Below, one piece after another: positions 1-64,000 of a DNA stretch of 64,000 nucleotides. The position numbers were made by a program, and so were the translations under genes. How positions within the stretch are numbered: the stretch's first letter is position 1; every line of letters begins with the position of its first letter. The notes under the pieces are model-generated. The model was not told the origin of the DNA and searched no databases. It saw only the letters and a program-made list of their open reading frames with translations. Source of the stretch: Candidatus Zixiibacteriota bacterium (GTDB taxonomy: Bacteria > Zixibacteria > MSB-5A5 > WJJR01 > JAJRUJ01); the NCBI GenBank assembly GCA_020051695.1, contig JAGVQM010000021.1, positions 62,001 to 126,000 of the forward strand. Reading direction: 5' to 3'.

Positions 1-203
1 TCCACCAACCCGTCGCCATCAGCGTCCCCCAGCAGCAGGTCCTCGATCGGACCGTCGATGTATAATTCATGTCTGCCGAAAAAATCGGTGTCGGCGCCCT
101 GCACGGGCAGGGCCGATACCGCGAGCAACAATGCAAAAACTAAGAGTATCCCCCGGCGGCAATACCCTGTGACCCAGGGGATGTATGGTCTGCTGTCTGG
201 CAT
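1..203 (-). CDS. Secreted protein, N-terminal part (truncated by window edge)
   Basis: An open frame runs from an ATG at 203 off the left edge, giving 67 codons. It begins with a charged stretch and a hydrophobic core (ILLVFALLLAVSALPVQG), a clear Sec signal peptide with cleavage expected near AQ-like residues around position 33. The mature start reads FGRHELYIDGPIEDLLLGDADGDG, of which the DADGDG segment resembles the calcium loops of FG-GAP/VCBS repeat proteins. The product is therefore probably an exported repeat protein, but only the first fragment is visible and the family cannot be fixed. No strong ribosome binding site is seen. Confidence 0.6.
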   Translation of the reverse strand, partial: MPDSRPYIPWVTGYCRRGILLVFALLLAVSALPVQGADTDFFGRHELYIDGPIEDLLLGDADGDGLV

Positions 204-386
204 TACCTGTTACTCGATGTTTCCGACGGCCCCACCCGATGCACTTCCGTCTCACCGCCGGCGCTCAAAATGGTCGTACAAATACCGTCCATGTTGATAC
301 TCCGCATTTATCCCATTATTAGCAAATACACGAAAAGTGCCGCTTCATTCAACTAAATAATTCGTTTTTGGGAAGTTATTGTCCTA

Positions 387-1910
387 TCAGTCAATTCGAT
401 AGGGGCTTTTCCAGAAAAAACGTTGAACGCCGTCCTGAGTCCCCAGCCACAGATATTCACCGTCCGGGTAGATCGTCTGGACAAAATCATCGTACAGACC
501 GTCCGAGCGGTCAAATAGCCGGTACCGCCCCGTTACCGGTTCGAACCGCACCAGTCCTGATGCCGTGGAAGCCCAGACAATCCGCTCGGTGACCGCAAGG
601 GCATAAATATCCCCGCCGGGGAAGATATTTTCTGAGAGATATTCCTGAACTCCGGAACCGTCCCGGGGCACGATGGCCAACCCAAAGTCCGTCCCGAAAT
701 AAAAGGCGGAATCATCATGGGTGATGGCCCGGACATGCCCGGCAAGGATCCCCCCGACTGCGGAAAACCGCCGCCATTGTCCGCTTTCTTTGAACAAGCG
801 AAACAAGCCGCGGTCGGTCCCCAGCCAGACAAAATCATCAATGACTTCGATATCATAGACATACGCTCCGGCAGTCTGCCGGTCGACAACCCGGACCACC
901 GAATCCTGCGGGGTCAAAAGCGCATTCACGCCGATATCGGTCCCCACCCAAATAACATCTCCATCGGGTTCGACGGCGGTCACCAGGTTGCTGAGCAGTC
1001 CGTCAAACTCATTGTATGTGCGAAAAGCAGGCGTCCGGCAATCACAATAGCGGGTCAAACCGGCAGAGGTGGCCAGCCAGATGGTATCGCCCGTGCGCGC
1101 CAGATCGAGCACGTCGTCCGAGTCGAAACCATCAGTAAAACGGCCTTCGTAGTATTCCCAGGATTCCCGCAATGTATCGAAGACCGTCACACCGGAGAGT
1201 TCGCCCTCCAGCCGTGGACCGGCAAACCACCATTGCGTGTCCAGCCGTTCGATTGCCCGGACATTCCCCTGGGCGAGGCCATAGGGTAACGGTTCCAGAT
1301 CGGTGGCATAATCGCGGCCGCGCCAGACACCCAACCCCCATGTTCCAACCCAGCGGTTGCCCCAATCGTCGGTTATTGCGCCTTGGACGGTAAAATCGCG
1401 CATTTGGGCGTCACTAATAATATTTTCCTCCAGCGCGGTAAATCCGGTGGGCAGATAAAAGGGCAGTAAGTCGATCTTATTCCAAAACACCATCAGTGAT
1501 TCGGGGAATGCGCCGGTAGACTCAAATTCATGCCCCACAATGTTGTAAACCAGATCACCCTCGATGGTCCGCGCGTGAAGCTCCTGTAAATCCGGGTCAA
1601 AAGCCACGGCGAGCACGCGATTGGTCGGCAAGCCGTCGATCGTTGTCCAGACGCCGTCCCAGCGGTCCCGAAAACGATCATACCGCAAAATGCCGCCGGG
1701 GCTGCTGAAATAGATGAACTCCGGCCCGATGGCCGCCAGTGAAATATAGCGCGTGGAGGTATACCCGAGCCAGTCGCCATCCTGATAGCGCCCGGCGGCT
1801 GTGGCCCCTGTATGGATCAGCATAATCAGGATGGCAACTGCGCAGAGATACCCGCTCAGTACCAACGGCGTACGGGACCACGGACGGAAGTAACTACGCA
1901 TTACTTTCAT
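387..1910 (-). CDS. Secreted/anchored Reg_prop-type beta-propeller protein
   Basis: This 507-residue protein starts at ATG 1910, where a basic N-terminus is followed by a hydrophobic segment (VLSGYLCAVAILIMLIHTGA), so it is exported or anchored in the inner membrane. The frame stays open upstream to 2330, but that part has no signal and no coding character. The rest is a run of about seven propeller blades with the two-component-regulator-propeller signature: IWLATSAGLTRY, IWVGTDIGVNAL, VWLGTDRGLFRL, FYFGTDFGLAIV, VWASTASGLVRF and LWLGTQDGVQRF. In hybrid sensor kinases these blades form the periplasmic sensor, but here no kinase or output domain follows; the protein stops after the last blade. 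It may be a free-standing periplasmic binding or recognition protein. Function is unknown. Confidence 0.8.
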   Translation of the reverse strand: MKVMRSYFRPWSRTPLVLSGYLCAVAILIMLIHTGATAAGRYQDGDWLGYTSTRYISLAAIGPEFIYFSSPGGILRYDRFRDRWDGVWTTIDGLPTNRVLAVAFDPDLQELHARTIEGDLVYNIVGHEFESTGAFPESLMVFWNKIDLLPFYLPTGFTALEENIISDAQMRDFTVQGAITDDWGNRWVGTWGLGVWRGRDYATDLEPLPYGLAQGNVRAIERLDTQWWFAGPRLEGELSGVTVFDTLRESWEYYEGRFTDGFDSDDVLDLARTGDTIWLATSAGLTRYCDCRTPAFRTYNEFDGLLSNLVTAVEPDGDVIWVGTDIGVNALLTPQDSVVRVVDRQTAGAYVYDIEVIDDFVWLGTDRGLFRLFKESGQWRRFSAVGGILAGHVRAITHDDSAFYFGTDFGLAIVPRDGSGVQEYLSENIFPGGDIYALAVTERIVWASTASGLVRFEPVTGRYRLFDRSDGLYDDFVQTIYPDGEYLWLGTQDGVQRFFWKSPYRID

Positions 1911-2074
1911 AATCTCAATATGCGAAATTCTTTGTCTATCGCAATCTTTTGCTCGATCTTCTCCTCCACTCTTGTACCGCCGGATCGGCCGGCAGTTCTG
2001 CGCAGACCGTGAAACCGCATCAGTAGACGTCCTACCGTCGTGGAATAGACACCAAGATGCTTGGCCGCAGCCAC

Positions 2075-3238
2075 TTATCCTGGGAATTTTTTGATTGCGG
2101 CGATGAACTTGCGCATTTCGGCCGGCGTATTGTAAAAATGCGGCGCCACCCGGATGTGCTGTTCCCGCAATGAAGTGCGAAACTTGTGATCGGTAAGGTA
2201 TTGGTGCAGCCGGCCGATTGCGGGGCCAGTAAACGACAGAATCGCCGAGCGGTGCTGCGGTTCCCGCGAGGAGGCGATCACATATGGTGAATGATCCAGA
2301 AATTTCATCAATTGATCCAGCAGCAGGCAAATCTGCCGATAGGTGCGGCTGACTCCGGCGGCGAGGATCAGTTCCAACCCGGCCTGGGCCAGGCGCAGGT
2401 TATAGTAGGGATACGTCCCCCACTCGAAAAAACGCCCGTCGGTGTACAGCGGACGATCAAGCCGCTGCAGGTCACCGAATGAATAGCCCCAGTCTGCGGA
2501 AAGCCAGCTGATACTCGCCGGGGTAACACGGCGTACCGCTTGCGGGTCCAAGTACATAAACCCGCCGCCGGTGGAGCCGAACAGCCATTTTGCCGCGCCG
2601 CACACCACGGCATCGACGCCGGATTTTTTCGCATCCAGCGGGACCGCGCCGATGCCCTGCATGCCGTCGAGCAGGACAAATACTCCATATTCATGGCAGA
2701 GTTTGACGATCTCATCGACATCATAACGATACCCGTTGAAATACTGCACCCAACTGGTGGCCAGCACGGCAGCGCCCTTCCTGCGAAGGGCTTTCTTCAA
2801 GCTGTCCAGGGTATAAAAGCCATCCGGACAGTGAAGCATCTCGACCTGCAGGCCCTGCCTGCGGGCCAGGTATAATACCGGATAACTGAGCGAGGGGAAT
2901 TCAACTCGCGGGAGAATTATCCGCTCTCCCCGCCGTAACGCCAGCCCCAGCAGAACAAGGTTGGTGCCGGTCGTGGTATTGGGCACGAAGCTGACCTCGT
3001 CCCCGCGGGTGTGGATGATTCTGGCGAAATCGCGTTTGATCTGACGCAGGAGGTTGAAGCTGTCCTGGTCGATCGTCCGGTCCAGTTGCTGATAGCGGGC
3101 GGCCAGCTCATCGATAAGCTGCCGGGCCTTTTTGGGCAACGGCCCATAACTGGCATGATCGAAAAATACCGCATGCCCGGTGTGGGCAAAAGCGCGGCGC
3201 AAGGCAGTCAGCGATTTCATCAATAAAGCACCATTCAC
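2075..3238 (-). CDS. Class V aminotransferase (cysteine desulfurase / isopenicillin-N epimerase-like fold)
   Basis: The 387-residue product is a fold-type I PLP enzyme of the class V group. It shows the substrate-loop start FFDHASYGPLP, the TTTGTN phosphate-binding turn, the cofactor aspartate in LLDGMQGIGAVPLD and the Schiff-base lysine in CGAAKWLFGSTGGGF. The catalytic cysteine loop of IscS/SufS is not evident, so a desulfurase role is doubtful; an epimerase, lyase or transaminase acting on an amino-acid derivative is likelier. The start is either GTG 3238, which directly follows the stop of the upstream gene, or ATG 3220; neither has a good ribosome binding site. It lies at the end of a probable three-gene unit (SDR, membrane protein, aminotransferase) next to the ceramide-type genes. 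Confidence 0.8.
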   Translation of the reverse strand: MNGALLMKSLTALRRAFAHTGHAVFFDHASYGPLPKKARQLIDELAARYQQLDRTIDQDSFNLLRQIKRDFARIIHTRGDEVSFVPNTTTGTNLVLLGLALRRGERIILPRVEFPSLSYPVLYLARRQGLQVEMLHCPDGFYTLDSLKKALRRKGAAVLATSWVQYFNGYRYDVDEIVKLCHEYGVFVLLDGMQGIGAVPLDAKKSGVDAVVCGAAKWLFGSTGGGFMYLDPQAVRRVTPASISWLSADWGYSFGDLQRLDRPLYTDGRFFEWGTYPYYNLRLAQAGLELILAAGVSRTYRQICLLLDQLMKFLDHSPYVIASSREPQHRSAILSFTGPAIGRLHQYLTDHKFRTSLREQHIRVAPHFYNTPAEMRKFIAAIKKFPG

Positions 3239-3637
3239 TTAGGGGGGGTACAGCGCGCCAAGCAGGCCCAGGCAGACCAGCACCTTGAATACGAAAAAGG
3301 AACCATCACACACTACCAGCATCAGCGGACGTTCTCGCCGGGTCAGCAGCATGACCAGCACCGGCACGGCGCCGAGGAGGATACCCACCAACCCCAGTGC
3401 CAATCCGGCGCGAAAACCACTGAACGGCAAAAACGGAAACAAAAACATCAGTACCACACCGGGGATGAGCGAAAACAACAATAAATCGGAAAAGACGATA
3501 TGTAACCAATTGGGCCGCCGTGGAGTATTCCCGGGGCCCGGCGGCTGGGGCAGTTGTTTCCGGGCCACATGATGGGCCAGGGAAAGAGCAACGGCGACGA
3601 TCCAAACCCCGATTAAAACAAGATATGCATGCAGCAT
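3239..3637 (-). CDS. Small integral membrane protein, unknown
   Basis: Starting at the ATG at 3637 gives 132 residues with four hydrophobic segments: residues about 4-22, 45-65, 68-90 and 108-128. A proline-rich cytosolic or periplasmic loop (PQPPGPGNTPRR) separates the first two. No family is recognised. The gene sits just after the SDR gene, its first codons overlap nothing, and its stop codon abuts the aminotransferase start, so the three are probably co-transcribed. A longer start at 3715 would overlap the SDR gene and add 26 residues with no coding signature. Confidence 0.6.
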   Translation of the reverse strand: MLHAYLVLIGVWIVAVALSLAHHVARKQLPQPPGPGNTPRRPNWLHIVFSDLLLFSLIPGVVLMFLFPFLPFSGFRAGLALGLVGILLGAVPVLVMLLTRRERPLMLVVCDGSFFVFKVLVCLGLLGALYPP

Positions 3638-3659
3638 CTGCCGGTCACCCCGCTGGCGA

Positions 3660-4661
3660 TTACAACCAGCCCTTTTCCCGATAGGCCGCGATAGTGATGG
3701 CCGCGCCTTTTTCAAAGGGGAAGCGGCAGCGATACCCCAGCATCCGCTGCGCTTTGGCCACCGAACAGCTCCAATTGGCCTGCAAAAAATCCTCGGCCTT
3801 ATGGCGATTCATCGCCGGTGTTTTCCCGGTCGGTTTATATGCCAGTTCCGAAACCGCCGCAACGGAGCGGACAAACCACTTGGGGATGCGTACGGGCACG
3901 GCCCAGACTTTGGCTTCGCGGGCAATGATCGTTTCCAATTCCAGCCAGGTGTAATTTTTATCGTCGGCGATATAAAAAACCTCGCCCAGCGCTTCTTTTT
4001 TCTGCGCGGCCAGGAGTAGCCCCTCGACCAGATCATCAACATACACCAGCCGCAGCAACGCGTTGGGCGTACCGAAATACGGTTTGATATGCCAGCAAAC
4101 CGTGCGGAAAAACCCGAGGACCTGCGTATCGCCGGGGCCATACACTGCAGGCGGCCGAACGATCGTTACGGGCAATTTCCCGGCCTGGGCCAGGGTTTCT
4201 TTCTCGCCGGCCAGTTTGCTGGCGCCATAGGGAGTGACCGGCCGTGGGGGATCGGATTCAGTGACCGGTTTCGCATTCAATCCCGGGCCGCCGGCCGCCA
4301 GCGAGGAAACATAGACGAACCGCTCCAGTTTGGGGGCCGCTTCCCTGATCGCCGCCAACAGATTTCTGGTCCCTTTTTTGTTGGCTTCCATGTACTGGGC
4401 CAGGTTGGGGGCCTTGATCCTGCCGGCAGCATGGATGACAATGTCCACATCGTCAACCGCGCCGACCATTGAGGAAAAATCACCAAGCTCGCCATAGGCA
4501 AGTGTAACATTCACTCCGCTCAACCGAAACAGGTCGCTTGATTTGCGGACGAGCGCCCGGACCCGATAACTGCGCTCGGCGAGGATTTCACATAGCCGGG
4601 CGCCCACAAAACCGTTGGCCCCGGTTATTAACACCGTTTTGTTGTTCATTGTCTGGTCCAT
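3660..4661 (-). CDS. NAD(P)-dependent epimerase/dehydratase, candidate ceramide-pathway reductase (CerR-like)
   Basis: From ATG 4661 the protein has 333 residues (ATG 4649 is an alternative). It is an extended SDR: the Rossmann glycine motif TGANGFVG is at residues 13-20, the active-site serine in FVYVSS near 119 and the YGASK catalytic pair at Y145 and K149. Known biology: in Caulobacter an enzyme of this epimerase family, CerR, reduces the 3-keto group made by serine palmitoyltransferase. Here the gene is divergent from an Spt-like gene with an acyltransferase gene behind it, which makes a ketosphinganine- or ketoceramide-reductase role the best guess. Sugar-nucleotide or steroid-type dehydrogenases remain possible from sequence alone. 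Confidence 0.8.
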   Translation of the reverse strand: MDQTMNNKTVLITGANGFVGARLCEILAERSYRVRALVRKSSDLFRLSGVNVTLAYGELGDFSSMVGAVDDVDIVIHAAGRIKAPNLAQYMEANKKGTRNLLAAIREAAPKLERFVYVSSLAAGGPGLNAKPVTESDPPRPVTPYGASKLAGEKETLAQAGKLPVTIVRPPAVYGPGDTQVLGFFRTVCWHIKPYFGTPNALLRLVYVDDLVEGLLLAAQKKEALGEVFYIADDKNYTWLELETIIAREAKVWAVPVRIPKWFVRSVAAVSELAYKPTGKTPAMNRHKAEDFLQANWSCSVAKAQRMLGYRCRFPFEKGAAITIAAYREKGWL

Positions 4662-4708
4662 TGTTGCTTCACACCCCACCGATCCCGCGCTGTCCCGGCA
4701 AAATGGCC

Positions 4709-4737
4709 TTGACAAATCGGAGGTTGACAAATACTCT
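4709..4737 (+). promoter_or_regulatory. Candidate promoter of the spt-like operon with a doubled TTGACA
   Basis: TTGACA at 4709-4714 is followed after 17 bases by TACTCT at 4732-4737, a fair sigma-70 arrangement pointing at the gene at 4832. A second TTGACA lies at 4724-4729. The interval between the two divergent genes is short enough that both promoters must lie here. Confidence 0.35.
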
Positions 4738-4831
4738 CCGAATTTGGGACTCGGATAAACCCGGCCCGCAGTCCCGTTTTTTTTGGCGCCGGGCCGGATG
4801 ACGCTGATCAGATAACAAAAGCGAGACGAAT

Positions 4832-6049
4832 TTGGCAACCCCCAATTTATCCTCCTCGACGCAAACAGCGGACGTCTTCGCCAAGTGCAGCCGCTTCACC
4901 GAAGCCCGGGAAATCATGGCGCTGGGCCTGTATCCGTTTTTTCGGGTCATCGATTCCGCCCCCGGCCCCGAAGTGACCATTCAGGGACGACGGTTGATAA
5001 TGATCGGTTCAAACAACTACCTGGGTTTGACCGACCACCCGAAAGTGATCGAAGCCGCGACTGCCGCCGTCCGCAAATATGGTTCCGGATGTACCGGTTC
5101 CCGTTTCTTGAACGGCACGCTGGATTTGCATGTCGAGCTGGAGGCAAAACTGGCCGAGTTTGTCCGCCAGGAAGCGGCGCTGGTTTTCTCTACCGGTTTT
5201 CAAACCAACCTGGGTACAATTTCCTGCCTGGTCGGCAAAAGCGACTATCTGGTCATCGACCGCGGCGATCACGCCTCGATCGTCGACGGCTGCCGATTAT
5301 CATACGGCAAGACCGTCAAATTCATCCATAACGACCCCGCCGACCTCGAACGGGTGCTCGCCGGGTTGAGCAACGGCGGCGGGCGGCTGATCGTGGTTGA
5401 CGGCGTGTTCAGCATGGAAGGCGACATTGCCCCGCTGCCGGAGATTATCAGACTGGCCAAGAAATATTCCGCGCGCGTCATGGTTGATGACGCCCATGCT
5501 GTCGGCGTGCTGGGTGCGGGGGGCCGGGGCACGGCCGAACATTTCGGGCTGGAAAAAGAAATCGATTTGATCATGGGCACGTTTTCCAAATCGTTCGCCT
5601 CCATCGGCGGCTTCATTGCCGGGGATGAGGATATCATCCACTATATCAAGCACTTCTCCCGCGAGTTGATTTTTTCCGCCTCGCCGCCGCCCGCCGCTGT
5701 GGCCACCTGTCTGGCCGCGCTGGAGATCATGAAAAACGAACCTGAACGGCGCGAGCGACTGTGGGAAATCACCCGGCGCATGCACCGGGAGTTCAGGGCG
5801 CTGGGTTTCAATATCGGGACCACCGAAACACCGATCATCCCGATTGTGATCGGCGAGGACCTGCAGACTTATAAATTCTGGCGCATGCTGACCGACGAGG
5901 GGCTGTTTACCAACGTCGCGGTCTCGCCGGCAGTTCCCAAAGGCCACGCCATCATCAGAACCTCCTACACCGCCACCCACACCGATGAGCATCTGGACCG
6001 CGTGTTGGAAATTTTCGAACGGGTGGGCAAAAAAGCCGGCGTGATTTGA
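4832..6049 (+). CDS. spt: Alpha-oxoamine synthase, probable serine palmitoyltransferase
   Basis: The 405-residue product is a PLP enzyme of the alpha-oxoamine synthase family, which joins an acyl-CoA to an amino acid with loss of CO2. Visible sites are the ring-stacking histidine in RGDHASI (H147), DDAHAVG at 219-225 and the Schiff-base lysine K253 in [13 protein letters not shown]. That last motif and the N-terminal LYPFFRVID segment resemble bacterial serine palmitoyltransferases more than BioF or Kbl. The best start is TTG 4832; the next ATG, at 4916, would remove part of the conserved N-terminus. The downstream GNAT-like gene begins 22 bases after the stop. No biotin or threonine-degradation genes are nearby, supporting a sphingoid-base role. 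Confidence 0.82.
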
Positions 6050-6071
6050 CACGCAGGGCCTCCGGCGCTTC

Positions 6072-7205
6072 ATGAGCAGGGCTATTGAGATCAAGCCGGT
6101 CAAAACCGGCGCCGAACTGGCCCGTTTTCTCAAGCTGCCTGAATCGATTTACGCGGGAAACCCCTGCTGGGTCTGTCCGTTGCTGGTCGAACGCAAAGAG
6201 TTTTTCGATCGCGGGAAAAATCCGTTTTTCGATACTGCCGAGGTGGCGTTGTTTCTGGCCCTGCAAGACGGGATTCCAGTCGGGCGGATTTCCGCACATA
6301 TCAGCCGTCCTTACAATGAGTATCATCGGGAAAAAACCGGCTTTTTCGGTTTCTATGAATCGATCGACGAGTTCGCCGTCGCCGAAGCCCTGTTCCGCAC
6401 CGCAGCAGAGTGGGTGCGCGAGCGGGGCATGGACCGGCTGCGCGGCCCGATGAATTTCACCACTAACCACGAACTCGGCCTGCTGCTTGACGTGTTCGAC
6501 CGCCCGCCGGTAATTATGATGCCGTACAACCCGGAATATTATGTCGGGCTGTTCGAAAAATTCGGGCTGGTCAAGGCGATGGACCTGTATGCGTATTATG
6601 GCACCGACGATCAACCAATCCCGGAGCGGGTCAAACGGGTGATCGAGCGGGTGAAACAGCGCAGCGGCTGCACAATCCGGCCGATCGATTTCGGCAACTT
6701 CTCCCGGGAAGCGGCAGCGATCAAGAACATCTACAACGGCGCCTGGGCCGACAACTGGGGCTTTGTCCCCATGTCCGGCGCGGAATTCGATTTCACCGCC
6801 AAGGACATGAAAAAAATCGCCGACCCGGAATTGATCCTGATCGCCGAGGATGCCGGCCGGCCGGTGGGATTTTCCATGGCCCTGCCCGATTTCAATCAGG
6901 TATTGATCCGGTTGAACGGCCGGTTGTTGCCGTTCGGACTGTTCAAGTTACTCTGGCTGACCAAAGTCCGGCACGTCATCGACGGCGTGCGGGTGCTGAC
7001 CATGGGTATCCTGCCGGAATACCGCAGGCGCGGGCTGGACAACATATTCTACTATGAAACATTCGAACGCGGCGTGGCGCGCGGCTACAAGTGGGGCGAG
7101 TTTTCCTGGATTCTGGAAAACAACGACATGATGAACCGCGCCGCCCAAAACCTCGGGTACCGCAAATACAAAACCTATCGCATTTACGATTATCCGTTGC
7201 GCTGA
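6072..7205 (+). CDS. GNAT-fold acyltransferase, candidate bacterial ceramide synthase (bCerS-like)
   Basis: This 377-residue protein begins with IKPVKTGAELARFLKLP and carries the long family motif around GPMNFTTNHELGLL and MMPYNPEYY, followed by a C-terminal GNAT core with the acyl-CoA pyrophosphate loop ILPEYRRRGLD and a closing NLGYRKYKTYRIY strand. Length and layout are those of the large GNAT-like family to which the Caulobacter ceramide synthase bCerS belongs; in that family the enzyme N-acylates the sphingoid base or its keto form. It follows the Spt-like gene by 22 bases in the same direction and is probably co-transcribed with it. Substrate is inferred from context, not seen. Confidence 0.75.
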   Translation: MSRAIEIKPVKTGAELARFLKLPESIYAGNPCWVCPLLVERKEFFDRGKNPFFDTAEVALFLALQDGIPVGRISAHISRPYNEYHREKTGFFGFYESIDEFAVAEALFRTAAEWVRERGMDRLRGPMNFTTNHELGLLLDVFDRPPVIMMPYNPEYYVGLFEKFGLVKAMDLYAYYGTDDQPIPERVKRVIERVKQRSGCTIRPIDFGNFSREAAAIKNIYNGAWADNWGFVPMSGAEFDFTAKDMKKIADPELILIAEDAGRPVGFSMALPDFNQVLIRLNGRLLPFGLFKLLWLTKVRHVIDGVRVLTMGILPEYRRRGLDNIFYYETFERGVARGYKWGEFSWILENNDMMNRAAQNLGYRKYKTYRIYDYPLR

Positions 7206-7241
7206 CGCAACCTGTCGGCGATCACACCGTCATTACAGCAT

Positions 7242-7723
7242 TCATACCAGACGGGCAAAAACGAGAATCATCGCCCCCGTCACCAGCCACAGCAGCCCGA
7301 TCCAGGGCAGATTATATCCCGGCCCGCGCAGGAAATTGATGGTTTTGCCTGTCTCCCGGTCTTCGCCGGTTGGCGCCTTGGCCATTGCGCGCGGCCGCAC
7401 CCAGACGTAAGCAATAATCAAACAGATAATGCCGAGGCCGATGAGCAGATAATCAAGCGGTAGCCAACTGAGAACGCCGGGACTCCGGTGCTCCCAGATG
7501 ATAATTTGTCCTGCCAACCCGATTGTGTGCAGCAGGATCCCCCACAGCAACAGGCCATAACCCGGCGAGCGATAATAATCTTTCAAGCGGCCGACTCGTT
7601 TGTACAAATGGGCCGAGCCGTGGAAATGCGGCGGCAGACCATCCTTGAGAAACATCAAGGAAATAAACATCGCCAACAAGCCGCTAATGACACTTAGCCC
7701 GAAAACCCCGGCAACATGGCCAT
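7242..7723 (-). CDS. Small membrane protein, frameshifted near its start
   Basis: The gene product is a multi-span membrane protein of about 158 residues with hydrophobic segments near its start, around LLLWGILLHTIGLAGQIII, LLIGLGIICLIIAYV and the C-terminal LPWIGLLWLVTGAMILVFA. No family is recognised. A textbook ribosome binding site, AGGAGGTGACA, precedes ATG 7723, but that frame stops after nine codons. The coding frame, which clearly includes VAGVFGLSVISGLLAMFISL, has no start upstream and joins the ATG only if one extra G is read in the G4-T4 run near 7705-7708. As written, only a TTG start at 7679 would give an unbroken 145-residue product. An assembly error in the run or a real disabling deletion fits best. 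Confidence 0.55.
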
Positions 7724-7980
7724 TGTCACCTCCTGCGCATCGAAAATATGATCGCTTAAATCAACTGCTATTCAACAGCAAACAATTGAAAGTCCGGCCT
7801 GTTGTAAAGGGCAAATATGCCTGCGGCTGCGCGGCAGGACGTCGCCGCGCACCCCAACGGTTGACCCGGTAAACTCCGTATTCATGAGTTGCGCCGCCTG
7901 GTCGGAGCGGATTGTACTTGCGCGGTACAACCCGAGTGGCGTAGCGTGAGACGATCGATAACCTCAAGCGGTGAGGCCGT

Positions 7981-10173
7981 ATGTTTTTTGGTCAGACCAT
8001 TATCATTTTGGCGGGCGTGTGCGCCACAACGTCCCTGCTGGCTTATGCCCTGGCCGGCCGGCGGCCCCTGGGGATCAAACTCGGGCGCATTTGTTTTGCG
8101 TTGCTGGGTGTGCTGGTGACGGCGGCGGCCGTTTATTTGCTGTACCTGTTCCTGACCCACCGCTTTGATTTCCGCTATGTTTTCGCCTATTCGTCACTGG
8201 ATTTGCCCATGAAATACACGATCTCCTCGTTCTGGGGCGGTCAGGAGGGCACATTCCTGTTGTGGTTGTTATTCGGGGCACTGCTGGGCTGGGCGGTCAT
8301 TGCCCGCTCGCGGCACTATGAACGCTGGGCGATGGTGTTTTATCTCCTGGTGCAGTTGTTCCTCATCGCAGTCCTGATTGTCCGCTCACCGTTCGCGCCG
8401 ACCGGGTTCGAGGCAGCCGACGGCCGCGGGCTGAATCCGCTTTTGCAGAATCCGTGGATGGTCATCCATCCGCCGATTGTCTTTCTGGGTTTTGCCGCGC
8501 TGGCTATTCCTTTCGGCTACGCGATGGGTTCACTGGTCGTTAAGGACTATGTCTCTTTTCCCAGACTGGTATTTCCCTGGGTCGCGGTGGGAGTGGTCAC
8601 CCTGGGCACCGGGATTTTTCTTGGCGGGTACTGGGCGTACAAAACGCTGGGCTGGGGCGGGTACTGGGGCTGGGACCCGGTGGAGAATTCGTCATTGATC
8701 CCCTGGCTGGTTGCCTTGGCGCTATTGCATGGACTGCTCATACAAAAACGCGGCCCGCGACTGGTTAAAACCAACCTGGGCCTGGCCATTTTCGCGCTGG
8801 CACTGGTGATTTATGGGACCTTCCTCACCCGCTCGGGCGTGCTGGCTGATTTTTCGGTCCATTCGTTTACCGACCTAGGCATCAACGCCTATCTGGTGGG
8901 TTTTCTGCTGTTGCTGGTAACTGTCTGCCCGGTTCTGCTTATCGTACGGACGCGGTCGATTATCACCGAGAAACTGGATTCCAGCCCGACCTCGCGGGAT
9001 TCCGGCCTGACGCTGGGCCTGCTGATCCTGCTGGCCACCGCCCTTTTGGTGCTGCTGGGGACTTCCGCGCCCCTGTTGACCCGGCTATTTGGCGATCCGG
9101 CAAATGTGGATTTGTCGTATTATCAGGCCATCAGTATCCCGGCCGGTCTGGCTTTGCTTTTGTTATTAATCGTGGTGCCGTTTACCCGTGCCGGCAACAC
9201 GGCCAAAGCCGAGTTGTTCCAACGAATGCTCTGGCCGGGAGTCGCCGCCGCGATAATCACGATTATCACGATCCTGCTGGTGGACCTGCGGTTCGCCGAT
9301 GTATCGCTGATTTTCCTCGGCGTATGGGCGGCAGGGGCCAATGTGCTGGCTGTCCTGTTGATGCCGCGCAAGACAATCTCGCACATGGGCGGACGGATTG
9401 CCCACATTGGGCTGGCGGCGATGGTCCTGGGGATCGTTGCCTCGTCGAATTACAGCAGCGTCCAGCGCGTGGGGCTGCAGACCGGTGTGCCCGAGAATGT
9501 AATGGGGTATGAAATGACCTATATCTCGCGGGTCGATGCCCCCCGGCTGGAGGATTCCTACCTGAATGTGCGCCTGGCTTCTGCCGGTGATACGATTTAT
9601 GCGCGGCCGCAGGTTTTTGTCTCGGAATTCACCAACGCCGAGATGCGCCACCCCCATGTCGTCGAGGGGCCGGCCGGCGATTTATATCTGGCCCCGTTGG
9701 ATTTGCAGGTGCTCGAGGAAAGCGGCGGCCAGGCCCGGCTGGAGTTGGTGCGTGATAAACCCGCCCCGTTCGGTGAGTATACATTTACCTTTCAAACCTT
9801 CGAAATGGGCGAACACTCCCAGGAAGAAATCGCGGTGGGCGCGCGGCTGCAGGTCGCCGGACCGACTGATACTGTTATTGCTGTTCCGCGCTATATCAGC
9901 GGAGCGGGCGGCGCGGTACGCTCGCCCGAAGAGCAGGTCCCCGGCACCGGGTTACGTGTCTTTTTAGAGGGGATTGCCGTGGAAAACCGTTCGGTGCTGT
10001 TGCGCATCGTCGATCCCGCGCGAGCAAACGAACCCGGCAAAGAGGTGCTTACGCTGGAAGTCACCCGCAAGCCATTAATTTCTCTGGTCTGGCTGGGACT
10101 GGTGTTGATGACCCTGGGGGCAAGTATATCATTTTTCCGCCGCTGGTCTCAACTGGAGGTCCGCAACGGCTGA
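7981..10173 (+). CDS. ccmF: Cytochrome c-type biogenesis protein CcmF (heme lyase subunit)
   Basis: The 730-residue membrane protein belongs to the heme-handling protein family. It carries the WWD-domain WGGYWGWDPVENSS around residue 225, and two heme-ligand histidines are likely in NPWMVIHPPIVFLG and DFSVHSF, on the flanking periplasmic loops. Around 13-15 transmembrane helices are visible, with a large periplasmic domain near 510-700 before the last helix. In System I cytochrome c maturation CcmF takes heme from CcmE and attaches it to CxxCH sites of apocytochromes on the periplasmic side. It is somewhat longer than the usual 640-660 residues. The other ccm genes are not in the window, so this copy stands alone. 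Confidence 0.93.
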   Translation: MFFGQTIIILAGVCATTSLLAYALAGRRPLGIKLGRICFALLGVLVTAAAVYLLYLFLTHRFDFRYVFAYSSLDLPMKYTISSFWGGQEGTFLLWLLFGALLGWAVIARSRHYERWAMVFYLLVQLFLIAVLIVRSPFAPTGFEAADGRGLNPLLQNPWMVIHPPIVFLGFAALAIPFGYAMGSLVVKDYVSFPRLVFPWVAVGVVTLGTGIFLGGYWAYKTLGWGGYWGWDPVENSSLIPWLVALALLHGLLIQKRGPRLVKTNLGLAIFALALVIYGTFLTRSGVLADFSVHSFTDLGINAYLVGFLLLLVTVCPVLLIVRTRSIITEKLDSSPTSRDSGLTLGLLILLATALLVLLGTSAPLLTRLFGDPANVDLSYYQAISIPAGLALLLLLIVVPFTRAGNTAKAELFQRMLWPGVAAAIITIITILLVDLRFADVSLIFLGVWAAGANVLAVLLMPRKTISHMGGRIAHIGLAAMVLGIVASSNYSSVQRVGLQTGVPENVMGYEMTYISRVDAPRLEDSYLNVRLASAGDTIYARPQVFVSEFTNAEMRHPHVVEGPAGDLYLAPLDLQVLEESGGQARLELVRDKPAPFGEYTFTFQTFEMGEHSQEEIAVGARLQVAGPTDTVIAVPRYISGAGGAVRSPEEQVPGTGLRVFLEGIAVENRSVLLRIVDPARANEPGKEVLTLEVTRKPLISLVWLGLVLMTLGASISFFRRWSQLEVRNG

Positions 10174-10274
10174 TTCCGGCAATTGCCGGTGACGGAGTCA
10201 GGACACTTAATAAAGTTGCAGATGAGGCCGATTTTTCTTAAGGGGCAGATGGGCAACCAAAGATGGAGAAGTCG

Positions 10275-11183
10275 ATGCTGAGGACGGCAACTGCTATTTT
10301 ACAGGTCATTATTACCGGTTTTGCGTTGTACGGTCCGGCTCATGCCGAAAAACCACTGGCCGAAGGACCTGCCGCGCCGCTGGTTTATATCGCCGAAGGC
10401 AAGTTTATCCTCGGGTTGCGTGAACAGGGCGCCTGGAATTTTATTGCCACTCTCGACAAAGTTTATGGTGAAAACAGCGTCGATGTGACTGTCTTCGATA
10501 ATGCGATCTGGGGTGAGCCGGTACGGTTGGCGGAGTATCGAATTTCCGCCACCGAGGTGACTGTCGCTCAATATACTGCGTTTTTGAATGCCGTGGCCGA
10601 CACCGGTCGACACTATCACCCTGAGATGGGCGATCCTTCGACCTGCGGCATCAAACGCGCGGGTGGGCGGTACACGGTTGCTGCAGGGCGGGAGAATTAC
10701 CCGGTGGTGTATGTCAACTGGTATGATGCCGCCGCCTATGCCGCATGGGCGGGGATGCGGTTGCCCACCGAGGCCGAATGGGAAAAAGCCGCGCGGGGGA
10801 CCGACGGCCGCTTGTTTCCGTGGGGTGACCTGCTGCTTCCGGAAAACTGCAATCATGGCCGGCCCACCAAAGACGGGGATTTTCCCGATCCCTCGGATGG
10901 TTTCGTGCATACGGCGCCGGTCTCCGCCTTTCCGGCGGGCAAGACACCGCTGGGCGTGGCCGGGATGGCGGGAAATGTCTGGGAATGGACCGCCGATTGG
11001 TATGTCCCTGATGGCTATAAAAGGAATTCTGTGGTCGATCCCCACGGCCCCGAACGCGGCACGCGCAAAGTCGCGCGCGGCGGCTCGTTCCGCTCGTGGG
11101 GCCCGGCATTATCGCCGGTGTATCGCGGCAAATTCACGCCGGAGACTATCGCCGATGATCTCGGGTTCCGGTGTGTGAAGTAG
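10275..11183 (+). CDS. Secreted SUMF1/FGE-sulfatase-fold protein without the catalytic cysteine pair
   Basis: The protein begins with a signal peptide ending near GPAHA and then has the formylglycine-generating-enzyme fold: TEVTVAQYTAFLNAV, YPVVYVNWYDAAAYAAWAG, MRLPTEAEWEKAARG, GNVWEWTADWY, RGGSFRSW and the terminal LGFRCVK. True sulfatase-modifying enzymes need a copper-binding cysteine pair a little before that terminus; here the equivalent stretch is SPVYRGKFTPET and lacks both. The protein is therefore probably not an FGE but one of the many SUMF-type proteins with carbohydrate-binding or other periplasmic roles. ATG 10275 has GGAGAAG just upstream and is preferred over ATG 10263. It follows ccmF by 101 bases without an obvious terminator. 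Confidence 0.85.
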   Translation: MLRTATAILQVIITGFALYGPAHAEKPLAEGPAAPLVYIAEGKFILGLREQGAWNFIATLDKVYGENSVDVTVFDNAIWGEPVRLAEYRISATEVTVAQYTAFLNAVADTGRHYHPEMGDPSTCGIKRAGGRYTVAAGRENYPVVYVNWYDAAAYAAWAGMRLPTEAEWEKAARGTDGRLFPWGDLLLPENCNHGRPTKDGDFPDPSDGFVHTAPVSAFPAGKTPLGVAGMAGNVWEWTADWYVPDGYKRNSVVDPHGPERGTRKVARGGSFRSWGPALSPVYRGKFTPETIADDLGFRCVK

Positions 11184-11278
11184 GCAACGTGCGGATATTC
11201 CTGATTTGGTTATCCTGTTTTCCGCATGCATGAAGTCGCAGGCAGCAGTATGTCCACGCGATACCTGTTGCCCATTAT

Positions 11279-11761
11279 CTATTGGGAGGACAACGAATAC
11301 CTGAAATCGCAATGATCCGCGCCTTCCATGATGGTCTTCGTTCGCACTAAATTGAGTTGAGGATTAAATCCTTTGGCAAACGGCTCGTCACGGCAGCAGG
11401 AAAATTCCACCCCAAACTCTTCTAAACCCAACTCCCGATATTTTTCATAATAGGGGCAGCCGCGAACATTGAAAAAATAGGTCGTCGGAGTTTGTTCTAA
11501 AACGTCCATCTCCCAGATTCCACCCTCTCCCCAGGTGGCCACCTCTTTGACCAATTCTTCTATCCCGTTGTCCCCGCCGGATTCTATCATCGTTCGCCCG
11601 CGCCGGAAGGCCTCCTGCTGATTGACATCCCGCACGATTTTCAGCGCTTCATCTCGGCCCAGCTTCTCGGCTACGGCCCTGATCACCGGGACAAGAGCCA
11701 ACGCCTCTATCGCCCGTTTTTCTATCCGGTTAATTCCCTTTTTCTCGGTATGATCGACCAT
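11279..11761 (-). CDS. L-2-amino-thiazoline-4-carboxylic acid hydrolase family protein
   Basis: The 160-residue product matches the ATC hydrolase family in length and motifs: the central FFNVRGCPYYEKYRELGLEE region and the late FSCCRDEPFAKGFNP segment, whose paired cysteines and acidic residue are typical. In Pseudomonas the founding enzyme opens the thiazoline ring in a cysteine-producing route, but most homologues are untested. The chosen ATG 11761 has a strong purine-rich site (GGGGGAGAA) upstream, better than the longer start at 11821. It lies 28 bases behind the methyltransferase gene and is probably in the same transcript. Confidence 0.75.
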   Translation of the reverse strand: MVDHTEKKGINRIEKRAIEALALVPVIRAVAEKLGRDEALKIVRDVNQQEAFRRGRTMIESGGDNGIEELVKEVATWGEGGIWEMDVLEQTPTTYFFNVRGCPYYEKYRELGLEEFGVEFSCCRDEPFAKGFNPQLNLVRTKTIMEGADHCDFRYSLSSQ

Positions 11762-11789
11762 TAGTTCTCCCCCTGGGACTATTCCTGAA

Positions 11790-12455
11790 TTAATCGCCGG
11801 TGCGTTTTGCCCGATAAGCAACTAACCAATAATAGACCAGCTCCATGATTTCGATTCCTGTGGCCGACGACATCAACATCTCCCTGACAAACTCTCGAGA
11901 AGGAAAATTCTTCATGACTTCATGTTCCGTGCCATCGCCCAATGTTCTGATTTGATACGTATTCCCGTCGGCATCAGTATCGGAGATCGGCGTGCTGCTG
12001 CCCTCGACATACGAATTATCCAGCATCACTACCAAAGCGTCGGTGGGAAGTTTGCTGTGCAGGGCATGTAAAAACGAAGATAGCTTATTCTGCGGCACAT
12101 GCGACCACCAGAATCCACAGAATGCCGCATTATATTGATCCGAGATTTGTGCCAGTGAATAGGCATCATCCACAATGAAAGTAACCGGACAGTCGCCGTA
12201 ATCTTTCGCGCGGGCAATGGTCAACGGTTCCTGGGCATAGTCTACTGCCGCAATCGACCGCGCGCTTTGGGCGATGATCTGCGTCCAGTAGCCGGTGCCA
12301 CAGGCGATTTCCAGAACATCACGACCGGCAAAGACCTGTCCCAGGTATTCCCGTAGCCGCTGGAGGTCGGACTGCCGTTCGGGCTTGTCGTAGATCTGCT
12401 CATACTCCGCCGCCCGGCATGCGTAGTAATGTTTAAGCTTGTCGTCGTTAAGCAT
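11790..12455 (-). CDS. Class I SAM-dependent methyltransferase
   Basis: The 221-residue protein has the Rossmann-type methyltransferase core: motif I VLEIACGTGYWT near residues 47-58, the acidic end of strand 2 in AAVDYAQEPL and motif IV in FCGFWWSHVP. No substrate-specific insert is recognised. It is the first gene of a two-gene unit with the ATC-hydrolase-like protein; substrate unknown. It begins with ATG 12455, 74 bases past the end of qmoC, with a probable terminator in between. Confidence 0.82.
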   Translation of the reverse strand: MLNDDKLKHYYACRAAEYEQIYDKPERQSDLQRLREYLGQVFAGRDVLEIACGTGYWTQIIAQSARSIAAVDYAQEPLTIARAKDYGDCPVTFIVDDAYSLAQISDQYNAAFCGFWWSHVPQNKLSSFLHALHSKLPTDALVVMLDNSYVEGSSTPISDTDADGNTYQIRTLGDGTEHEVMKNFPSREFVREMLMSSATGIEIMELVYYWLVAYRAKRTGD

Positions 12456-12465
12456 ATAACAACAT

Positions 12466-12499
12466 ACAAAAACCGGCGATGATTAACCACCACCGCCGG
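12466..12499 (-). terminator. Intrinsic terminator after qmoC
   Basis: On the minus strand CCGGCG pairs with CGCCGG across a 15-base loop, and the second arm is followed directly by a run of five T. It lies 30 bases beyond the qmoC stop and would separate qmoC from the methyltransferase gene. Confidence 0.55.
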
Positions 12500-12528
12500 C
12501 TGCATGTTCGATCTATCACAGAAAGGTA

Positions 12529-13704
12529 TTACCGCGCTTCCCGCCCCACCTGCTTGGCATGGATAATCGCCAGCGAGCGGTAAATCATGTGCGCGAATTT
12601 CGAGTAGGGCATATACCACAACAGAAAATAAACGAACACCAGGTGCGCGAAATAATTGGCATAGGCCAGCAGCGGAATGCCGGGATAGCGCAACAGCCAG
12701 GCCAGCATGCCGGTCAGCGCGGTGAAAAAGATGATATACAGGAACAAATAGTCGGTGTAGCCGTTGGCCCCGACCTCATCCTTATTGCCCCAGCGCCGGG
12801 AAATCAGCATGATACTGCCGACCAACAGGCCGATCCCGCTGAGCGCGCCGAGGATTTTGACCGGGTGCGGCAGCTCGAGCGGCACATGGAAAAACGAATC
12901 CAAACCGGCAATACCGAACCAATTGTGCAGATAGTGCGGCAAAAACACAAACAGCAGCACCAGCCCCGTGGTGATCATGGCCCCAATGAAGCCGAACAGC
13001 AAAATCATATGCGCGACGGCGCGGGGTTTATTGGTCGTGCATTTTTTGAATTTTTCGTGGGCCAGGATCTCTTTGGCCGTGGCAATTGCGGCCGAGATGA
13101 ACGACATGTCCGCCGGGCGGCCGTCCGCCTGGAGCATCTTCCAGAACCGGACGAACGACAGCGCCGCAAAAATGAAAATCAGGATATTCCCGAAAACAAA
13201 CAGCGCGTCCACCGTGCTGTGGGGCATAAAGATATTGTAGTCGATTTCGGCGGAGCTCAAAAACAGGTATTCGCCGGTCGGTGTTTGCGGGGAAGTCAGT
13301 AAAATACAGGCGATAATCAGCACGATCGGCACCAGGAACAACACCGGCAGCGCTTTCCGGCTGGCCAGCGCCTTACCCATAAACCTCGGGAATGAGAAAT
13401 TTTCGTAGATATAACTGCGAATGGCCGCCAGGACATCCCCCGGCCGCGCGCCGCGCGGACAATGGGTTGTGCAATCATTACACTGGTGGCACAACCAGAT
13501 ATCGGGATCGGCGATCAAACGGCCGGTCTGTCCCCACCCGGCCCAGATCATTTCCTTGCGGGGAAACGGCCGGTCCTCCGGCGAAAGCTCACACACCACC
13601 GAGCAGGTGGCGCATTGATAACATTTCTTGAGTGTGTCGCCGCCCTTGCTGCGGACGCTGCGAATAAACTCCAAATCCGGCTGTACTACCCGGGTTTCGG
13701 CCAT
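12529..13704 (-). CDS. qmoC: QmoC, membrane subunit of the quinone-interacting oxidoreductase (HdrC/HdrE fusion)
   Basis: The 391-residue protein has an N-terminal HdrC-like domain with two 4Fe-4S motifs, C28-C31-C34-C38 and C72-C75-C78-C82, followed by six transmembrane helices with histidines placed for heme b, as in QmoC. In sulfate reducers Qmo passes electrons between menaquinone and APS reductase. The gene is transcribed away from sat-aprBA across a 957-base interval. qmoA and qmoB, which normally precede it in one operon, are absent from this window. The ATG at 13704 is preceded by GAGGAG at a good distance, better than TTG 13710. DsrM-type or free HdrC-like membrane proteins are less likely given the fusion layout. 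Confidence 0.88.
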   Translation of the reverse strand: MAETRVVQPDLEFIRSVRSKGGDTLKKCYQCATCSVVCELSPEDRPFPRKEMIWAGWGQTGRLIADPDIWLCHQCNDCTTHCPRGARPGDVLAAIRSYIYENFSFPRFMGKALASRKALPVLFLVPIVLIIACILLTSPQTPTGEYLFLSSAEIDYNIFMPHSTVDALFVFGNILIFIFAALSFVRFWKMLQADGRPADMSFISAAIATAKEILAHEKFKKCTTNKPRAVAHMILLFGFIGAMITTGLVLLFVFLPHYLHNWFGIAGLDSFFHVPLELPHPVKILGALSGIGLLVGSIMLISRRWGNKDEVGANGYTDYLFLYIIFFTALTGMLAWLLRYPGIPLLAYANYFAHLVFVYFLLWYMPYSKFAHMIYRSLAIIHAKQVGREAR

Positions 13705-13879
13705 TTCCAACTCCTCTGGTTCCCGAAATCTCCGCCTGGGCCGCTTCCGCCCGACTCACGATTCCCGTCCCGCCCCACATCCGTCAGCCGGAAACTGCCC
13801 GATCGTGTCTGCCCCCCGGCCCCCGGCAGCGCGGTCCACTGCACCTTTTCTCCTGCATTGCCGGGCCAACCGGGTTTTG

Positions 13880-13908
13880 AGTATAGATTTGCCGTCGGTC
13901 AATGTCAA
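13880..13908 (-). promoter_or_regulatory. Consensus sigma-70 promoter for qmoC
   Basis: On the minus strand a perfect TTGACA (13908-13903) is followed after exactly 17 bases by TATACT (13885-13880). Transcription would begin near 13873, leaving a leader of about 170 bases before the qmoC ATG. A second TTGAC overlaps the spacer. Confidence 0.6.
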
Positions 13909-14454
13909 TGTCGATGTTAACAAATTCACAAATAGCAGCAAAACATTGTCAAACCGCCGGACGGAAATGAAGATATTTTTTATCTGGCGGCGCGGTCTTT
14001 TTTGTTGCGCGATGATCCCGCGCGCAACTCCTCGAATCGAGGTTCGAGCAAATGTGTCCTGCTTGTAACTTCATGGATTATTTGATACTATCGCTTAATG
14101 GAAATTTAGTGCGCGTTGCCCGCCTGCCTGATTTCCCACCGCTCCCGCTTAAATGGCGTGACTCCCGGCGGAATGGCGGCTATGCTATTGCCTCACAAAT
14201 AATTGACGTGGCCAATGTATTCCCATGACGGACCGGTGCTCTCCCCAAAATACTGCTCAAGCCGCTGAATAGTTGTGGCCGGTGCGCTTTTATTCATGAC
14301 TATTTTTATCTCATATAGGCACGCCGGGGAGCGACAGCTGAAGCCGGAATTCTTATCCGGAACACTCCCCTGCCGGCAGGGTAAAACGAAACGCCTCACC
14401 CGGCAAAACACGGAGATGTAAAACCGGGCGATTTGTGAATATAATAACTTTATT

Positions 14455-14497
14455 TTGACAAAAGGGGCTTGACAGTCTCCCTATGGTTTTGTACGTA
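14455..14497 (+). promoter_or_regulatory. Candidate promoter region of sat-aprBA with tandem TTGACA boxes
   Basis: TTGACA occurs at 14455-14460 and again at 14469-14474. The second is followed after 17 bases by the weak hexamer TACGTA. The tandem spacing recalls the doubled box before the spt-like gene. Direction fits sat at 14662, but the weak -10 leaves this uncertain. Confidence 0.3.
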
Positions 14498-14661
14498 ACA
14501 ACCCGATGTTGCGTGTCGGTAAGTGAAAGGAATTGAACGGCCTCGGATATCGGACGACACAGGTGAGGGGGCTTACTCTCCCCCCGAATTTTCAACCTCC
14601 AGATCCGAACCTGATTCACGAGTATTCAGTTATAACCATACAATCCCTAGAGGGAGAAACA

Positions 14662-15888
14662 ATGGCCAGCTCAAAGCTGATTCCTCCGCACGGAGGACAA
14701 GGATTAAAGATTCTGCTGCTCGAAGGCAAAGAGCGTGAAGCGGAACTCAAGAGGGCCGCGGGGCTGCCCAAGCTCGTGATGTCCTCGCGTGAAACCGGTG
14801 ACCTGATCATGCTGGGTATCGGCGGGTTCTCACCGCTGGACGGCTTCATGGGGCAGGCGGACTGGAAAGGTGTCTGCAAGGACATGAAGATGGCTAACGG
14901 CATCTTCTGGCCGATCCCCATCACGCTGTCGCACGACCAGAAAGTCAATCCGGGCACCGAATTTTGCCTGATCTCCGGTGAGACCAACGAGGTCATGGGC
15001 ACGATCAAGGTGACGGAGTGTTACCAGATCGACAAGGATTTCGAATGCAAGCATGTGTACACGACCACCGATCCGGAACACCCCGGCGTGAAAATGGTCA
15101 TGGCGCAGAAGCCCTACAACCTCGGCGGGCCGGTGAAGGTCCTGTCGGAAAGCTACTTCCCGAAGGAATTCCCGGAGCTGTACCAGCGCCCGGCGGAAAG
15201 CCGGAAAGTGTTCGAGGAACGCGGCTGGAAGACCATCGCGGCGCTGCAGTTGCGCAACCCGATGCACCGCTCCCATGAATACCTGGCCAAGATCGCCCTG
15301 GAAGTCTCCGACGGCATTTATATTCATCAGTTGGTCGGCAAGCTGAAACCCGGCGATATCCCGGCCGACGTGCGGGTCAAATGTATCGACACGCTGGTGG
15401 AATACTATTTCGATAAAAGCCGCGTGCTCACCGGCGGGTACCCGCTGGATATGCGCTACGCCGGCCCGCGTGAAGCCCTGCTGCACGCGCTGTTCCGCCA
15501 GAACTTCGGCTGCACGCACATGATTATCGGCCGCGACCACGCCGGCGTCGGCGAATACTACGGGCCGTTCGACGCGCAGGACATTTTCTACGAACTGTGG
15601 GAAGGCGCGCTGGAATGCAAGATGCTGCCGATCGACTGGACCTTCTGGTGCTTCAAGTGCGGCGGTATGGCCTCGATGAAGACCTGCCCGCACAAGAAAG
15701 AAGACCGGTTGTTCCTCTCGGGCACCGCGCTGCGCAAGGCCCTGTCCGAAAGCGGCAATGTCCCCACGGAATTCAGCCGGCCGGAAGTCCTCGAGATCCT
15801 GCGTGAGTACTACGGTGGTTTGAAAGATGAAGACAAAGTGGAAGTCAAGATGCACAAATTTGCCACCGGCGACTCTGGTAAGAAATGA
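14662..15888 (+). CDS. sat: Sulfate adenylyltransferase (ATP sulfurylase, dissimilatory type)
   Basis: The 408-residue enzyme interconverts sulfate plus ATP with APS plus pyrophosphate in the cytoplasm. It shows [10 protein letters not shown] at 196-205, the nucleotide-binding histidine motif, and GRDHAG at 290-295. Cysteines 330, 333 and 342 with H344 look like the zinc site found in sat of sulfate reducers and sulfur oxidisers. There is no APS-kinase domain, and the length is that of the single-domain homo-oligomeric type. ATG 14662 follows AGAGGGAG and is preferred to a start at 14533. It leads a three-gene unit with aprB and aprA, the usual order in dissimilatory sulfur metabolism. Confidence 0.96.
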
Positions 15889-15919
15889 AGGATGCAGATA
15901 AACTTTATGGAGGTCAAGC

Positions 15920-16354
15920 ATGCCTAGTTATGTAATCCCGGACAAGTGTGACGGCTGCAAGGCGCTGGACAAAACCGCCTGTCAGCACATTTGCCCGAAT
16001 GACTTGATGGTCCTGAATAAGGACCTGATGAAGGCGTACAACTGCGAACCGGAGATGTGCTGGGAATGTTACAACTGCGTCAAGATCTGCCCGACCCAGG
16101 CCATCGAAGTCCGTGGGTACGCGGATTTTGTCCCGATGGGCGCCACGGTTACGCCGATGCGCAGCTCCGATACCATCATGTGGACAGTCAAGTTCCGCAA
16201 CGGAATGCTCAAGCGGTTCAAATTCCCGATCCGCACCACGCCGGAAGGCACGGCGGTCCCGGATGGCGGATATGGCGCCGGCACCAATGATCTGGACAGC
16301 CCGCATTTGTACACCGAGCCACCCTCATGTGAAACCGCATTTCAGACGAAGTAG
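15920..16354 (+). CDS. aprB: Adenylylsulfate reductase beta subunit AprB
   Basis: The 144-residue iron-sulfur subunit has two ferredoxin clusters: cysteines 10, 13, 21 and 25 for the first, with an eight-residue insert after the second cysteine as in AprB, and C47-C50-C53-C57 for the second. The C-terminal tail, which wraps around AprA in known structures, is present (residues about 75-144). It carries electrons to the AprA FAD during APS reduction to sulfite and AMP, or the reverse. It lies between sat and aprA; TATGGAGG upstream of ATG 15920 is a fair ribosome binding site. Confidence 0.96.
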   Translation: MPSYVIPDKCDGCKALDKTACQHICPNDLMVLNKDLMKAYNCEPEMCWECYNCVKICPTQAIEVRGYADFVPMGATVTPMRSSDTIMWTVKFRNGMLKRFKFPIRTTPEGTAVPDGGYGAGTNDLDSPHLYTEPPSCETAFQTK

Positions 16355-16368
16355 GAGGTCGAACGACA

Positions 16369-18249
16369 ATGGCGAATTTTGAAACTGTTGAAGTCTCAAC
16401 CGACCTCTTGATCGTCGGGGGAGGCATGGCGGCCTGCGGTGCGGCAGTCGAAGCGGCACACTGGGCAAAAAAGAATAACCTGAAAGTCACGCTGGTTGAC
16501 AAAGCGGCGATGGACCGCTCCGGCGCCGTGGCCATGGGCCTGTCGGCGATCAACCAGTATGTCGATCTGAAAACCGGCAAGAACACCCTCAAGGATTATG
16601 TCGACTACGTCCGCAACGATCTGATGGGCGTCACCCGCGAGGACCTGGTGGTCAATATTGCCCGCCACGTCGATTCCTCGGTGCACCTCTTTGAAAAATG
16701 GGGTCTGCCGATCTGGAAAGATGCCGAAGGCAATTACGTGCATGAAGGCCGCTGGCAACTGATGATCAACGGTGAGTCGTACAAAGTCGTCGTCGCCGAA
16801 GCAGCTAAAAATGCCATCGGCATGGCTAACATTTACGAGCGTGTGTTCATCGTCGGTCCGCTGATGAGCGGCGGCAAGTGCTCGGGCGCGGTCGGTTTCT
16901 CCGTCCGTGAAAACAAATTCTACATCTTCAAAGCCAAAGCTGTAATGGTCGCCATGGGCGGCGCGGTGCACGTGTTCAAACCGCGGTCGGCCGGTGAAGG
17001 TCTGGGACGCGCGTGGTATCCGCCCTGGAACTCCGGTTCGTCGGCCTACTTCACGCTCAAAGCCGGCGCCGAGATGACCTGCCAGGAAGTCCGGTTCATC
17101 CCCGTCCGCTTCAAGGACGCCTACGGCCCCGTCGGCGCGTGGTTCCTGTTGTTCAAGGCCCGCGCCACCAACGCTAAGGGTGAATCCTACATGGACACCC
17201 GTAAGGACGAGTTGGAAAAATGGGTGCCCTACGGTAAGGTTAAACCCGTCCCCGCCAACCTGCGTAACTGGCTGATGCTCCTCGACGTGATGAACGGCCT
17301 GGGCCCGATCTTCATGCGGACCGAAGAAGCGATTCAGAAGATCGCGGAATCGACCACCGATGAAAAGGCCTATAAGAAAAAAATGAAAGAACTCGAATCC
17401 GAGGCCTGGGAAGACTTCCTGGATATGACCATCTCGCAGGCCATTCTCTGGGCGGCCACCAATACCGCTCCGGAGGAAAAAGCTTCCGAAATCGCCGCCG
17501 CCGAGCCGTATTTCATCGGCTCCCACTCCGGCGCGTCGGGCGCCTGGGTTTCCGGTCCAGAAGATCTTCAGACCAGCAAGACGAAGAATGACTACTTCTG
17601 GGGTTATGTCAACATGGCCACTGTTCCGGGCATCTTCTGCGCGGGCGACGCCTCCGGCGCCTCCAGCCATAAGTTCTCGTCCGGTTCGCATGCCGAGGGT
17701 CGGATTGCCGCCAAGGGCGCGATTCAGTACATCATGAAGGAAAAGCCGTCGCACAGCTATGACAAGGCGGCGATTGACGCAATGAAGGCCGAAATTCTGA
17801 AGCCGTTGGATCTATTTGAACAGCATAAGGCTGGTTCGTCCGATCCCGAGATCAACCCGAACTACATGAAGCCGAAGATGTTCATGTTCCGCCTGCAGAA
17901 GCTGATGGACGAATATGCCGGTGGTGTGACCGCCCAATTCTCGACCAATAAAGCCCTGCTGGAAAAGGGAATGGACCTGTTGACCTTCCTGAAGGAAGAT
18001 TCGGTGAACCTCGCGGCCAAGGACCTGCACGAACTGATGCGCTGCTGGGAAAATATTCATCGGATGTGGCAGGCCGAAGCCCACATGCGCACCATCCTGT
18101 TCCGTGAAGAAACCCGCTGGCCGGGTTACTATTTCCGCTCCGATACCCCGTCGATGAAAAAAGACTGGGAAGTCTTCGCCAACTGCAAAGTTGACCCGAA
18201 GACCGGTGAATGGACCATGATCAAGCGCCCGATCCACTCCATTTATTAA
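16369..18249 (+). CDS. aprA: Adenylylsulfate reductase alpha subunit AprA
   Basis: The 626-residue flavoprotein starts with the FAD-binding LIVGGGMAACGAAVEAA motif (glycines at 17-24) and keeps the APS-site segment FIGSHSGASGAWVSG, with a histidine near residue 386, and the late FAD contact SGSHAEGR. Together with AprB it reduces APS to sulfite and AMP, or runs in reverse in sulfur oxidisers; direction cannot be read from the sequence by eye. The gene begins 14 bases after aprB, behind GTAGGAGG, and is followed by a strong terminator, so sat-aprB-aprA looks like a complete transcript. No dsr genes are in the window. Confidence 0.97.
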   Translation: MANFETVEVSTDLLIVGGGMAACGAAVEAAHWAKKNNLKVTLVDKAAMDRSGAVAMGLSAINQYVDLKTGKNTLKDYVDYVRNDLMGVTREDLVVNIARHVDSSVHLFEKWGLPIWKDAEGNYVHEGRWQLMINGESYKVVVAEAAKNAIGMANIYERVFIVGPLMSGGKCSGAVGFSVRENKFYIFKAKAVMVAMGGAVHVFKPRSAGEGLGRAWYPPWNSGSSAYFTLKAGAEMTCQEVRFIPVRFKDAYGPVGAWFLLFKARATNAKGESYMDTRKDELEKWVPYGKVKPVPANLRNWLMLLDVMNGLGPIFMRTEEAIQKIAESTTDEKAYKKKMKELESEAWEDFLDMTISQAILWAATNTAPEEKASEIAAAEPYFIGSHSGASGAWVSGPEDLQTSKTKNDYFWGYVNMATVPGIFCAGDASGASSHKFSSGSHAEGRIAAKGAIQYIMKEKPSHSYDKAAIDAMKAEILKPLDLFEQHKAGSSDPEINPNYMKPKMFMFRLQKLMDEYAGGVTAQFSTNKALLEKGMDLLTFLKEDSVNLAAKDLHELMRCWENIHRMWQAEAHMRTILFREETRWPGYYFRSDTPSMKKDWEVFANCKVDPKTGEWTMIKRPIHSIY

Positions 18250-18293
18250 TCGGGGAGAGCGGACACGCTTGTGTGTTAGTGGATGATGTGGTG

Positions 18294-18330
18294 GTCCCCC
18301 AGGCCCCGCGGGCCTGGGGGACATGTTTTC
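18294..18330 (+). terminator. Strong intrinsic terminator after aprA
   Basis: A perfect 12-base stem (GTCCCCCAGGCC with its complement at 18311-18322) closes a five-base loop CCGCG and is followed by ATGTTTTCT. It lies 45 bases past the aprA stop and ends the sat-aprBA transcript. Confidence 0.8.
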
Positions 18331-18360
18331 TCTCCCATTCCGGCGTGAGGACTGCAGGTG

Positions 18361-18639
18361 ATGGCAATCATGACCGAAAACAAAACCGAAATCTGTCCCC
18401 ACTGCAGCCAGCCGATGCAAAAATGGGCGACTCCAGCCGATTCCACCTGGGGCGCACATTTTCAGTGGGTATGTTTTAACGACGATTGTCCGTATTATGT
18501 CAAGGGGTGGCAGTGGATGATGGAAAAATACAACGCGCGGGCCTCATATCGTTATAAAGTCCACCCGCTGACCGGCGAAAAAGGACCGTTGCCGGTCTGG
18601 TCGTCCCGGGCGTTGCGCGGCGATATTATTCCGGATTAA
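18361..18639 (+). CDS. Small zinc-ribbon protein (Ogr/Delta-like), unknown role
   Basis: The 92-residue protein has a CPHC pair near its start and a second pair in VCFNDDCPYY, spaced like the treble-clef or Ogr/Delta zinc finger, then a tryptophan-rich middle (GWQWMMEKYN) and a conserved-looking tail GPLPVWSSRALRGDII. The position directly downstream of aprA suggests a connection with sulfur metabolism, but no function is known to me. The start could be ATG 18361 or ATG 18370; the frame opens with GTG at 18358. Confidence 0.75.
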   Translation: MAIMTENKTEICPHCSQPMQKWATPADSTWGAHFQWVCFNDDCPYYVKGWQWMMEKYNARASYRYKVHPLTGEKGPLPVWSSRALRGDIIPD

Positions 18640-18689
18640 CCGGCCCGGACGTGACAATCACAATCAGCGGGGCGGTGGAGGACCGTATC

Positions 18690-19520
18690 ATGAAAGAGGA
18701 AATGGATAATCTTAAACAGAATATTCTGGACACGTACCCCCGGCTGGCGAAAACCGACAAATTCCTCTTCGCCTGCCATCCCGGGGTACCGTGCTTTAAC
18801 GACTGCTGCGCGGATGTAAATATCTTTTTAACGCCCTATGATATCATCCGGTTGAAAAATCACCTGGGCATCTCCTCCGGCGAATTTCTGGCGAAATACA
18901 CCGTCTCGCCCTTTGATAAGAAACAAAAATTCCCCGTCGTGTTGTTGAAGATGAACGACGAGGCAAAAAAGGCCTGCTTCTTTGTCACCGACCGGGGGTG
19001 CAGCGTCTACCCCGACCGCCCGTGGTCCTGCCGCATGTACCCCCTCGGGCTGGCCTCGCCGAAGGAAGGCACTGACGAGGGAGCGGATTTTTACTTTTTG
19101 ATGAAAGAGGATGTCTGCAAGGGGTTCAACGAAAAGACCGAACAATCGATCACGCAGTGGCTCGGCGACCAGGGGATTGCCGCCTACGATGAGCTGGGCC
19201 GGCTGTACAAAGAGATCACGCTGCATGATTATTTCGGCAAGGGCGGCGAGCTGTCGCCGGAAAAGATGGAGATGTTCCACCTGGTCTGCTACAACATCGA
19301 CAAGTTCCGTTCGTTCATCCTCGGGAGTTCGTTCCTGCGAAAATTCGAGGTCGACCCCGCGGTCATCGAGAAAATCAAGACCGATGATGTCGAGCTGTTC
19401 AAATTCGGCTGCACCTGGTTGAAATTTTCCCTGTTCGGCGAAAAGACAATGAAGATCAAAGACGACGTCCGCGCCGCCAGGGAAACCGAGATGAAAAACC
19501 GTTCGACGCCGCGCGGGTAA
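18690..19520 (+). CDS. YkgJ-family cysteine-cluster protein
   Basis: The 276-residue product carries the CxxxCxxCC-type cluster of the YkgJ (Fe/Zn-oxidoreductase-like) family in ACHPGVPCFNDCCADV, and a later pair in RGCSVYPDRPWSCRMYPLG, which matches the family core where four cysteines bind a metal or cluster. A long helical C-terminal half follows. The family is thought to bind metal, but its reaction is unproven. ATG 18690 is preceded by GGAGG at the right distance, so the longer GTG start at 18651 is rejected. It is 50 bases downstream of the zinc-ribbon gene and may share its transcript. Confidence 0.8.
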   Translation: MKEEMDNLKQNILDTYPRLAKTDKFLFACHPGVPCFNDCCADVNIFLTPYDIIRLKNHLGISSGEFLAKYTVSPFDKKQKFPVVLLKMNDEAKKACFFVTDRGCSVYPDRPWSCRMYPLGLASPKEGTDEGADFYFLMKEDVCKGFNEKTEQSITQWLGDQGIAAYDELGRLYKEITLHDYFGKGGELSPEKMEMFHLVCYNIDKFRSFILGSSFLRKFEVDPAVIEKIKTDDVELFKFGCTWLKFSLFGEKTMKIKDDVRAARETEMKNRSTPRG

Positions 19521-19681
19521 ACCCTCCGGCAGCATATTTTTTGAAATTGCCTTTAGAGGAAGGAGTTTAACTGACCGGATCCCCCCCTGGGATCTGTGGT
19601 AATTTCTTGGGCCTGAAAAATGCTCTTGACCGGCGAACAAAAACAAATCTTATACCTGATCTGAAAACCTGGGGGAGGGTA

Positions 19682-20200
19682 ATGATGTACAAATGTATCA
19701 AATTGGCTGGGTTGTTGGCCGTTCTGCTGGCCGCCGGTTGCGCCTCGGTGAGTGTGCAAACTGATTTTGATCAGGATGCCGATTTTTCCACGTACCACAC
19801 CTACAAGTGGATGCCGCCCCGGGAGGACCGGCCCGACCGTTCGCCGTTCGACAACGATTTGAACCGCAAACGGATCCATGAGGCCGTGGACCGGGAGCTG
19901 GCCGCGCGGGGGTATACACAGGCCGAAACCGACGAACCGGACCTATTGATTACCTACCATATGGGCTTGCAAGATCGTGTCGAGGTGTCCACGTACGGTT
20001 ACGGCACCTGGCGGCGGCCGTATCGGCGGGAGGTCCACCACTATAAGGAAAGCACGCTGGTTCTGGATCTGATCGATTCCGGGCTGAAACAATTGGTCTG
20101 GCGGGGCGCGGGCACGGGGGTCATCGGCCGGTACGACGATATCGAAAAGCGGATTAACGACGCGGTCACCGCGATTTTAAAAGATTTCCCGCCGCAGTGA
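19682..20200 (+). CDS. DUF4136 lipoprotein
   Basis: The 172-residue protein has a lipoprotein signal (LAGLLAVLLAAGC, cysteine about residue 20) and then the DUF4136 pattern: VQTDFDQDADFSTYHTYKW, ENDL-type R-x-H-EAVDRELAARGY, LLITYHMG, LVLDLIDSG and VWRGAGTG. Members of this family are periplasmic lipoproteins of unknown function, often near stress or envelope genes. GGGAGGG lies just upstream; ATG 19682 or the adjacent ATG 19685 is used. The neighbouring genes give no functional clue. Confidence 0.85.
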   Translation: MMYKCIKLAGLLAVLLAAGCASVSVQTDFDQDADFSTYHTYKWMPPREDRPDRSPFDNDLNRKRIHEAVDRELAARGYTQAETDEPDLLITYHMGLQDRVEVSTYGYGTWRRPYRREVHHYKESTLVLDLIDSGLKQLVWRGAGTGVIGRYDDIEKRINDAVTAILKDFPPQ

Positions 20201-20210
20201 TCGGTGTCGG

Positions 20211-20609
20211 TCAGTGTCTGATGCCGAAAATAATCAGCGCGGCGATGCCGCCGGCAACTGCTAATATCCCAAATATGATGGCCACAATCCGGCCCTCGGA
20301 TACGCCCACTTGCGTGCGGTACGGATCGCTGCCGAGATACTGGTCGTTGGCGCGTTTATCGGTGCGTCGTTTGAACCGAATGCGGTAATCATCGAATTTT
20401 TCGACCATCTCCCACCCGGCTTTGGCTTCCTCATCGCACACTTGCCGGATGACCTGCGGGTTTTTGAACTTGCGGACATTGGCCCGGAGGATTTTAAACT
20501 CCCAGCCGTCCAGTTCATTTGTATTATAGCCGGTCATTCGTTCTTCCTCCTCCTGCATGCGCCGCCGATGCTCTGCCGCCGCGGCCGCTGCTGCTGCTGC
20601 TCCTGACAT
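20211..20609 (-). CDS. Small C-terminally anchored protein, unknown
   Basis: The 132-residue protein starts with an alanine-rich helix (SGAAAAAAAAAEHRRRMQEEEE), continues with a soluble central domain of about 70 residues containing EFKILRANVRKFKNPQVIRQV and ends in one membrane helix (IVAIIFGILAVAGGIAALIIFG). The layout suggests a cytosolic domain held at the membrane by its tail. ATG 20609 sits 10 bases after GGAGG; the open frame to 20651 adds nothing convincing. No family recognised; it converges on the lipoprotein gene. Confidence 0.65.
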   Translation of the reverse strand: MSGAAAAAAAAAEHRRRMQEEEERMTGYNTNELDGWEFKILRANVRKFKNPQVIRQVCDEEAKAGWEMVEKFDDYRIRFKRRTDKRANDQYLGSDPYRTQVGVSEGRIVAIIFGILAVAGGIAALIIFGIRH

Positions 20610-20723
20610 CGCGCCATCACCTCCGTCCCACCCAAAATACACCCATACCACCCCGGCAATTCAACAAAATCGTAACCGCGAACGGGAAATCAAGTTAGTG
20701 GAGAGAATACTGCATTAAAAAAG

Positions 20724-20797
<74 letters not shown>

Positions 20798-20875
20798 ACA
20801 GTCCTCGGCTTTTCAGCCGCCCCATTATATATACTGTGGGGAGGCCTGTCAACTTCCATACGGCAATAGATTTTA

Positions 20876-21271
20876 CTATGCGGGAGGCGGGGCCGTCTTT
20901 TTGCCCCTGGCGACTAGCCGGTCCAACTGCTCGGACAGTGGCCCCAGCGGCAACAGACCCGGCACCCGGTTAACCGGCTGCCCCTCAATGAAAAATACCA
21001 GGGTGGGCACGCTGCGGACGCCGTTTTCGGCGGCAATTTCGGGGTCCTGGTCGATATTCAGCTTAAAAAACTCGATTGCCCCGGCATATTGGGGCCCGAG
21101 TTCGTCGATCAGCCCACTCATCACCTGGCACGGCGCGCACCAGCTCGCCCAAAAATCGACCACTACCGGCAGCGGATTACCCAGCACGTCGGTTTCGAAA
21201 CTCACCCGGCTGGTCGCTCGCGGCTTGCCGGGGCGGGGCGGGCGATTAAAAAACTTATCGAATATACCCAT
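20876..21271 (-). CDS. Thioredoxin-fold protein with WCAPC active site
   Basis: The 131-residue protein has the redox motif WASWCAPCQ with cysteines 45 and 48, the cis-proline in VRSVPTLVFF and the usual strand VVVDF before the active site. A basic 25-residue N-terminal extension (FNRPPRPGKPRATSR) precedes the fold. It should act as a cytosolic dithiol reductant. The proline-rich end (KKTAPPPA) is unusual. It lies downstream of the phosphoesterase gene with a 19-base gap and is likely co-transcribed with it. Confidence 0.9.
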   Translation of the reverse strand: MGIFDKFFNRPPRPGKPRATSRVSFETDVLGNPLPVVVDFWASWCAPCQVMSGLIDELGPQYAGAIEFFKLNIDQDPEIAAENGVRSVPTLVFFIEGQPVNRVPGLLPLGPLSEQLDRLVARGKKTAPPPA

Positions 21272-21290
21272 AACAGTCCCTTATCTTGAC

Positions 21291-22502
21291 TCACCCCGCG
21301 GCCGGCAGATCACCTTTTTTCAGCACAATCAACGGCGCCTCGGGCGGACACCCCAGCCGAAAGGGGAACCAATGGCCCACTCCGGCCGAGGTATACAGCT
21401 GCGCCTTGTCTTTGCCATATTTACCCCATAAATAACGGTGCGGCAACCACGGTTCAAACATACTTCGCCCAAACCAGCCGAACTGGCCGCCATGATAATG
21501 CCCGGCCAGGGTCAGGGGAATACCTAAATCAGCGGCGGTATTCAAACCCTCCGGACGATGGCTCATCAGGATTGTAAACCCATCCGCCGGCGCACCGTCC
21601 AACGCCGCATCAGTGGTCTGCCGCAAAAACGTGGTGTCGTCCTCACCCATCACCCGGGGATCATCCGCCCCGGCAATAATCAGTGTTGCTCCGTCAACCT
21701 CCACCACGGCATGCGCTCCGGCCAGCAACGGCACCGGCCCGGCATCAAAGATCCGGCGCACCTGCTGAATACCGCGATAGTATTCATGATTGCCCAACGC
21801 GGCAAACTGCCCCAGCGGGGCGTTAAACTGGTCGATCATCCGCAATGTTTCGGGGAGAATTTCCAGATCATCGGCAATATCCCCGATGACCAGAATAAGA
21901 TCGGGCGAAAGCTGCCGGGCGTTGCCAAGCACCGCTTCCAGATCAGCCAGGTGCTGGTACAACCCCAAATGCATATCCGATAACTGCAGGATCTTCACGC
22001 CCTCCAGGGTGGGCGGCAGGTCGGGGAACGTCATTTCGATGACCGGCAGGCGCACCGGGGTAAAACCATAGGCGATACCGGTTGCGCCGGCGGTGATCGC
22101 CACAGTCGGCAATGCGGCGGCCGTGGCCTTTAAAAACACCCGGCGTTTCGGATCGGCGGGTGTGGCAGCTGCCGCATTTTTCCGGAAAATCCGATCGAGC
22201 AGATGACGCAAAATCTCCAGCGCGCCGGAGAATGGCAGCGAGAGCATCAACGCCAGCTCCAGCACCAAAGTCAGCGAGGTCCCGGTCGCCCCGATCGCCA
22301 GCACCCAGCGAATGTTGTGCACTGTCCCCAGCGCCCACAGGAAAATACACGCCACGCCGGCCAACGGCAGCCCGCCGGCCGTCCATTTGATCCAGCGCCG
22401 CCGCCACCAGTCGCGGTGCAAAAAGCGGATCAGCAGGACTTCGCTCAGTCCAAAAACGAACACCACGATGGAGCCGAAAATGATGGGATAGAATGCGCGC
22501 AT
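21291..22502 (-). CDS. Membrane-anchored metallophosphoesterase (YkuE/YaeI-like)
   Basis: The 403-residue protein has about three to four N-terminal membrane helices, then a twin-arginine-like segment PKRRVFLKATAAA with a further hydrophobic stretch, and a calcineurin-like domain. Metal ligands are seen in LSDMHLG, GDIADD, GNHEYY, SHRPEG and AGHYHGGQFG. Homologues such as YaeI act on membrane lipids or cell-surface phosphoesters outside the cytoplasm; the substrate here is not known. The internal twin-arginine motif behind membrane helices is normal for part of this family. It is followed closely by the thioredoxin gene. Confidence 0.85.
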   Translation of the reverse strand: MRAFYPIIFGSIVVFVFGLSEVLLIRFLHRDWWRRRWIKWTAGGLPLAGVACIFLWALGTVHNIRWVLAIGATGTSLTLVLELALMLSLPFSGALEILRHLLDRIFRKNAAAATPADPKRRVFLKATAAALPTVAITAGATGIAYGFTPVRLPVIEMTFPDLPPTLEGVKILQLSDMHLGLYQHLADLEAVLGNARQLSPDLILVIGDIADDLEILPETLRMIDQFNAPLGQFAALGNHEYYRGIQQVRRIFDAGPVPLLAGAHAVVEVDGATLIIAGADDPRVMGEDDTTFLRQTTDAALDGAPADGFTILMSHRPEGLNTAADLGIPLTLAGHYHGGQFGWFGRSMFEPWLPHRYLWGKYGKDKAQLYTSAGVGHWFPFRLGCPPEAPLIVLKKGDLPAAG

Positions 22503-22732
22503 GGGTTTTCTCGAGTTTGGCCTTTAGCTTTATATATTGACATACGGGAAAAAGGCTAGTTTGTACACAGAAAACGGATGGAAATTAAAGGAGATCATGA
22601 AACGATAGATAGTCGGTCGAATACCTTGAGATTCTACTTTTGGTTAAGGTTACCATTCTTTTGCAAAGGCAAACGGTTTGTTCTATCGACCATGTATTGC
22701 ATATAAAGACACATAAAAAGGTCTTAAAGAAA
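22503..22732. other. AT-rich gene-free stretch
   Basis: No gene is seen. Base composition shifts from GC-rich to AT-rich here and stays AT-rich through the next two genes, so this is the left edge of a probable acquired segment. Confidence 0.5.
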
Positions 22733-23362
22733 TTAATCGTGGGGGAAGAACCGATCTCGAAAATATTGCCAATTGCGCCAGAAAATGAAACAAACAACAA
22801 TTAATAGAAAAACACCGATCAGCCGCGTAAGAGGAGTGCGCCCGTCCCAGGTCTCGCCTAATGCATAACCTAATATTTGCCATCCAGTAGCCCATATAAC
22901 AATCCCCGCCATAGAAAACGACAAGAACTTGGACTTGGGCATTCGTACGAAACCGGCCGGTAATGATATAATTGATCGGATGTAGGGTGCACAACGCAAA
23001 AGACCCACTAAATAAGCGCCTTCATCGGAAAATTTGACCGCAAATTCGTTTAACTGTTTCTCGGATGGCAAGATCCTACTTACCAATCTTGCAGCCAGTT
23101 TTCTCGTTACCAGCCATTGACGTATCGAAAGAATCGGCGAAAGACCGTAATGCCATCCTATAAAATAAAGAATGCTGGTGCCAGCCAAATTGCCCAATGA
23201 AGCCGCGAAAATTGTCTCGAAAAGACTGCAATTGCTCTGCTGAGCTAAGATACCCGCCAATGGAAGAATCACCTCGCTTGGAGGCGCGCTGAATAAGCCA
23301 TTTGCAGCCATCAACACGAATATTGCCAAAAGCCCGTAGTCTAATACGAATTCTTCAATCAT
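22733..23362 (-). CDS. DedA/SNARE-associated-type membrane protein
   Basis: The 209-residue protein has the VTT/DedA layout: a re-entrant N-terminal segment with SAPPSEVILPLAGILAQQ, the middle GNLAGTSILYFIGWHYG motif, and the amphipathic RCAPYIRSIISLPAGFVRMP region with conserved arginines and G-x-x-R-M. Proteins of this family move phospholipid or undecaprenyl-phosphate across the inner membrane. Composition is clearly more AT-rich than the surroundings. It overlaps the preceding methyltransferase gene by eight bases, so the two form one transcript. Confidence 0.85.
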   Translation of the reverse strand: MIEEFVLDYGLLAIFVLMAANGLFSAPPSEVILPLAGILAQQSNCSLFETIFAASLGNLAGTSILYFIGWHYGLSPILSIRQWLVTRKLAARLVSRILPSEKQLNEFAVKFSDEGAYLVGLLRCAPYIRSIISLPAGFVRMPKSKFLSFSMAGIVIWATGWQILGYALGETWDGRTPLTRLIGVFLLIVVCFIFWRNWQYFRDRFFPHD

Positions 23363-24038
23363 CTTTTAGATTTCCAGGTACTGCTTCATCAGGCTTCGGA
23401 GGCTGCCATGGGAGAAATGCCAAAGTACGATTTCGATAATCCTGATATTGTTTCCCAAATATTTCGGATAAGTGTTTGTCTTCATTATAAGCCCGCCTCA
23501 TATCGAGTGGTACGACCGCAATAGGGAATAGCAGTATCCACCAACTATCAGATACAAAGAAAGAACCAAGTGCCATTGCCATTTGTCCAGTATATATAGG
23601 ATGTCGCATGTATCGGTAAATTCTATTCGTTATCAACTTTTGTCCGTTTTCGTATGTATATATGTCTGATCCCCAAATCCCATTTAGGGTAAGACGACCC
23701 CACGTCGCTACGACAAGTCCCGCAGTCAATAATATAAACCCAATTCCGGTAGCTGCGGTACCAAGATCGCCAAAGTCCAAATCTAAATGAAATTCAGTAT
23801 TAGAAGTGATGTTGTATAGGATTAGACTTATAACCCCTGGAACGTAGACTGAGTACGGAATGTTTTTTCTATATACCTTACGTTTCGGCGTCATATTATG
23901 CCAACTGTCATATGTACCAATAAAAATATATAATCCAGCAAGCATAATCCAATATGTATATGCAAATCTTATCGATAAGGGCGCTGAAGTATATATTATT
24001 TCAAGCCAATCTATCGCATGATCAACAATCGTTTCCAT
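23355..24038 (-). CDS. Isoprenylcysteine carboxyl methyltransferase-type (ICMT/PEMT) membrane protein
   Basis: The 227-residue protein has five or six membrane helices and a C-terminal ICMT-like methyltransferase region with ITNRIYRYMRHPIYTGQM, the SAM-contacting RHPxY signature, followed by the acidic EDKHLSEIFGKQYQDY stretch. Bacterial members probably methylate lipids or small molecules at the membrane; the substrate is unknown. ATG 24038 has a perfect AAGGAGG. It overlaps the DedA-type gene by eight bases, and both are AT-rich, which suggests they arrived together. Confidence 0.82.
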   Translation of the reverse strand: METIVDHAIDWLEIIYTSAPLSIRFAYTYWIMLAGLYIFIGTYDSWHNMTPKRKVYRKNIPYSVYVPGVISLILYNITSNTEFHLDLDFGDLGTAATGIGFILLTAGLVVATWGRLTLNGIWGSDIYTYENGQKLITNRIYRYMRHPIYTGQMAMALGSFFVSDSWWILLFPIAVVPLDMRRAYNEDKHLSEIFGKQYQDYRNRTLAFLPWQPPKPDEAVPGNLKDD

Positions 24039-24378
24039 CACTTGCTCCTCCTTATCAGTTATTCTATTCTTGATTCGTTTATTTTGACGCAATTCATATT
24101 TATCTGCAAACCACTCAACAGACCCATAAATATAATAGACTAATGCTTGTCAAACAAGGTTATTTTTCGCTAGATTAATTGCAAGTGGCACAGCAGAGTG
24201 GCCAATCTCGTGCGGGTCAGCCCTTGGGCTGACCGAATCCCAGCCCACGCTCTCCCGTCAGCCTAAAGGCCGACCGCCACATATTCTCCCCGCAACAATG
24301 AACTCAATATAAATCCGCTTTTCCCCGTATAGTCTTGGTGCGGCAATAAATGCCTTCACGGGAACACAGGAGCGGGAA
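24039..24378. other. Gene-free stretch with palindromic repeat
   Basis: It holds no gene. The AT-rich half up to about 24190 belongs with the dedA/ICMT segment, and the GC-rich half contains a copy of palindromic repeat family A. Confidence 0.55.
24210..24280. repeat. Palindromic repeat family A, copy 1
   Basis: Two inverted hairpins in a row: GGTCAGCC-CTTG-GGCTGACC, then a spacer, then GTCAGCC-TAAA-GGCCGAC. Close relatives lie at 41306-41370 and 49525-49597. Confidence 0.65.
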
Positions 24379-25077
24379 ATGATCCAAATACGCAGGGCGG
24401 AGGAGCGGGGGCACGCCGATCACGGCTGGCTGAACACCTGGCATTCCTTTTCATTTAATACTTACTATGACCAGCGGTTCATGGGCTATCGCTCGCTGCG
24501 GGTGATTAACGATGATCGCGTTGCCCCCGACAAGGGTTTCGGCATGCACCCGCATCAGGATATGGAAATCATCACCTATGTCCTGGCCGGGGCGCTGGAA
24601 CATAAAGACAGCATGGGGAACGGCTCGGTGATCCGCGCCGGCGATGTCCAGCGGATGAGCGCCGGCACCGGGATTGTGCATAGCGAGTTTAATCCCTCGA
24701 TTGATGAACCGGTGCATCTCCTGCAGATCTGGATTTATCCTGAACAGAACGGCTTCCAGCCCGGGTACGAACAAAAAACATTCAGCCCCGCTGATAAAAC
24801 GGGCCGCCTGTGTCTGATCGCCTCACCGGATGGCCGTGATCGTTCGGTTTCCATCCATCAGGATGCTTTACTCTACGCCACGATCGTTGAAGACAACAAA
24901 ACGCTACGCATGCCTACCCACGAAAATCGCCACCTGTGGCTGCATCTTGCTCGGGGCCAGGCCCTGCTCAACGATCAACACCTCCACTCCGGCGACGGCG
25001 CCGCGATCAGCGGCGAACCGGACATACATCTGACGGGTATCGACAACGCCGAAGTGCTGATTTTTGATCTCCCCTAA
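24379..25077 (+). CDS. Pirin-family bicupin (YhhW-like)
   Basis: The 232-residue protein matches bacterial pirins related to YhhW in length and motifs: GWLNTWHSFSF near the start, the metal-binding GMHPHQDMEIITYVL and EHKDSMGN, and MSAGTGIVHSE, together giving three histidines and a glutamate for one iron. Some members cleave quercetin, others are redox-active regulators; the physiological role is not predictable. Starts at ATG 24379 behind GGGAA; it stands alone between two repeat-bearing gaps. Confidence 0.93.
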   Translation: MIQIRRAEERGHADHGWLNTWHSFSFNTYYDQRFMGYRSLRVINDDRVAPDKGFGMHPHQDMEIITYVLAGALEHKDSMGNGSVIRAGDVQRMSAGTGIVHSEFNPSIDEPVHLLQIWIYPEQNGFQPGYEQKTFSPADKTGRLCLIASPDGRDRSVSIHQDALLYATIVEDNKTLRMPTHENRHLWLHLARGQALLNDQHLHSGDGAAISGEPDIHLTGIDNAEVLIFDLP

Positions 25078-25146
25078 GCCGGTGAAGGGCGCGATAACCT
25101 TGCCCGATTACCCGCACCGTCAGGAATGAGTTTCTGATAAGAACGA

Positions 25147-25215
25147 GTACCCCGCCGCTTGCGGTGGGTCGGTAAATGTCGGGAGTCAATGACCCATCGC
25201 AAGCGATGGGGTACC
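25147..25215. repeat. Palindromic repeat family D
   Basis: GTACCCC-GC-CGCTTGCGGTGGGTC on the left faces GACCCATCGCAAGCG-ATGGGGTAC on the right, an inverted repeat of nearly 25 bases per arm. Shorter relatives are seen around 39533-39570 and 49616-49655. Confidence 0.6.
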
Positions 25216-25264
25216 CAGGCCTGTCATTCGATGACACTGGACACGCGCACGCGCCGGACGGCAC

Positions 25265-25903
25265 TCATTTCTTCGCAGAAATAGTGATGACCCCTTTATT
25301 GAACGAGGTCTCATCGCTCCCGGATGGCCCGTGGTCCCGGGGAGGTGTACTGTTGTCGACCATGAAAATCGTGTGCAGCGACGAAGTGAAACAGGCGGTG
25401 TCGAATTCAAAACTCCCGGGCGTGTCGGTCACGTCGAACGTAAATTCCAGAAATTTCCACCCGTCCGGTTTCTCGGGCGTAGGGTTGACCCCCGCGACAT
25501 TGATGACAAAATGATCCGGCGCAATCCCGTCATAACTTTTATCACCGCTTCGATTACAAAGCCGGCGGGGAAGCCCGACCTGGAACTCCTCCACCAGCCC
25601 GGCAAACGGCGCCGGGTCCCAGTACCATTTTACCTGATGCTGGTACGGATGCAAATAGCCGTTCCCGCCGGTGTCGTACGGCAATGCGCCGGTCCAGAAC
25701 GAACCGAGGGTGACTGCCCGCACGATGATCGGCAGGGTCAGCGCGGTCAACGGTTCACTCCAATGGGCGCGTACCGCCACGGTGACACTGTCGGCGCCCG
25801 CGGGTACGGTCTTTGATTCCACATCGATCCGCCACTCGGCCAACGCCGCGCTGCCGCCCCACAAACTCAAACAAACGATCATGCCAAAAATGTGTCGTCC
25901 CAT
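25265..25903 (-). CDS. Secreted protein, unknown family
   Basis: From ATG 25903, which has GGGAGG at the right distance, the protein is 212 residues with a signal peptide (MIVCLSLWGGSAALA). The mature part begins WRIDVESKTVPAGADSVTVAV and has a beta-rich, cohesin- or bacterial-Ig-like look, with a later FEFDTACFTSSLHTIFMVDNS segment. Two cysteines, in RRLCNRS and TACFT, may form a disulfide. It lies downstream of the M64 peptidase gene on the same strand with a 164-base gap. No certain family; unlike its neighbour, it has no dockerin-like tail. Confidence 0.7.
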   Translation of the reverse strand: MGRHIFGMIVCLSLWGGSAALAEWRIDVESKTVPAGADSVTVAVRAHWSEPLTALTLPIIVRAVTLGSFWTGALPYDTGGNGYLHPYQHQVKWYWDPAPFAGLVEEFQVGLPRRLCNRSGDKSYDGIAPDHFVINVAGVNPTPEKPDGWKFLEFTFDVTDTPGSFEFDTACFTSSLHTIFMVDNSTPPRDHGPSGSDETSFNKGVITISAKK

Positions 25904-26067
25904 ATTATACCTCCCGGGTCTTATACACCGAGCCGACAGTTTTCGCTCAAGCCCAGCTCCACGGTCATCTGCGCCCATCAACGCTCCCCCCGCAGGGGCA
26001 TGTAAATAAGGCATTTCCCGGCCCGCAGGTCAAGACGCCGAACCCGAATTACCGCCGGACCGGACAT

Positions 26068-27900
26068 TTATTGCACGCACCCGTCACAAACAGCATCGAG
26101 TGATTTATACACCAGGTTCACCAGATAGATCACATCCACCGGCGTGACCCCGCCGCCGCAATCCATATCGCCGATCGGCGCCGGGCAGCTCGGCGGGGGA
26201 CACAGGGCGTCCCGCGACAAATAGACATAATTGACCAGGTAAGACACATCCAGCGGCGTTGCCGCATCGTCGCAGGTGACATCACCCGGTATTCCGCAAT
26301 CGCACACCGCCGTCACCGGCCAGGCAAACACCTGGGCTATGTCCGTATCGCGGACCAGCGGTGTCGGGTAACCCGCTGTCAGCTCGAGCGTAGAGGACAC
26401 CACGCCGCGGCCGATCAGGTCCTGGGAGGTCAGCGCCAGTTCGGGGCCGTCGGCGCCCGCCAGCGGTTCGCCTGCCAGCCGCCATTCGTAGGTGATCCCC
26501 GGAAAGGGCAGCGGGGTGATCGCAAACGTGACCCCCGACGGACCGATAACCTGCGGCAGTCCCGCGGACGGGACCAGGTCGTCATCAAAATCGACGTAAT
26601 TGAAAAACTCGATGACCTGCGCCTGCTGACAAATCGGCCCAAAATCAACGCCCAGCGACCGCATCAGGCACAAATACCACGGCCGATAGATCCCGGTCGT
26701 GAGGTACCGCGCTCCCTCAAACGCGCCGACCACACCGCTATACGACGAGTTGTCGGGGGTGGGCAGGGGTGTCCCCGGCTCGACCCAGTTGCTCCACTTC
26801 AACCCCGGACCGGCAAAATCAAAATCGACATTCGGTTCGCCGTCCCCCGGGGGATAGCCCGGATACGCAGTGGAATATTCGTCGGCCAGCCCGCCGAACG
26901 AGTGCCCGTGCTCGTGCAAAATGATTTCACTTGCCGAAGAGTGCACCGAGGAGACCGCGATGCCTCCTCCGGAACCGCCGTATTTCGTCGAATTCACCAG
27001 CACAAAAATGATGTCCCAGACCCCGCTGCCGACCAGCGAATTGGCCGCGTCATACGCCTGCGAATAACCGGTGCCGGTCAAGGCCAGCAGCCGCTCGATA
27101 TCATTCACCCAGAAACTCGAATGGAGATAGGTATCAACATAGGTGGCATAGGGATCGTTGTCGGCGCCCTCTTCGTTGCTTTCGACATCGATGCGATACA
27201 CATTCGTCGCCTCGAACAGGATGTCCCACGGTCCCTTGAGGCCAAACGCCGCGACCAGGTTGGCGGCAGCGGCCTCGAACTCCCCGGCCGACAGGTTTGC
27301 CGCAGTGTAGCCGTCGCCCATTACTACCAGCACGAGCCGGTTGTCATCATCCCCAGTATGGCGGATTTTTTCGACGCTCAGCGGGCCATCAAGCGCTTTC
27401 GGCAAACCGCCGGTTTCAGGCAAAGCCAGCTCCAGTGCGGGGGAAACAAGCGCGGCCGGGACGGCCATATTGCCCGCCGCCCGCCCGAGAATGCCGGTCC
27501 GACTCAGGCGAACCGCCCGGGGTTGTTGCGCGGGGGCGGTCCCCTCCAGCCGGACAACAAAAGTCCCGGCCTCCGGGATGATCACTGCGCATGGCCCGTC
27601 GTCGGCCAGGGTGGAGCGCATACCCAACGGGATCTGTGTTTGCGTCGACAGCAATGTCACACCCTGCTGATCCAGCCATTCGACATCGTAGGCAATTTTC
27701 ATCGGCGCCCCGATTAAACCCGGCGTATGCACTTGTTTGCGCATTGGCGGTATTGGCGCGGCGTCGATAATCGTCAGCTGCTCCTGGTCATAGGAAAACG
27801 TCAATTGCCAGTAGGTCGCGCCGGCGGCCCGGACAATTGAAGACATAAAAAGAGCCAACACGGCGGCGAGTACACCAATAACCAAACAGCGGTAGTTCAT
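26068..27900 (-). CDS. Secreted M64-type (IgA peptidase-like) metallopeptidase with dockerin-like C-terminus
   Basis: The 610-residue protein starts at ATG 27900 with a signal peptide (VIGVLAAVLALFMSSIVRAAG). The catalytic domain carries the M64 zinc motif LHEHGHSFGGLADEY near residue 325 and an upstream VVMGDGYTAANL segment typical of the family. The last 80 residues form a dockerin-like pair of EF-hand repeats, DVTCDDAATPLDVSYLVNYV and DMDCGGGVTPVDVIYLVNLV, bounded by CDC at the start and CDGC at the end. M64 peptidases in gut bacteria cleave IgA, but environmental homologues likely degrade other proteins. The same tail occurs in two other secreted proteins here. Confidence 0.9.
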   Translation of the reverse strand: MNYRCLVIGVLAAVLALFMSSIVRAAGATYWQLTFSYDQEQLTIIDAAPIPPMRKQVHTPGLIGAPMKIAYDVEWLDQQGVTLLSTQTQIPLGMRSTLADDGPCAVIIPEAGTFVVRLEGTAPAQQPRAVRLSRTGILGRAAGNMAVPAALVSPALELALPETGGLPKALDGPLSVEKIRHTGDDDNRLVLVVMGDGYTAANLSAGEFEAAAANLVAAFGLKGPWDILFEATNVYRIDVESNEEGADNDPYATYVDTYLHSSFWVNDIERLLALTGTGYSQAYDAANSLVGSGVWDIIFVLVNSTKYGGSGGGIAVSSVHSSASEIILHEHGHSFGGLADEYSTAYPGYPPGDGEPNVDFDFAGPGLKWSNWVEPGTPLPTPDNSSYSGVVGAFEGARYLTTGIYRPWYLCLMRSLGVDFGPICQQAQVIEFFNYVDFDDDLVPSAGLPQVIGPSGVTFAITPLPFPGITYEWRLAGEPLAGADGPELALTSQDLIGRGVVSSTLELTAGYPTPLVRDTDIAQVFAWPVTAVCDCGIPGDVTCDDAATPLDVSYLVNYVYLSRDALCPPPSCPAPIGDMDCGGGVTPVDVIYLVNLVYKSLDAVCDGCVQ

Positions 27901-28014
27901 TATCGGTTCCTGTTCTATCTGTATCATCGGATCATATATTGGCCCTGTTGAGGTAACTGTGCTCAAGACAACCGCGGGGCAAGCCCCTCTGGACCGCGGG
28001 TTTTCACCTCGCAT

Positions 28015-28418
28015 AACTTACTAGATTCCTGCGTTTTGTCAAGTTTCGCGTCCGTACTATTCGCAGACCCTCACCGAGTGTTGACAGCGCATGGGACTAT
28101 TTAACCGACATCGACAGGCACCCGCACCCTGACCATGGCGCTGCGCGTCTGGCCGGTGACGTTAGTCTGGTCGGGCGAAAAAGTGATTTGGTTCCGCCCG
28201 GCGATCGGGACTTGATACTCTTGTTTTTATGGTTGCGGCGCCCGGCGCCGCAGTTGCGCAATTTACCGTTATGGATCTATCCCCATCTTCGTCAGGGCTA
28301 CCGGCTACGAGAGCATGTCGGTTGAAAACTATGAGGCTCAGCCGACCTCCGCATATCCGGATTCAAGAATTCTCAATGTCGGGTTTAATGACCAATCCAC
28401 CTGCCGAGAGAGTCCCGG
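28015..28418. other. Gene-free stretch with a possible gene remnant
   Basis: No intact gene is present. A short minus-strand remnant is listed separately; the rest shows only a small GC-rich palindrome (GCGGCGCCCGGCGCCGC) near 28236. Confidence 0.5.
28101..28226 (-). pseudogene. Possible C-terminal remnant of a secreted protein
   Basis: A 41-codon open stretch between two in-frame stops, with no start codon, has a protein-like composition: YQVPIAGRNQITFSPDQTNV then RSAMVRVRVPVDVG at the end. The alternation of polar and beta-branched residues looks like the end of a beta-sandwich domain of an exported protein. No parent copy is in the window, and chance cannot be excluded for so short a frame. 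Confidence 0.3.
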
Positions 28419-29456
28419 TCAGAAACCGGACAGCAAAAGCCGCGACAGAAAGAAACACCCGGCGGAAATGATGCCGGATGCCGGGATGGTGAGCACCCAG
28501 GCCCAGACGATCCGCTCGGCCACCCCCCATTTTATTCCCGATAAATTGGTCGTGGCCCCTACCCCGACAATGGCGCCGGTAATGGTATGCGTCGTGGATA
28601 CCGGAATCCCCAGATGGGTGGCGATAAAGAGTGTGGCCGCGCCGGAAGTCTCGGCACAAAAGCCGCCGACCGGCCGGAGTTTGGCGATTTTCATCCCCAT
28701 GGTCTTCACGATCCGCCAGCCCCCCAGGGTAGTCCCAATGGCCATGGCCAGGTGGCAGGACAGAATGATCCACAACGTATTCCAGTCGGTCAGGGATAGC
28801 TCGGTGCCGGGCTTCATCAGTCCGCCGGCGATGAGCAACGCCATGATAATCCCCATGGTCTTCTGGGCATCGTTGCCGCCGTGCCCCAGCGAATACAAAG
28901 CGGCAGAGAACAGTTGTCCCTTGCGGAACACGCGGTCGACGGCCAGGGGACGCCAGCGGCGAAACGCCCAAAAAACACCGATCATGATGGCAAACGCCAT
29001 GACCAGCCCCATTATCGGAGCCAGCGGGATAAACTGCACCGTTTTCCAGACATTATCCCAGCAGATGACGTCGATACCCCGGTAGGCCAAACCGGCGCCG
29101 GCGACTCCGCCGATCAAGGCGTGGGACGACGACGTGGGTAAGCCCAGCCACCAGGTGATCAGGTCCCAGATAATCGCCCCGATCAGGCCGCACAAAACGA
29201 CATAGACATAGACGGAATCGGTCCCGTCAATGTGCACGATCTTGGCCACCGTATCGGCGACGCGTGGCGCAAAGATCAACATGGCAATGAAATTGAAGAA
29301 GGCGGCCCACAGGACGGCAACCGACGGGCTGAGCACCCGTGTTGAGACAACAGTGGCGATCGAATTGGCGGCGTCGTGGAAACCGTTAATAACGTCGAAA
29401 ATCAGAGCAATCGCCACCGTCCCAATAATGACATACGTCAGGGGCGGCATGATCAC
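28419..29456 (-). CDS. pit: Inorganic phosphate transporter, PiT family
   Basis: The 345-residue protein has about ten membrane helices and the PiT signature twice: GFHDAANSIATVVSTRVLSP near the N-terminus and HGGNDAQKTMGII in the second half, plus VSTTHTITGAIVGVG. It is a low-affinity, ion-coupled phosphate importer, possibly taking metal-phosphate. It follows its DUF47 partner with a four-base start/stop overlap, the classical PiT-accessory pairing, so the two are translated together. Confidence 0.93.
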   Translation of the reverse strand: MIMPPLTYVIIGTVAIALIFDVINGFHDAANSIATVVSTRVLSPSVAVLWAAFFNFIAMLIFAPRVADTVAKIVHIDGTDSVYVYVVLCGLIGAIIWDLITWWLGLPTSSSHALIGGVAGAGLAYRGIDVICWDNVWKTVQFIPLAPIMGLVMAFAIMIGVFWAFRRWRPLAVDRVFRKGQLFSAALYSLGHGGNDAQKTMGIIMALLIAGGLMKPGTELSLTDWNTLWIILSCHLAMAIGTTLGGWRIVKTMGMKIAKLRPVGGFCAETSGAATLFIATHLGIPVSTTHTITGAIVGVGATTNLSGIKWGVAERIVWAWVLTIPASGIISAGCFFLSRLLLSGF

Positions 29457-30082
29457 GAGGCCTCAATGACAATGCCGGAAATAATATGAGCGACCTCCTG
29501 GCACCGGTCGGTGGCCCGTTCGAGACGCTCAAAAATTTCCTTCCATTTGATAATCAGGATCGGATCTCGCTCTTCGTCGAGCAAATGCACCAGCGCGGAA
29601 CTGAGAACCGCATCCGCGCGGGATTCCGCCTCATACACTTCCCAGCAGCACTTGTGAATGTCCGGGCCTTTCTTACTCGACAGCGGCAGGTCCTTCACCG
29701 CCTTGTCGATTGCGTCAACCGCCTCGATCAATATCTGTGTCAGTTGCCGCATTTCCGGGCGGATCGAGGTTATCCGGTACATCACCATCCGGGCCGCAAT
29801 GGAGTTGACCGAGTCGATGACATCATCAAGGCGGCGGATCAGACGGTGAATATCGGAACGATCAATCGGGGTAATAAACGTATTGTGGAGGCCCTCAATG
29901 CAACTGCGGGTGATGCTGTCGGCCTCGTGTTCGAGTTCCTTTATCCGCCGCGCATGGCTCTCCAGGTTACCCTGATTATCCGCCAGAGCATCAAGTTCGG
30001 CACAAACTTCCCTCGACAGCCAGCTATGCTGTTCGAAAAATTCGAAAAAACTGCTCGTTTTAGGCAGTAATCTCTTGAACAT
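29453..30082 (-). CDS. DUF47 (PhoU-like) accessory protein of the PiT transporter
   Basis: The 209-residue all-helical protein has the PhoU-like pattern of heptads with ELEHEADSITRSCIEGLHNTFITPIDRSDI, the E-x-x-x-D metal-binding motif, and a matching second repeat with EAESRADAVLSSAL. Proteins of this group are found next to PiT transporters and are thought to regulate them. It is the promoter-proximal gene and overlaps the transporter gene by four bases. Confidence 0.92.
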   Translation of the reverse strand: MFKRLLPKTSSFFEFFEQHSWLSREVCAELDALADNQGNLESHARRIKELEHEADSITRSCIEGLHNTFITPIDRSDIHRLIRRLDDVIDSVNSIAARMVMYRITSIRPEMRQLTQILIEAVDAIDKAVKDLPLSSKKGPDIHKCCWEVYEAESRADAVLSSALVHLLDEERDPILIIKWKEIFERLERATDRCQEVAHIISGIVIEAS

Positions 30083-30604
30083 AATGAACCTGCATTCACT
30101 TGACGTTAGCGTAATTTATTCGACCATGCCGAAAGGCCTTCCAGTCTTTCCATGCAACATCCGACAGCGGCTATGATTGCGCATCCCCCATCCGAAGTCA
30201 ATCGATTATTGAAAATCCCGCTCGGCATGACGAATGTCAATGGACGACAACAAGATCTGTGGCAGTCTCTGAAAGCCCCCGGCGAATGCGCAATCGGGCC
30301 GAAAACAAGCCACCCAATAATATTGTGCTGTAGCCGGAAGCATATAAAAGGAGTGTCACCGACAGTTTTTATCGGCTGTTTTTATCACAGGCTGCCAACA
30401 AACCAAATAAAGTGGGTCATTCACAACCAATTGGGAATGAATACGATAATTCAACGGCAAATAAGGAAAAGGCCCGCGTTTTTAGACAAAAACCCGTTGT
30501 GATTGGCGGAAAAAACCGTATATTGGAAGGTTTGCAAATGGGCCGGACTCGTGAATCAGAAATTCGGTGTCGGGAAGGAACTCAAAGCGAAATAGACGGC
30601 GATT
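30083..30604. other. Divergent 522-base interval between the PiT and MutL operons
   Basis: No gene is supported; a 116-codon plus-strand frame at 30152-30502 lacks a ribosome binding site and recognisable content. The right end carries a promoter candidate for the MutL-like gene. Confidence 0.5.
30497..30524 (+). promoter_or_regulatory. Candidate promoter of the MutL-like operon
   Basis: TTGTGA at 30497-30502 and TATATT at 30519-30524 are 16 bases apart, giving a leader of about 75 bases before ATG 30605. Confidence 0.4.
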
Positions 30605-32458
30605 ATGGCAAAGAAATTAAATCCGGAAGACATTAATGTAATCCTGGCAACCGATTGCGGTTCGACCACGACCAAGGCAATTTTAATCGAAAAACGCGAT
30701 GGCGAATATCGGTTGATCGTGCGCGGCGAAGCCCCGACCACTGTGGAGGCGCCGTTCGAGGACGTGACCAATGGCGTGCTTAACGCGGTGGGCGAAGTAG
30801 AGGAACTCTCGGGCCGCAAACTGCTGGATGACAACGGCAAAATCATCCGCCCAACGCAGGGCGATAATGTCGGTACCGACATTTATATCTCAACTTCCTC
30901 GGCCGGGGGCGGGCTGCAGATGATGGTGGCCGGGGTGGTGCGCTCGATGACCGCCGAATCGGCCGAACGCGCCGCACTGGGCGCCGGTTCGATTGTGATG
31001 GATGTCATCGCCTCCAACGACAAGCGGCTCCCCCACGAACAAATCGAACGCATCCGCCAGTTGCGCCCCGATATGATCCTGCTCTCCGGTGGGATCGACG
31101 GCGGCACCACGACCCACGTCGTGGAAATTGCCGAATTGATCGGCGCGGCCGACCCACGACCGCGGCTGGGCTCCGGCTATAAATTGCCGGTGATTTACGC
31201 CGGTAACATTGACGCCCGCAAAGCCATCAAGGAAACGCTAGAAAAGAAAACCGACCTGTCGATTGTCGATAACTTGCGGCCCGTTCTGGAACGGGAGAAC
31301 CTGCTTCCCGCCCGTGAGGAAATCCACGAGCTGTTCATGGAGCACGTGATGGCGCAGGCACCGGGGTATTCCAAATTGATGTCCTGGTGCGACGCGCCGA
31401 TTATGCCGACCCCCGGCGCCGTCGGCTCGATCATCAAAAAGATCGCCGATATCGAGGGCATCGAGGCGGTCGGCGTCGATATCGGCGGGGCCACCACCGA
31501 CGTGTTTTCGGTGTTTCAGGGTGTGTTCAACCGCACGGTCTCGGCCAACCTCGGGATGAGTTACTCGGTATCCAATGTGTTTGCCGAGGCCACCGTGCCG
31601 ATGGTCATGCGCTGGGTGCCGTTCAATATGGACGAACGCGACCTGCGCAATCGCGTCAAAAACAAAATGATCCGCCCGACCACCATCCCGCAGTCGATGC
31701 AGGAACTGGTCTTTGAGCAGGCCATCGCCAAGGAGGCCCTGCGGCTGGCCTTCATTCAGCATAAATCGTTCGCCACGATGCTCAAAGGTGTCCAGCAGCA
31801 GCGCACAATCGCCGACGCTTTCGAGCAGACCACCTCCGGTGCGACGCTGGTCAACATGATGACGCTGAACATCCTGATCGGCTCGGGCGGCGTGCTGTCC
31901 CACGCGCCGCGCCGCAACCAGTCGGCGATGATGTTGATCGACTCCTTCCTGCCCGAGGGCCTCACCCGGCTGGCCGTCGATTCGATCTTCATGATGCCGC
32001 AATTGGGCGTCCTGGCTGAGGTGCACCCGGCAGCCGCGACCGAAGTGTTCAACAAAGACTGCCTGATTCATCTGGGGACTTGTATCTGCCCCGCCGGCGA
32101 GGCCAAAGGCGGCAAGGGGGCGGTCATGAAATATAAAATCGATCTTCCCGGCGGCCCGGTCTCCGGCACGCTCGAATTCGGCCGGATGAAAATGTTCAAA
32201 CTGGGCATGAATGAGAAGACCTCCCTGCCGTTGGAGGCCAAGGCAGTGTTTGAACCCGAACGAGCCTTCGACCTCGGCAAAGGAAAAGGCAACAAGGTTG
32301 AGGCCGTGATTTCCGGCGGTGTGGTGGGGATTATCCTGGACGGCCGTGGACGCCCGTTCTCCCCGCCGACCGACGAAGCCACACGCGTAGCCAAACTCAA
32401 GGAATGGATGGCCGAGTTGGAGGTCTATCCGCAGGGCGCGCTGGAGAAACTGTCATAA
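30605..32458 (+). CDS. MutL/glutamate mutase L-type actin-fold ATPase
   Basis: The 617-residue protein belongs to the MutL family of ASKHA ATPases. It has the phosphate-1 loop ATDCGSTTTKAILI near residue 15, phosphate-2 loop VGVDIGGATTDVFSVF in the middle, and a glycine-rich adenosine motif (LLSGGIDGGTTTHV). In adenosylcobalamin mutase systems such a protein (MutL) is encoded with the mutase and is thought to reactivate or protect it. No mutase genes are nearby here; instead the gene is paired with an uncharacterised 374-residue protein 43 bases downstream. A more general chaperone or reactivation role for an unidentified corrinoid or radical enzyme is possible. Confidence 0.85.
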   Translation: MAKKLNPEDINVILATDCGSTTTKAILIEKRDGEYRLIVRGEAPTTVEAPFEDVTNGVLNAVGEVEELSGRKLLDDNGKIIRPTQGDNVGTDIYISTSSAGGGLQMMVAGVVRSMTAESAERAALGAGSIVMDVIASNDKRLPHEQIERIRQLRPDMILLSGGIDGGTTTHVVEIAELIGAADPRPRLGSGYKLPVIYAGNIDARKAIKETLEKKTDLSIVDNLRPVLERENLLPAREEIHELFMEHVMAQAPGYSKLMSWCDAPIMPTPGAVGSIIKKIADIEGIEAVGVDIGGATTDVFSVFQGVFNRTVSANLGMSYSVSNVFAEATVPMVMRWVPFNMDERDLRNRVKNKMIRPTTIPQSMQELVFEQAIAKEALRLAFIQHKSFATMLKGVQQQRTIADAFEQTTSGATLVNMMTLNILIGSGGVLSHAPRRNQSAMMLIDSFLPEGLTRLAVDSIFMMPQLGVLAEVHPAAATEVFNKDCLIHLGTCICPAGEAKGGKGAVMKYKIDLPGGPVSGTLEFGRMKMFKLGMNEKTSLPLEAKAVFEPERAFDLGKGKGNKVEAVISGGVVGIILDGRGRPFSPPTDEATRVAKLKEWMAELEVYPQGALEKLS

Positions 32459-32501
32459 CCCGGGTCCTGATTGTGAAATAAACGGCTTAAAGGAAATATC
32501 G

Positions 32502-33626
32502 ATGGCACATGCATACACTCCCGGTCTGAAAGTGACCGAAGAATCTTTGGTCGTCAAAGACCGCATCCTCCCCCTCAAAGGGGAAGTAATTGTTAAAGTC
32601 GGCGATCTGGTGGAGCCCGATGATGTTGTCGCGCAGACATATCTCCCCGGGCCGGTCGAACCGATGAACGTCGCCAACATCCTGAGTCTGCCCCCCGAGG
32701 ACGTCGGGGAATGCATGCTCAAAAAAGAAGGCGACAGAGTGGCCAAAGGCGAACCGATTGCCTTGTCCAAATCGTTTTTCGGCTTGTTCAAATCCGAAGC
32801 CAAATCACCAATCGACGGCACGCTGGAGAATGTCTCTTCTGTCACCGGACAGGTCCTGCTGCGCGGCGCGCCGATGCCGGTACAGGTCAAGGCCTATCTC
32901 AAAGGCAAAGTCGTCAAGGTCTTCGAAAAAGAAGGCGTGGCAGTGGAAACCTGGGCGTCGTTCATCCAGGGCATCTTCGGCATCGGCGGCGAAACCCACG
33001 GCGAGATCATGATGGTGTGTAAGAACAACACCGAAATCCTGTCCCAGGATAAAATCACCCCGGCCTGTAAAGGCAAAGTGATCATCGGTGGGTCGGTGGT
33101 CACCGCGAATGCTTTGAACAAAGCCATCGAAGTCGGGGCCAAGGGTATCGTGGTCGGCGGTTTTAACGACCAGGACCTGCGTGATTTTCTGGGATATGAC
33201 CTGGGTGTGGCGATTACCGGCCATGAAGATAAGGGGATCACGCTGGTCGTCACTGAGGGTTTCGGCGAAATAATGATGGCGCAGAAAACGTTCGAGTTAT
33301 TGCAACGCCACGAGGGCGAGCTGGCCTGCATCAACGGCGCCACCCAGATCCGCGCCGGGGTGATCCGGCCCGAGGTCGTTCTACCCCGGCAACAATTAGG
33401 TTCCGTGGCCGACATCATTACCGAAACTCCCGGCTTAACTGTCGGCTCCCCGGTACGGGTCATCCGCCAGCCGTATTTCGGCAAACTGGGCACAGTCACC
33501 GAACTGCCGTCGGAGTTGCGTGTGTTGGAATCTGGCTCCAAAGCCCGCGTCCTAGAAGTTGAATTTCCCGACAAGGAACGGGCAGTCATTCCCCGCGCCA
33601 ACGTGGAGATGATCGAGGAAATTTAA
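32502..33626 (+). CDS. Conserved MutL-partner protein with barrel-sandwich and KOW-like segments
   Basis: The 374-residue protein is not recognised as a named family. Residues about 15-160 look like a barrel-sandwich-hybrid (RnfC- or lipoyl-like) domain: LKGEVIVKVGDLVEPDDVVA and later KGEPIALSKS and KSPIDGTLENVSSVTGQVL. The middle (about 175-300) has a Rossmann-like pattern with ACKGKVIIGG and VGAKGIVVGGFND. The end has an SH3/KOW-like barrel, VGSPVRVIRQPYFGKLGTVTEL. No membrane segments or cysteine clusters are seen. It sits directly behind the MutL-type ATPase, inside one transcript ended by a terminator at 33658, so the pair should be considered one functional unit. Confidence 0.75.
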   Translation: MAHAYTPGLKVTEESLVVKDRILPLKGEVIVKVGDLVEPDDVVAQTYLPGPVEPMNVANILSLPPEDVGECMLKKEGDRVAKGEPIALSKSFFGLFKSEAKSPIDGTLENVSSVTGQVLLRGAPMPVQVKAYLKGKVVKVFEKEGVAVETWASFIQGIFGIGGETHGEIMMVCKNNTEILSQDKITPACKGKVIIGGSVVTANALNKAIEVGAKGIVVGGFNDQDLRDFLGYDLGVAITGHEDKGITLVVTEGFGEIMMAQKTFELLQRHEGELACINGATQIRAGVIRPEVVLPRQQLGSVADIITETPGLTVGSPVRVIRQPYFGKLGTVTELPSELRVLESGSKARVLEVEFPDKERAVIPRANVEMIEEI

Positions 33627-33657
33627 TCAGCGACATAAGAAATACGCATACTCATTG

Positions 33658-33690
33658 CCGCCCCGGCTGCCAGATCGGGGCGGTTTTCTT
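33658..33690 (+). terminator. Intrinsic terminator after the MutL-partner gene
   Basis: CCGCCCCG (33658-33665) pairs with CGGGGCGG (33676-33683) across a ten-base loop and is followed by TTTTCTTT. It shares the CCCCGGCTGCCA core with the terminator at 37425. Confidence 0.75.
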
Positions 33691-33922
33691 TATCACGTGT
33701 CGACAGCAATATAATCTCGCGGAATTTTCGGCCCGATTCCGAAGTTCTGGGCAATTATTGCAAATCGTTAACTCCTTGGTTGCCAATCGTTTGAAAAAAA
33801 TACTTGAATTTTTGTCACGCATTCCACATACTTTAAATAGAATTTGAAAAGTCAGGTCGGTTACACCATTCGGCGATAAGTCCGCCGAAAGACAGTCAAC
33901 ATTATATCGAAAGGGGAAAACC

Positions 33923-36900
33923 ATGTCCTCTCCCTCTTCAAGGTTAATCCTTGTCGGTTTCCTGCTCTGCCTGGTTCCCGGAGTCTTGTCGGCGTCAATG
34001 ATGTACCCGGAATCGCTTAAACCGGAGGAGAACCGGGCCCTTACCGAGCAAAGCGGCTCGTTTTCCACGTCGTGTGTTGATGTCGATGTCAACAACCAGA
34101 CCCAGATTTCGACGTTTCGGCGCAGCGCTACCGACGCGTTGTATGAAGCGTCGCTGATGATTGGCGTGATAAACGACACCGATACAACTGTCTATCGGGA
34201 CATCTTTCAAGTGAATAAGTATGACGGCATTGACGATATCCATTCCGGCGACGGGATAACCACTTTTGAAATATCATCGAGCGACGCAAGCGTCCTCGGT
34301 CGAGTGACATACTCCTATGACCCGGATGATGCCGATAGTTGTGGATTCATCATCATTTATTACGACATTTACGGCTCCGCCGCCACGCCGCTGACCATTT
34401 TTTCGGGTCTTTGCGCCGATTTCGATCTTGATGACGCGATGTTGAACCAGAGTTCGTACGATGCCGATCGGGATATGGTTTACATGACCTCCGCGAGTTC
34501 GGATCGTGTTTGCGGCATGGCGCTGTTGTCCGGCAGTGCTCATAATTTGCGGGCCATCAATAATCCCACCGAAATCTACGACGGTTTTACCGATGGCGAG
34601 GCCTATAGCCACCTGGCCGCCACTGACAATACTGACGGAACCACCGGCGATGACTGGTCGATTCTGCTGAGTTTTGGCCAGGGCGTTATCAGCCAGGACG
34701 ATACCGTGCACTTTCAGGTGGCCTTGATGTACTCCATTTCAACGGTAACCGAATTGAACGAGATCCACGATCAGGCCGTGGCCTGGGCCGCGGGGCATGA
34801 TCCGTTCGGCAACCCGCTTGTCACGATCGAGGACCACTCATTTGATGATTCCTTTGGCGATAATAATGGTCGGCCCGACCCCGGAGAAAATAATATCGAG
34901 CTGCTGGTGACGGTTTCCAACCTCGCAGCCACGGCCCTGGGGCTGACCATGCACGCCGCGGCAGATTTCCCGGAAATCGTGTTTTCCAATGATGAATCTT
35001 CGTATGGTGATTTGCTCCCCGCCCAACAGGCCGACAATACCGCCGACCCGATCGTATTTTCAGTCGATGCCGGCTTTCCCCCGACGATCGTCGAGTTCGA
35101 GCTGACCTTCACCGCCAATTCGGGCGCTTATACCCTGATCGAGACGGTCACGGTTAATGTCGGCGACGAAATCCTGATTGTTGATGATGACAACGACCGT
35201 CTTCCGCCGCTGGAATATATGTATTATCAACGTGTGCTTGATTCCCTACGCATCCCCAACCGGGTTTGGCAAAAATCCTCGCTGGGCTCTCCCGACGCCG
35301 ACACCATGGCTGCTACCGCCGCCGTGCTCTGGTTTACCGGGGATACTCGGTTGGAGGTGTTGTCCGCCACCGATGTGAGCAACCTCGGGGCATTCCTTGA
35401 CGGCGGTGGCCGATTGTTCCTCACCGGGCAGGACATCGCCGAGGACCTGGCAGATGACGCCGATTCGACATTCCTGCGCGACTATCTCCATGTGCGTTTC
35501 GCGGCCGGCTCGCCGTTACCGCTGGCTAATGGTGTCGCCGGCGATCCTATTGGTGACGGGCACCAGGTTCCCCTGGGCGGCTCCGGCGGACAAAGCAACC
35601 AGTTGTCTCCCGATATCCTTGTCCCGGCCGACGATCTGGCCAAGCCGGTATATACCTACTACAACTCAACCAATGTTGCAGGCATTCACGCGGCCGACGG
35701 CTACCGTGTTGTTTACTTCGGCTTTGGTTGCGAGGCCATTGCCGATGGTCTGATGATGACGACTCGCGGGGAGGTCTATGTCAGTGTTATCGACTGGCTG
35801 AACCTGGGGGACGACGATCCCGATGGTGACGGCCTGACCAATGCCGTCGACAACTGCCCGAATCATTATAATCTTGATCAATTGGATACCGACCTGGACG
35901 GTGAAGGCGATCCCTGTGATACCGACGACGATAACGACGGCGTGCCTGATCTGTCCGACAATTGCCCGCTCGTTGATAATATCGGACAGGAAAATGCCGA
36001 TACGGACTCCCACGGAGACGTCTGCGATAATTGTCCGCTCACCGATAACGAAGACCAAAACGACGCCGACCAGGACGGCCTCGGGGACCTCTGCGATAAT
36101 TGCCCGACGACCGGCAACCCGGACCAGTTCGACGGCGATGGTGATAACGTGGGCGATGCGTGCGATAACTGCCCGACGACTCCGAACAGCGGCCAGGCAA
36201 ACGGCGACGGCGACAATGTGGGCGATGCCTGTGACAACTGCCCGACTATTGCCAACCAGACCCAGACCAACAGCGACCTTGACGGCCACGGTGATGCCTG
36301 CGACAATTGTCCCTCAACGACCAACCCCGGACAGGAAGACGGCGACACCGATAATGTCGGAGATGCCTGCGACAACTGCCTGACCGTCGCCAACCAGGAC
36401 CAGGCCAACAGTGACACGGACGGTTTCGGCAATGTCTGTGACAACTGCCCGACTGTCGGTAACCAGGACCAGCTTAACAGCGATAGTGACGCCCTCGGTG
36501 ATGCCTGCGATAATTGTCCCCTGGCCGACAACCAGAACCAGGCCGACGGCGACAACGATGATGTCGGCAATGTCTGCGACAACTGCCTGACGACACCCAA
36601 TACGGACCAGCAAAACAACGACACGGATGCCCTGGGCGATGCCTGTGATAATTGTCCGACCGTTAACAACCCTGACCAGGCCGATGGTGATGCCGATGGT
36701 GTCGGCAACGCCTGCGATAACTGCCCCACCAGGGCCAACGCCAACCAGGCCGATGCCGATGATGATGATGCCGGCGACCTCTGCGATAACTGCCTGACGA
36801 CGTCCAACCCCGCTCAGGAAGATTATGATTATGACCTGGTCGGCGATTCGTGCGACAATTGCATTTTCGTTCCCAACTCCATCCAGGAAGATGAAGACGG

Positions 36901-37393
36901 GGACGGCGTCGGTGATTACTGCGACCAGTGCTGGGGATATGACGATAACCTGGATGCCGACGGCGATGGAGTAGCGGACGGCTGCGATGAATGCCCCGGC
37001 TTCGCCGACAGCGACGACGGCGATGCCGACGGTGTCCCCGACAGCTGTGACAATTGCCCGGAGGCATATAATCCCGGGCAGGAGGACGAAGACCAGAATG
37101 ATATCGGCGATGCCTGCCAGTGTGACTGCAGTGAACACTGCAATATGGACGGTGTGGGAGGTTTCACGCCGGTGGACGTGGCGTACATTGTGAAATTCGT
37201 CTACAAACAGCAGGACGCGCGGCCGGTGCTGCCCAATTGTCCGGCCGGTAACGGCGATTGGGATTGCAACGGTATGGTCACGCCCCTGGATGTCACCTGG
37301 TATGTGCAATATGTCTATAAGTCATCCGGCATCGGCCCTTGCGATCCATGCAATTGTGCGCCATATCCGGGCAACTGCCCGACATTTCCGTAA
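33923..37393 (+). CDS. Large secreted protein with about 18 thrombospondin type 3 repeats and dockerin-like C-terminus
   Basis: The 1156-residue protein begins with a signal peptide (RLILVGFLLCLVPGVLSA). Residues about 30-420 are a beta-rich region of unknown family; about 415-625 resemble a class-I-glutaminase-like (Rossmann) domain with the LFLTGQDIAEDL segment. From about 630 to 1060 come roughly 18 calcium-binding TSP3 repeats, most of the 23-residue form DNCPTTGNPDQFDGDGDNV-GDAC. The end is a dockerin-like module (CDCSEHCNMDGVGG ... CDPC) with two EF-hand repeats, FTPVDVAYIVKFVYK and VTPLDVTWYVQYVYK. Such proteins are typically surface-displayed, stiff, calcium-dependent stalks. ATG 33923 follows AAAGGGGA. 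Confidence 0.9.
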   Translation: MSSPSSRLILVGFLLCLVPGVLSASMMYPESLKPEENRALTEQSGSFSTSCVDVDVNNQTQISTFRRSATDALYEASLMIGVINDTDTTVYRDIFQVNKYDGIDDIHSGDGITTFEISSSDASVLGRVTYSYDPDDADSCGFIIIYYDIYGSAATPLTIFSGLCADFDLDDAMLNQSSYDADRDMVYMTSASSDRVCGMALLSGSAHNLRAINNPTEIYDGFTDGEAYSHLAATDNTDGTTGDDWSILLSFGQGVISQDDTVHFQVALMYSISTVTELNEIHDQAVAWAAGHDPFGNPLVTIEDHSFDDSFGDNNGRPDPGENNIELLVTVSNLAATALGLTMHAAADFPEIVFSNDESSYGDLLPAQQADNTADPIVFSVDAGFPPTIVEFELTFTANSGAYTLIETVTVNVGDEILIVDDDNDRLPPLEYMYYQRVLDSLRIPNRVWQKSSLGSPDADTMAATAAVLWFTGDTRLEVLSATDVSNLGAFLDGGGRLFLTGQDIAEDLADDADSTFLRDYLHVRFAAGSPLPLANGVAGDPIGDGHQVPLGGSGGQSNQLSPDILVPADDLAKPVYTYYNSTNVAGIHAADGYRVVYFGFGCEAIADGLMMTTRGEVYVSVIDWLNLGDDDPDGDGLTNAVDNCPNHYNLDQLDTDLDGEGDPCDTDDDNDGVPDLSDNCPLVDNIGQENADTDSHGDVCDNCPLTDNEDQNDADQDGLGDLCDNCPTTGNPDQFDGDGDNVGDACDNCPTTPNSGQANGDGDNVGDACDNCPTIANQTQTNSDLDGHGDACDNCPSTTNPGQEDGDTDNVGDACDNCLTVANQDQANSDTDGFGNVCDNCPTVGNQDQLNSDSDALGDACDNCPLADNQNQADGDNDDVGNVCDNCLTTPNTDQQNNDTDALGDACDNCPTVNNPDQADGDADGVGNACDNCPTRANANQADADDDDAGDLCDNCLTTSNPAQEDYDYDLVGDSCDNCIFVPNSIQEDEDGDGVGDYCDQCWGYDDNLDADGDGVADGCDECPGFADSDDGDADGVPDSCDNCPEAYNPGQEDEDQNDIGDACQCDCSEHCNMDGVGGFTPVDVAYIVKFVYKQQDARPVLPNCPAGNGDWDCNGMVTPLDVTWYVQYVYKSSGIGPCDPCNCAPYPGNCPTFP
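35811..37110 (+). repeat. 69-base tandem repeats encoding TSP3 units
   Basis: About 18 in-frame units inside the coding sequence, many close to 69 bases, share the core encoding GDACDNCP. Neighbouring units are similar but not identical at DNA level, which argues for ageing duplications rather than recent expansion. Confidence 0.85.
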
Positions 37394-37424
37394 ACAAAAC
37401 GGAAATCGATTATAGTGTAACCCG

Positions 37425-37452
37425 CCCCGGCTGCCAAGCCGGGGTGGTTTTT
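37425..37452 (+). terminator. Intrinsic terminator after the TSP3-repeat gene
   Basis: CCCCGGCT pairs with AGCCGGGG over the loop GCCA, followed by TGGTTTTTATTT. It lies 32 bases past the stop codon. Confidence 0.75.
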
Positions 37453-37701
37453 ATTTGTGGGATAGGCATCTTCTGCCTAAGGCGAACAAGTGCCGATGCG
37501 TCCCGCCAGAGGGCGGGGCTTGGTTTTATTCTACTGGATTCCCCGCCTCCGCGGGGAATGACAAGATTGGTGATGACAGGGTTGCGTAGCTGTCCTTGTC
37601 ACCCCGGCCTCCGAGCCGGGGTCCAATTTCTCTCCTATAGACCCGCCGCCGCGGGGCACCCGTGCCACAACGCAACCCCCGGTGGACGGCAGACTCCTGT
37701 G

Positions 37702-37737
37702 AAAAAAACAAACCCACCGAGCAATTCGCTCGGTGGG
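37702..37737 (-). terminator. Intrinsic terminator after the cysteine-hexad gene
   Basis: On the minus strand CCCACCGAGC and GCTCGGTGGG form a ten-base perfect stem with a five-base loop, followed by a TTTGTTTTTTT run. It is about 30 bases past the stop codon at 37768. Confidence 0.8.
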
Positions 37738-37767
37738 TGGAATGGTTCGCGGCAATAACGCTGCCGA

Positions 37768-39249
37768 TTACCGCTCAATAATACTGCACATATCGCACGG
37801 GACGTTGAGAGGATTCCGGAACAGGTAATCGACGATCCGGACAACGTCAATCAAATTGATAATGCCGTCACAATTGATATCCCCACTGTTGATCACCGGA
37901 CAATCGGGATCGATAACCGGCGCAGGACCGTCACGGAAAACATAGTTGATCAGGTATACGGCATCACCCACGTCTACCGTGCCGCTGCCGTTGCAATCGC
38001 CATGGTTTGAACAATCGCACGGTTCACCACAGGTGTTGGCCCCCTGACACGTCGCCTCACCCGGACAGGTCGCCATCCCGAGGCAGGTTACCTCGCCGGG
38101 GCAGGTCGCCACGCCCGGACATGTCGGTTGCCCTAGGCACGTCGCCTGACCATCACACGTCGGAGAATTCGGACAGGTTTCCATCCCGGGACAGGTCGGG
38201 CAGCGGGCACAGGTGGCTTCGGTTAGACAGGTGATCCCGCAAGTGGTCATGCCTTCACACGTTTCGGACCCCGGGCACGTCGCTTGATCACCGCAGGACG
38301 GTGTCTGCGGACAGGTCGGCATGCCGGGACAGGTAGCACAACGGGCGCAGGTGGCTTCGGTCAGACAGGTGATCCCGCAGGTGGTCATGCCTTCACACGT
38401 TTCAGACCCCGGGCAGGTGGCCAGACCAACGCAAGTCGGAGTGTTCGGACAAGTTTCCATGCCGGGGCAGGTCGGGCAACGGGCGCAGGTGGCTTCGGTC
38501 AGACAGGTGATCCCACAGGTGGTCATGCCCTCGCAGGTTTCCTCACCGGGACAAGTCGGCATTCCCGGACAAGTCTGGGTGCCCTTACACGTAGTGTAGC
38601 CGGGACAAGTCGGCGTTCCGGGGCAGGTTCCCGCGCCGGCACATGTCGGATACCCATTACAGGTTATGTCGCATGTGCCGGCTGTCTGACAGGTAATTGT
38701 ACCCGGGCAGGTCGGGTAACCCTCACAGGTGACTTCACATGTCGGCATCCCCGTACAAGTCTCTGTACCACATGTCGGGGCCGTGCCGCAGGTGGCCGCT
38801 CCGGGGCACGTGGCCAGGGAGGCGCAGGTTTCCATCCCCGGACAGGTCATCTCACCCGGGCAGGTCGTATAGCCGATACACGTCGGCAACCCCGGGCAGG
38901 TCGGCATCCCCGGACAAGTCGGTGACTGATCGCAGGTCACCTCGCAGGTGGGTTCTCCGGCCATGGTCGGCGTGAATTGCGCCAGCACGGGTGACTCAAC
39001 GGGCATTTCTTTCGGCAAGTCGATGGGGATTTCCGCGACTGCTGCGGCAGGTGATTCTGCCGGTAGAGCATCAACTCCCGCGTCTTTGGTCCGGAAATCG
39101 TTCAGACTCCCCTGCAATGATTGTTCATACAGTGGGGAGATTTCCGGAGTGTCTGCCGCTGCTGCAGCGGCCCACAACAAACAGGCGATCAGGGCAAGTA
39201 CGCGGACGGTACCTGTGGAATGGTGTAGAAAACCACGAACAAAACTCAT
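37768..39249 (-). CDS. Secreted protein with about 54 cysteine hexads (TCPGxx) and dockerin-like C-terminus
   Basis: From ATG 39249 the protein is 493 residues. A signal peptide (VRVLALIACLLWAAAAAA) is followed by a 70-residue linker rich in Pro, Glu and Ala. Residues about 100-411 are an extraordinary array in which TC recurs every six residues, most often as TCPGMP or TCPGxx, with occasional four-residue steps (EVTC, GITC, DITC). Three copies of a 46-residue super-repeat occupy 237-374. The end (411-488) is a dockerin-like module bounded by CDC and CDMC, with EF-hand repeats GTVDVGDAVYLINYV and GIINLIDVVRIVDYL. The six-residue period would let all cysteines line one face of a left-handed beta-helix. 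No known family is recognised. Confidence 0.85.
   Translation of the reverse strand: MSFVRGFLHHSTGTVRVLALIACLLWAAAAAADTPEISPLYEQSLQGSLNDFRTKDAGVDALPAESPAAAVAEIPIDLPKEMPVESPVLAQFTPTMAGEPTCEVTCDQSPTCPGMPTCPGLPTCIGYTTCPGEMTCPGMETCASLATCPGAATCGTAPTCGTETCTGMPTCEVTCEGYPTCPGTITCQTAGTCDITCNGYPTCAGAGTCPGTPTCPGYTTCKGTQTCPGMPTCPGEETCEGMTTCGITCLTEATCARCPTCPGMETCPNTPTCVGLATCPGSETCEGMTTCGITCLTEATCARCATCPGMPTCPQTPSCGDQATCPGSETCEGMTTCGITCLTEATCARCPTCPGMETCPNSPTCDGQATCLGQPTCPGVATCPGEVTCLGMATCPGEATCQGANTCGEPCDCSNHGDCNGSGTVDVGDAVYLINYVFRDGPAPVIDPDCPVINSGDINCDGIINLIDVVRIVDYLFRNPLNVPCDMCSIIER
38128..38541 (-). repeat. Three tandem 138-base units inside the cysteine-hexad gene
   Basis: Each unit encodes 46 residues starting ETCEGMTTCGITCLTEATC. 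The copies agree over most of their length and differ mainly in the second half (PNTPTCVGLA, PQTPSCGDQA, PNSPTCDGQA), showing fairly recent duplication. Confidence 0.85.
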
Positions 39250-39732
39250 GTAACACCCCCGAGGCAAAATGAACCTTTTCTGCAAATTAACCGGTAATTG
39301 GTTCTTGTCAAGATATTTAGCTCCTGTTCCTTCCATTCCTATATATCGTCAGGTGGGAAGGATTACGCAACCCCAAAGTAGTTTTTCTAAGGCCAACGGG
39401 CGTAGGGACTTTGGCTTACGCTCACGGCGCCGACCGCCCACCCCCGGAGGAATGATTGACAATGCCCGCAGGCCCGTTTTACTTGGACAGGCGCGGCCGG
39501 CAGACCGGCTTGGCGCGGGAGGCGCGGATTGAGTAACCCACCGAGCGCTTCGCTTCTGTGGGATACCCGATGCTCCAGCGTCAGAAAATGATACCACAGT
39601 CGACATCTTCCGTATTATTTCGGGAGAAAAAGTTTATATTCGCCGAGGACTCGATATCGGGATCGGGCGTGATTGATAAGATGTAAGAATGCGAACTTAG
39701 ATAGGGAAATCGACGAAGTGCGGAAACAACCC
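39250..39732. other. Gap before the restriction-modification genes
   Basis: No gene is supported. It contains a partial relative of repeat family D near 39533-39570 (CCCACCGAGCGCTTCGCTTCTGTGGG). The base composition turns AT-rich after about 39600, marking the start of the restriction-modification island. Confidence 0.5.
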
Positions 39733-40656
39733 ATGATATTCAATAAATTCAAACCTGAGGCGTCGATTGTCCTTCATCACGGCGATTGTTTGGATTTCCT
39801 ACGCGATATACCGGATCGACGTATCCAATTAGTCGTGACATCCCCGCCGTACAACATCGGTAAAGAATATGAAAAAAAGCTTAAGCTTGAAACATATTTG
39901 GATCAGCAAGCGGAAATCATCCGTGAATGTGTTCGCTGTTTATCATTAAATGGGAGTATATGCTGGCAAGTGGGAAATTACGTGTCACGAGGCAGCATTG
40001 TGCCGCTCGACACAGTGCTATATCCCATTTTCATCAAAGCGGGATTGAAGCTTCGTAATCGTATCGTCTGGCACTTTGAGCATGGGTTGCATTGTACGAA
40101 CCGGTTTTCAGGCCGCTATGAGACAATTAATTGGTTCACGAAGTCCGACAATTACGTCTTCGATTTAGATCCTGTTCGAATCCCACAAAAATACCCGGGG
40201 AAGAAGTATTTCAAAGGCCCAAAAGCGGGAAAATACTCCTGCAACCCCAGGGGAAAGAATCCCAGTGATGTCTGGGATATCCCGAACGTGAAAAATAATC
40301 ATGTTGAAAAAACCGAACACCCATGTCAATTCCCGGTTGAATTGATCGAGCGATTGGTATTGTCCATGACGAAAACAAGCGATTGGGTGCTGGATCCTTT
40401 CGTGGGTACCGGCACAACTATTATCGCAGCAATTCGTCACGGCAGAAAGGCCGCTGGTGCAGAAATCTTGGATCGCTATATGAAGATCTCACGTGATAGA
40501 ATAGAAAAAGAGCATGCGGGCCTCCTGAAAACTCGCCCCATGGATAAACCGGTTTTTGACCCGCACCTCGCCGGCAAACAACTTACAACGAGCCCCTGGA
40601 AGAATTCAATGTGCGACCGGCAAGCGACACTTTTCCGAGAAACGGGACGCACTTGA
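39733..40656 (+). CDS. Type II DNA methyltransferase (beta class, N4-cytosine or N6-adenine)
   Basis: The 307-residue protein has the permuted beta-class order of amino-methyltransferases: catalytic motif IV TSPPYN first (near residue 37), then the target-recognition region with HFEHGLHCTNRFSGRYE, and the SAM-binding motif I DPFVGTGTT (near 219). A serine rather than aspartate at the first catalytic position (TSPPY) favours N4-cytosine methylation, as in the partner of BglII. The start is unclear: ATG 39733 lacks a good ribosome binding site, and the frame is open to TTG 39673. It is AT-rich relative to its surroundings and directly precedes a BglII-like endonuclease gene. Confidence 0.88.
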   Translation: MIFNKFKPEASIVLHHGDCLDFLRDIPDRRIQLVVTSPPYNIGKEYEKKLKLETYLDQQAEIIRECVRCLSLNGSICWQVGNYVSRGSIVPLDTVLYPIFIKAGLKLRNRIVWHFEHGLHCTNRFSGRYETINWFTKSDNYVFDLDPVRIPQKYPGKKYFKGPKAGKYSCNPRGKNPSDVWDIPNVKNNHVEKTEHPCQFPVELIERLVLSMTKTSDWVLDPFVGTGTTIIAAIRHGRKAAGAEILDRYMKISRDRIEKEHAGLLKTRPMDKPVFDPHLAGKQLTTSPWKNSMCDRQATLFRETGRT

Positions 40657-40668
40657 TGGTTTCCCTAC

Positions 40669-41280
40669 ATGAAAATTTGTGAAAAATATTCGCATCTCAA
40701 CGGCCTTGAATACCTGCTGGTCCACAAGCCCGATTTGTGGGAGGAAGTATGCAAGGTAATTGAGTGCGTTGATGCCGTGAAGTGCCGCACGAAGATATCA
40801 AAAGAAAAAAATATGAAAGGCAAGTTGCTCTACAGCCCAATTGACATGAATGCCAATTTCAAAAGGCTCCTTAAGAAGAAAAACTGGCATGAAAGTCGTG
40901 TAAGTTATTGGGTCACAAAGAACGAAAAACTCATCAGGAAAACGATGTCCCTTTCACCCAAGGAACAAAAGAGTCAGATAGAACAGTCTGGAGAAAAGCC
41001 GATTTTTAGTTATAATCAGACGGATTTTGTCAAATCCAGGGTTGCTATTGAAGTCCAATTTGGGAAATACTCATTCGTGGCGTACGACCTGTTTGTGAAG
41101 CATCTTGCGTTCTATGTTGGAGATCAAATTGATGTTGGCATCGAAATATTGCCGATGAAATCACTGCAAAGTCAAATGAGCTCAGGCGTGCCTTATTATG
41201 AAGGTGAATTTTATAACGTCGTGCGGCAAGGCCGAGGCGTGCCTGCCGTTCCTTTAATCCTAATCGGGATTGAACCATAA
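40669..41280 (+). CDS. BglII-like type II restriction endonuclease
   Basis: The 203-residue protein carries the BglII active-site arrangement: an aspartate in QTDF, a glutamate nine residues later and a glutamine two further on (AIEVQFG), the same spacing as D84, E93 and Q95 of BglII. The C-terminal PYYEGEFYNVVRQGRGVPA is also typical of the family. It cuts unmethylated target DNA; the recognition site cannot be read from the sequence. It begins 12 bases after the methyltransferase stop on the same strand, forming a compact restriction-modification pair of foreign composition. Confidence 0.82.
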   Translation: MKICEKYSHLNGLEYLLVHKPDLWEEVCKVIECVDAVKCRTKISKEKNMKGKLLYSPIDMNANFKRLLKKKNWHESRVSYWVTKNEKLIRKTMSLSPKEQKSQIEQSGEKPIFSYNQTDFVKSRVAIEVQFGKYSFVAYDLFVKHLAFYVGDQIDVGIEILPMKSLQSQMSSGVPYYEGEFYNVVRQGRGVPAVPLILIGIEP

Positions 41281-41305
41281 TCATCTGTTAGTCTATTTCC
41301 TTGCA

Positions 41306-41370
41306 ATCCGGCCCTTGGGGCGGCCAATCCGTGTGTAGTTTTCCGTCAGCCTGAAGGCTGACCGGCATAA
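41306..41370. repeat. Palindromic repeat family A, copy 2
   Basis: CCGTCAGCC-TGAA-GGCTGACCGG forms a perfect hairpin at the right half; the left half is a degraded CGGCCCTTGGGGCGGCC version. Confidence 0.6.
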
Positions 41371-41594
41371 AACCTGAAGACAAAAATCGGAGCATCCTGC
41401 GCCGTCAAGAATCCGTTCCTGACGGCGATGGCGCGAGTGGTTGCGGGATTGCCATTGTCAAATCTCCAAGTGATAATGGAGGCCGATAATGAATGACGAA
41501 CGGGCGCTGGTCGCCTTCATCGAATCCATGATCCGCCCGATGGAGGCGAACGGTGAGTAAGATTTCTTCGCGTCGTACGCTGAGTTGCGCTTTT

Positions 41595-41675
41595 GTCATT
41601 TCGACGAGCGCAAGCGAGGAGAAATCTTGCCCTGCGCAGGGGAAGATTTCTCGCCGCTTCGCGGCTCGAAATGAC
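41595..41675. repeat. Nested palindrome family C, copy 1
   Basis: The outer arms GTCATTTCGA and TCGAAATGAC enclose the inner arms GAGAAATCTT and AAGATTTCTC, so about 80 bases can fold as one long two-part hairpin. A half copy follows at 41679-41701. Confidence 0.75.
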
Positions 41676-41826
41676 AAGGCCGCTGCGCGGCTCGAAATGA
41701 CAGGATCAACGGAAGTTGGCAATGACAGGACCAGCGGGTGCTCAAAATGACAGGACGAGCGGGGGCTGGCAATCAAAGAATAGTCGGTTTCACGTTTTTA
41801 TCATTTCGTCCAGTGCAGCGCCCATT

Positions 41827-41907
41827 GTCATTTCGACGAGCGCTAACGAGGAGAAATCTTGCCCCGCACGGTGGAAGATTTCTCGCCGCTTCGCGGCTCG
41901 AAATGAC
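41827..41907. repeat. Nested palindrome family C, copy 2
   Basis: Same outer and inner arms as copy 1, in the same orientation. A half copy (CGCTGCGCGGCTCGAAATGAC) follows at 41941-41961. Confidence 0.75.
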
Positions 41908-42057
41908 AGCGTGGGTTGCGGCGGATGGAAAGAAGAACGCCGCTGCGCGGCTCGAAATGACGGCATGGACTTCAGCGGTTCGAAAGGAAAATGCCGCTTC
42001 CCAGGAACGAAATGACATCGCCTCGTCATTTCAGCAGGTGAAACGGGGAGATGCCCG

Positions 42058-42468
42058 ATGAAAGACCATAACTACTACGTCTACATCCTCACCAATTGGA
42101 ACAACAAAGTCATGTATATTGGGATAACGAACGACCTTGAGCGCCGACTGTACGAGCATAAAAACAAACTGGTCGACGGATTTACCAAGAAGTACAACGT
42201 AAACAAGCTGGTTTATTACGAACATGGAAACGACGTTCATGCCGTGATTGCAAGAGAGAAAGAAATTAAGAAATGGCGGCGGGAGAAGAAAGACAAATTG
42301 GTGATAACCATGAATCCCGAATGGAAAGATTTGAGTTCAGAGTGGCAAGCTTCTCCCAGAGATGGTATCTCGACGAGTACCGGCGCCCTGGTCATTTCGA
42401 CGAGCGCTGCGAGGAGAAATCTTGCCCCCACGGCGGAAGATTTCTCGCCGCTTCGCGGTTCGAAATGA
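42058..42468 (+). CDS. GIY-YIG nuclease-domain protein whose tail is encoded by a palindromic repeat
   Basis: The 136-residue protein has the compact GIY-YIG endonuclease fold: YVYILTNW near the start, YIGITNDLERRLYEHK with the catalytic tyrosine and arginine, and EKEIKKWRREKK with the metal-binding glutamate. Residues up to about 98 (NPEWKDLSSEW) form the whole known family. From about 110 to the stop the sequence is read from repeat family C, giving ISTSAARRNLAPTAEDFSPL, so the natural end was probably lost or extended by repeat insertion. Small proteins of this type are common and their function is unsettled. ATG 42058 follows CGGGGAGATG. Confidence 0.85.
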   Translation: MKDHNYYVYILTNWNNKVMYIGITNDLERRLYEHKNKLVDGFTKKYNVNKLVYYEHGNDVHAVIAREKEIKKWRREKKDKLVITMNPEWKDLSSEWQASPRDGISTSTGALVISTSAARRNLAPTAEDFSPLRGSK

Positions 42469-42469
42469 C
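42391..42469. repeat. Nested palindrome family C, copy 3
   Basis: Same outer and inner arms as the other two copies. The stop codon of the GIY-YIG gene lies inside its right outer arm. Confidence 0.75.
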
Positions 42470-42473
42470 AGCT

Positions 42474-42565
42474 CGTAGGGCAGGACCTTTTAGCGGTCCT
42501 GCCATCTTCCTGTGTTCATCGACAGGATCGCTGCGCTGCGCTCGGATCCTGCCCTATTCCTGAAG
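42474..42565. repeat. Palindromic repeat family E
   Basis: GTAGGGCAGGACC-TTTTAGC-GGTCCTGCC and a second hairpin CAGGATCGCTGC / GCTCGGATCCTG follow each other directly after the GIY-YIG gene. Confidence 0.45.
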
Positions 42566-42613
42566 TGAAGCCACTACGGTAGATCGGGAGTAAATTTACA
42601 GTACGGGAAATCC

Positions 42614-43618
42614 TCACCCGCCGCTCCCGCGGCGCAGTTGCCGGACCAGCCGCCGCGCGCGGTTGTGTTCCTCCAGCGTTTTGGAAAAAATATGCGTGCC
42701 GTCGCCACGGGCCACAAAGTACATTTCCTCCGATTCGTTGGGATATAACGCCGCCAGCACCGCCGGCTTACCGGGATTGTTGATCGGCCCCGGCGGCAGC
42801 CCGGGATATTTGTAGGTATTGTATGGCGAATCGATCGTCAGGTCACGATACAATAGGCGCCGGTTGGTCCCGCCCATAGCATAAATCACTGTCGGATCGC
42901 ATTGCAATTTAATCCGTTGGCGCAATCGGTTGTGAAACACCGCCGAGATCCGCGGCCGTTCCACCGCCACCCCCGCCTCGGCCTCGATCAACGAGGCCAT
43001 CGTCAAGGTCTCATGCTCGTCCCAGCCGAGTTCCTCCATGCGGGCGATCAGCGAATCGGTGAACATCTTCTGTGTCGAGGCGATCAGTTCGGCAATAATT
43101 TCCTCCGGCTCGATCCCCCAGTAAAACCGATAAGCCGCAGGCAGCAAATACCCCTCGGCCGTGGCAGCGGGAATACCCTGCCGGGCCAGGAAACTCGAAT
43201 CACGGCACAGCGCGAGAAATTCCTCAGCGGGCGTACCCAATTCGCTTTCTACCAGCCGGCCGAACCGCCCGATTTTCCACCCCTCGGGAAACACGATCCG
43301 CACGATCAGCGCATTCTGGTCGTGCAAACTTTTGAGAATATCGTACATGGCCACCCGGCCGGTGAAATCGTACCGTCCCGGCTGGAGCCGCCGATCGATC
43401 GCCCAGGCCCGCGCCAGCCAGACAAAGACCTGCCGCGAGCGCAACAACCCCTGTTGATCAAGGTCATCGGCGACCTGTGCGGTGTTGGCGCCTTTCCTGA
43501 TGATCAAAGTCGCAGTGGCCTGGTCGCGGATCTCGATTGTCCCGAAAACAAGATATGCTGCTGTTCCGGCAAGCAGCACCACGGCCGCAGCGAATATCAA
43601 TAATAACCGTTTGATCAC
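42614..43618 (-). CDS. mltG: Endolytic murein transglycosylase MltG
   Basis: The 334-residue protein has one N-terminal membrane helix (LLLIFAAAVVLLAGTAAYLVF), a LysM-like periplasmic domain beginning IRKGANTAQVADDL, and the YceG catalytic domain with the glutamate in MASLIEAEAG near residue 213 and the late YNTYKYPGLPPGPINNPG signature. It cuts nascent peptidoglycan strands and helps set glycan length. It lies 62 bases behind ruvX on the same strand; this pairing is common in bacteria. Confidence 0.95.
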   Translation of the reverse strand: MIKRLLLIFAAAVVLLAGTAAYLVFGTIEIRDQATATLIIRKGANTAQVADDLDQQGLLRSRQVFVWLARAWAIDRRLQPGRYDFTGRVAMYDILKSLHDQNALIVRIVFPEGWKIGRFGRLVESELGTPAEEFLALCRDSSFLARQGIPAATAEGYLLPAAYRFYWGIEPEEIIAELIASTQKMFTDSLIARMEELGWDEHETLTMASLIEAEAGVAVERPRISAVFHNRLRQRIKLQCDPTVIYAMGGTNRRLLYRDLTIDSPYNTYKYPGLPPGPINNPGKPAVLAALYPNESEEMYFVARGDGTHIFSKTLEEHNRARRLVRQLRRGSGG

Positions 43619-43680
43619 CGCATACTCCGACCGACCGCAGGATATCCCGGTCCGCGCGCGACAGGCATCGCTTTGCCCGG

Positions 43681-44124
43681 TTATTCCGCGAGATCGGCGG
43701 CATCGGGCGACGGATTGACCGACTCCAGATATTGCTGTAACAGGATTGTCGCCGAAATTTTATCAATGGCCTCTTTGCGGCCCTTGAGTTTTTTCCCCGC
43801 CTCGGCAAATGTGGCGTGCGCTTGTCGGGAGGTCATGCGCTCATCCATCAGTGTAACCGGTATCCGCACCCGCTTTTCCAACGCCCGGGAAAACTCGGTC
43901 ACTTCCTCGCCCATCGGTCCTATGCCGCCGGACAACGAACGCGGCAACCCCAGCACAATACGCTCGATTTCCCGCGCATCGCGCTGGTCGAGCACCCATT
44001 TGATGATATCCCGGGGGGAATTAATCAGCAATGTCGGCAGTCCCTGGGCGATAATCTGCATCGGGTCCGAAATTGCCAGACCGACCCGCCGCCGCCCGTA
44101 ATCTATCGCCAGAATCCGTCCCAT
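43681..44124 (-). CDS. ruvX: Putative pre-16S rRNA nuclease RuvX/YqgF
   Basis: The 147-residue protein has the RNase H-like fold of YqgF: ILAIDYGRRRVGLAISD at the N-terminus with the first catalytic aspartate, IVLGLPRSLSGG, the glutamate region VTLMDERMTSRQA and a late aspartate in KEAIDKISATILLQ. It trims the 5' end of 16S rRNA precursor in E. coli. Start ATG 44124 is where the family begins; the frame to 44163 adds 13 non-conserved residues. Confidence 0.94.
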   Translation of the reverse strand: MGRILAIDYGRRRVGLAISDPMQIIAQGLPTLLINSPRDIIKWVLDQRDAREIERIVLGLPRSLSGGIGPMGEEVTEFSRALEKRVRIPVTLMDERMTSRQAHATFAEAGKKLKGRKEAIDKISATILLQQYLESVNPSPDAADLAE

Positions 44125-44465
44125 CTCCACAGCCAACCTCGCGAATTTCGGCATCCGGGGCAACAGCCAATTGCAAGGGCAGGCCGGCAGGGTCTAATGG
44201 AGGCGCCGCAATCCGGGAACGATGCAGTTGCTTGCGCAATTACGCTGCGCAAGTCGAGTTCTGCATTTGTTTGCATGCCGATGACCGGGTTTGGAGAGAT
44301 TTGTCAGGATCGGCAGTCGGCGTGTCGGCAATTATAATCACTAATCTGCCTGCAGGTTATGGCAATCTGTCATTCATAATCGCACCGCCGCCTCAACCTT
44401 TTGGAAAAAGGCATAGCCTTTGCATTAGCCACCCTCGGATAAAATAGAAAAAAGGCGGAGGCACT

Positions 44466-45092
44466 ATGGAAACAAGAGCTATGGAACGCGGATTTCCCCA
44501 AGAGCGGCTGGTCAACCAGTCCGAGCCTCGCATCAAGCAGGATAAACGGGGGTACTACATTCATACCCTCTCCGAGAATATCAAAGTGTATTTCGAAGAA
44601 TACTATCAGTTTATGGAACTCCTGGCCGCCAAGTGCCATCTCGAGAATTCGCGGCTCGACAGCCAGATTAAAGATTGTGATCCGCGGCGCGCCGAAACAT
44701 TGTCGTATTATCGGGCACGTAAGATTATCGCCGAACTAATCTTACGCACAATCACCTCTTTTTATACCGACAAAACCAACCTTGGCGTTTTCATGACCCC
44801 CTGGTGCTTCGGGACTGTCCTGCTGGAGAAAATCGAAATCCACCGCGACCGCCTCTCCCGGGGCGAGGTCCAGGACGACAATATCCCCGAATACCCCTAC
44901 GATGTTGTCCGTTATATCGATGAAATCCACAAAACAGTCCTGCTGGAGATCCTCGAGTTCCCGCCCGAGGCCTTCAAAATGCGCTGGCAGTATACGGAGT
45001 TGATCAACCGCTATTCCACCGTTTTGTCGAATATCACCGCCTCGCTGCAGTCCATTTTAATGACGGTTCGCAGCTATGGGACCCAGGCCTGA
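44466..45092 (+). CDS. Conserved-looking soluble protein, unknown
   Basis: The 208-residue product is mostly helical, with no signal peptide or membrane segment and no motif I recognise. A basic and charged N-terminus (RIKQDKRGYYIHTLSENIKV) is followed by YFEEYYQFMELLAAK and a helical bundle ending in repeated leucines and isoleucines. GGCGGAGG seven bases before ATG 44466 is a strong ribosome binding site. An HD-GYP gene follows 59 bases later in the same direction, so a link with cyclic-di-nucleotide signalling is possible but unproven. Confidence 0.65.
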   Translation: METRAMERGFPQERLVNQSEPRIKQDKRGYYIHTLSENIKVYFEEYYQFMELLAAKCHLENSRLDSQIKDCDPRRAETLSYYRARKIIAELILRTITSFYTDKTNLGVFMTPWCFGTVLLEKIEIHRDRLSRGEVQDDNIPEYPYDVVRYIDEIHKTVLLEILEFPPEAFKMRWQYTELINRYSTVLSNITASLQSILMTVRSYGTQA

Positions 45093-45151
45093 TTCGGTCC
45101 CGCCCCCGCACTCCGGGGCCGCGCAAGTCAATTCCACCGGGGTTTTTACCG

Positions 45152-46264
45152 ATGATTAGGTATAGATGTACGTTCGGCTCGGGACACGAAAGAGGGCGCG
45201 GGACGGACGGACCATACTATCCAGGGGCAGGGACCACGGTGAAAACTGACATACAGCCCGAAAACCACATCGCCAATTTCCTGCCGGTATATCTGGATGC
45301 TTTGCGGCTGGATACAGTGCTGGATTTCGATTTATTCCTCGCCGTGCAGGGCAAGCTGGTCCTCTACCGGGAGAAAAACCTCCCCTTCACCGAAAAATAC
45401 CGCAATGCCCTGCTGGAGCACCGGGTCAACCGGTTATATGTCCCGCTGAATTCACGCAAAAAATACCAGCGGTACATCGAGGCCTCGCTGGATAAAATCA
45501 TCGCCGATGAACAAATCCCCGAACCAAGCAAAGCCCAGATTATTTATGAGACATCCAAAAATCTGGTCCAGGAGGTGTTCGAAGACCCGCGGGCCGGCGA
45601 AAATATCAAACGCTCGAAAAATATGGTCGAACACACGATCAGCTACATTCTCCGTGGCCGCGAGGCCTTTGTTCATATGCTGCAGATCACCTCGTTTGAT
45701 TATTATACATATACGCACTCAATCAATGTCTGTACCTTTTCCATCGCACTGGCCCGGCGGCTGGGCATCGAAAACCCGGCCATCCTGCATGAGCTGGGGA
45801 TCGGTGCGCTGCTGCATGATATCGGCAAACACAAGATCCCTCCCCGGATCCTGAACAAACGGGGGACATTGTCCAAAGTCGAATACGAGCTGGTCAAAAA
45901 ACACCCGATCTGGGGCGCGGAAATTCTGCGGGAAACAAATTTGATTCCGCCGAAATCATACTACCCGGTCCTGCAGCACCAGGAACGGCTGGACGGCTCG
46001 GGGTATCCGCACGGGTTGAAAGGGCAGCAAATTCATTTTTACGGGCGGATCGCCTCCATTTGCGATACTTTTGATGCGCTGACCACGCAACGGACATACA
46101 AAAAGGCCCTCGATTCATTTCCCGCACTCAAATTGATGAAATCCATCTCCATGGAATTTGATGCCGAAATTTTGCACGAATTTATCCTGCTGATGGGCCC
46201 GGAAGAAGAATCCCGCCTGCGTAATTTGAAAAATGTCCCTCCGGAAATTAAAATGGCGATTTGA
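45152..46264 (+). CDS. HD-GYP domain protein (cyclic-di-GMP phosphodiesterase-like)
   Basis: The up to 370-residue protein has an N-terminal DUF3391-like segment (NFLPVYLDALRLDTVLDFDLFLAV, about residues 40-110) and a C-terminal HD-GYP domain. The metal motif HDIGKHKIP, the upstream THSINV histidine, HPIWGAEIL and HQERLDGSGYP are all present, so the domain should be catalytic and hydrolyse cyclic-di-GMP or a related dinucleotide. The start is uncertain: ATG 45152 has no clear ribosome binding site, and GTG 45239 begins just before the conserved part. No GGDEF partner is in the window. Confidence 0.88.
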   Translation: MIRYRCTFGSGHERGRGTDGPYYPGAGTTVKTDIQPENHIANFLPVYLDALRLDTVLDFDLFLAVQGKLVLYREKNLPFTEKYRNALLEHRVNRLYVPLNSRKKYQRYIEASLDKIIADEQIPEPSKAQIIYETSKNLVQEVFEDPRAGENIKRSKNMVEHTISYILRGREAFVHMLQITSFDYYTYTHSINVCTFSIALARRLGIENPAILHELGIGALLHDIGKHKIPPRILNKRGTLSKVEYELVKKHPIWGAEILRETNLIPPKSYYPVLQHQERLDGSGYPHGLKGQQIHFYGRIASICDTFDALTTQRTYKKALDSFPALKLMKSISMEFDAEILHEFILLMGPEEESRLRNLKNVPPEIKMAI

Positions 46265-46368
46265 CGCCCTGTTCATCCGACATAAAATCGCTGTCTGTCG
46301 TGTCCCTTTCGGGGCGCTTGACAACCTTCGTGTTTCCCCCCTAATTGTCCGGCAAAACGGAGGGGAGT

Positions 46369-46758
46369 ATGCCGAAAAAAGAAGTGGCCACCACCAAAGC
46401 CCCTGCGGCAATCGGTCCCTATTCTCAGGGCGTGATTGCCGAGGGCAAGCAATTTGTCTTTGTTTCGGGCCAGCTGCCGTTGGACCCTGCCACCGGCGCG
46501 TTCGCCGGTGATTCCATCGGTGAGCAAACCCGCCGGTCGCTGGAGAACGTCAAAGCCGTCCTAGCTGCCGCCGGCGCGGGAATGGGTGATGTAGTCAAAA
46601 CCACGGTGTATTTGCAGCACATGAGCGATTTTGCCGGAATGAATGAAGTCTACCGGGAATATTTTACCGGTGTGTTTCCCTGCCGGGCGGCAATCGAAGC
46701 GGCGGCCCTGCCCAAAAACGCCCTGGTGGAAATCGAAGCGATTGCCCTGGTGGGCTGA
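46369..46758 (+). CDS. ridA: RidA family enamine/imine deaminase
   Basis: The 129-residue protein matches RidA in length and motifs: PAAIGPYSQGV at the N-terminus, FVSGQLPLDP, TTVYLQHMSDFAGMNEVY and the substrate-binding arginine in FPCRAAIEAAALPKNALVEIEAIAL. It hydrolyses reactive enamines released by PLP enzymes. ATG 46369 follows a strong GGAGGGGAG; the frame up to 46345 is not needed. A TTGACA box at 46318-46323 may belong to its promoter. Confidence 0.94.
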   Translation: MPKKEVATTKAPAAIGPYSQGVIAEGKQFVFVSGQLPLDPATGAFAGDSIGEQTRRSLENVKAVLAAAGAGMGDVVKTTVYLQHMSDFAGMNEVYREYFTGVFPCRAAIEAAALPKNALVEIEAIALVG

Positions 46759-46785
46759 CGGTTTGGTGTAAAGCGGGACATTTTG

Positions 46786-47451
46786 ATGATTGCCCGATGG
46801 TTCGTTTTCTCACTATTGATCTTGTGCGTCGTGCCGGGCGGTTGCGGCACCGAATCGACTGTTTCGGGTCCCGATGACGGCGAACCGGGACAGGCGGCAA
46901 AATATGTCGATTTGTACGTTGGTTTCGACGCCCACTACCGCTTGTTCGATCATGCCGGTGATTCGATCGGCACGACACGGTTGAAAATCATCGACCGGTT
47001 CTACGCGGCGGATTTTTCCGGATTTATCGCTGTCGATTCCATCCCCCGCTGGCTGGACACCCTGAATTATCTGTACACGTTCTGGCTGGTCTCCGGCGGT
47101 GATACGATATTTCAGTTGGATGTCGGTTACTCCTACCAGCAGCGGCAACCGGTCGTGCGTAACCACACCGAGACCGACTTGTCCTGGCCGCTGTATGCTG
47201 TCGGCTCGCCCGGGACCACCAGCCGCTATGCCGTGGTTTTTCACCAGCGCCCGGAAACCGAAACGGTAGTCCTGCCGGTCGGCGGTATCTACACCAACTG
47301 TGGCCGGACCGACCTGCTGGCAATTTATGAGTTGTCGGCTGATACGGTCGTCCTCGGCACAGAATATTTCGCGCCGAATGTCGGCCGCATCCTGTCGAGT
47401 TTCCGGCCCTTTGTGCAATCGCAGATCTATTATCGCGAACTTATCCGCTAG
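46786..47451 (+). CDS. Putative lipoprotein, unknown
   Basis: The 221-residue protein has a lipoprotein-type signal, FSLLILCVVPGGCGTEST, with the lipidated cysteine near residue 20. The mature part is beta-rich with many aromatic residues (VDLYVGFDAHYRLFDHAGDS, LNYLYTFWLVSGGDTIFQLD). It has no recognisable domain. It lies 27 bases after ridA and ends nine bases before the convergent M14 peptidase gene. Confidence 0.65.
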   Translation: MIARWFVFSLLILCVVPGGCGTESTVSGPDDGEPGQAAKYVDLYVGFDAHYRLFDHAGDSIGTTRLKIIDRFYAADFSGFIAVDSIPRWLDTLNYLYTFWLVSGGDTIFQLDVGYSYQQRQPVVRNHTETDLSWPLYAVGSPGTTSRYAVVFHQRPETETVVLPVGGIYTNCGRTDLLAIYELSADTVVLGTEYFAPNVGRILSSFRPFVQSQIYYRELIR

Positions 47452-47459
47452 CCGGTGGT

Positions 47460-49256
47460 TTACGGCGCATACGGCTCGGAGCTTATTTCCAGATCATGCA
47501 CCACCCGGGCCACCGGATAATGGTTCAAATCCGGCTCGGAATACGGTGAACGCTCATAGAAGAACATCCAGCGGTCGCGTGGTGAGTTGCGGAATGTCGA
47601 ATCCGCTTCCAGTCTCGCTTCGAATTCCACTTTGAGCGCTGTGTCGGACGCCAGCATCTCGGCCGCGAGTTTTTCTACCGCAAACGGCTCGATATATTCT
47701 TTGCGTTCAAAAACCGTGTTAAAGAAACCCCACGAGACAAATGAATCGGGCGCTTTCGGCTCCAGCAGGTGCATGGCCACTTTTGCCGCGCACTGTTTCA
47801 GCGGGACTACGATGGTCCCCGCGGGAAATGTTTTCGTCGTGGAAATCGTCTCCGCTTCACATGAAACGCGGAGCCGCCCCTCCAACGGTTCTTTATCCCA
47901 TTTCGGTTCGGTGAGCTTGTACAGTTCGACCTCGGCGGTCAGCGGTTCAGTGAGCCGACGCAATTGGACGCCGTTTAAAGCCAATCGTTCAATTTGCACC
48001 TGCCATTCCTGCGGGATCAGATAGTATTTCGGCGGGATGACCGTTTCGCTGACTACGGCGCGGTTGAAATAAGGCACGCGCATCGTCACCGGCTTGTCCG
48101 GAAAATACCGCACCCATGTGGTCCCGGCGATTTCGCTTTCGACATATTCGCATTCATAACCCAGGAAATCAATCATCACCGAGTCGCCGGAATTTTTGAA
48201 CCGCAGAGGATACGGCTCGGTCAACCCCGCGGCTGTCTGCTCATCGGCTTGCCGGACTGCCTCGACCAAAGGTTGCGGGTGGTCGTTTAATTCCTGCAGG
48301 ACTGCCAGCATCAAGGCGTAATTTGCCAGCACCCGGGTCTTGAAATCCTTGAGCATATGCATTTCGACCAGCATGCCCGGGCGGTTGTGGATGATCGAGT
48401 ACCCGGTGGAAAAGCGCGGTGAAGCCACCCACGACCACAGCCCGGTCGAGGGATCGTCCCCTTTGGTGATGACATACGGGGTGATTTCATGTCCGGCATC
48501 GTGCAGCCGCCCGGTCACCGCGGGCATAAAGTCCTCGCCGGCCCATTTGCGGATGCTCTCCGGGGCATCGAGCTGGTCGGTGATGGTATAGGTGATTGCA
48601 TATTGGTAATCCGCGCCGTCGGTGACATGGTTGTCGATCAACAAATGCGGCCGCCAGGCGACGAACATCTTCGTCCAGACCTGCATCTCCGGCGCATCGG
48701 CCCTGAGAAAATCACGATTGAGGTTGATACGTTGCGCGGTCACTCGAAAACCCATGGACTCCGGGCCGAGCTGGTTGGCCCGGTTGTACGGCGAACTGTT
48801 TTCGTGGCCGTCGATGTTGAATACCGGAACGACCAGCAAAATCATATGATCGAGGAGTTTTGCATGTTCTTTGGCGATTAAGATATCGCGCAGCAGGGCC
48901 AGCGAGGCCTCTTTGCCGCAGATTTCTCCCGAATGGATGCCGTTTTCGACCAGGACAATCGGCTTGCCGGTTGCCGCGGCGGCCTCGGGGGTAAAGGCCT
49001 TGTCTTTGGACAGCACTGCCAGATACATCGTCCGCCCCTGCGGGGTCACGCCGATTGACAGGAGCTTGATCAAATCCGAGGCCTGTTCCAGCCGCTGCAG
49101 ATAGGCGATGGTTTCATCATAGGTGGAAGTCTGTCCATAATTCGTTGCTTCCGCAGTGGTGATGAAGCCGTCGGTCCGGTCAACGGCACAGGATAATTCA
49201 GCGAAACAGACCGTAACAAATCCGGCCATCACCAAAAAGATCATCTTATTGCGCAT
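47460..49256 (-). CDS. Secreted M14-family zinc carboxypeptidase
   Basis: The 598-residue protein starts at ATG 49256 behind AAGGAA with a signal peptide (MIFLVMAGFVTVCFA). The carboxypeptidase A-like domain spans about 30-330: zinc ligands in ENGIHSGEICGKEA (H and E) and the third histidine in IDNHVTDG, plus NIDGHEN and NLNRDF, the substrate-binding segment. A long C-terminal region of about 250 residues is beta-rich and of unknown family. The protein probably trims exported or environmental peptides, matching the other peptidases in the window (M64, tricorn). Confidence 0.9.
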   Translation of the reverse strand: MRNKMIFLVMAGFVTVCFAELSCAVDRTDGFITTAEATNYGQTSTYDETIAYLQRLEQASDLIKLLSIGVTPQGRTMYLAVLSKDKAFTPEAAAATGKPIVLVENGIHSGEICGKEASLALLRDILIAKEHAKLLDHMILLVVPVFNIDGHENSSPYNRANQLGPESMGFRVTAQRINLNRDFLRADAPEMQVWTKMFVAWRPHLLIDNHVTDGADYQYAITYTITDQLDAPESIRKWAGEDFMPAVTGRLHDAGHEITPYVITKGDDPSTGLWSWVASPRFSTGYSIIHNRPGMLVEMHMLKDFKTRVLANYALMLAVLQELNDHPQPLVEAVRQADEQTAAGLTEPYPLRFKNSGDSVMIDFLGYECEYVESEIAGTTWVRYFPDKPVTMRVPYFNRAVVSETVIPPKYYLIPQEWQVQIERLALNGVQLRRLTEPLTAEVELYKLTEPKWDKEPLEGRLRVSCEAETISTTKTFPAGTIVVPLKQCAAKVAMHLLEPKAPDSFVSWGFFNTVFERKEYIEPFAVEKLAAEMLASDTALKVEFEARLEADSTFRNSPRDRWMFFYERSPYSEPDLNHYPVARVVHDLEISSEPYAP

Positions 49257-49378
49257 CGGAATTTCCTTATTCAAATTCTCCAATTGCCGGTGGGTGACGA
49301 TATTTCAGCCGAATATTCCATATCTGTCATGCCCGCGCAGGCGGGCTTGTTGAAAAACCAGACAGAAAACGATTTGGC

Positions 49379-49438
49379 GTAGGTCGGGTCCCGAGTGAAG
49401 TCCCGCTTTCAAGCGGGGCGAAACGAGAAACCCGACAA
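49379..49438 (-). repeat. Palindromic repeat family B, copy 1 (opposite orientation)
   Basis: TAGGTCGGGT at the left and AACCCGAC at the right enclose a CCCGCTTTCAAGCGGGG hairpin. Read on the minus strand it matches the copies at 49659-49716 and 50515-50573. Confidence 0.65.
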
Positions 49439-49524
49439 ACGATTGGCTGAACGACAATATTCACGTGCTCTCACTTTGGACGAAAGGTTCGTTCAACAAT
49501 TGAATTTTCGATGAATTCATCTTT

Positions 49525-49597
49525 TGTGCGGGTCAGCCCTTAGGCTGACCGGCTTAGATACTTCCGGACGTCAGCCTGAAGGCTGACCGTCACAAAA
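49525..49597. repeat. Palindromic repeat family A, copy 3
   Basis: Two hairpins, GGTCAGCC-CTTA-GGCTGACC and GTCAGCC-TGAA-GGCTGAC, spaced as in copy 1 near 24210. Confidence 0.65.
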
Positions 49598-49658
49598 ATA
49601 TCACTCGTGCCACATGGTACTCCACTCCGCCGCGGCGGACGGTGGGTCGGTAAATCCT

Positions 49659-49716
49659 TGTCGGGTTTCTCGTCATGCCCCGCTTTACAGCGGGTCTTCA
49701 CTCGGAACCCGACCTA
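49659..49716 (+). repeat. Palindromic repeat family B, copy 2
   Basis: TGTCGGGTTTCT at the left, CCCCGCTTTACAGCGGG in the middle and AACCCGACCTA at the right. It lies 19 bases from the end of the HEPN gene, in the same orientation as copy 3 on the other side. Confidence 0.7.
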
Positions 49717-49735
49717 CTCCTCATGATCACACCAA

Positions 49736-50467
49736 CTATTCATTTGATTCAAACCGTGCACCCAAGCACTGTACTTGATCATCCCGCAAATAAGAATTTG
49801 ATATGCGACTCCCGATGAATTCAATAAGTTTGTTTTTAAACCAGCCAATGTTTCGACAGGCATCACGTGCGCATTCGTAATTAAATGTCGTGAAATCATA
49901 TGGGATCTTTGACTTTTTCCAGAAGTTTTCAGGGAATTCATCATCCACTATGTGAATTCTGTTTTTCCCATACGTAATGAGTATTTTGGGTTTTTGAATA
50001 CGTCCGTGCATGATACTATTTCTGATCCTCGATAGCTCCGTCAACAATACTATCTCGTCACTATCTTGATCAAAATATTCACTGGGCGACTTCAGTTTTC
50101 CATTACATATGACTGGAACGAAGCGTATTTTCGAAGCTAGCCGCCATCTATCAAAGGTTCTCTGCCTTTGATCGTGGTTCATCCACTTGTCGGGCAAATC
50201 GGCTATTTCATGGCACTTAAAATCAACAACAAGCGTATTGCAAAACGCTTCCAGCGCAGCCATGCCTGTGATGAAGCTTGCTCTGCTATATGCCTTTTCT
50301 CTACTCCATAGCCCCATATCGAGTTTCGCCGGATTGCTAACATCTTGAGCATGTACCAATTTATATAAATCTTCCGATTTGGTCAAAAATATTTCCATGT
50401 CATAGAAGAGGGCGCGAAATGTTCGACGAGTCATCGTTGCCCACTGTTGAATTTTCGCTTCAGGCAT
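49736..50467 (-). CDS. HEPN-like protein, AT-rich accessory gene
   Basis: The 243-residue protein is mostly helical. It carries the HEPN signature R-N-x-x-x-H in ELSRIRNSIMHGRIQ, at about two-thirds of its length, which in active family members forms an RNase site. The N-terminal part contains SFITGMAALEAFCNTLV, typical of HEPN proteins of the RiboL-PSP/Apea type. No nucleotidyltransferase partner is adjacent, as would be expected for a classical HEPN-MNT toxin pair. The gene is much more AT-rich than its neighbours, has GGGAGG before ATG 50467 and is bracketed by same-orientation copies of repeat B, so it looks like an imported cassette. A defence or toxin role is inference. Confidence 0.65.
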   Translation of the reverse strand: MPEAKIQQWATMTRRTFRALFYDMEIFLTKSEDLYKLVHAQDVSNPAKLDMGLWSREKAYSRASFITGMAALEAFCNTLVVDFKCHEIADLPDKWMNHDQRQRTFDRWRLASKIRFVPVICNGKLKSPSEYFDQDSDEIVLLTELSRIRNSIMHGRIQKPKILITYGKNRIHIVDDEFPENFWKKSKIPYDFTTFNYECARDACRNIGWFKNKLIEFIGSRISNSYLRDDQVQCLGARFESNE

Positions 50468-50514
50468 AATATATAGCCTCCCGCCGGACACAAATATCAA
50501 ATCTTGCCATACGT

Positions 50515-50573
50515 ATGTCGGGTTTCTTCATCCCGCTTAAAAGCGGGATTCCGGAACCCGACCTACGCGAAAT
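50515..50573 (+). repeat. Palindromic repeat family B, copy 3
   Basis: TGTCGGGTTTCT, CCCGCTTAAAAGCGGG and AACCCGACCTAC in order. It bounds the HEPN gene on its upstream side. Confidence 0.7.
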
Positions 50574-50647
50574 CGTTCCATCCAGTGTTATCGTGGTTAG
50601 TGTACGCTCCCGCGCACCAACACAATCCACACCTGCTGCTGTGCGTT

Positions 50648-53600
50648 TTACCGCTCTTTCGGTGTGTCCGGGCGCTTTGGCAGCTCAATCTTCTTCGCCG
50701 CCAGTTTTTCCTCCAGCACTTCGATGGCCTTGATCAATTGATCATCATACCCGGCCATGACCCGTTTCGGCAGGTTGTCGACTTCGATATCCGGCTCAAC
50801 CCCGTGGTTTTCCATCACCCATTCGCGGTCGAGGTTAAATGTCGAGAACTCAGGTGTCGTTACATACCCGCCGTCGGTCAGTGGCCGGTGGCCACGGATG
50901 CCGACCACCCCGCCCCAGGTGCGTTTGCCGATCACCGGGCCGAGGCCGTATTTCTGGAAATAATAGGGAAAATTGTCGCCGTCCGAACACGAGTACTCGT
51001 TGGCCAGGCAGACCATCGGCCCGGTGAACACGCGGCCCGGGACAGTGCCGACCTCCCAGTTGCGCGGCGCGCGCATGCCCACCAGTTCGCGGCGCAGCCG
51101 TTCGAGGATCAACTGCGACACAAACCCGCCGCCGTTGCCGCGTTCATCGATGATCAGCGCTTCCTTGTCCAGTTGCGGATAAAACGTGCGCACGAATTCA
51201 TTCAACCCGGCGCCGCCCATGTCGGGGATGTGGATGTAACCGAACCGGCCGTTGGTCACGCTGTCGACATAGCGGCGGTTGTTTTCGATCCAGTTATAAT
51301 AACGCAGTTCGGTTTCCGAGCCAATGGTAGTGACTGTCACTTCCCGCGCCCCGGTGAGCGTCGGCTTGTCGTTGACCGTCAGAGTAACTGTTTTGCCTGC
51401 CTGTTTGACCAGTAAACGATAGGGATTATCGGCGGCAACCAGTTCCTGCCCGTTGATTTTGAGGACGTAATCCCCCTCGGCAATATCGATTCCCGGCTCG
51501 GTCAACGGAGAACGGCGGTCGTCCACCCAGTTTTGGCCGAGTAGGATCCGGCCGATCTGATAGCGACCGCCGGCCGAATCGATTTTCCAGTCGACACCCA
51601 ACAGGCCGATCCCGCTCGCGTCCGGGACAGCCCGGTCTCCGCCGCCGGTATAGGTATGCGAGCAGGCTAGTTCGCTGATCATTTCGGCCATCAGGTAGGT
51701 CAGATCGAACCGATGCGCCGCGTAGGGGACCAGTTGGGCATACCGGTCATACATCCCCGGCCAGTCGACCCCATGCATGTTGGAATCATAAAAATAATCG
51801 CGTTGTAACCGCCAGGCTTCCCGGAACATCTGCCGGTATTCCGCCTCGCGGTCGAGATACATCTCCATGTGGTCCAGTTCCAGCCGGCCGTCCGCCGTAT
51901 TGCCCGATTTCCCCCCGGCATCGATAATGCCGTACTGGCCGTCTTTTTGGTAGAGCAGTTTCCGGCCGTCGGCGGAGATCTCGTACCCGTCGATGTCCTT
52001 CACAAAGACATTGTCTTCCCGTTCATCGAAATCAAAAACATGCAGGTCGGTCCGTTGTTCGCCCATCCGGCCGGAAAGCCCGCCGAACCCGGAGGAAAAG
52101 TAAAATAACCTGCCATCGAGCGCTCGCAGGCCGCCATAGCTCCCGGCATCGACCGGCAGCGTTACCTGCCGGTCTTCGATTCCGGCAAAATCGATGACCA
52201 GGTCTTTGTTCTTGTCGTCTTTCTTTTCGTCCTTCTTCTCGTCTTTTTTCTCATCTTTGCCGTTTTCTTTGCCACCACTATCAACGTTCACTTCGTCGCT
52301 ACGCGGGGCAAAGGGCGATGGCGTCCCGGCGGTCAGCGGCACTACCACGATCTCCTGCATATGCTGGTTGACAAAAACGAAGTCTTCAGTCCCCAGCATG
52401 GCGTTGTAATTCCGCTCGGAGACAAAGTACAGGTTCTTCCCCTCCGGGTCGAACGTCGCGCCGTAATCATCAGTCATCCCGGAGGTGATGGCCCGGCTGG
52501 TCTTATCGGCGAGCGAGTAGACATACACACGATCGAATTCGTTGGTCCCCGGTTTGGAGTACACGAGCCATTTCGAATCGGGCGACCAGCTGAAATCCCG
52601 CAGCTCACCCAAAGGATTGTCGTCGACCGGGACCACTTCCTTTTTGTCGATATCGAGCCAGTACAGACTGGTGTTCTTATCCGACCAGGCCAGTCTCTTA
52701 CTGTCGGGCGACCATTGGGGATGATAGCGGTAACAGTGCCCGTCGGACGTCAGCCGGACTTCCGCCCCGGAACCGTCGGCGGGCAGGATATATAGCTCAT
52801 CCTCACCGGTCCGATCGGACATATAGGCAATCCACTTGCCGTCCGGCGACCACGTCGAATATTTTTCGTTCACCCCCGCGCTGTTGGTCTGATTGCGCGT
52901 ATTGCCATGCTTGGCAGGCACCGTGAATATGTCACCGCGCGCGCCGAACAATGCCCGTTTGCCGTCCGGCGACAGGCCGTAATCGTCAATATTCCCGGAG
53001 ACTTTGACGTACTCCGGCCGCATCCACGTCCGATCGTCGCCGAGGGTGACCTCCACCTTGCGCGCCTGGCCGGTGCCGACATCCAGCACGAACAAATAAC
53101 CGCCGTTCTCGAAAATGATTTTTCCGCCCGGCCCCGATTCCGGCCAGCGCACGTCATATTCGGTGTAATTGGTGACCTGTGTGGTTTGTTTCGTCGCCGG
53201 ATCGTAGCAGAAGATATTGAGCGTCCCGGTGCGGTCGGAATTGAAGTAAATCTTGTCGCCGATCCACAGCGGGACATTGTCCGAACCGACCCAGTCGGTG
53301 ATCTTTTCGGCGTCGTAAGTGGCCAAATCAAAAATCCACACGTCCTGCGCCATGCCCCCTTTATATCGCTTCCACTGCCGGAAATCGCGCCCGATCGGCG
53401 TGTAGACAATCTTTTTCCCGTCGGGAGAAAACTTGGTGAAACTCCCCTCGGGGACCGGCAACTGCTCCGGGTAACCGCCGGTGGGGCTGACCAGGAAAAG
53501 CTGTCCGACAAAAACCTCATACGAGAATTTGCGGGAACGAAACAGGATCCGCGAACCGTCCGGAGTCCAGTCCAGCACCTGGTTTTCCGGCCCCATCCGT

Positions 53601-53944
53601 TCGGCGCCGCGCTGGAACCCGGGATGATAAGACAGTTGTTTGGGTGTCCCGCCCGCGGCAGGCATCACATAGACATTCATGTCGCCGTCATATTCGCCGG
53701 AAAAAGCAATATGCCTGCCATCCGGCGAGAATCGGCCGAATAACTCCAACCCTTCATGAGTGGTCAACCGGCGCGCCTGCCCGCCGGTGGCCGGGACAGT
53801 CCACAAATCACCGGCATGGGAGAAAACAATGGTGTTTTCATGAATATCGGGAAAACGAAACAAGCGGTCTTCGGCAACGGCCCGACCGGCGTTTAGCACG
53901 CCGATCGCAAACAGCACGGCAATGACTTTGAGCGGTTTGGACAT
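50648..53944 (-). CDS. Periplasmic tricorn-like protease (S41 family)
   Basis: The 1098-residue protein begins with a signal peptide (VIAVLFAIGVLNAGRAVA). Two beta-propellers follow (about 28-330 and 335-680) with repeats such as RFSPDGRHIAFSGEYDGDM and WSPDGKWIAYMSDRTGEDEL. The catalytic region has the C1 domain, with ELACSHTYTGG supplying the histidine, a PDZ domain (DIAEGDYVLKINGQEL) and the C2 domain with the serine in LANEYSCSDGDNFPYYF. Between propeller and catalytic part, about 558-580, sits a highly charged Lys/Asp/Glu tract in which EKKD repeats. Tricorn cleaves proteins into short peptides; in Gram-negative bacteria it acts in the periplasm. Length and order match bacterial tricorn homologues. 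Confidence 0.93.
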   Translation of the reverse strand: MSKPLKVIAVLFAIGVLNAGRAVAEDRLFRFPDIHENTIVFSHAGDLWTVPATGGQARRLTTHEGLELFGRFSPDGRHIAFSGEYDGDMNVYVMPAAGGTPKQLSYHPGFQRGAERMGPENQVLDWTPDGSRILFRSRKFSYEVFVGQLFLVSPTGGYPEQLPVPEGSFTKFSPDGKKIVYTPIGRDFRQWKRYKGGMAQDVWIFDLATYDAEKITDWVGSDNVPLWIGDKIYFNSDRTGTLNIFCYDPATKQTTQVTNYTEYDVRWPESGPGGKIIFENGGYLFVLDVGTGQARKVEVTLGDDRTWMRPEYVKVSGNIDDYGLSPDGKRALFGARGDIFTVPAKHGNTRNQTNSAGVNEKYSTWSPDGKWIAYMSDRTGEDELYILPADGSGAEVRLTSDGHCYRYHPQWSPDSKRLAWSDKNTSLYWLDIDKKEVVPVDDNPLGELRDFSWSPDSKWLVYSKPGTNEFDRVYVYSLADKTSRAITSGMTDDYGATFDPEGKNLYFVSERNYNAMLGTEDFVFVNQHMQEIVVVPLTAGTPSPFAPRSDEVNVDSGGKENGKDEKKDEKKDEKKDDKNKDLVIDFAGIEDRQVTLPVDAGSYGGLRALDGRLFYFSSGFGGLSGRMGEQRTDLHVFDFDEREDNVFVKDIDGYEISADGRKLLYQKDGQYGIIDAGGKSGNTADGRLELDHMEMYLDREAEYRQMFREAWRLQRDYFYDSNMHGVDWPGMYDRYAQLVPYAAHRFDLTYLMAEMISELACSHTYTGGGDRAVPDASGIGLLGVDWKIDSAGGRYQIGRILLGQNWVDDRRSPLTEPGIDIAEGDYVLKINGQELVAADNPYRLLVKQAGKTVTLTVNDKPTLTGAREVTVTTIGSETELRYYNWIENNRRYVDSVTNGRFGYIHIPDMGGAGLNEFVRTFYPQLDKEALIIDERGNGGGFVSQLILERLRRELVGMRAPRNWEVGTVPGRVFTGPMVCLANEYSCSDGDNFPYYFQKYGLGPVIGKRTWGGVVGIRGHRPLTDGGYVTTPEFSTFNLDREWVMENHGVEPDIEVDNLPKRVMAGYDDQLIKAIEVLEEKLAAKKIELPKRPDTPKER

Positions 53945-54459
53945 TTTTCCCCCAGGGTTGAATAGGTCGCATGCCTCCTCGGCACAACATGGTCAGGATA
54001 CAAAACTGACGGTCCCCGCACAAGGGGCGAGAGGAATTTCACGCACGGCTTCCAGCATCGAAAGACCGGGTGGCATCCCGAATTTTCAACGTGTCGGCAG
54101 ACCACTTCCCCCGACCCATAACCCGGCATACGCGCCCCCATCACACAAGTTGCGCCGGGGCGGGATACCGGCCGACCGAACGGGTAAAACGGTCATGCCG
54201 GTTTCGCTTTGCGGCTGCAGGGACCTGCCGCGCAATTTATTGATTGACTATAATATCGGTTTGTTTATACCCATAACATGGAGAGGTGCCGGAGTCAAAA
54301 AGTATTGATAAAATCGGCCGGAGACTGAATCTTTGGGTCTGGGTTTGAATGAATGAAACGGGGTAATCCGGCGGGCGAAGACACCTGATTTTCGGCGGGC
54401 CGGGGCGCGGCCACCGGGACAGGACGTATCACAAATATCCAGACGGGAGGAATACGATA
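53945..54459. other. 515-base divergent interval between tricorn and mscL
   Basis: No gene is supported. A TATAAT box near 54249 is the only promoter-like signal seen for the plus strand. Confidence 0.5.
54225..54254 (+). promoter_or_regulatory. Candidate promoter for mscL
   Basis: A perfect TATAAT at 54249-54254 is preceded 18 bases earlier by CTGCCG, a poor -35. It would leave a leader of about 200 bases before ATG 54460. Confidence 0.35.
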
Positions 54460-54915
54460 ATGGGCATGATGAAGGAATTCAAAGCGTTCGCCATGCGGGG
54501 CAATGTGATCGACATGGCGGTCGGGATTATCATCGGCGCGGCATTCGGAACGATCGTCAAGTCCCTGGTGGACGACGTGATCATGCCGCCGATCGGCTTG
54601 CTGCTGGGGAATGTTGATTTCTCCAATTTGTTCGCGGTTTTGAAAGAAGGCGCACAGGCCGGGCCGTTTGCCACACTGGCCGACGCGCATACTGCAGGAG
54701 CAGTGACGCTCAACTATGGCGCATTCATCAACACGATTGTCAGCTTCGTCATCGTAGCTTTCGCCATTTTCATTTTGATCCACAACCTCAACAAACTCAA
54801 AAAACAGGAAGCGCCGGCGGTTCCAACGACCAAAGACTGCCCCTATTGTTTTTCCAAAATTGCCCCCAGCGCAACACGCTGCCCGCAGTGCACTTCGCAG
54901 TTGCAGGAGGGTTAA
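54460..54915 (+). CDS. mscL: Large-conductance mechanosensitive channel MscL with zinc-ribbon tail
   Basis: The 151-residue protein has the MscL core: [25 protein letters not shown] with the pore helix, [13 protein letters not shown], and the second helix [18 protein letters not shown]. It opens under membrane tension to release solutes during osmotic downshock. Unusually for most MscL, the C-terminus carries a small zinc ribbon with CPYC and CPQC pairs (residues about 127-146); this extension is known in some lineages. ATG 54460 follows GGGAGGAA. The DUF3078 gene follows in the same direction. Confidence 0.95.
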
Positions 54916-54991
54916 GACAAACCAGCCACCCATTAGCCGATCACGTACGACTTTCGCCGGGCAGGCCGGTCCGGCAGGAAAGAGAGGTAGA

Positions 54992-55882
54992 ATGTATCGC
55001 ATAGTTCTTGGAGTGTTTCTCGGCGTGGTGCTTGCTGTCTCGGCGGGGGCGGCACAGGATTCGCTTGCCTGGAAACCGACAGCGGATGTCATGCTCACGC
55101 TGACCCAGAACGCCTATTCGGACAACTGGGCGGGCGGGGATGTCGGGAGCGTTACCTGGGTCGGTTCTGCCAACCTGGGGCTGGAAAGACAATTCACCGC
55201 CCCCTGGCACTGGCGCAACACGCTGAAACTGGCCTATGGCCAGACGCACAATCAGGAACGCGACAGCAAAGACTGGAAAAAACCATTCAAATCGACCGAC
55301 CTGATTGACTTTGAAAGTCTGCTGCGCTACCAGATTTGGTCGCCAACCATCGAACCATACGCCGCTTTTCGCCTGATTACCCAGTTCGAAGACGCAACTT
55401 ACGATAATTACACCCAGCATTTTAATCCGATCGATTTGACCGAATCAGTCGGTGCCTCGAAGACGCTGTATAAAAAAGATGAAGACGAGTTTATGGGCCG
55501 TTTTGGGTTCGGCTTCCGGCAGCGGATTATGCGCATCCCCGATTCTACGTTCACCAGCACTACTACTGAATCGTCCAACGACGGCGGGCTGGAATTTGTT
55601 TTGGACGGCAAATACCATATCCCCACGTCGCAAATCCTGTGGACGACCAAGCTGACGACGTTCAAGGCCTTTTTCTACAGCAAGTCCGATGAACTCACGG
55701 GTTTGCCGCACGAGGATTACTGGAAAGCTGTGGACGTCAACTGGGAAAATACTTTCTCGGCACAAGTCTCGAAATATCTGGCGGTTTCGTTGTATATCCA
55801 ATGGTTATACGATAAGGAAATCGACAAGGGCGGCCGGTTTAAAGAAACGCTGTCGTTGAATTTCACCTGGAAGCTGCTGTGA
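54992..55882 (+). CDS. DUF3078 outer-membrane-type beta-barrel protein
   Basis: From ATG 54992, preceded by GAGAGG, the protein is 296 residues with a signal peptide (VLGVFLGVVLAVSAGAAQ). The mature protein is made of amphipathic strands: the DUF3078 hallmarks LTLTQNAYSDNWAGGDVGSV near its start, LRYQIWSPTIEPYAAF in the middle, and the end LNFTWKLL, a terminal hydrophobic strand typical of outer-membrane proteins. The family occurs mainly in Bacteroidetes and related FCB phyla; the role is unknown. It starts 76 bases after mscL. Confidence 0.88.
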   Translation: MYRIVLGVFLGVVLAVSAGAAQDSLAWKPTADVMLTLTQNAYSDNWAGGDVGSVTWVGSANLGLERQFTAPWHWRNTLKLAYGQTHNQERDSKDWKKPFKSTDLIDFESLLRYQIWSPTIEPYAAFRLITQFEDATYDNYTQHFNPIDLTESVGASKTLYKKDEDEFMGRFGFGFRQRIMRIPDSTFTSTTTESSNDGGLEFVLDGKYHIPTSQILWTTKLTTFKAFFYSKSDELTGLPHEDYWKAVDVNWENTFSAQVSKYLAVSLYIQWLYDKEIDKGGRFKETLSLNFTWKLL

Positions 55883-56112
55883 TGAAACGTCCAGTCTCTG
55901 GGCGGCAGATGTCCACATCTGCCCCAGCGATGATCCTTGGCTGGGGCACGGCTTCGTGCCCCAGCCAATAATTTATAAATCCGCGTAGGTCGGTGTTCCG
56001 ACGTTCCCGCCGCCGCGGGGACGGAAAAACCCGACATGATCCATCCGTGAACATGTGTCGGGTTTGCTATGTGCGCTCCGCTCACAATGGAATCCGACCT
56101 ACAACACATGAT
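55883..56112. other. Palindrome-rich gap before the nuclease module
   Basis: It contains two hairpins (GGCAGATGTCCACATCTGCC and GGCTGGGGCA-CGGCTTCG-TGCCCCAGCC) followed by a double copy of repeat B. No gene is seen. Confidence 0.6.
55983..56103. repeat. Palindromic repeat family B, copy 4 (enlarged)
   Basis: GTAGGTCGGTGTTCC on the left and GGAATCCGACCTAC on the right form the outer arms; between them are AACCCGACATG and CATGTGTCGGGTT facing each other. It marks the left boundary of the AT-rich two-gene module. Confidence 0.6.
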
Positions 56113-57738
56113 TTATTTTCTTTTGCTTAACAAAAATGTATCTAGCCAGCGAACCGATTCAGAAGTGCATCTATGAGGACAAACAATTATGAATAGAAGG
56201 AGAATATGAGGGAATCGCTTAAGCAACGATGGAATATTCTTGCCAGAACTCTCCATTGCCTCCGCTTTAAGTTCTTGCCAATCTTTGGTCCGCTTTGGCC
56301 ATACATTAATATTTTCTCCCCATTTTTCTGTCCTCCATAAATATGTTTGCCACAACTCATCGGGCCTTAATGAGCAAGCCATTATTTTTGAGTAATCAGA
56401 CCATAAACCCTTCATATGGTTTTTCCAATTCCTTCGAACAAATATATGCATCAAACCTTCAGCGGTATAACTGTGTTGCCTAAAATCATCTTCAATATCA
56501 TATCCTGGGATTCCGAGTGCCGCCAAATGTATTCTTTCTGCATCGTAGTATGGATTTGGCATCCCCGCATTCGACCCCGGATTATTGACTTTGAGTATAT
56601 TTTCCAAAACATTCGCAATCATGGCATCCGGCGTTCTTGTCGCATCGACGTGTTTAAGATACCAATAAGTACTCATAAATTGAGGTACTGCCGCCTCGCC
56701 CCATAATTGCATCTTGTTACGATATTTCTCGATATAATCACGGCACACTCTATAATAATCGTCTACCGTAATATCTTTCTTCAAGATAATACTCCATAAA
56801 TGGAATATTGCGACAACAGAACAAAGCAATGTTACTCTGATGCGATAGAACATCTGATCTGATAAATAATCACCCGCCGTCATAAATTCTCTATCTTTAA
56901 CTTCATCCACAATTGCTTTCAGGAGATTATATATATGTTCCTCTATTATTGAATAGTTTGCTATCCACGCATCATCATTTAATCCATACTTCTCTGCAAC
57001 CGCCATAATATGAGCCAAATATAGAAGCCATACTTCTATTTCTGCATAGTAGTTATTCTTTGATGTATAAGGTGAGAGTGCTATTGCATTCAATAATGCT
57101 GCACTACGAATTGCTCGGGAGCATTCTACCGCAGATACTCCGGTACCATCCGCATTCAGCATGGGTAAACATTGCCTGAGTAATGCCGAATACTTGTCCT
57201 TCTCGGGCATACCATCTCCCGCAGATAAATATAATTCCAAGAGTGATTTAAATAACAAAAGGTTTGAAGGTAGCATATTATCGGCCAATTGTTTGGCCTT
57301 GGCGTACAATTCTCCAAACACAATTGTGGAAAGCTGCGATTGCGGCATACCTTGCTGGATCCAGCCTTCATTAATTTTCGTTAATAAATCTGACGCCTCC
57401 TCCTCGAATTCGGCATTAATCACCAAATACGAATTATGCCATGCCTCTGCTCTAATTGACGGATGTTCAATTTTCGCCATAACTAATTCTGTCAGCTGGG
57501 GAAGCATTTCAGATAATTCGCGCTTTTTCAACTTCCTCCCCTTCAAGGCTTTCAACTGAAATGCGCAAATTATGCCTTCTGCATTTCTAGTAATAATATC
57601 TTTCCCATGTTCAATCGGAGCATGGCGGGAGCTATGAATTATTGTATGGCCATCATTAACCAGCATCTGGCAGAACGCAACTTGTAACGCGCGTTCCGAA
57701 ACTTCACCCAACCAATTTTCTAGAAGCCTCTCTATCAC
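56113..57738 (-). CDS. Large protein with N-terminal PD-(D/E)XK nuclease-like domain, unknown
   Basis: The 541-residue protein opens with a restriction-endonuclease-like fold: a helix with ERALQVAFCQMLVNDGH, then HGKDIITRNAEGIICAFQLKAL, in which the aspartate of GKD and the Q-x-K of FQLK are spaced as in Mrr-type nucleases. The remaining 400 residues are helical, with no signal peptide and no recognised domain; the C-terminus contains FPHILLLFIIVCPHRC. It is strongly AT-rich compared with the flanks. Its first 35 bases overlap the end of the upstream gene, so the two are translated together. Function is unknown; a nucleic-acid-cleaving defence effector is a plausible inference. Confidence 0.65.
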   Translation of the reverse strand: MIERLLENWLGEVSERALQVAFCQMLVNDGHTIIHSSRHAPIEHGKDIITRNAEGIICAFQLKALKGRKLKKRELSEMLPQLTELVMAKIEHPSIRAEAWHNSYLVINAEFEEEASDLLTKINEGWIQQGMPQSQLSTIVFGELYAKAKQLADNMLPSNLLLFKSLLELYLSAGDGMPEKDKYSALLRQCLPMLNADGTGVSAVECSRAIRSAALLNAIALSPYTSKNNYYAEIEVWLLYLAHIMAVAEKYGLNDDAWIANYSIIEEHIYNLLKAIVDEVKDREFMTAGDYLSDQMFYRIRVTLLCSVVAIFHLWSIILKKDITVDDYYRVCRDYIEKYRNKMQLWGEAAVPQFMSTYWYLKHVDATRTPDAMIANVLENILKVNNPGSNAGMPNPYYDAERIHLAALGIPGYDIEDDFRQHSYTAEGLMHIFVRRNWKNHMKGLWSDYSKIMACSLRPDELWQTYLWRTEKWGENINVWPKRTKDWQELKAEAMESSGKNIPSLLKRFPHILLLFIIVCPHRCTSESVRWLDTFLLSKRK

Positions 57739-58297
57739 GCCAATCCAACCTCTTTTTTTCTACTAAATCATTGTACTGTTTCTTTAAGTCATGATTAGTA
57801 TCTATTTCCTGCAATATCTCTTGGGCGCGTTGGTACAAACTTGGTCCTAAAATAAGCATCAGTTTATTCATATTTCCTTTTTCGTCGAAATCTATCTGAA
57901 TGCCCTCCATTGCCGCAAAGAACATCTCTGTGCTAAACTTCCGTCCTTCAAAATCGAATTCCTGACCGGTGTCATGACATACTCTACCCAATTCACCTAA
58001 AAACATTTTGATTTGTTGCTCCGCCATATCTTTGGCTAATGTATCCAATTCCTGAAATATATTGGTTGGATCACCGGATTTGATATCTTCAGCCCGAATT
58101 GTGTAAGTCCCTGAGAATTCCTTTAAGTTTCCAGTAAGAGTTTTGCCGTCGTCCGTTTTGGTCGAGTAATTCCGTCCCTCGAATATTCTATACTCTTTAA
58201 ATGCGTAAGGCCCTAGGTAAGCATCTACTCGCCTTTTAAAATTGCGTTCGATTAACTTACGAATTTCCGATTTGGCTTTAGTATAATCCGGCAACAT
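57704..58297 (-). CDS. Partner protein of the nuclease-like gene, unknown
   Basis: The 197-residue protein has no recognised family. Its N-terminal part (YTKAKSEIRKLIERNFKRRVDAYLGPY) is helical and basic. The middle has beta character with EFSGTYTIRAEDIKSG, and the end is a charged coiled helix (LKKQYNDLVEKKRLDWRDRE). No metal or nucleotide motif is evident. It is the first gene of an AT-rich two-gene unit and overlaps the nuclease-like gene by 35 bases, an unusually long overlap that implies tight coupling. It could be a sensor, adaptor or immunity protein of its partner. Confidence 0.6.
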   Translation of the reverse strand: MLPDYTKAKSEIRKLIERNFKRRVDAYLGPYAFKEYRIFEGRNYSTKTDDGKTLTGNLKEFSGTYTIRAEDIKSGDPTNIFQELDTLAKDMAEQQIKMFLGELGRVCHDTGQEFDFEGRKFSTEMFFAAMEGIQIDFDEKGNMNKLMLILGPSLYQRAQEILQEIDTNHDLKKQYNDLVEKKRLDWRDREASRKLVG

Positions 58298-58443
58298 TTA
58301 AATACCCTTTAAGTAATCCCAGTGTACAATATACGCCAAAATCCGTTTAGAAACAAAATCTAAAATGAATCCTTCGGTACTGGCGACAGAGCTTAGTCGT
58401 CGAAACTACGCTTGCCTTTTGCGACCTAGGGGATTGCGACCTA

Positions 58444-60498
58444 CTATGACGTAACACCAATCCCTTCCGGTTCCCGTCGTTGCTCATCCATTAACCGGCA
58501 GCCCTCGAGAAGAATCATGTCGTTCGGCAGTTTGCAGTTGACGGCGGGTTTGGTTTCCACCGGATGTAAATCAAACATGCCGTTTTCCCAGGTGAGGATT
58601 TCGTAAATCGCCTGTTCGCCTTCTTTGTCCGGAGTTCGGGCGAATTTGATCTGGCCCTGCCACAGGATCACCGAGGCCTTCTTCGGCCCGTCGGTGATAT
58701 CAATGCGCACACTACGATTGCCCGCGGCGAGGATCTGCACCATATCGATAAAATTCAGTTGTTGTAACGACCCGGAAACCGAGGGTGTTTCTGCTACGGC
58801 TTTTTCGCGGCGGCTCACCGCGCGCTGTAATTTGGCGACAGCCACACCGGCGTCCCACTGACCGCTCCAGACATCCTCATACCCCGCTTGCAACGCCGCT
58901 CGCTCCAGCGCGGTATCCGGCTCATCCAGCACCAGGAAATTCGCAGGTCTGGGGGAGGATGACCCCTGCCACTGGACCCATGCCAGTGCGCCCTCGGCGG
59001 CCCAGATGACAACATCCGGCATGCGGCGTTCCACCTGACGGCGGGCCTCGGCGGCCCCCCGTGATTTGACCACGCGCCACCCCTCGTTTTCCAACTGCAG
59101 GACAAGGTGGTGCCATTCAATCGGCCGGTCAGCCACCATCAGCACCTCGGCCGGTCCCGGCGGCAGACAACCGTCCAACACTTCCTCCTGCACCACCCGC
59201 AGCATCGCCTCGACCACGACCGGGTCGAACTTCTTCCCCGCCTCACTGCGCAGCCAGCCGGTCAATTCACTGAGCGATTCGATCGAATTCACCGGCTTCT
59301 GCTCAACGGCGGTGACAAACGCCCGCGCCACGGCGAAGACCTTGCCGGTCAGCGGGATTTCCGTCGTCGATTCACCTGGCTTGGTGTCCGACCGGTCGAA
59401 ATCAATAGCGGCGGCATGATAAATATCGGCCACCGGGTACGGACAGCGCAGTTCCTCGATGGTTCGGGGCCAGTTTTCGGTATCAGTACTTTCGCCGGCG
59501 AAAAGCGGCGCCAACTCGCAGGCAGTCATCAACGAATCGATGGCAAACTGGCCCAGCGGCAAAATCCGCGCCGCCGCCAGCGCATAACGCGACAGCCGCC
59601 GGTCACGTACACCGGCCGCGAATTTTTGCGCGACATATTCCGACAAATGGATGTATCCGTCCCGCAGCCGCTCATACGATAGCGGCGAACGCAAAAGTGA
59701 TGTGGTCCACGACGGCCGCTTGATAAATTGGATCTTGGGCAGTGCTCGTTTCAGCGCCGCCTCGGCTTGCGGCTGACTGGCCAACTGATCGTCATCATAG
59801 ATGACATACTGCCATTCGCCATCCGGCGCCGCCTGACCGTCCCAGTTTTCCACCCGGCAATGTTCGACTTCCAATAACGATTTGAACAACTTGGCCACAA
59901 ACGGCTGCGACAGCCAGAGCAACACCCCCGTGTCGTTTTCGGTGTCGTCGGGAGAAGGGGGGCCGCCCGGTTTTTCGACGGCAAAGGTGAAATGCAAGCC
60001 CAGATTTTTTGCTTTGCTGCCCGGCTCCGGCCTGCGGCCCGCCGGTTTGACTTCTGTTTTTTGCTGCTGATAACGTTGCCAGACCCGCTTGAGCGAAATT
60101 TCGGGGATGACCGTCATGACAATCGTTTTGGCCTTGGTATGGAATTTTATCTCGGCGGCCAGGGCGATATTGGCCGGGTCGGTGACCGCGACTTCCAGAT
60201 GTTTCCGCTGGGGATCATAGGCCAAAGGGAGAATCCCCTTTTGCCTGATCCATTGTTCGGGGAACAACTTGATGGCCGCTTCCTCGAGGATCGCGGTCTC
60301 CGGGTCCCAGACCGGCGTGCCGAATTGTTCGGCCAGCGCCTCGGCCAGTTGGGACTCGCTGAGATACCCCAACTGCACCAGCGCGGTGCCCAGCCGGCCG
60401 CCGTTGTCTTTTTGCTCGCCCAGGGCCTGGACCAATTGTGCCTCGGTGACCCAGCCGTGCCGCAGCAGGATTTCATCAAGTCGTTTGCGCGGGGTCAC
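58444..60498 (-). CDS. Multidomain regulator: MshEN domain, degenerate HD-like and receiver-like regions, DUF4388
   Basis: The 684-residue protein has an N-terminal MshEN-type domain (about 1-150; LDEILLRHGWVTEAQLVQAL and LGYLSESQLAEALAEQFG), the module that binds cyclic-di-GMP in pilus and secretion ATPases. The middle (about 250-470) is helical and HD-GYP-like in outline (YHAAAIDFDRSD, KKFDPVVVEAMLRVV) but lacks the metal motifs. Residues about 475-590 resemble a receiver domain without the phosphoacceptor pattern. The end (about 590-675) is DUF4388: LQQLNFIDMVQILAAGNRS and AIYEILTWENGMFDL. It overlaps pilT by four bases, so it is likely to control pilus retraction or a related motor. Confidence 0.78.
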   Translation of the reverse strand: MTPRKRLDEILLRHGWVTEAQLVQALGEQKDNGGRLGTALVQLGYLSESQLAEALAEQFGTPVWDPETAILEEAAIKLFPEQWIRQKGILPLAYDPQRKHLEVAVTDPANIALAAEIKFHTKAKTIVMTVIPEISLKRVWQRYQQQKTEVKPAGRRPEPGSKAKNLGLHFTFAVEKPGGPPSPDDTENDTGVLLWLSQPFVAKLFKSLLEVEHCRVENWDGQAAPDGEWQYVIYDDDQLASQPQAEAALKRALPKIQFIKRPSWTTSLLRSPLSYERLRDGYIHLSEYVAQKFAAGVRDRRLSRYALAAARILPLGQFAIDSLMTACELAPLFAGESTDTENWPRTIEELRCPYPVADIYHAAAIDFDRSDTKPGESTTEIPLTGKVFAVARAFVTAVEQKPVNSIESLSELTGWLRSEAGKKFDPVVVEAMLRVVQEEVLDGCLPPGPAEVLMVADRPIEWHHLVLQLENEGWRVVKSRGAAEARRQVERRMPDVVIWAAEGALAWVQWQGSSSPRPANFLVLDEPDTALERAALQAGYEDVWSGQWDAGVAVAKLQRAVSRREKAVAETPSVSGSLQQLNFIDMVQILAAGNRSVRIDITDGPKKASVILWQGQIKFARTPDKEGEQAIYEILTWENGMFDLHPVETKPAVNCKLPNDMILLEGCRLMDEQRREPEGIGVTS

Positions 60499-61568
60499 GA
60501 TACCAGCTCCGGCTTGAGTTGTTCATCGGCGACGAGGGATTTCGGGTTATCCATACCGGCAGCGGCGTCCGGACTGACCACACCCGCCTCGATCAACTGC
60601 TGCAGGTGCTGGGCCATTAATTGCATCCCGTCGCGCCGCCCGGTCTGGATGGCCGTGTTGATCTGCTGCGTCTTGTTTTCGCGGATCATGTGTGCGATGG
60701 CAGGAGTGCTGGTTAAGATTTCCAGCACGGCCACCCGGCCGTTGCCATCCGCGCGGCGCACCAGTTGTTGCGAGATAATCCCCCGGAGACTCTCGGAAAG
60801 CATCACGCGAATCTGGGGTTGTTGCTCATAGGGGAATGCATCTATCAGCCGCGTGACGGTCTGGGCCGCGCTGCGGGTGTGTAGTGTGCCCAGCACGGAC
60901 AAGCCCAGCTCGGCGGCGGTCAGTGCCAGATGGATGGTTTCCAGGTCGCGCATTTCGCCGACCATAATCACATTGGGGTCTTCCCGCAAGCAGGCGCGCA
61001 AGGCCGCGGCGAAACTCCGGGTGTGGACGCCGACCTGCCGCTGCGTAATCAGGCATTCCTTGTTTTCATGGACGAATTCCAGCGGGTCTTCCAGCGTGAT
61101 GATATGTTTGCTTTGCGTCTCGTTAAGATGATTGATCATGGCCGCCAGCGTCGTGGTTTTCCCCGAGTTGGTCGGCCCGGTGACCAAAGTGAGACCGCGC
61201 GGATTTTCGGCCAGACGGGCAACAACCGCCGGGAACTGCAGCTTGGCCAGCGTCGGCGGCTGCTCGGGAATAATCCGAAAAACCGCGCCCGGCCCCCGCT
61301 GGTCACGGAAAACATTGACCCGAAACCGGGCAAAACCGGGATAGGTATAGGAGGTGTCCAGGTCCGAAGTCTGTTCAAACACTTTGATTTGTTCGTCCTG
61401 CAGAAACTCATAGATGAGCAATTCCACGTCCCGTTTCGACAATATCCGCTCATTGGCCCGCACCAAATCGTTGTAAATACGGTAGGTTACCGGCGAGCCG
61501 GTGGCCAGATGCACATCGGAAGCGTCGATGTCTTTCATGTGGGACAAGATGTCGTCGATCTGCGGCAT
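60495..61568 (-). CDS. pilT: PilT-family type IV pilus retraction ATPase
   Basis: The 357-residue protein has the PilT plan: an N-terminal PAS-like domain with ASDVHLATGSPVTYRI, Walker A GPTNSGKTTT, the Asp box with ITLEDPLEFVH, Walker B with DPNVIMVGEMRDLETI, and the His box with GLSVLGTLHTRSAA. It powers retraction of type IV pili and twitching movement. ATG 61568 follows GGGGAG. No pilin or pilus-assembly genes are in the window, so the gene is separated from its system. It overlaps the MshEN/DUF4388 gene, and both are transcribed together. Confidence 0.93.
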   Translation of the reverse strand: MPQIDDILSHMKDIDASDVHLATGSPVTYRIYNDLVRANERILSKRDVELLIYEFLQDEQIKVFEQTSDLDTSYTYPGFARFRVNVFRDQRGPGAVFRIIPEQPPTLAKLQFPAVVARLAENPRGLTLVTGPTNSGKTTTLAAMINHLNETQSKHIITLEDPLEFVHENKECLITQRQVGVHTRSFAAALRACLREDPNVIMVGEMRDLETIHLALTAAELGLSVLGTLHTRSAAQTVTRLIDAFPYEQQPQIRVMLSESLRGIISQQLVRRADGNGRVAVLEILTSTPAIAHMIRENKTQQINTAIQTGRRDGMQLMAQHLQQLIEAGVVSPDAAAGMDNPKSLVADEQLKPELVS

Positions 61569-61677
61569 AATTTCTCCCCGGGCGGGATATTCCAACCCGT
61601 ACTGCTATTTTCGGCTGTCTGCGGGAAGTGGTTGAGCGGGAAAAGGTAATCAGGATAAAACGGAGGGGGGCAGACAC

Positions 61678-63333
61678 TCACCTGATCAGCACAGTGCCGA
61701 GGATAAAAACCAACTGCGCCAGCAGGATTTTCCCGACCATGGCCACCGGATAGGTCGTGGCATAGGCCACGTACGTTTCATCCGATTGCGACATTTCGTA
61801 GGCGCGCGCGACCGTAGCCGGCTGGGTTTGCATCCCGCAGGTCGCCCCGATCGCGCTGACCACAGTAGCTTTCCCATAATGCCGCAGCAACAGCAACGTC
61901 AACGCCGTGGTGATAGTTGTCGCAAGTACGCCCAGCACGAATAATTGCACGCCATTGGCAGCCAGGGCCTGGAAAAACCGCCCCCCGGCCACAACCCCCA
62001 CGGCGGCAAGAAAAAACAGCAGACCGATATGACGCAGCGTGTGGTTCGATTCGGCCGGCATGGACCAGACCAGCGGGCCGGTGCGGCCCAGTTTGCCCAG
62101 AATCAGCCCGGCGACCAACGGCCCGCCGGCAAACCCAAGTGAAACATACGCGCCGCCGGGGATGGGGAGGGGGATCATCCCCAGCAGGACTCCGCCTGAA
62201 ATCCCCAGTGTCAGCGCGGCATAGTCAAACTCGGAGATCGTCCGCTCGGAGTCACCGAAAAATTCAGCGACTGCGGTCGCCCGCTCGGTGGGCATCACCA
62301 CCCGGATTCGGTCGCCGATCTCGAGTCTGGTGTCCGGTCCGGGAATCATGTCGATATCCGCCCGCCGCAACCGGGTGATTTGCGCATTGAACAGACGGTC
62401 CAGCTCTAAATCGGTCACAGTCCGCCCGCTATGCTCTTTACGGGAAACAAGAATGCGGCGCATGGTAATCGTGCCTCCCGGCTCGATGAGGTCATCAGTG
62501 GATTTTTCGCCAAAGTACGCTGCGCCTTTTTGGATATCGATTTCCGCGCCCACCGTTTTGACCACATCGTTTTCCTGCAATACCGAGTACTTGGTGGGAA
62601 TATGGATCGTCCCGTCATGACGGCACCGCGAAACAATCAGCCCGATTTCGTCCCGAATGCGGAGTTCCCCGATCGCCCGCCCGAATAATGCGGGATTGCT
62701 GACCTTGAAACTGGCGGCTTTTAATGTCGCTGTCTCTTTGGAACGGGCCAGCGCCTCGGCCTTTTCCCGGGCTGCATGCGTGCGGTAAACCCAGATGAAC
62801 CCCTGAAAGGCCAGCATCCCGCCGAGGATGCCGAACGGATAGGCCAGTGAATACCCGACCGCCGCGTCGCCGAGGTTGTCTACCTTAAGATTACCCATCA
62901 GTTCTGTGACCGCCGCCAGCGCGGGCGTGTTGGTCAACCCACCGCAAAAAACACCGGCGATCTGTCCGGGGTTCAGGCCCAGCCACTGCCCGAGGACCAG
63001 CGTGATCATCGCGCCGCCGCACAGGGCCAGGATAACCGCAATATTGAACCGCAGGCCTCGCGACTTCAACGACGAGAAAAATCCCGGTCCGCCGGTGAGA
63101 CCAATGGCATAGACAAACAAAATCAAGCCAATTTGCATTATCTGATGAGCAATGGCGAATGCCTGTTGGCCCTCGGCCTGCCACCCGCCAAAAAACAAGC
63201 CCATGAAGAGAACACCGGCCACACCCAGCTTGAATCCGCGAAAACGAAGCTGCCCGAGGAGAAATCCCAGACCGATCACTAAAAACAGCAGTAACGGTTC
63301 GCTGCTTTGGATGAGTTCCCTGACGGCATCCAT
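61678..63333 (-). CDS. AspT/YidE-family putative transporter with two RCK-C domains
   Basis: The 551-residue protein has two membrane halves of about five to six helices each (about 14-185 and 375-550). Between them lie two RCK/TrkA-C domains (about 205-365) with KVSNPALFGRAIGELRIRDE and SGRTVTDLELDRLFNAQITR. Each membrane half has the glycine-rich motif of the family, FCGGLTNTPALAAVTELMG and CGMQTQPATVARAY. This is the layout of AspT, an aspartate-alanine exchanger, and of the uncharacterised YidE/YbjL proteins; the substrate here is unknown. No decarboxylase that would suggest the AspT reaction is nearby. Confidence 0.88.
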   Translation of the reverse strand: MDAVRELIQSSEPLLLFLVIGLGFLLGQLRFRGFKLGVAGVLFMGLFFGGWQAEGQQAFAIAHQIMQIGLILFVYAIGLTGGPGFFSSLKSRGLRFNIAVILALCGGAMITLVLGQWLGLNPGQIAGVFCGGLTNTPALAAVTELMGNLKVDNLGDAAVGYSLAYPFGILGGMLAFQGFIWVYRTHAAREKAEALARSKETATLKAASFKVSNPALFGRAIGELRIRDEIGLIVSRCRHDGTIHIPTKYSVLQENDVVKTVGAEIDIQKGAAYFGEKSTDDLIEPGGTITMRRILVSRKEHSGRTVTDLELDRLFNAQITRLRRADIDMIPGPDTRLEIGDRIRVVMPTERATAVAEFFGDSERTISEFDYAALTLGISGGVLLGMIPLPIPGGAYVSLGFAGGPLVAGLILGKLGRTGPLVWSMPAESNHTLRHIGLLFFLAAVGVVAGGRFFQALAANGVQLFVLGVLATTITTALTLLLLRHYGKATVVSAIGATCGMQTQPATVARAYEMSQSDETYVAYATTYPVAMVGKILLAQLVFILGTVLIR

Positions 63334-63407
63334 TACTCGATCCGCTCCCGAAGGACCAACATGTTTCTGTTCCTATCCGGCGTCTGCAATAATATCTGAT
63401 GTCTTGT

Positions 63408-64000
63408 TCATCTATCGACTGCTTTTGCTGATTCGCTTAGCCGGACCCGCAGGGGATAAGTGTAGCTATGTTCCAGCTCCCGATTGCTCTTAAGATAATT
63501 AAGGACATGCTGGCCGCAGTTGCTGCCGATGCGGTTTTCTTCCTGTTCGCCAATGCTGAGGACCACCTGAAACCCGGCGTCCTCCAACCGGTTGATCACC
63601 GGACAATTTTCCCGATCCGGCGGGATAGCTGAACATAAATGATGCCGCCGGGCGGCATCGGTGGGATTAACCGGCGTGATCTTAACCACAAACAAGCCGG
63701 GATCGAAATACCGGCGGACAATCCCGACGTCGATCGGCAACTCGTTGCCGACGGCGAAATTCAACGATATTTTTTTCCCTCCGGCGGTGAAAAACCGGGA
63801 GCCGTATTCGGCAATTGCCGGGAAATCCCACTTGGCAACGGGGATCAATCGGTCGCGGGCCTCGGGGTCGGTGGTGTGGATCGAAAATTGCAATTGGAAA
63901 CTTTCACGATATAGTCCGGTTTTCACAGCCAGCAACTCGGTGAAGAACTGCTCGGTCCCCCGGGGGGCGACTGTGGAAACCGACGGCAACAGGCCGGGGG
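63408..64000 (-). CDS. RlmN-like radical SAM protein, C-terminal part (truncated by window edge)
   Basis: The visible 197 residues run off the right edge with no start. They contain the late core of an RlmN/Cfr-like radical SAM enzyme: PSVSTVAPRG, LQFSIHTTDPEARDRLIPV, KISLNFAVGNELPIDV, KITPVNPTD and the terminal IGSNCGQHVL. The last matches the conserved active-site cysteine before GQ in rRNA methyltransferases of this family. The radical SAM CxxxCxxC motif would lie beyond the edge. The segments are diverged from typical RlmN, so another modifying enzyme of this fold is possible. Confidence 0.72.
   Translation of the reverse strand, partial: PGLLPSVSTVAPRGTEQFFTELLAVKTGLYRESFQLQFSIHTTDPEARDRLIPVAKWDFPAIAEYGSRFFTAGGKKISLNFAVGNELPIDVGIVRRYFDPGLFVVKITPVNPTDAARRHHLCSAIPPDRENCPVINRLEDAGFQVVLSIGEQEENRIGSNCGQHVLNYLKSNRELEHSYTYPLRVRLSESAKAVDR

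Follow-up and report, generated by a model that had tools for sequence, protein, structure and literature searches.

A family of cysteine-hexad proteins, putatively displayed at the cell surface, that co-occurs with a pair of membrane proteins in Zixiibacteriota and Clostridia

A gene on the minus strand of the window (the whole 64,000-nucleotide stretch of Candidatus Zixiibacteriota DNA that we analysed) encodes a 493-residue protein whose long cysteine-hexad repeat is conserved in related genomes, in a few Clostridia and in one other bacterium. The proteins share an N-terminal motif, end in interchangeable tails and co-occur with two multi-spanning membrane proteins. On balance, we favor the interpretation that the window gene is one substrate of a conserved surface-display system, with its hexads forming a surface rod.

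The coding sequence of this Cys-hexad surface protein gene, read as an open reading frame (ORF), occupies positions 37768..39249 (minus strand), with its ATG start at 39249 and its stop at 37768. A signal peptide predicted by eye spans approximately residues 1-33 (39151..39249, minus strand; ...AAAAA/DTPE) and has a basic n-region, a hydrophobic core and an Ala-rich cleavage region. Just downstream, at approximately residues 37-53, lies the N-terminal motif PEISPLYEQSLQGSLND (39090..39140, minus strand), in which alignment and an HMM identified the signature SPL[FY]xxSL. The Cys-hexad repeat follows at residues 101-411 (38017..38949, minus strand). Residues 416-476 (37822..38004, minus strand) match the Pfam dockerin type I duplicated motif (Dockerin_1, PF00404) with 27.2 bits against a cut-off of 22.9 (E 4.6e-6), and together with the signal peptide this agrees with an initial annotation that described an exported protein with a dockerin-like tail. 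About 60 sites in the genome of the window (G000) match this tail, suggesting that it may serve surface attachment or sorting generally instead of belonging to a cellulosome. A strong hairpin resembling an intrinsic terminator lies 3' of the stop (37712..37738, minus strand).

The window gene stands singly, between a convergent thrombospondin type 3 gene and a restriction-modification pair. The convergent neighbor (33923-37393, plus strand) encodes 1156 residues in which 12 thrombospondin type 3 stretches were scored, ends in a comparable dockerin-like tail, and is another exported Cys-rich protein in a genome that lacks both DsbB and VKOR. On the other side, a DNA methylase followed by a BglII-type restriction endonuclease (39673-41280, plus strand) forms a compact type II restriction-modification pair.

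The protein contains 65 cysteines, 58 of them within residues 101-411, so the pattern reported initially stood while its count of about 54 for the repeat was too low. Thr directly precedes 53 of the 65, in line with the earlier remark that nearly all cysteines follow Thr. Successive cysteines are mainly six residues apart (44 spacings), with seven steps of four and seven of three, which bears out the six-residue spacing with occasional four-residue steps noted before. The repeat holds 46 C-x5-C pairs, compared to a mean of 10.5 and a maximum of 22 in 5000 composition shuffles. Within the window hexads, Thr precedes the next Cys in 95%, Gly occupies C+2 in 73% and Pro occupies C+1 in 48%. Cys, Thr and Gly are each specified by a mixture of codons, with TGT used 27 times and TGC 17 times and with all four ACN and all four GGN codons in use, indicating that the pattern is kept by selection on the protein. 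Part of the repeat is a recent duplication, in which a 138-bp (46-residue) unit is present 2.9 times as three copies (38136..38541, minus strand).

Family members were found in all nine searched genomes of the order, including that of the window, often as several genes in tandem, and in none of 49 genomes from other orders of the same class. The genome of the window carries a second copy of 1096 residues with 133 cysteines, and single proteins of the family reach approximately 230. A total of 2149 hexads from 26 ORFs gave the consensus T-C-[P/A]-G-x-x (C-[P/A]-G-x-[A/P]-T when read from Cys); Cys follows Thr or Ser in 98% of them, Gly fills C+2 in 68% and Thr fills C+1 in 5%. The number of hexads differs widely among paralogues, and the six-residue period was kept across about 30 homologues, so the conservation test proposed with the initial annotation came out in its favor. 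Tails within the order are mostly dockerin-like; in a genome of the same taxonomic family, one protein (L051) instead carries a C-terminal type IX secretion sorting domain (TIGR04183, above cut-off). In the tandem clusters L049 (G005:C79), L052 (G003:C47) and L057 (G004:C19), some members have extra Cys domains, of thrombospondin type 3 or another kind, with T-C hexads giving way to S-C. Contigs of the order in the records include those of Candidatus Zixiibacteriota bacterium Dive96_bin10.176 (L131) and bacterium isolate WY4.bin59 (L102).

Relatives in other phyla were sought using a DNA pattern for three consecutive T-C-x-G hexads, with one genome per species, and the spread outside the phyla reported here is a lower bound. 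The matches listed were mostly chance, simple-repeat or DNA-repeat ORFs; true relatives among them came from Clostridia (L074, L080, L157 and L127) and from an uncultured bacterium (L167/L245), while six weaker Clostridial matches were unrelated repeats without the motif. A common layout unites the proteins of Zixiibacteriota, Clostridia and the other bacterium: a signal peptide, SPL[FY]xxSL, Cys hexads and an interchangeable C-terminal anchor, which across the family is dockerin-like, a type IX sorting domain or SLH. In the Clostridial proteins, the signal peptide is followed by SPLFxASLxNTLREFxEKE, by Cys steps of four and then six, and by SLH domains. In one of them (L239:7591-9477, minus strand), S-C and T-C alternate through most of the hexads that follow the tetrad steps (TCGS). 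The protein at L245:3261-4769 (plus strand) is a diverged relative with an irregular Cys-rich stretch and a different C-terminal half, beside the same two neighbor genes.

Searches of the window protein against Pfam, NCBIfam and PDB sequences matched the dockerin-like tail and left the repeat unmatched, and we found no description of the family in the open-access literature searched. The Cys-hexad family is therefore apparently undescribed, as the initial annotation had supposed for bacterial families of this period and density. One correction applies: cysteines of beetle antifreeze proteins are also six apart (C2, C8; PMC8038014), so a six-residue period alone is not unprecedented. Among the Clostridial proteins, DUF7640 was matched below threshold in two (L127, E 4e-4; L157, E 0.22), and the yeast repeat model DUF963 scored above cut-off in L127, which we judged to be a low-complexity resemblance. 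Viral contigs yielded nothing with a protein pattern, and with the DNA pattern the ORFs checked there contained simple repeats and no family member. The tblastn searches of plasmids and phages gave one weak match each, also judged low-complexity.

The proteins also have their N-terminal motif in common. Across an 18-row alignment of Zixiibacteriota and Clostridial proteins, S-P-L and S-L are invariant, and an HMM built only from Zixiibacteriota N-termini ranked each of the six Clostridial N-termini higher than any shuffled sequence or unrelated decoy. A joint motif profile produced 34 matches in 16 carrier genomes, all 34 on Cys-hexad genes; most fell on ORFs known before, and two unclear cases, in L314 and L315, were inspected individually. 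The only matches in the genome of the window were its two Cys-hexad genes, with the window protein at E 2.4e-14 to a profile that includes its own segment. The uncultured bacterium G062 (L245) carries SPLY and was missed by the profile; it is assigned to the family on the strength of its repeat, the motif seen by eye and the neighbor genes.

Those neighbors are two multi-spanning membrane proteins of 700-1000 residues, each with two GATase-like domains and strongly conserved polar residues. They adjoin the Cys genes of Clostridia and of L245 and match DUF4350, ABC_transp_aux and the IFT52 GIFT domain (E 3e-7), with distant PDB relatives among IFT52 GIFT domains. Both partners were present in eight of nine carriers of the order, the exception (G008) being the most fragmented assembly, and the same query found the pair in none of the 49 non-carriers of the class. 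Because co-occurrence across an order is confounded by common descent, Clostridia provide the stronger test: among 391 genomes, the first partner was detected in four, exactly the four with a Cys protein, for which the chance level is about 1e-9 if genomes are taken as independent. The genes are adjacent in at least three Zixiibacteriota loci (G005:C79, G003:C47 and G006:C101), in four or five Clostridial loci, a handful of Clostridial neighborhoods having been read, and in G062. They lie on different contigs in the Clostridial carrier G061, and in the genome of the window the pair is encoded at G000:C14:212484-216859, approximately 111 kb from the window gene. The co-occurrence suggests that the two proteins may be a dedicated assembly or display pair for Cys-hexad proteins. 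To the GldG equivalog model TIGR03521 the partners scored 14.9 bits, well short of its cut-off of 389.85. Small CcmH-like membrane proteins are encoded directly after the pair in one family of the order (L280:5804-6566, L281:11765-12271 and L285:6425-6934), and could possibly be a thiol-handling partner.

We next consider the fold of the repeat, which the initial annotation took to be a solenoid. With a staggered alignment as input, AlphaFold2 gave no usable model of the repeat of the window protein (pLDDT 30). A further run took 18 hexads from a Clostridial relative and aligned them in register to hexads of Zixiibacteriota and of the window protein; its top model out of five had pLDDT 76 and pTM 0.60, with one three-residue strand (T-C-x) per hexad, and the other four had pLDDT values of 54, 36, 29 and 28. 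The earlier proposal thus gains one model of a relative and none of the window repeat itself, and because four models were poor and AlphaFold2 over-predicts solenoids for repeats (PMC11795689), the evidence that the Cys-hexad repeat may be a solenoid is moderate. A Foldseek search of PDB with the Clostridial model returned no significant match, the first being Tenebrio antifreeze (E 3, TM 0.30/0.36). No left-handed hexapeptide helix was returned, a result that favors a flat two-hexad coil over one of three hexads. A superperiod of 12 or 18 residues was flat in Zixiibacteriota hexads; in L239, alternation of Ser and Thr before Cys over 18 units (P 0.0004) amounts to a 12-residue period, to which duplication contributes, as the period is also present at silent sites.

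We infer that the motif is the target of the membrane pair, that the hexads form a solenoid with joined cysteines, and that the protein is a surface rod. Sec would export the Cys-hexad protein, after which the pair may recognize SPL[FY] and help to extrude, fold or hand over its substrate. The hexads would then wind into a thin, rigid beta-solenoid, each contributing a three-residue strand (T-C-x) and a Gly turn, probably with two hexads per turn. Cysteines would be stacked in rows inside it, most likely cross-linked as a disulfide ladder, and the tail would anchor the rod on the outside of the cell, where it would serve as a stiff coat or as an adhesin fiber. A ladder of this kind is plausible though unproven; by analogy it is the simplest guess. 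We think it unlikely that the system goes as far as an undescribed, cross-phylum one in which a GIFT-domain pair builds Cys-ladder rods without known disulfide-making enzymes, the cysteines being joined or loaded (with cross-links, metal or sulfur) by a novel chemistry. Thioether peptides of the lanthipeptide or radical-SAM type were also considered and set aside, with no such enzyme among the annotated neighbors.

Neither DsbB nor VKOR, the known catalysts of disulfide formation, was found in any of 16 carriers by a search in which control genomes gave matches, which leaves room for metal- or thiol-based alternatives; the initial annotation had named disulfides, metal ions and iron-sulfur sites as possible contents of the solenoid. 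The cysteines might be reduced, or hold metal, Fe-S, haem or persulfide, in which case the surface coat formed by the protein would bind metal or sulfur or be redox-active, and would not be a disulfide rod. Clostridia, which are typically anaerobic, are among the carriers, and the CcmH family, seen beside the pair in several loci of the one family of the order, handles haem-binding cysteines. Against this, metal sites do not usually show C-x5-C spacing with a Thr preceding each Cys, His residues are few, and neither the genome of the window nor its nearest relative has a CcmH-like gene beside the pair. Export of other Cys-rich proteins from the genome of the window, such as the TSP_3 protein, also indicates that thiols may be oxidized without DsbB or VKOR. 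We consider this alternative improbable. The repeat could instead be unfolded, a flexible and possibly glycosylated spacer rich in Thr, Pro and Gly with random Cys cross-links between chains. The low pLDDT of the first AlphaFold2 run, the known tendency of the program to invent solenoids for repeats, the abundance of Pro and Gly and the variable repeat numbers of paralogues would all fit, but a spacer would tolerate drift, whereas strict positions are kept across the 2149 hexads with mixed codons, and a non-identical natural repeat gave a good model. We consider a flexible spacer improbable too, and slightly more so.

Two known folds were weighed in the same way. A six-residue period would suit an LpxA-type left-handed beta-helix with three hexads per turn, where a multiple of six per turn is natural. 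However, the motif [LIV]-[GAED]-x2-[STAV]-x never occurs three times consecutively, even with Cys allowed at the first position, Pfam gave no match of this kind at E up to 1, and Foldseek failed to return this fold from a PDB rich in such structures, making it very improbable. Beetle antifreeze proteins form a flat two-strand coil with C2-C8 disulfides inside, and their repeat TCTxSxNCxxAx likewise places cysteines six apart (PMC8038014); the Tenebrio protein was also the nearest, insignificant, Foldseek match. Yet the Thr-x-Thr ice face is missing, with a single TCT in the window protein and the scarcity of Thr at C+1 across the family, and the inward residue C+3 is often Met, Glu, Gln, Tyr or Phe rather than small. 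A 12-residue repeat as in TmAFP was seen only in the Clostridial L239, where it is partly from duplication, while six-residue spacing is general. Clostridial carriers of dog-oral and termite-gut origin, as understood from isolate names, make freezing pressure unlikely. We therefore rejected a beetle-type ice-binding protein (TmAFP), which we find scarcely credible given the absent TCT face and the insignificant fold match.

The Cys-hexad proteins constitute an unnamed family defined by sequence alone, with a genetic partner that can be tested. If the ladder is true, they would be among the most cysteine-dense bacterial surface fibers, and in carriers that lack DsbB and VKOR the handling of exported thiols becomes directly testable. 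If GIFT-domain pairs assemble these proteins, they would provide a concrete substrate for a widespread and poorly understood domain (GldG, IFT52).

The proposed arrangement resembles PEP-CTERM/exosortase-type sorting, in which one machine serves many tagged substrates, in having one membrane machine per genome and several substrates with a short signature. It differs in that the signature is N-terminal, just past the signal peptide, and in that no sortase-like protease was identified. The pair itself is akin to the GldG/IFT52/DUF4350 group (arCOG01314) through its DUF4350, ABC_transp_aux and IFT52_GIFT matches, but is distinguished by many transmembrane segments, by two such domains in each partner and, in the sets tested, by constant association with a Cys-hexad protein. 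A link between DUF4350 homologues and GldG was drawn by Makarova and colleagues, who predicted a role in secretion or membrane remodeling (PMC5898192). With Tenebrio and Dorcus antifreeze proteins (1EZG/1L1I), the family shares secretion, a Cys every six residues and Thr before Cys. Unlike them, it has no Thr-x-Thr face and instead carries Gly at C+2, a bulky or charged C+3, Thr before both cysteines of the would-be coil, up to some 230 cysteines and bacterial surface anchors.
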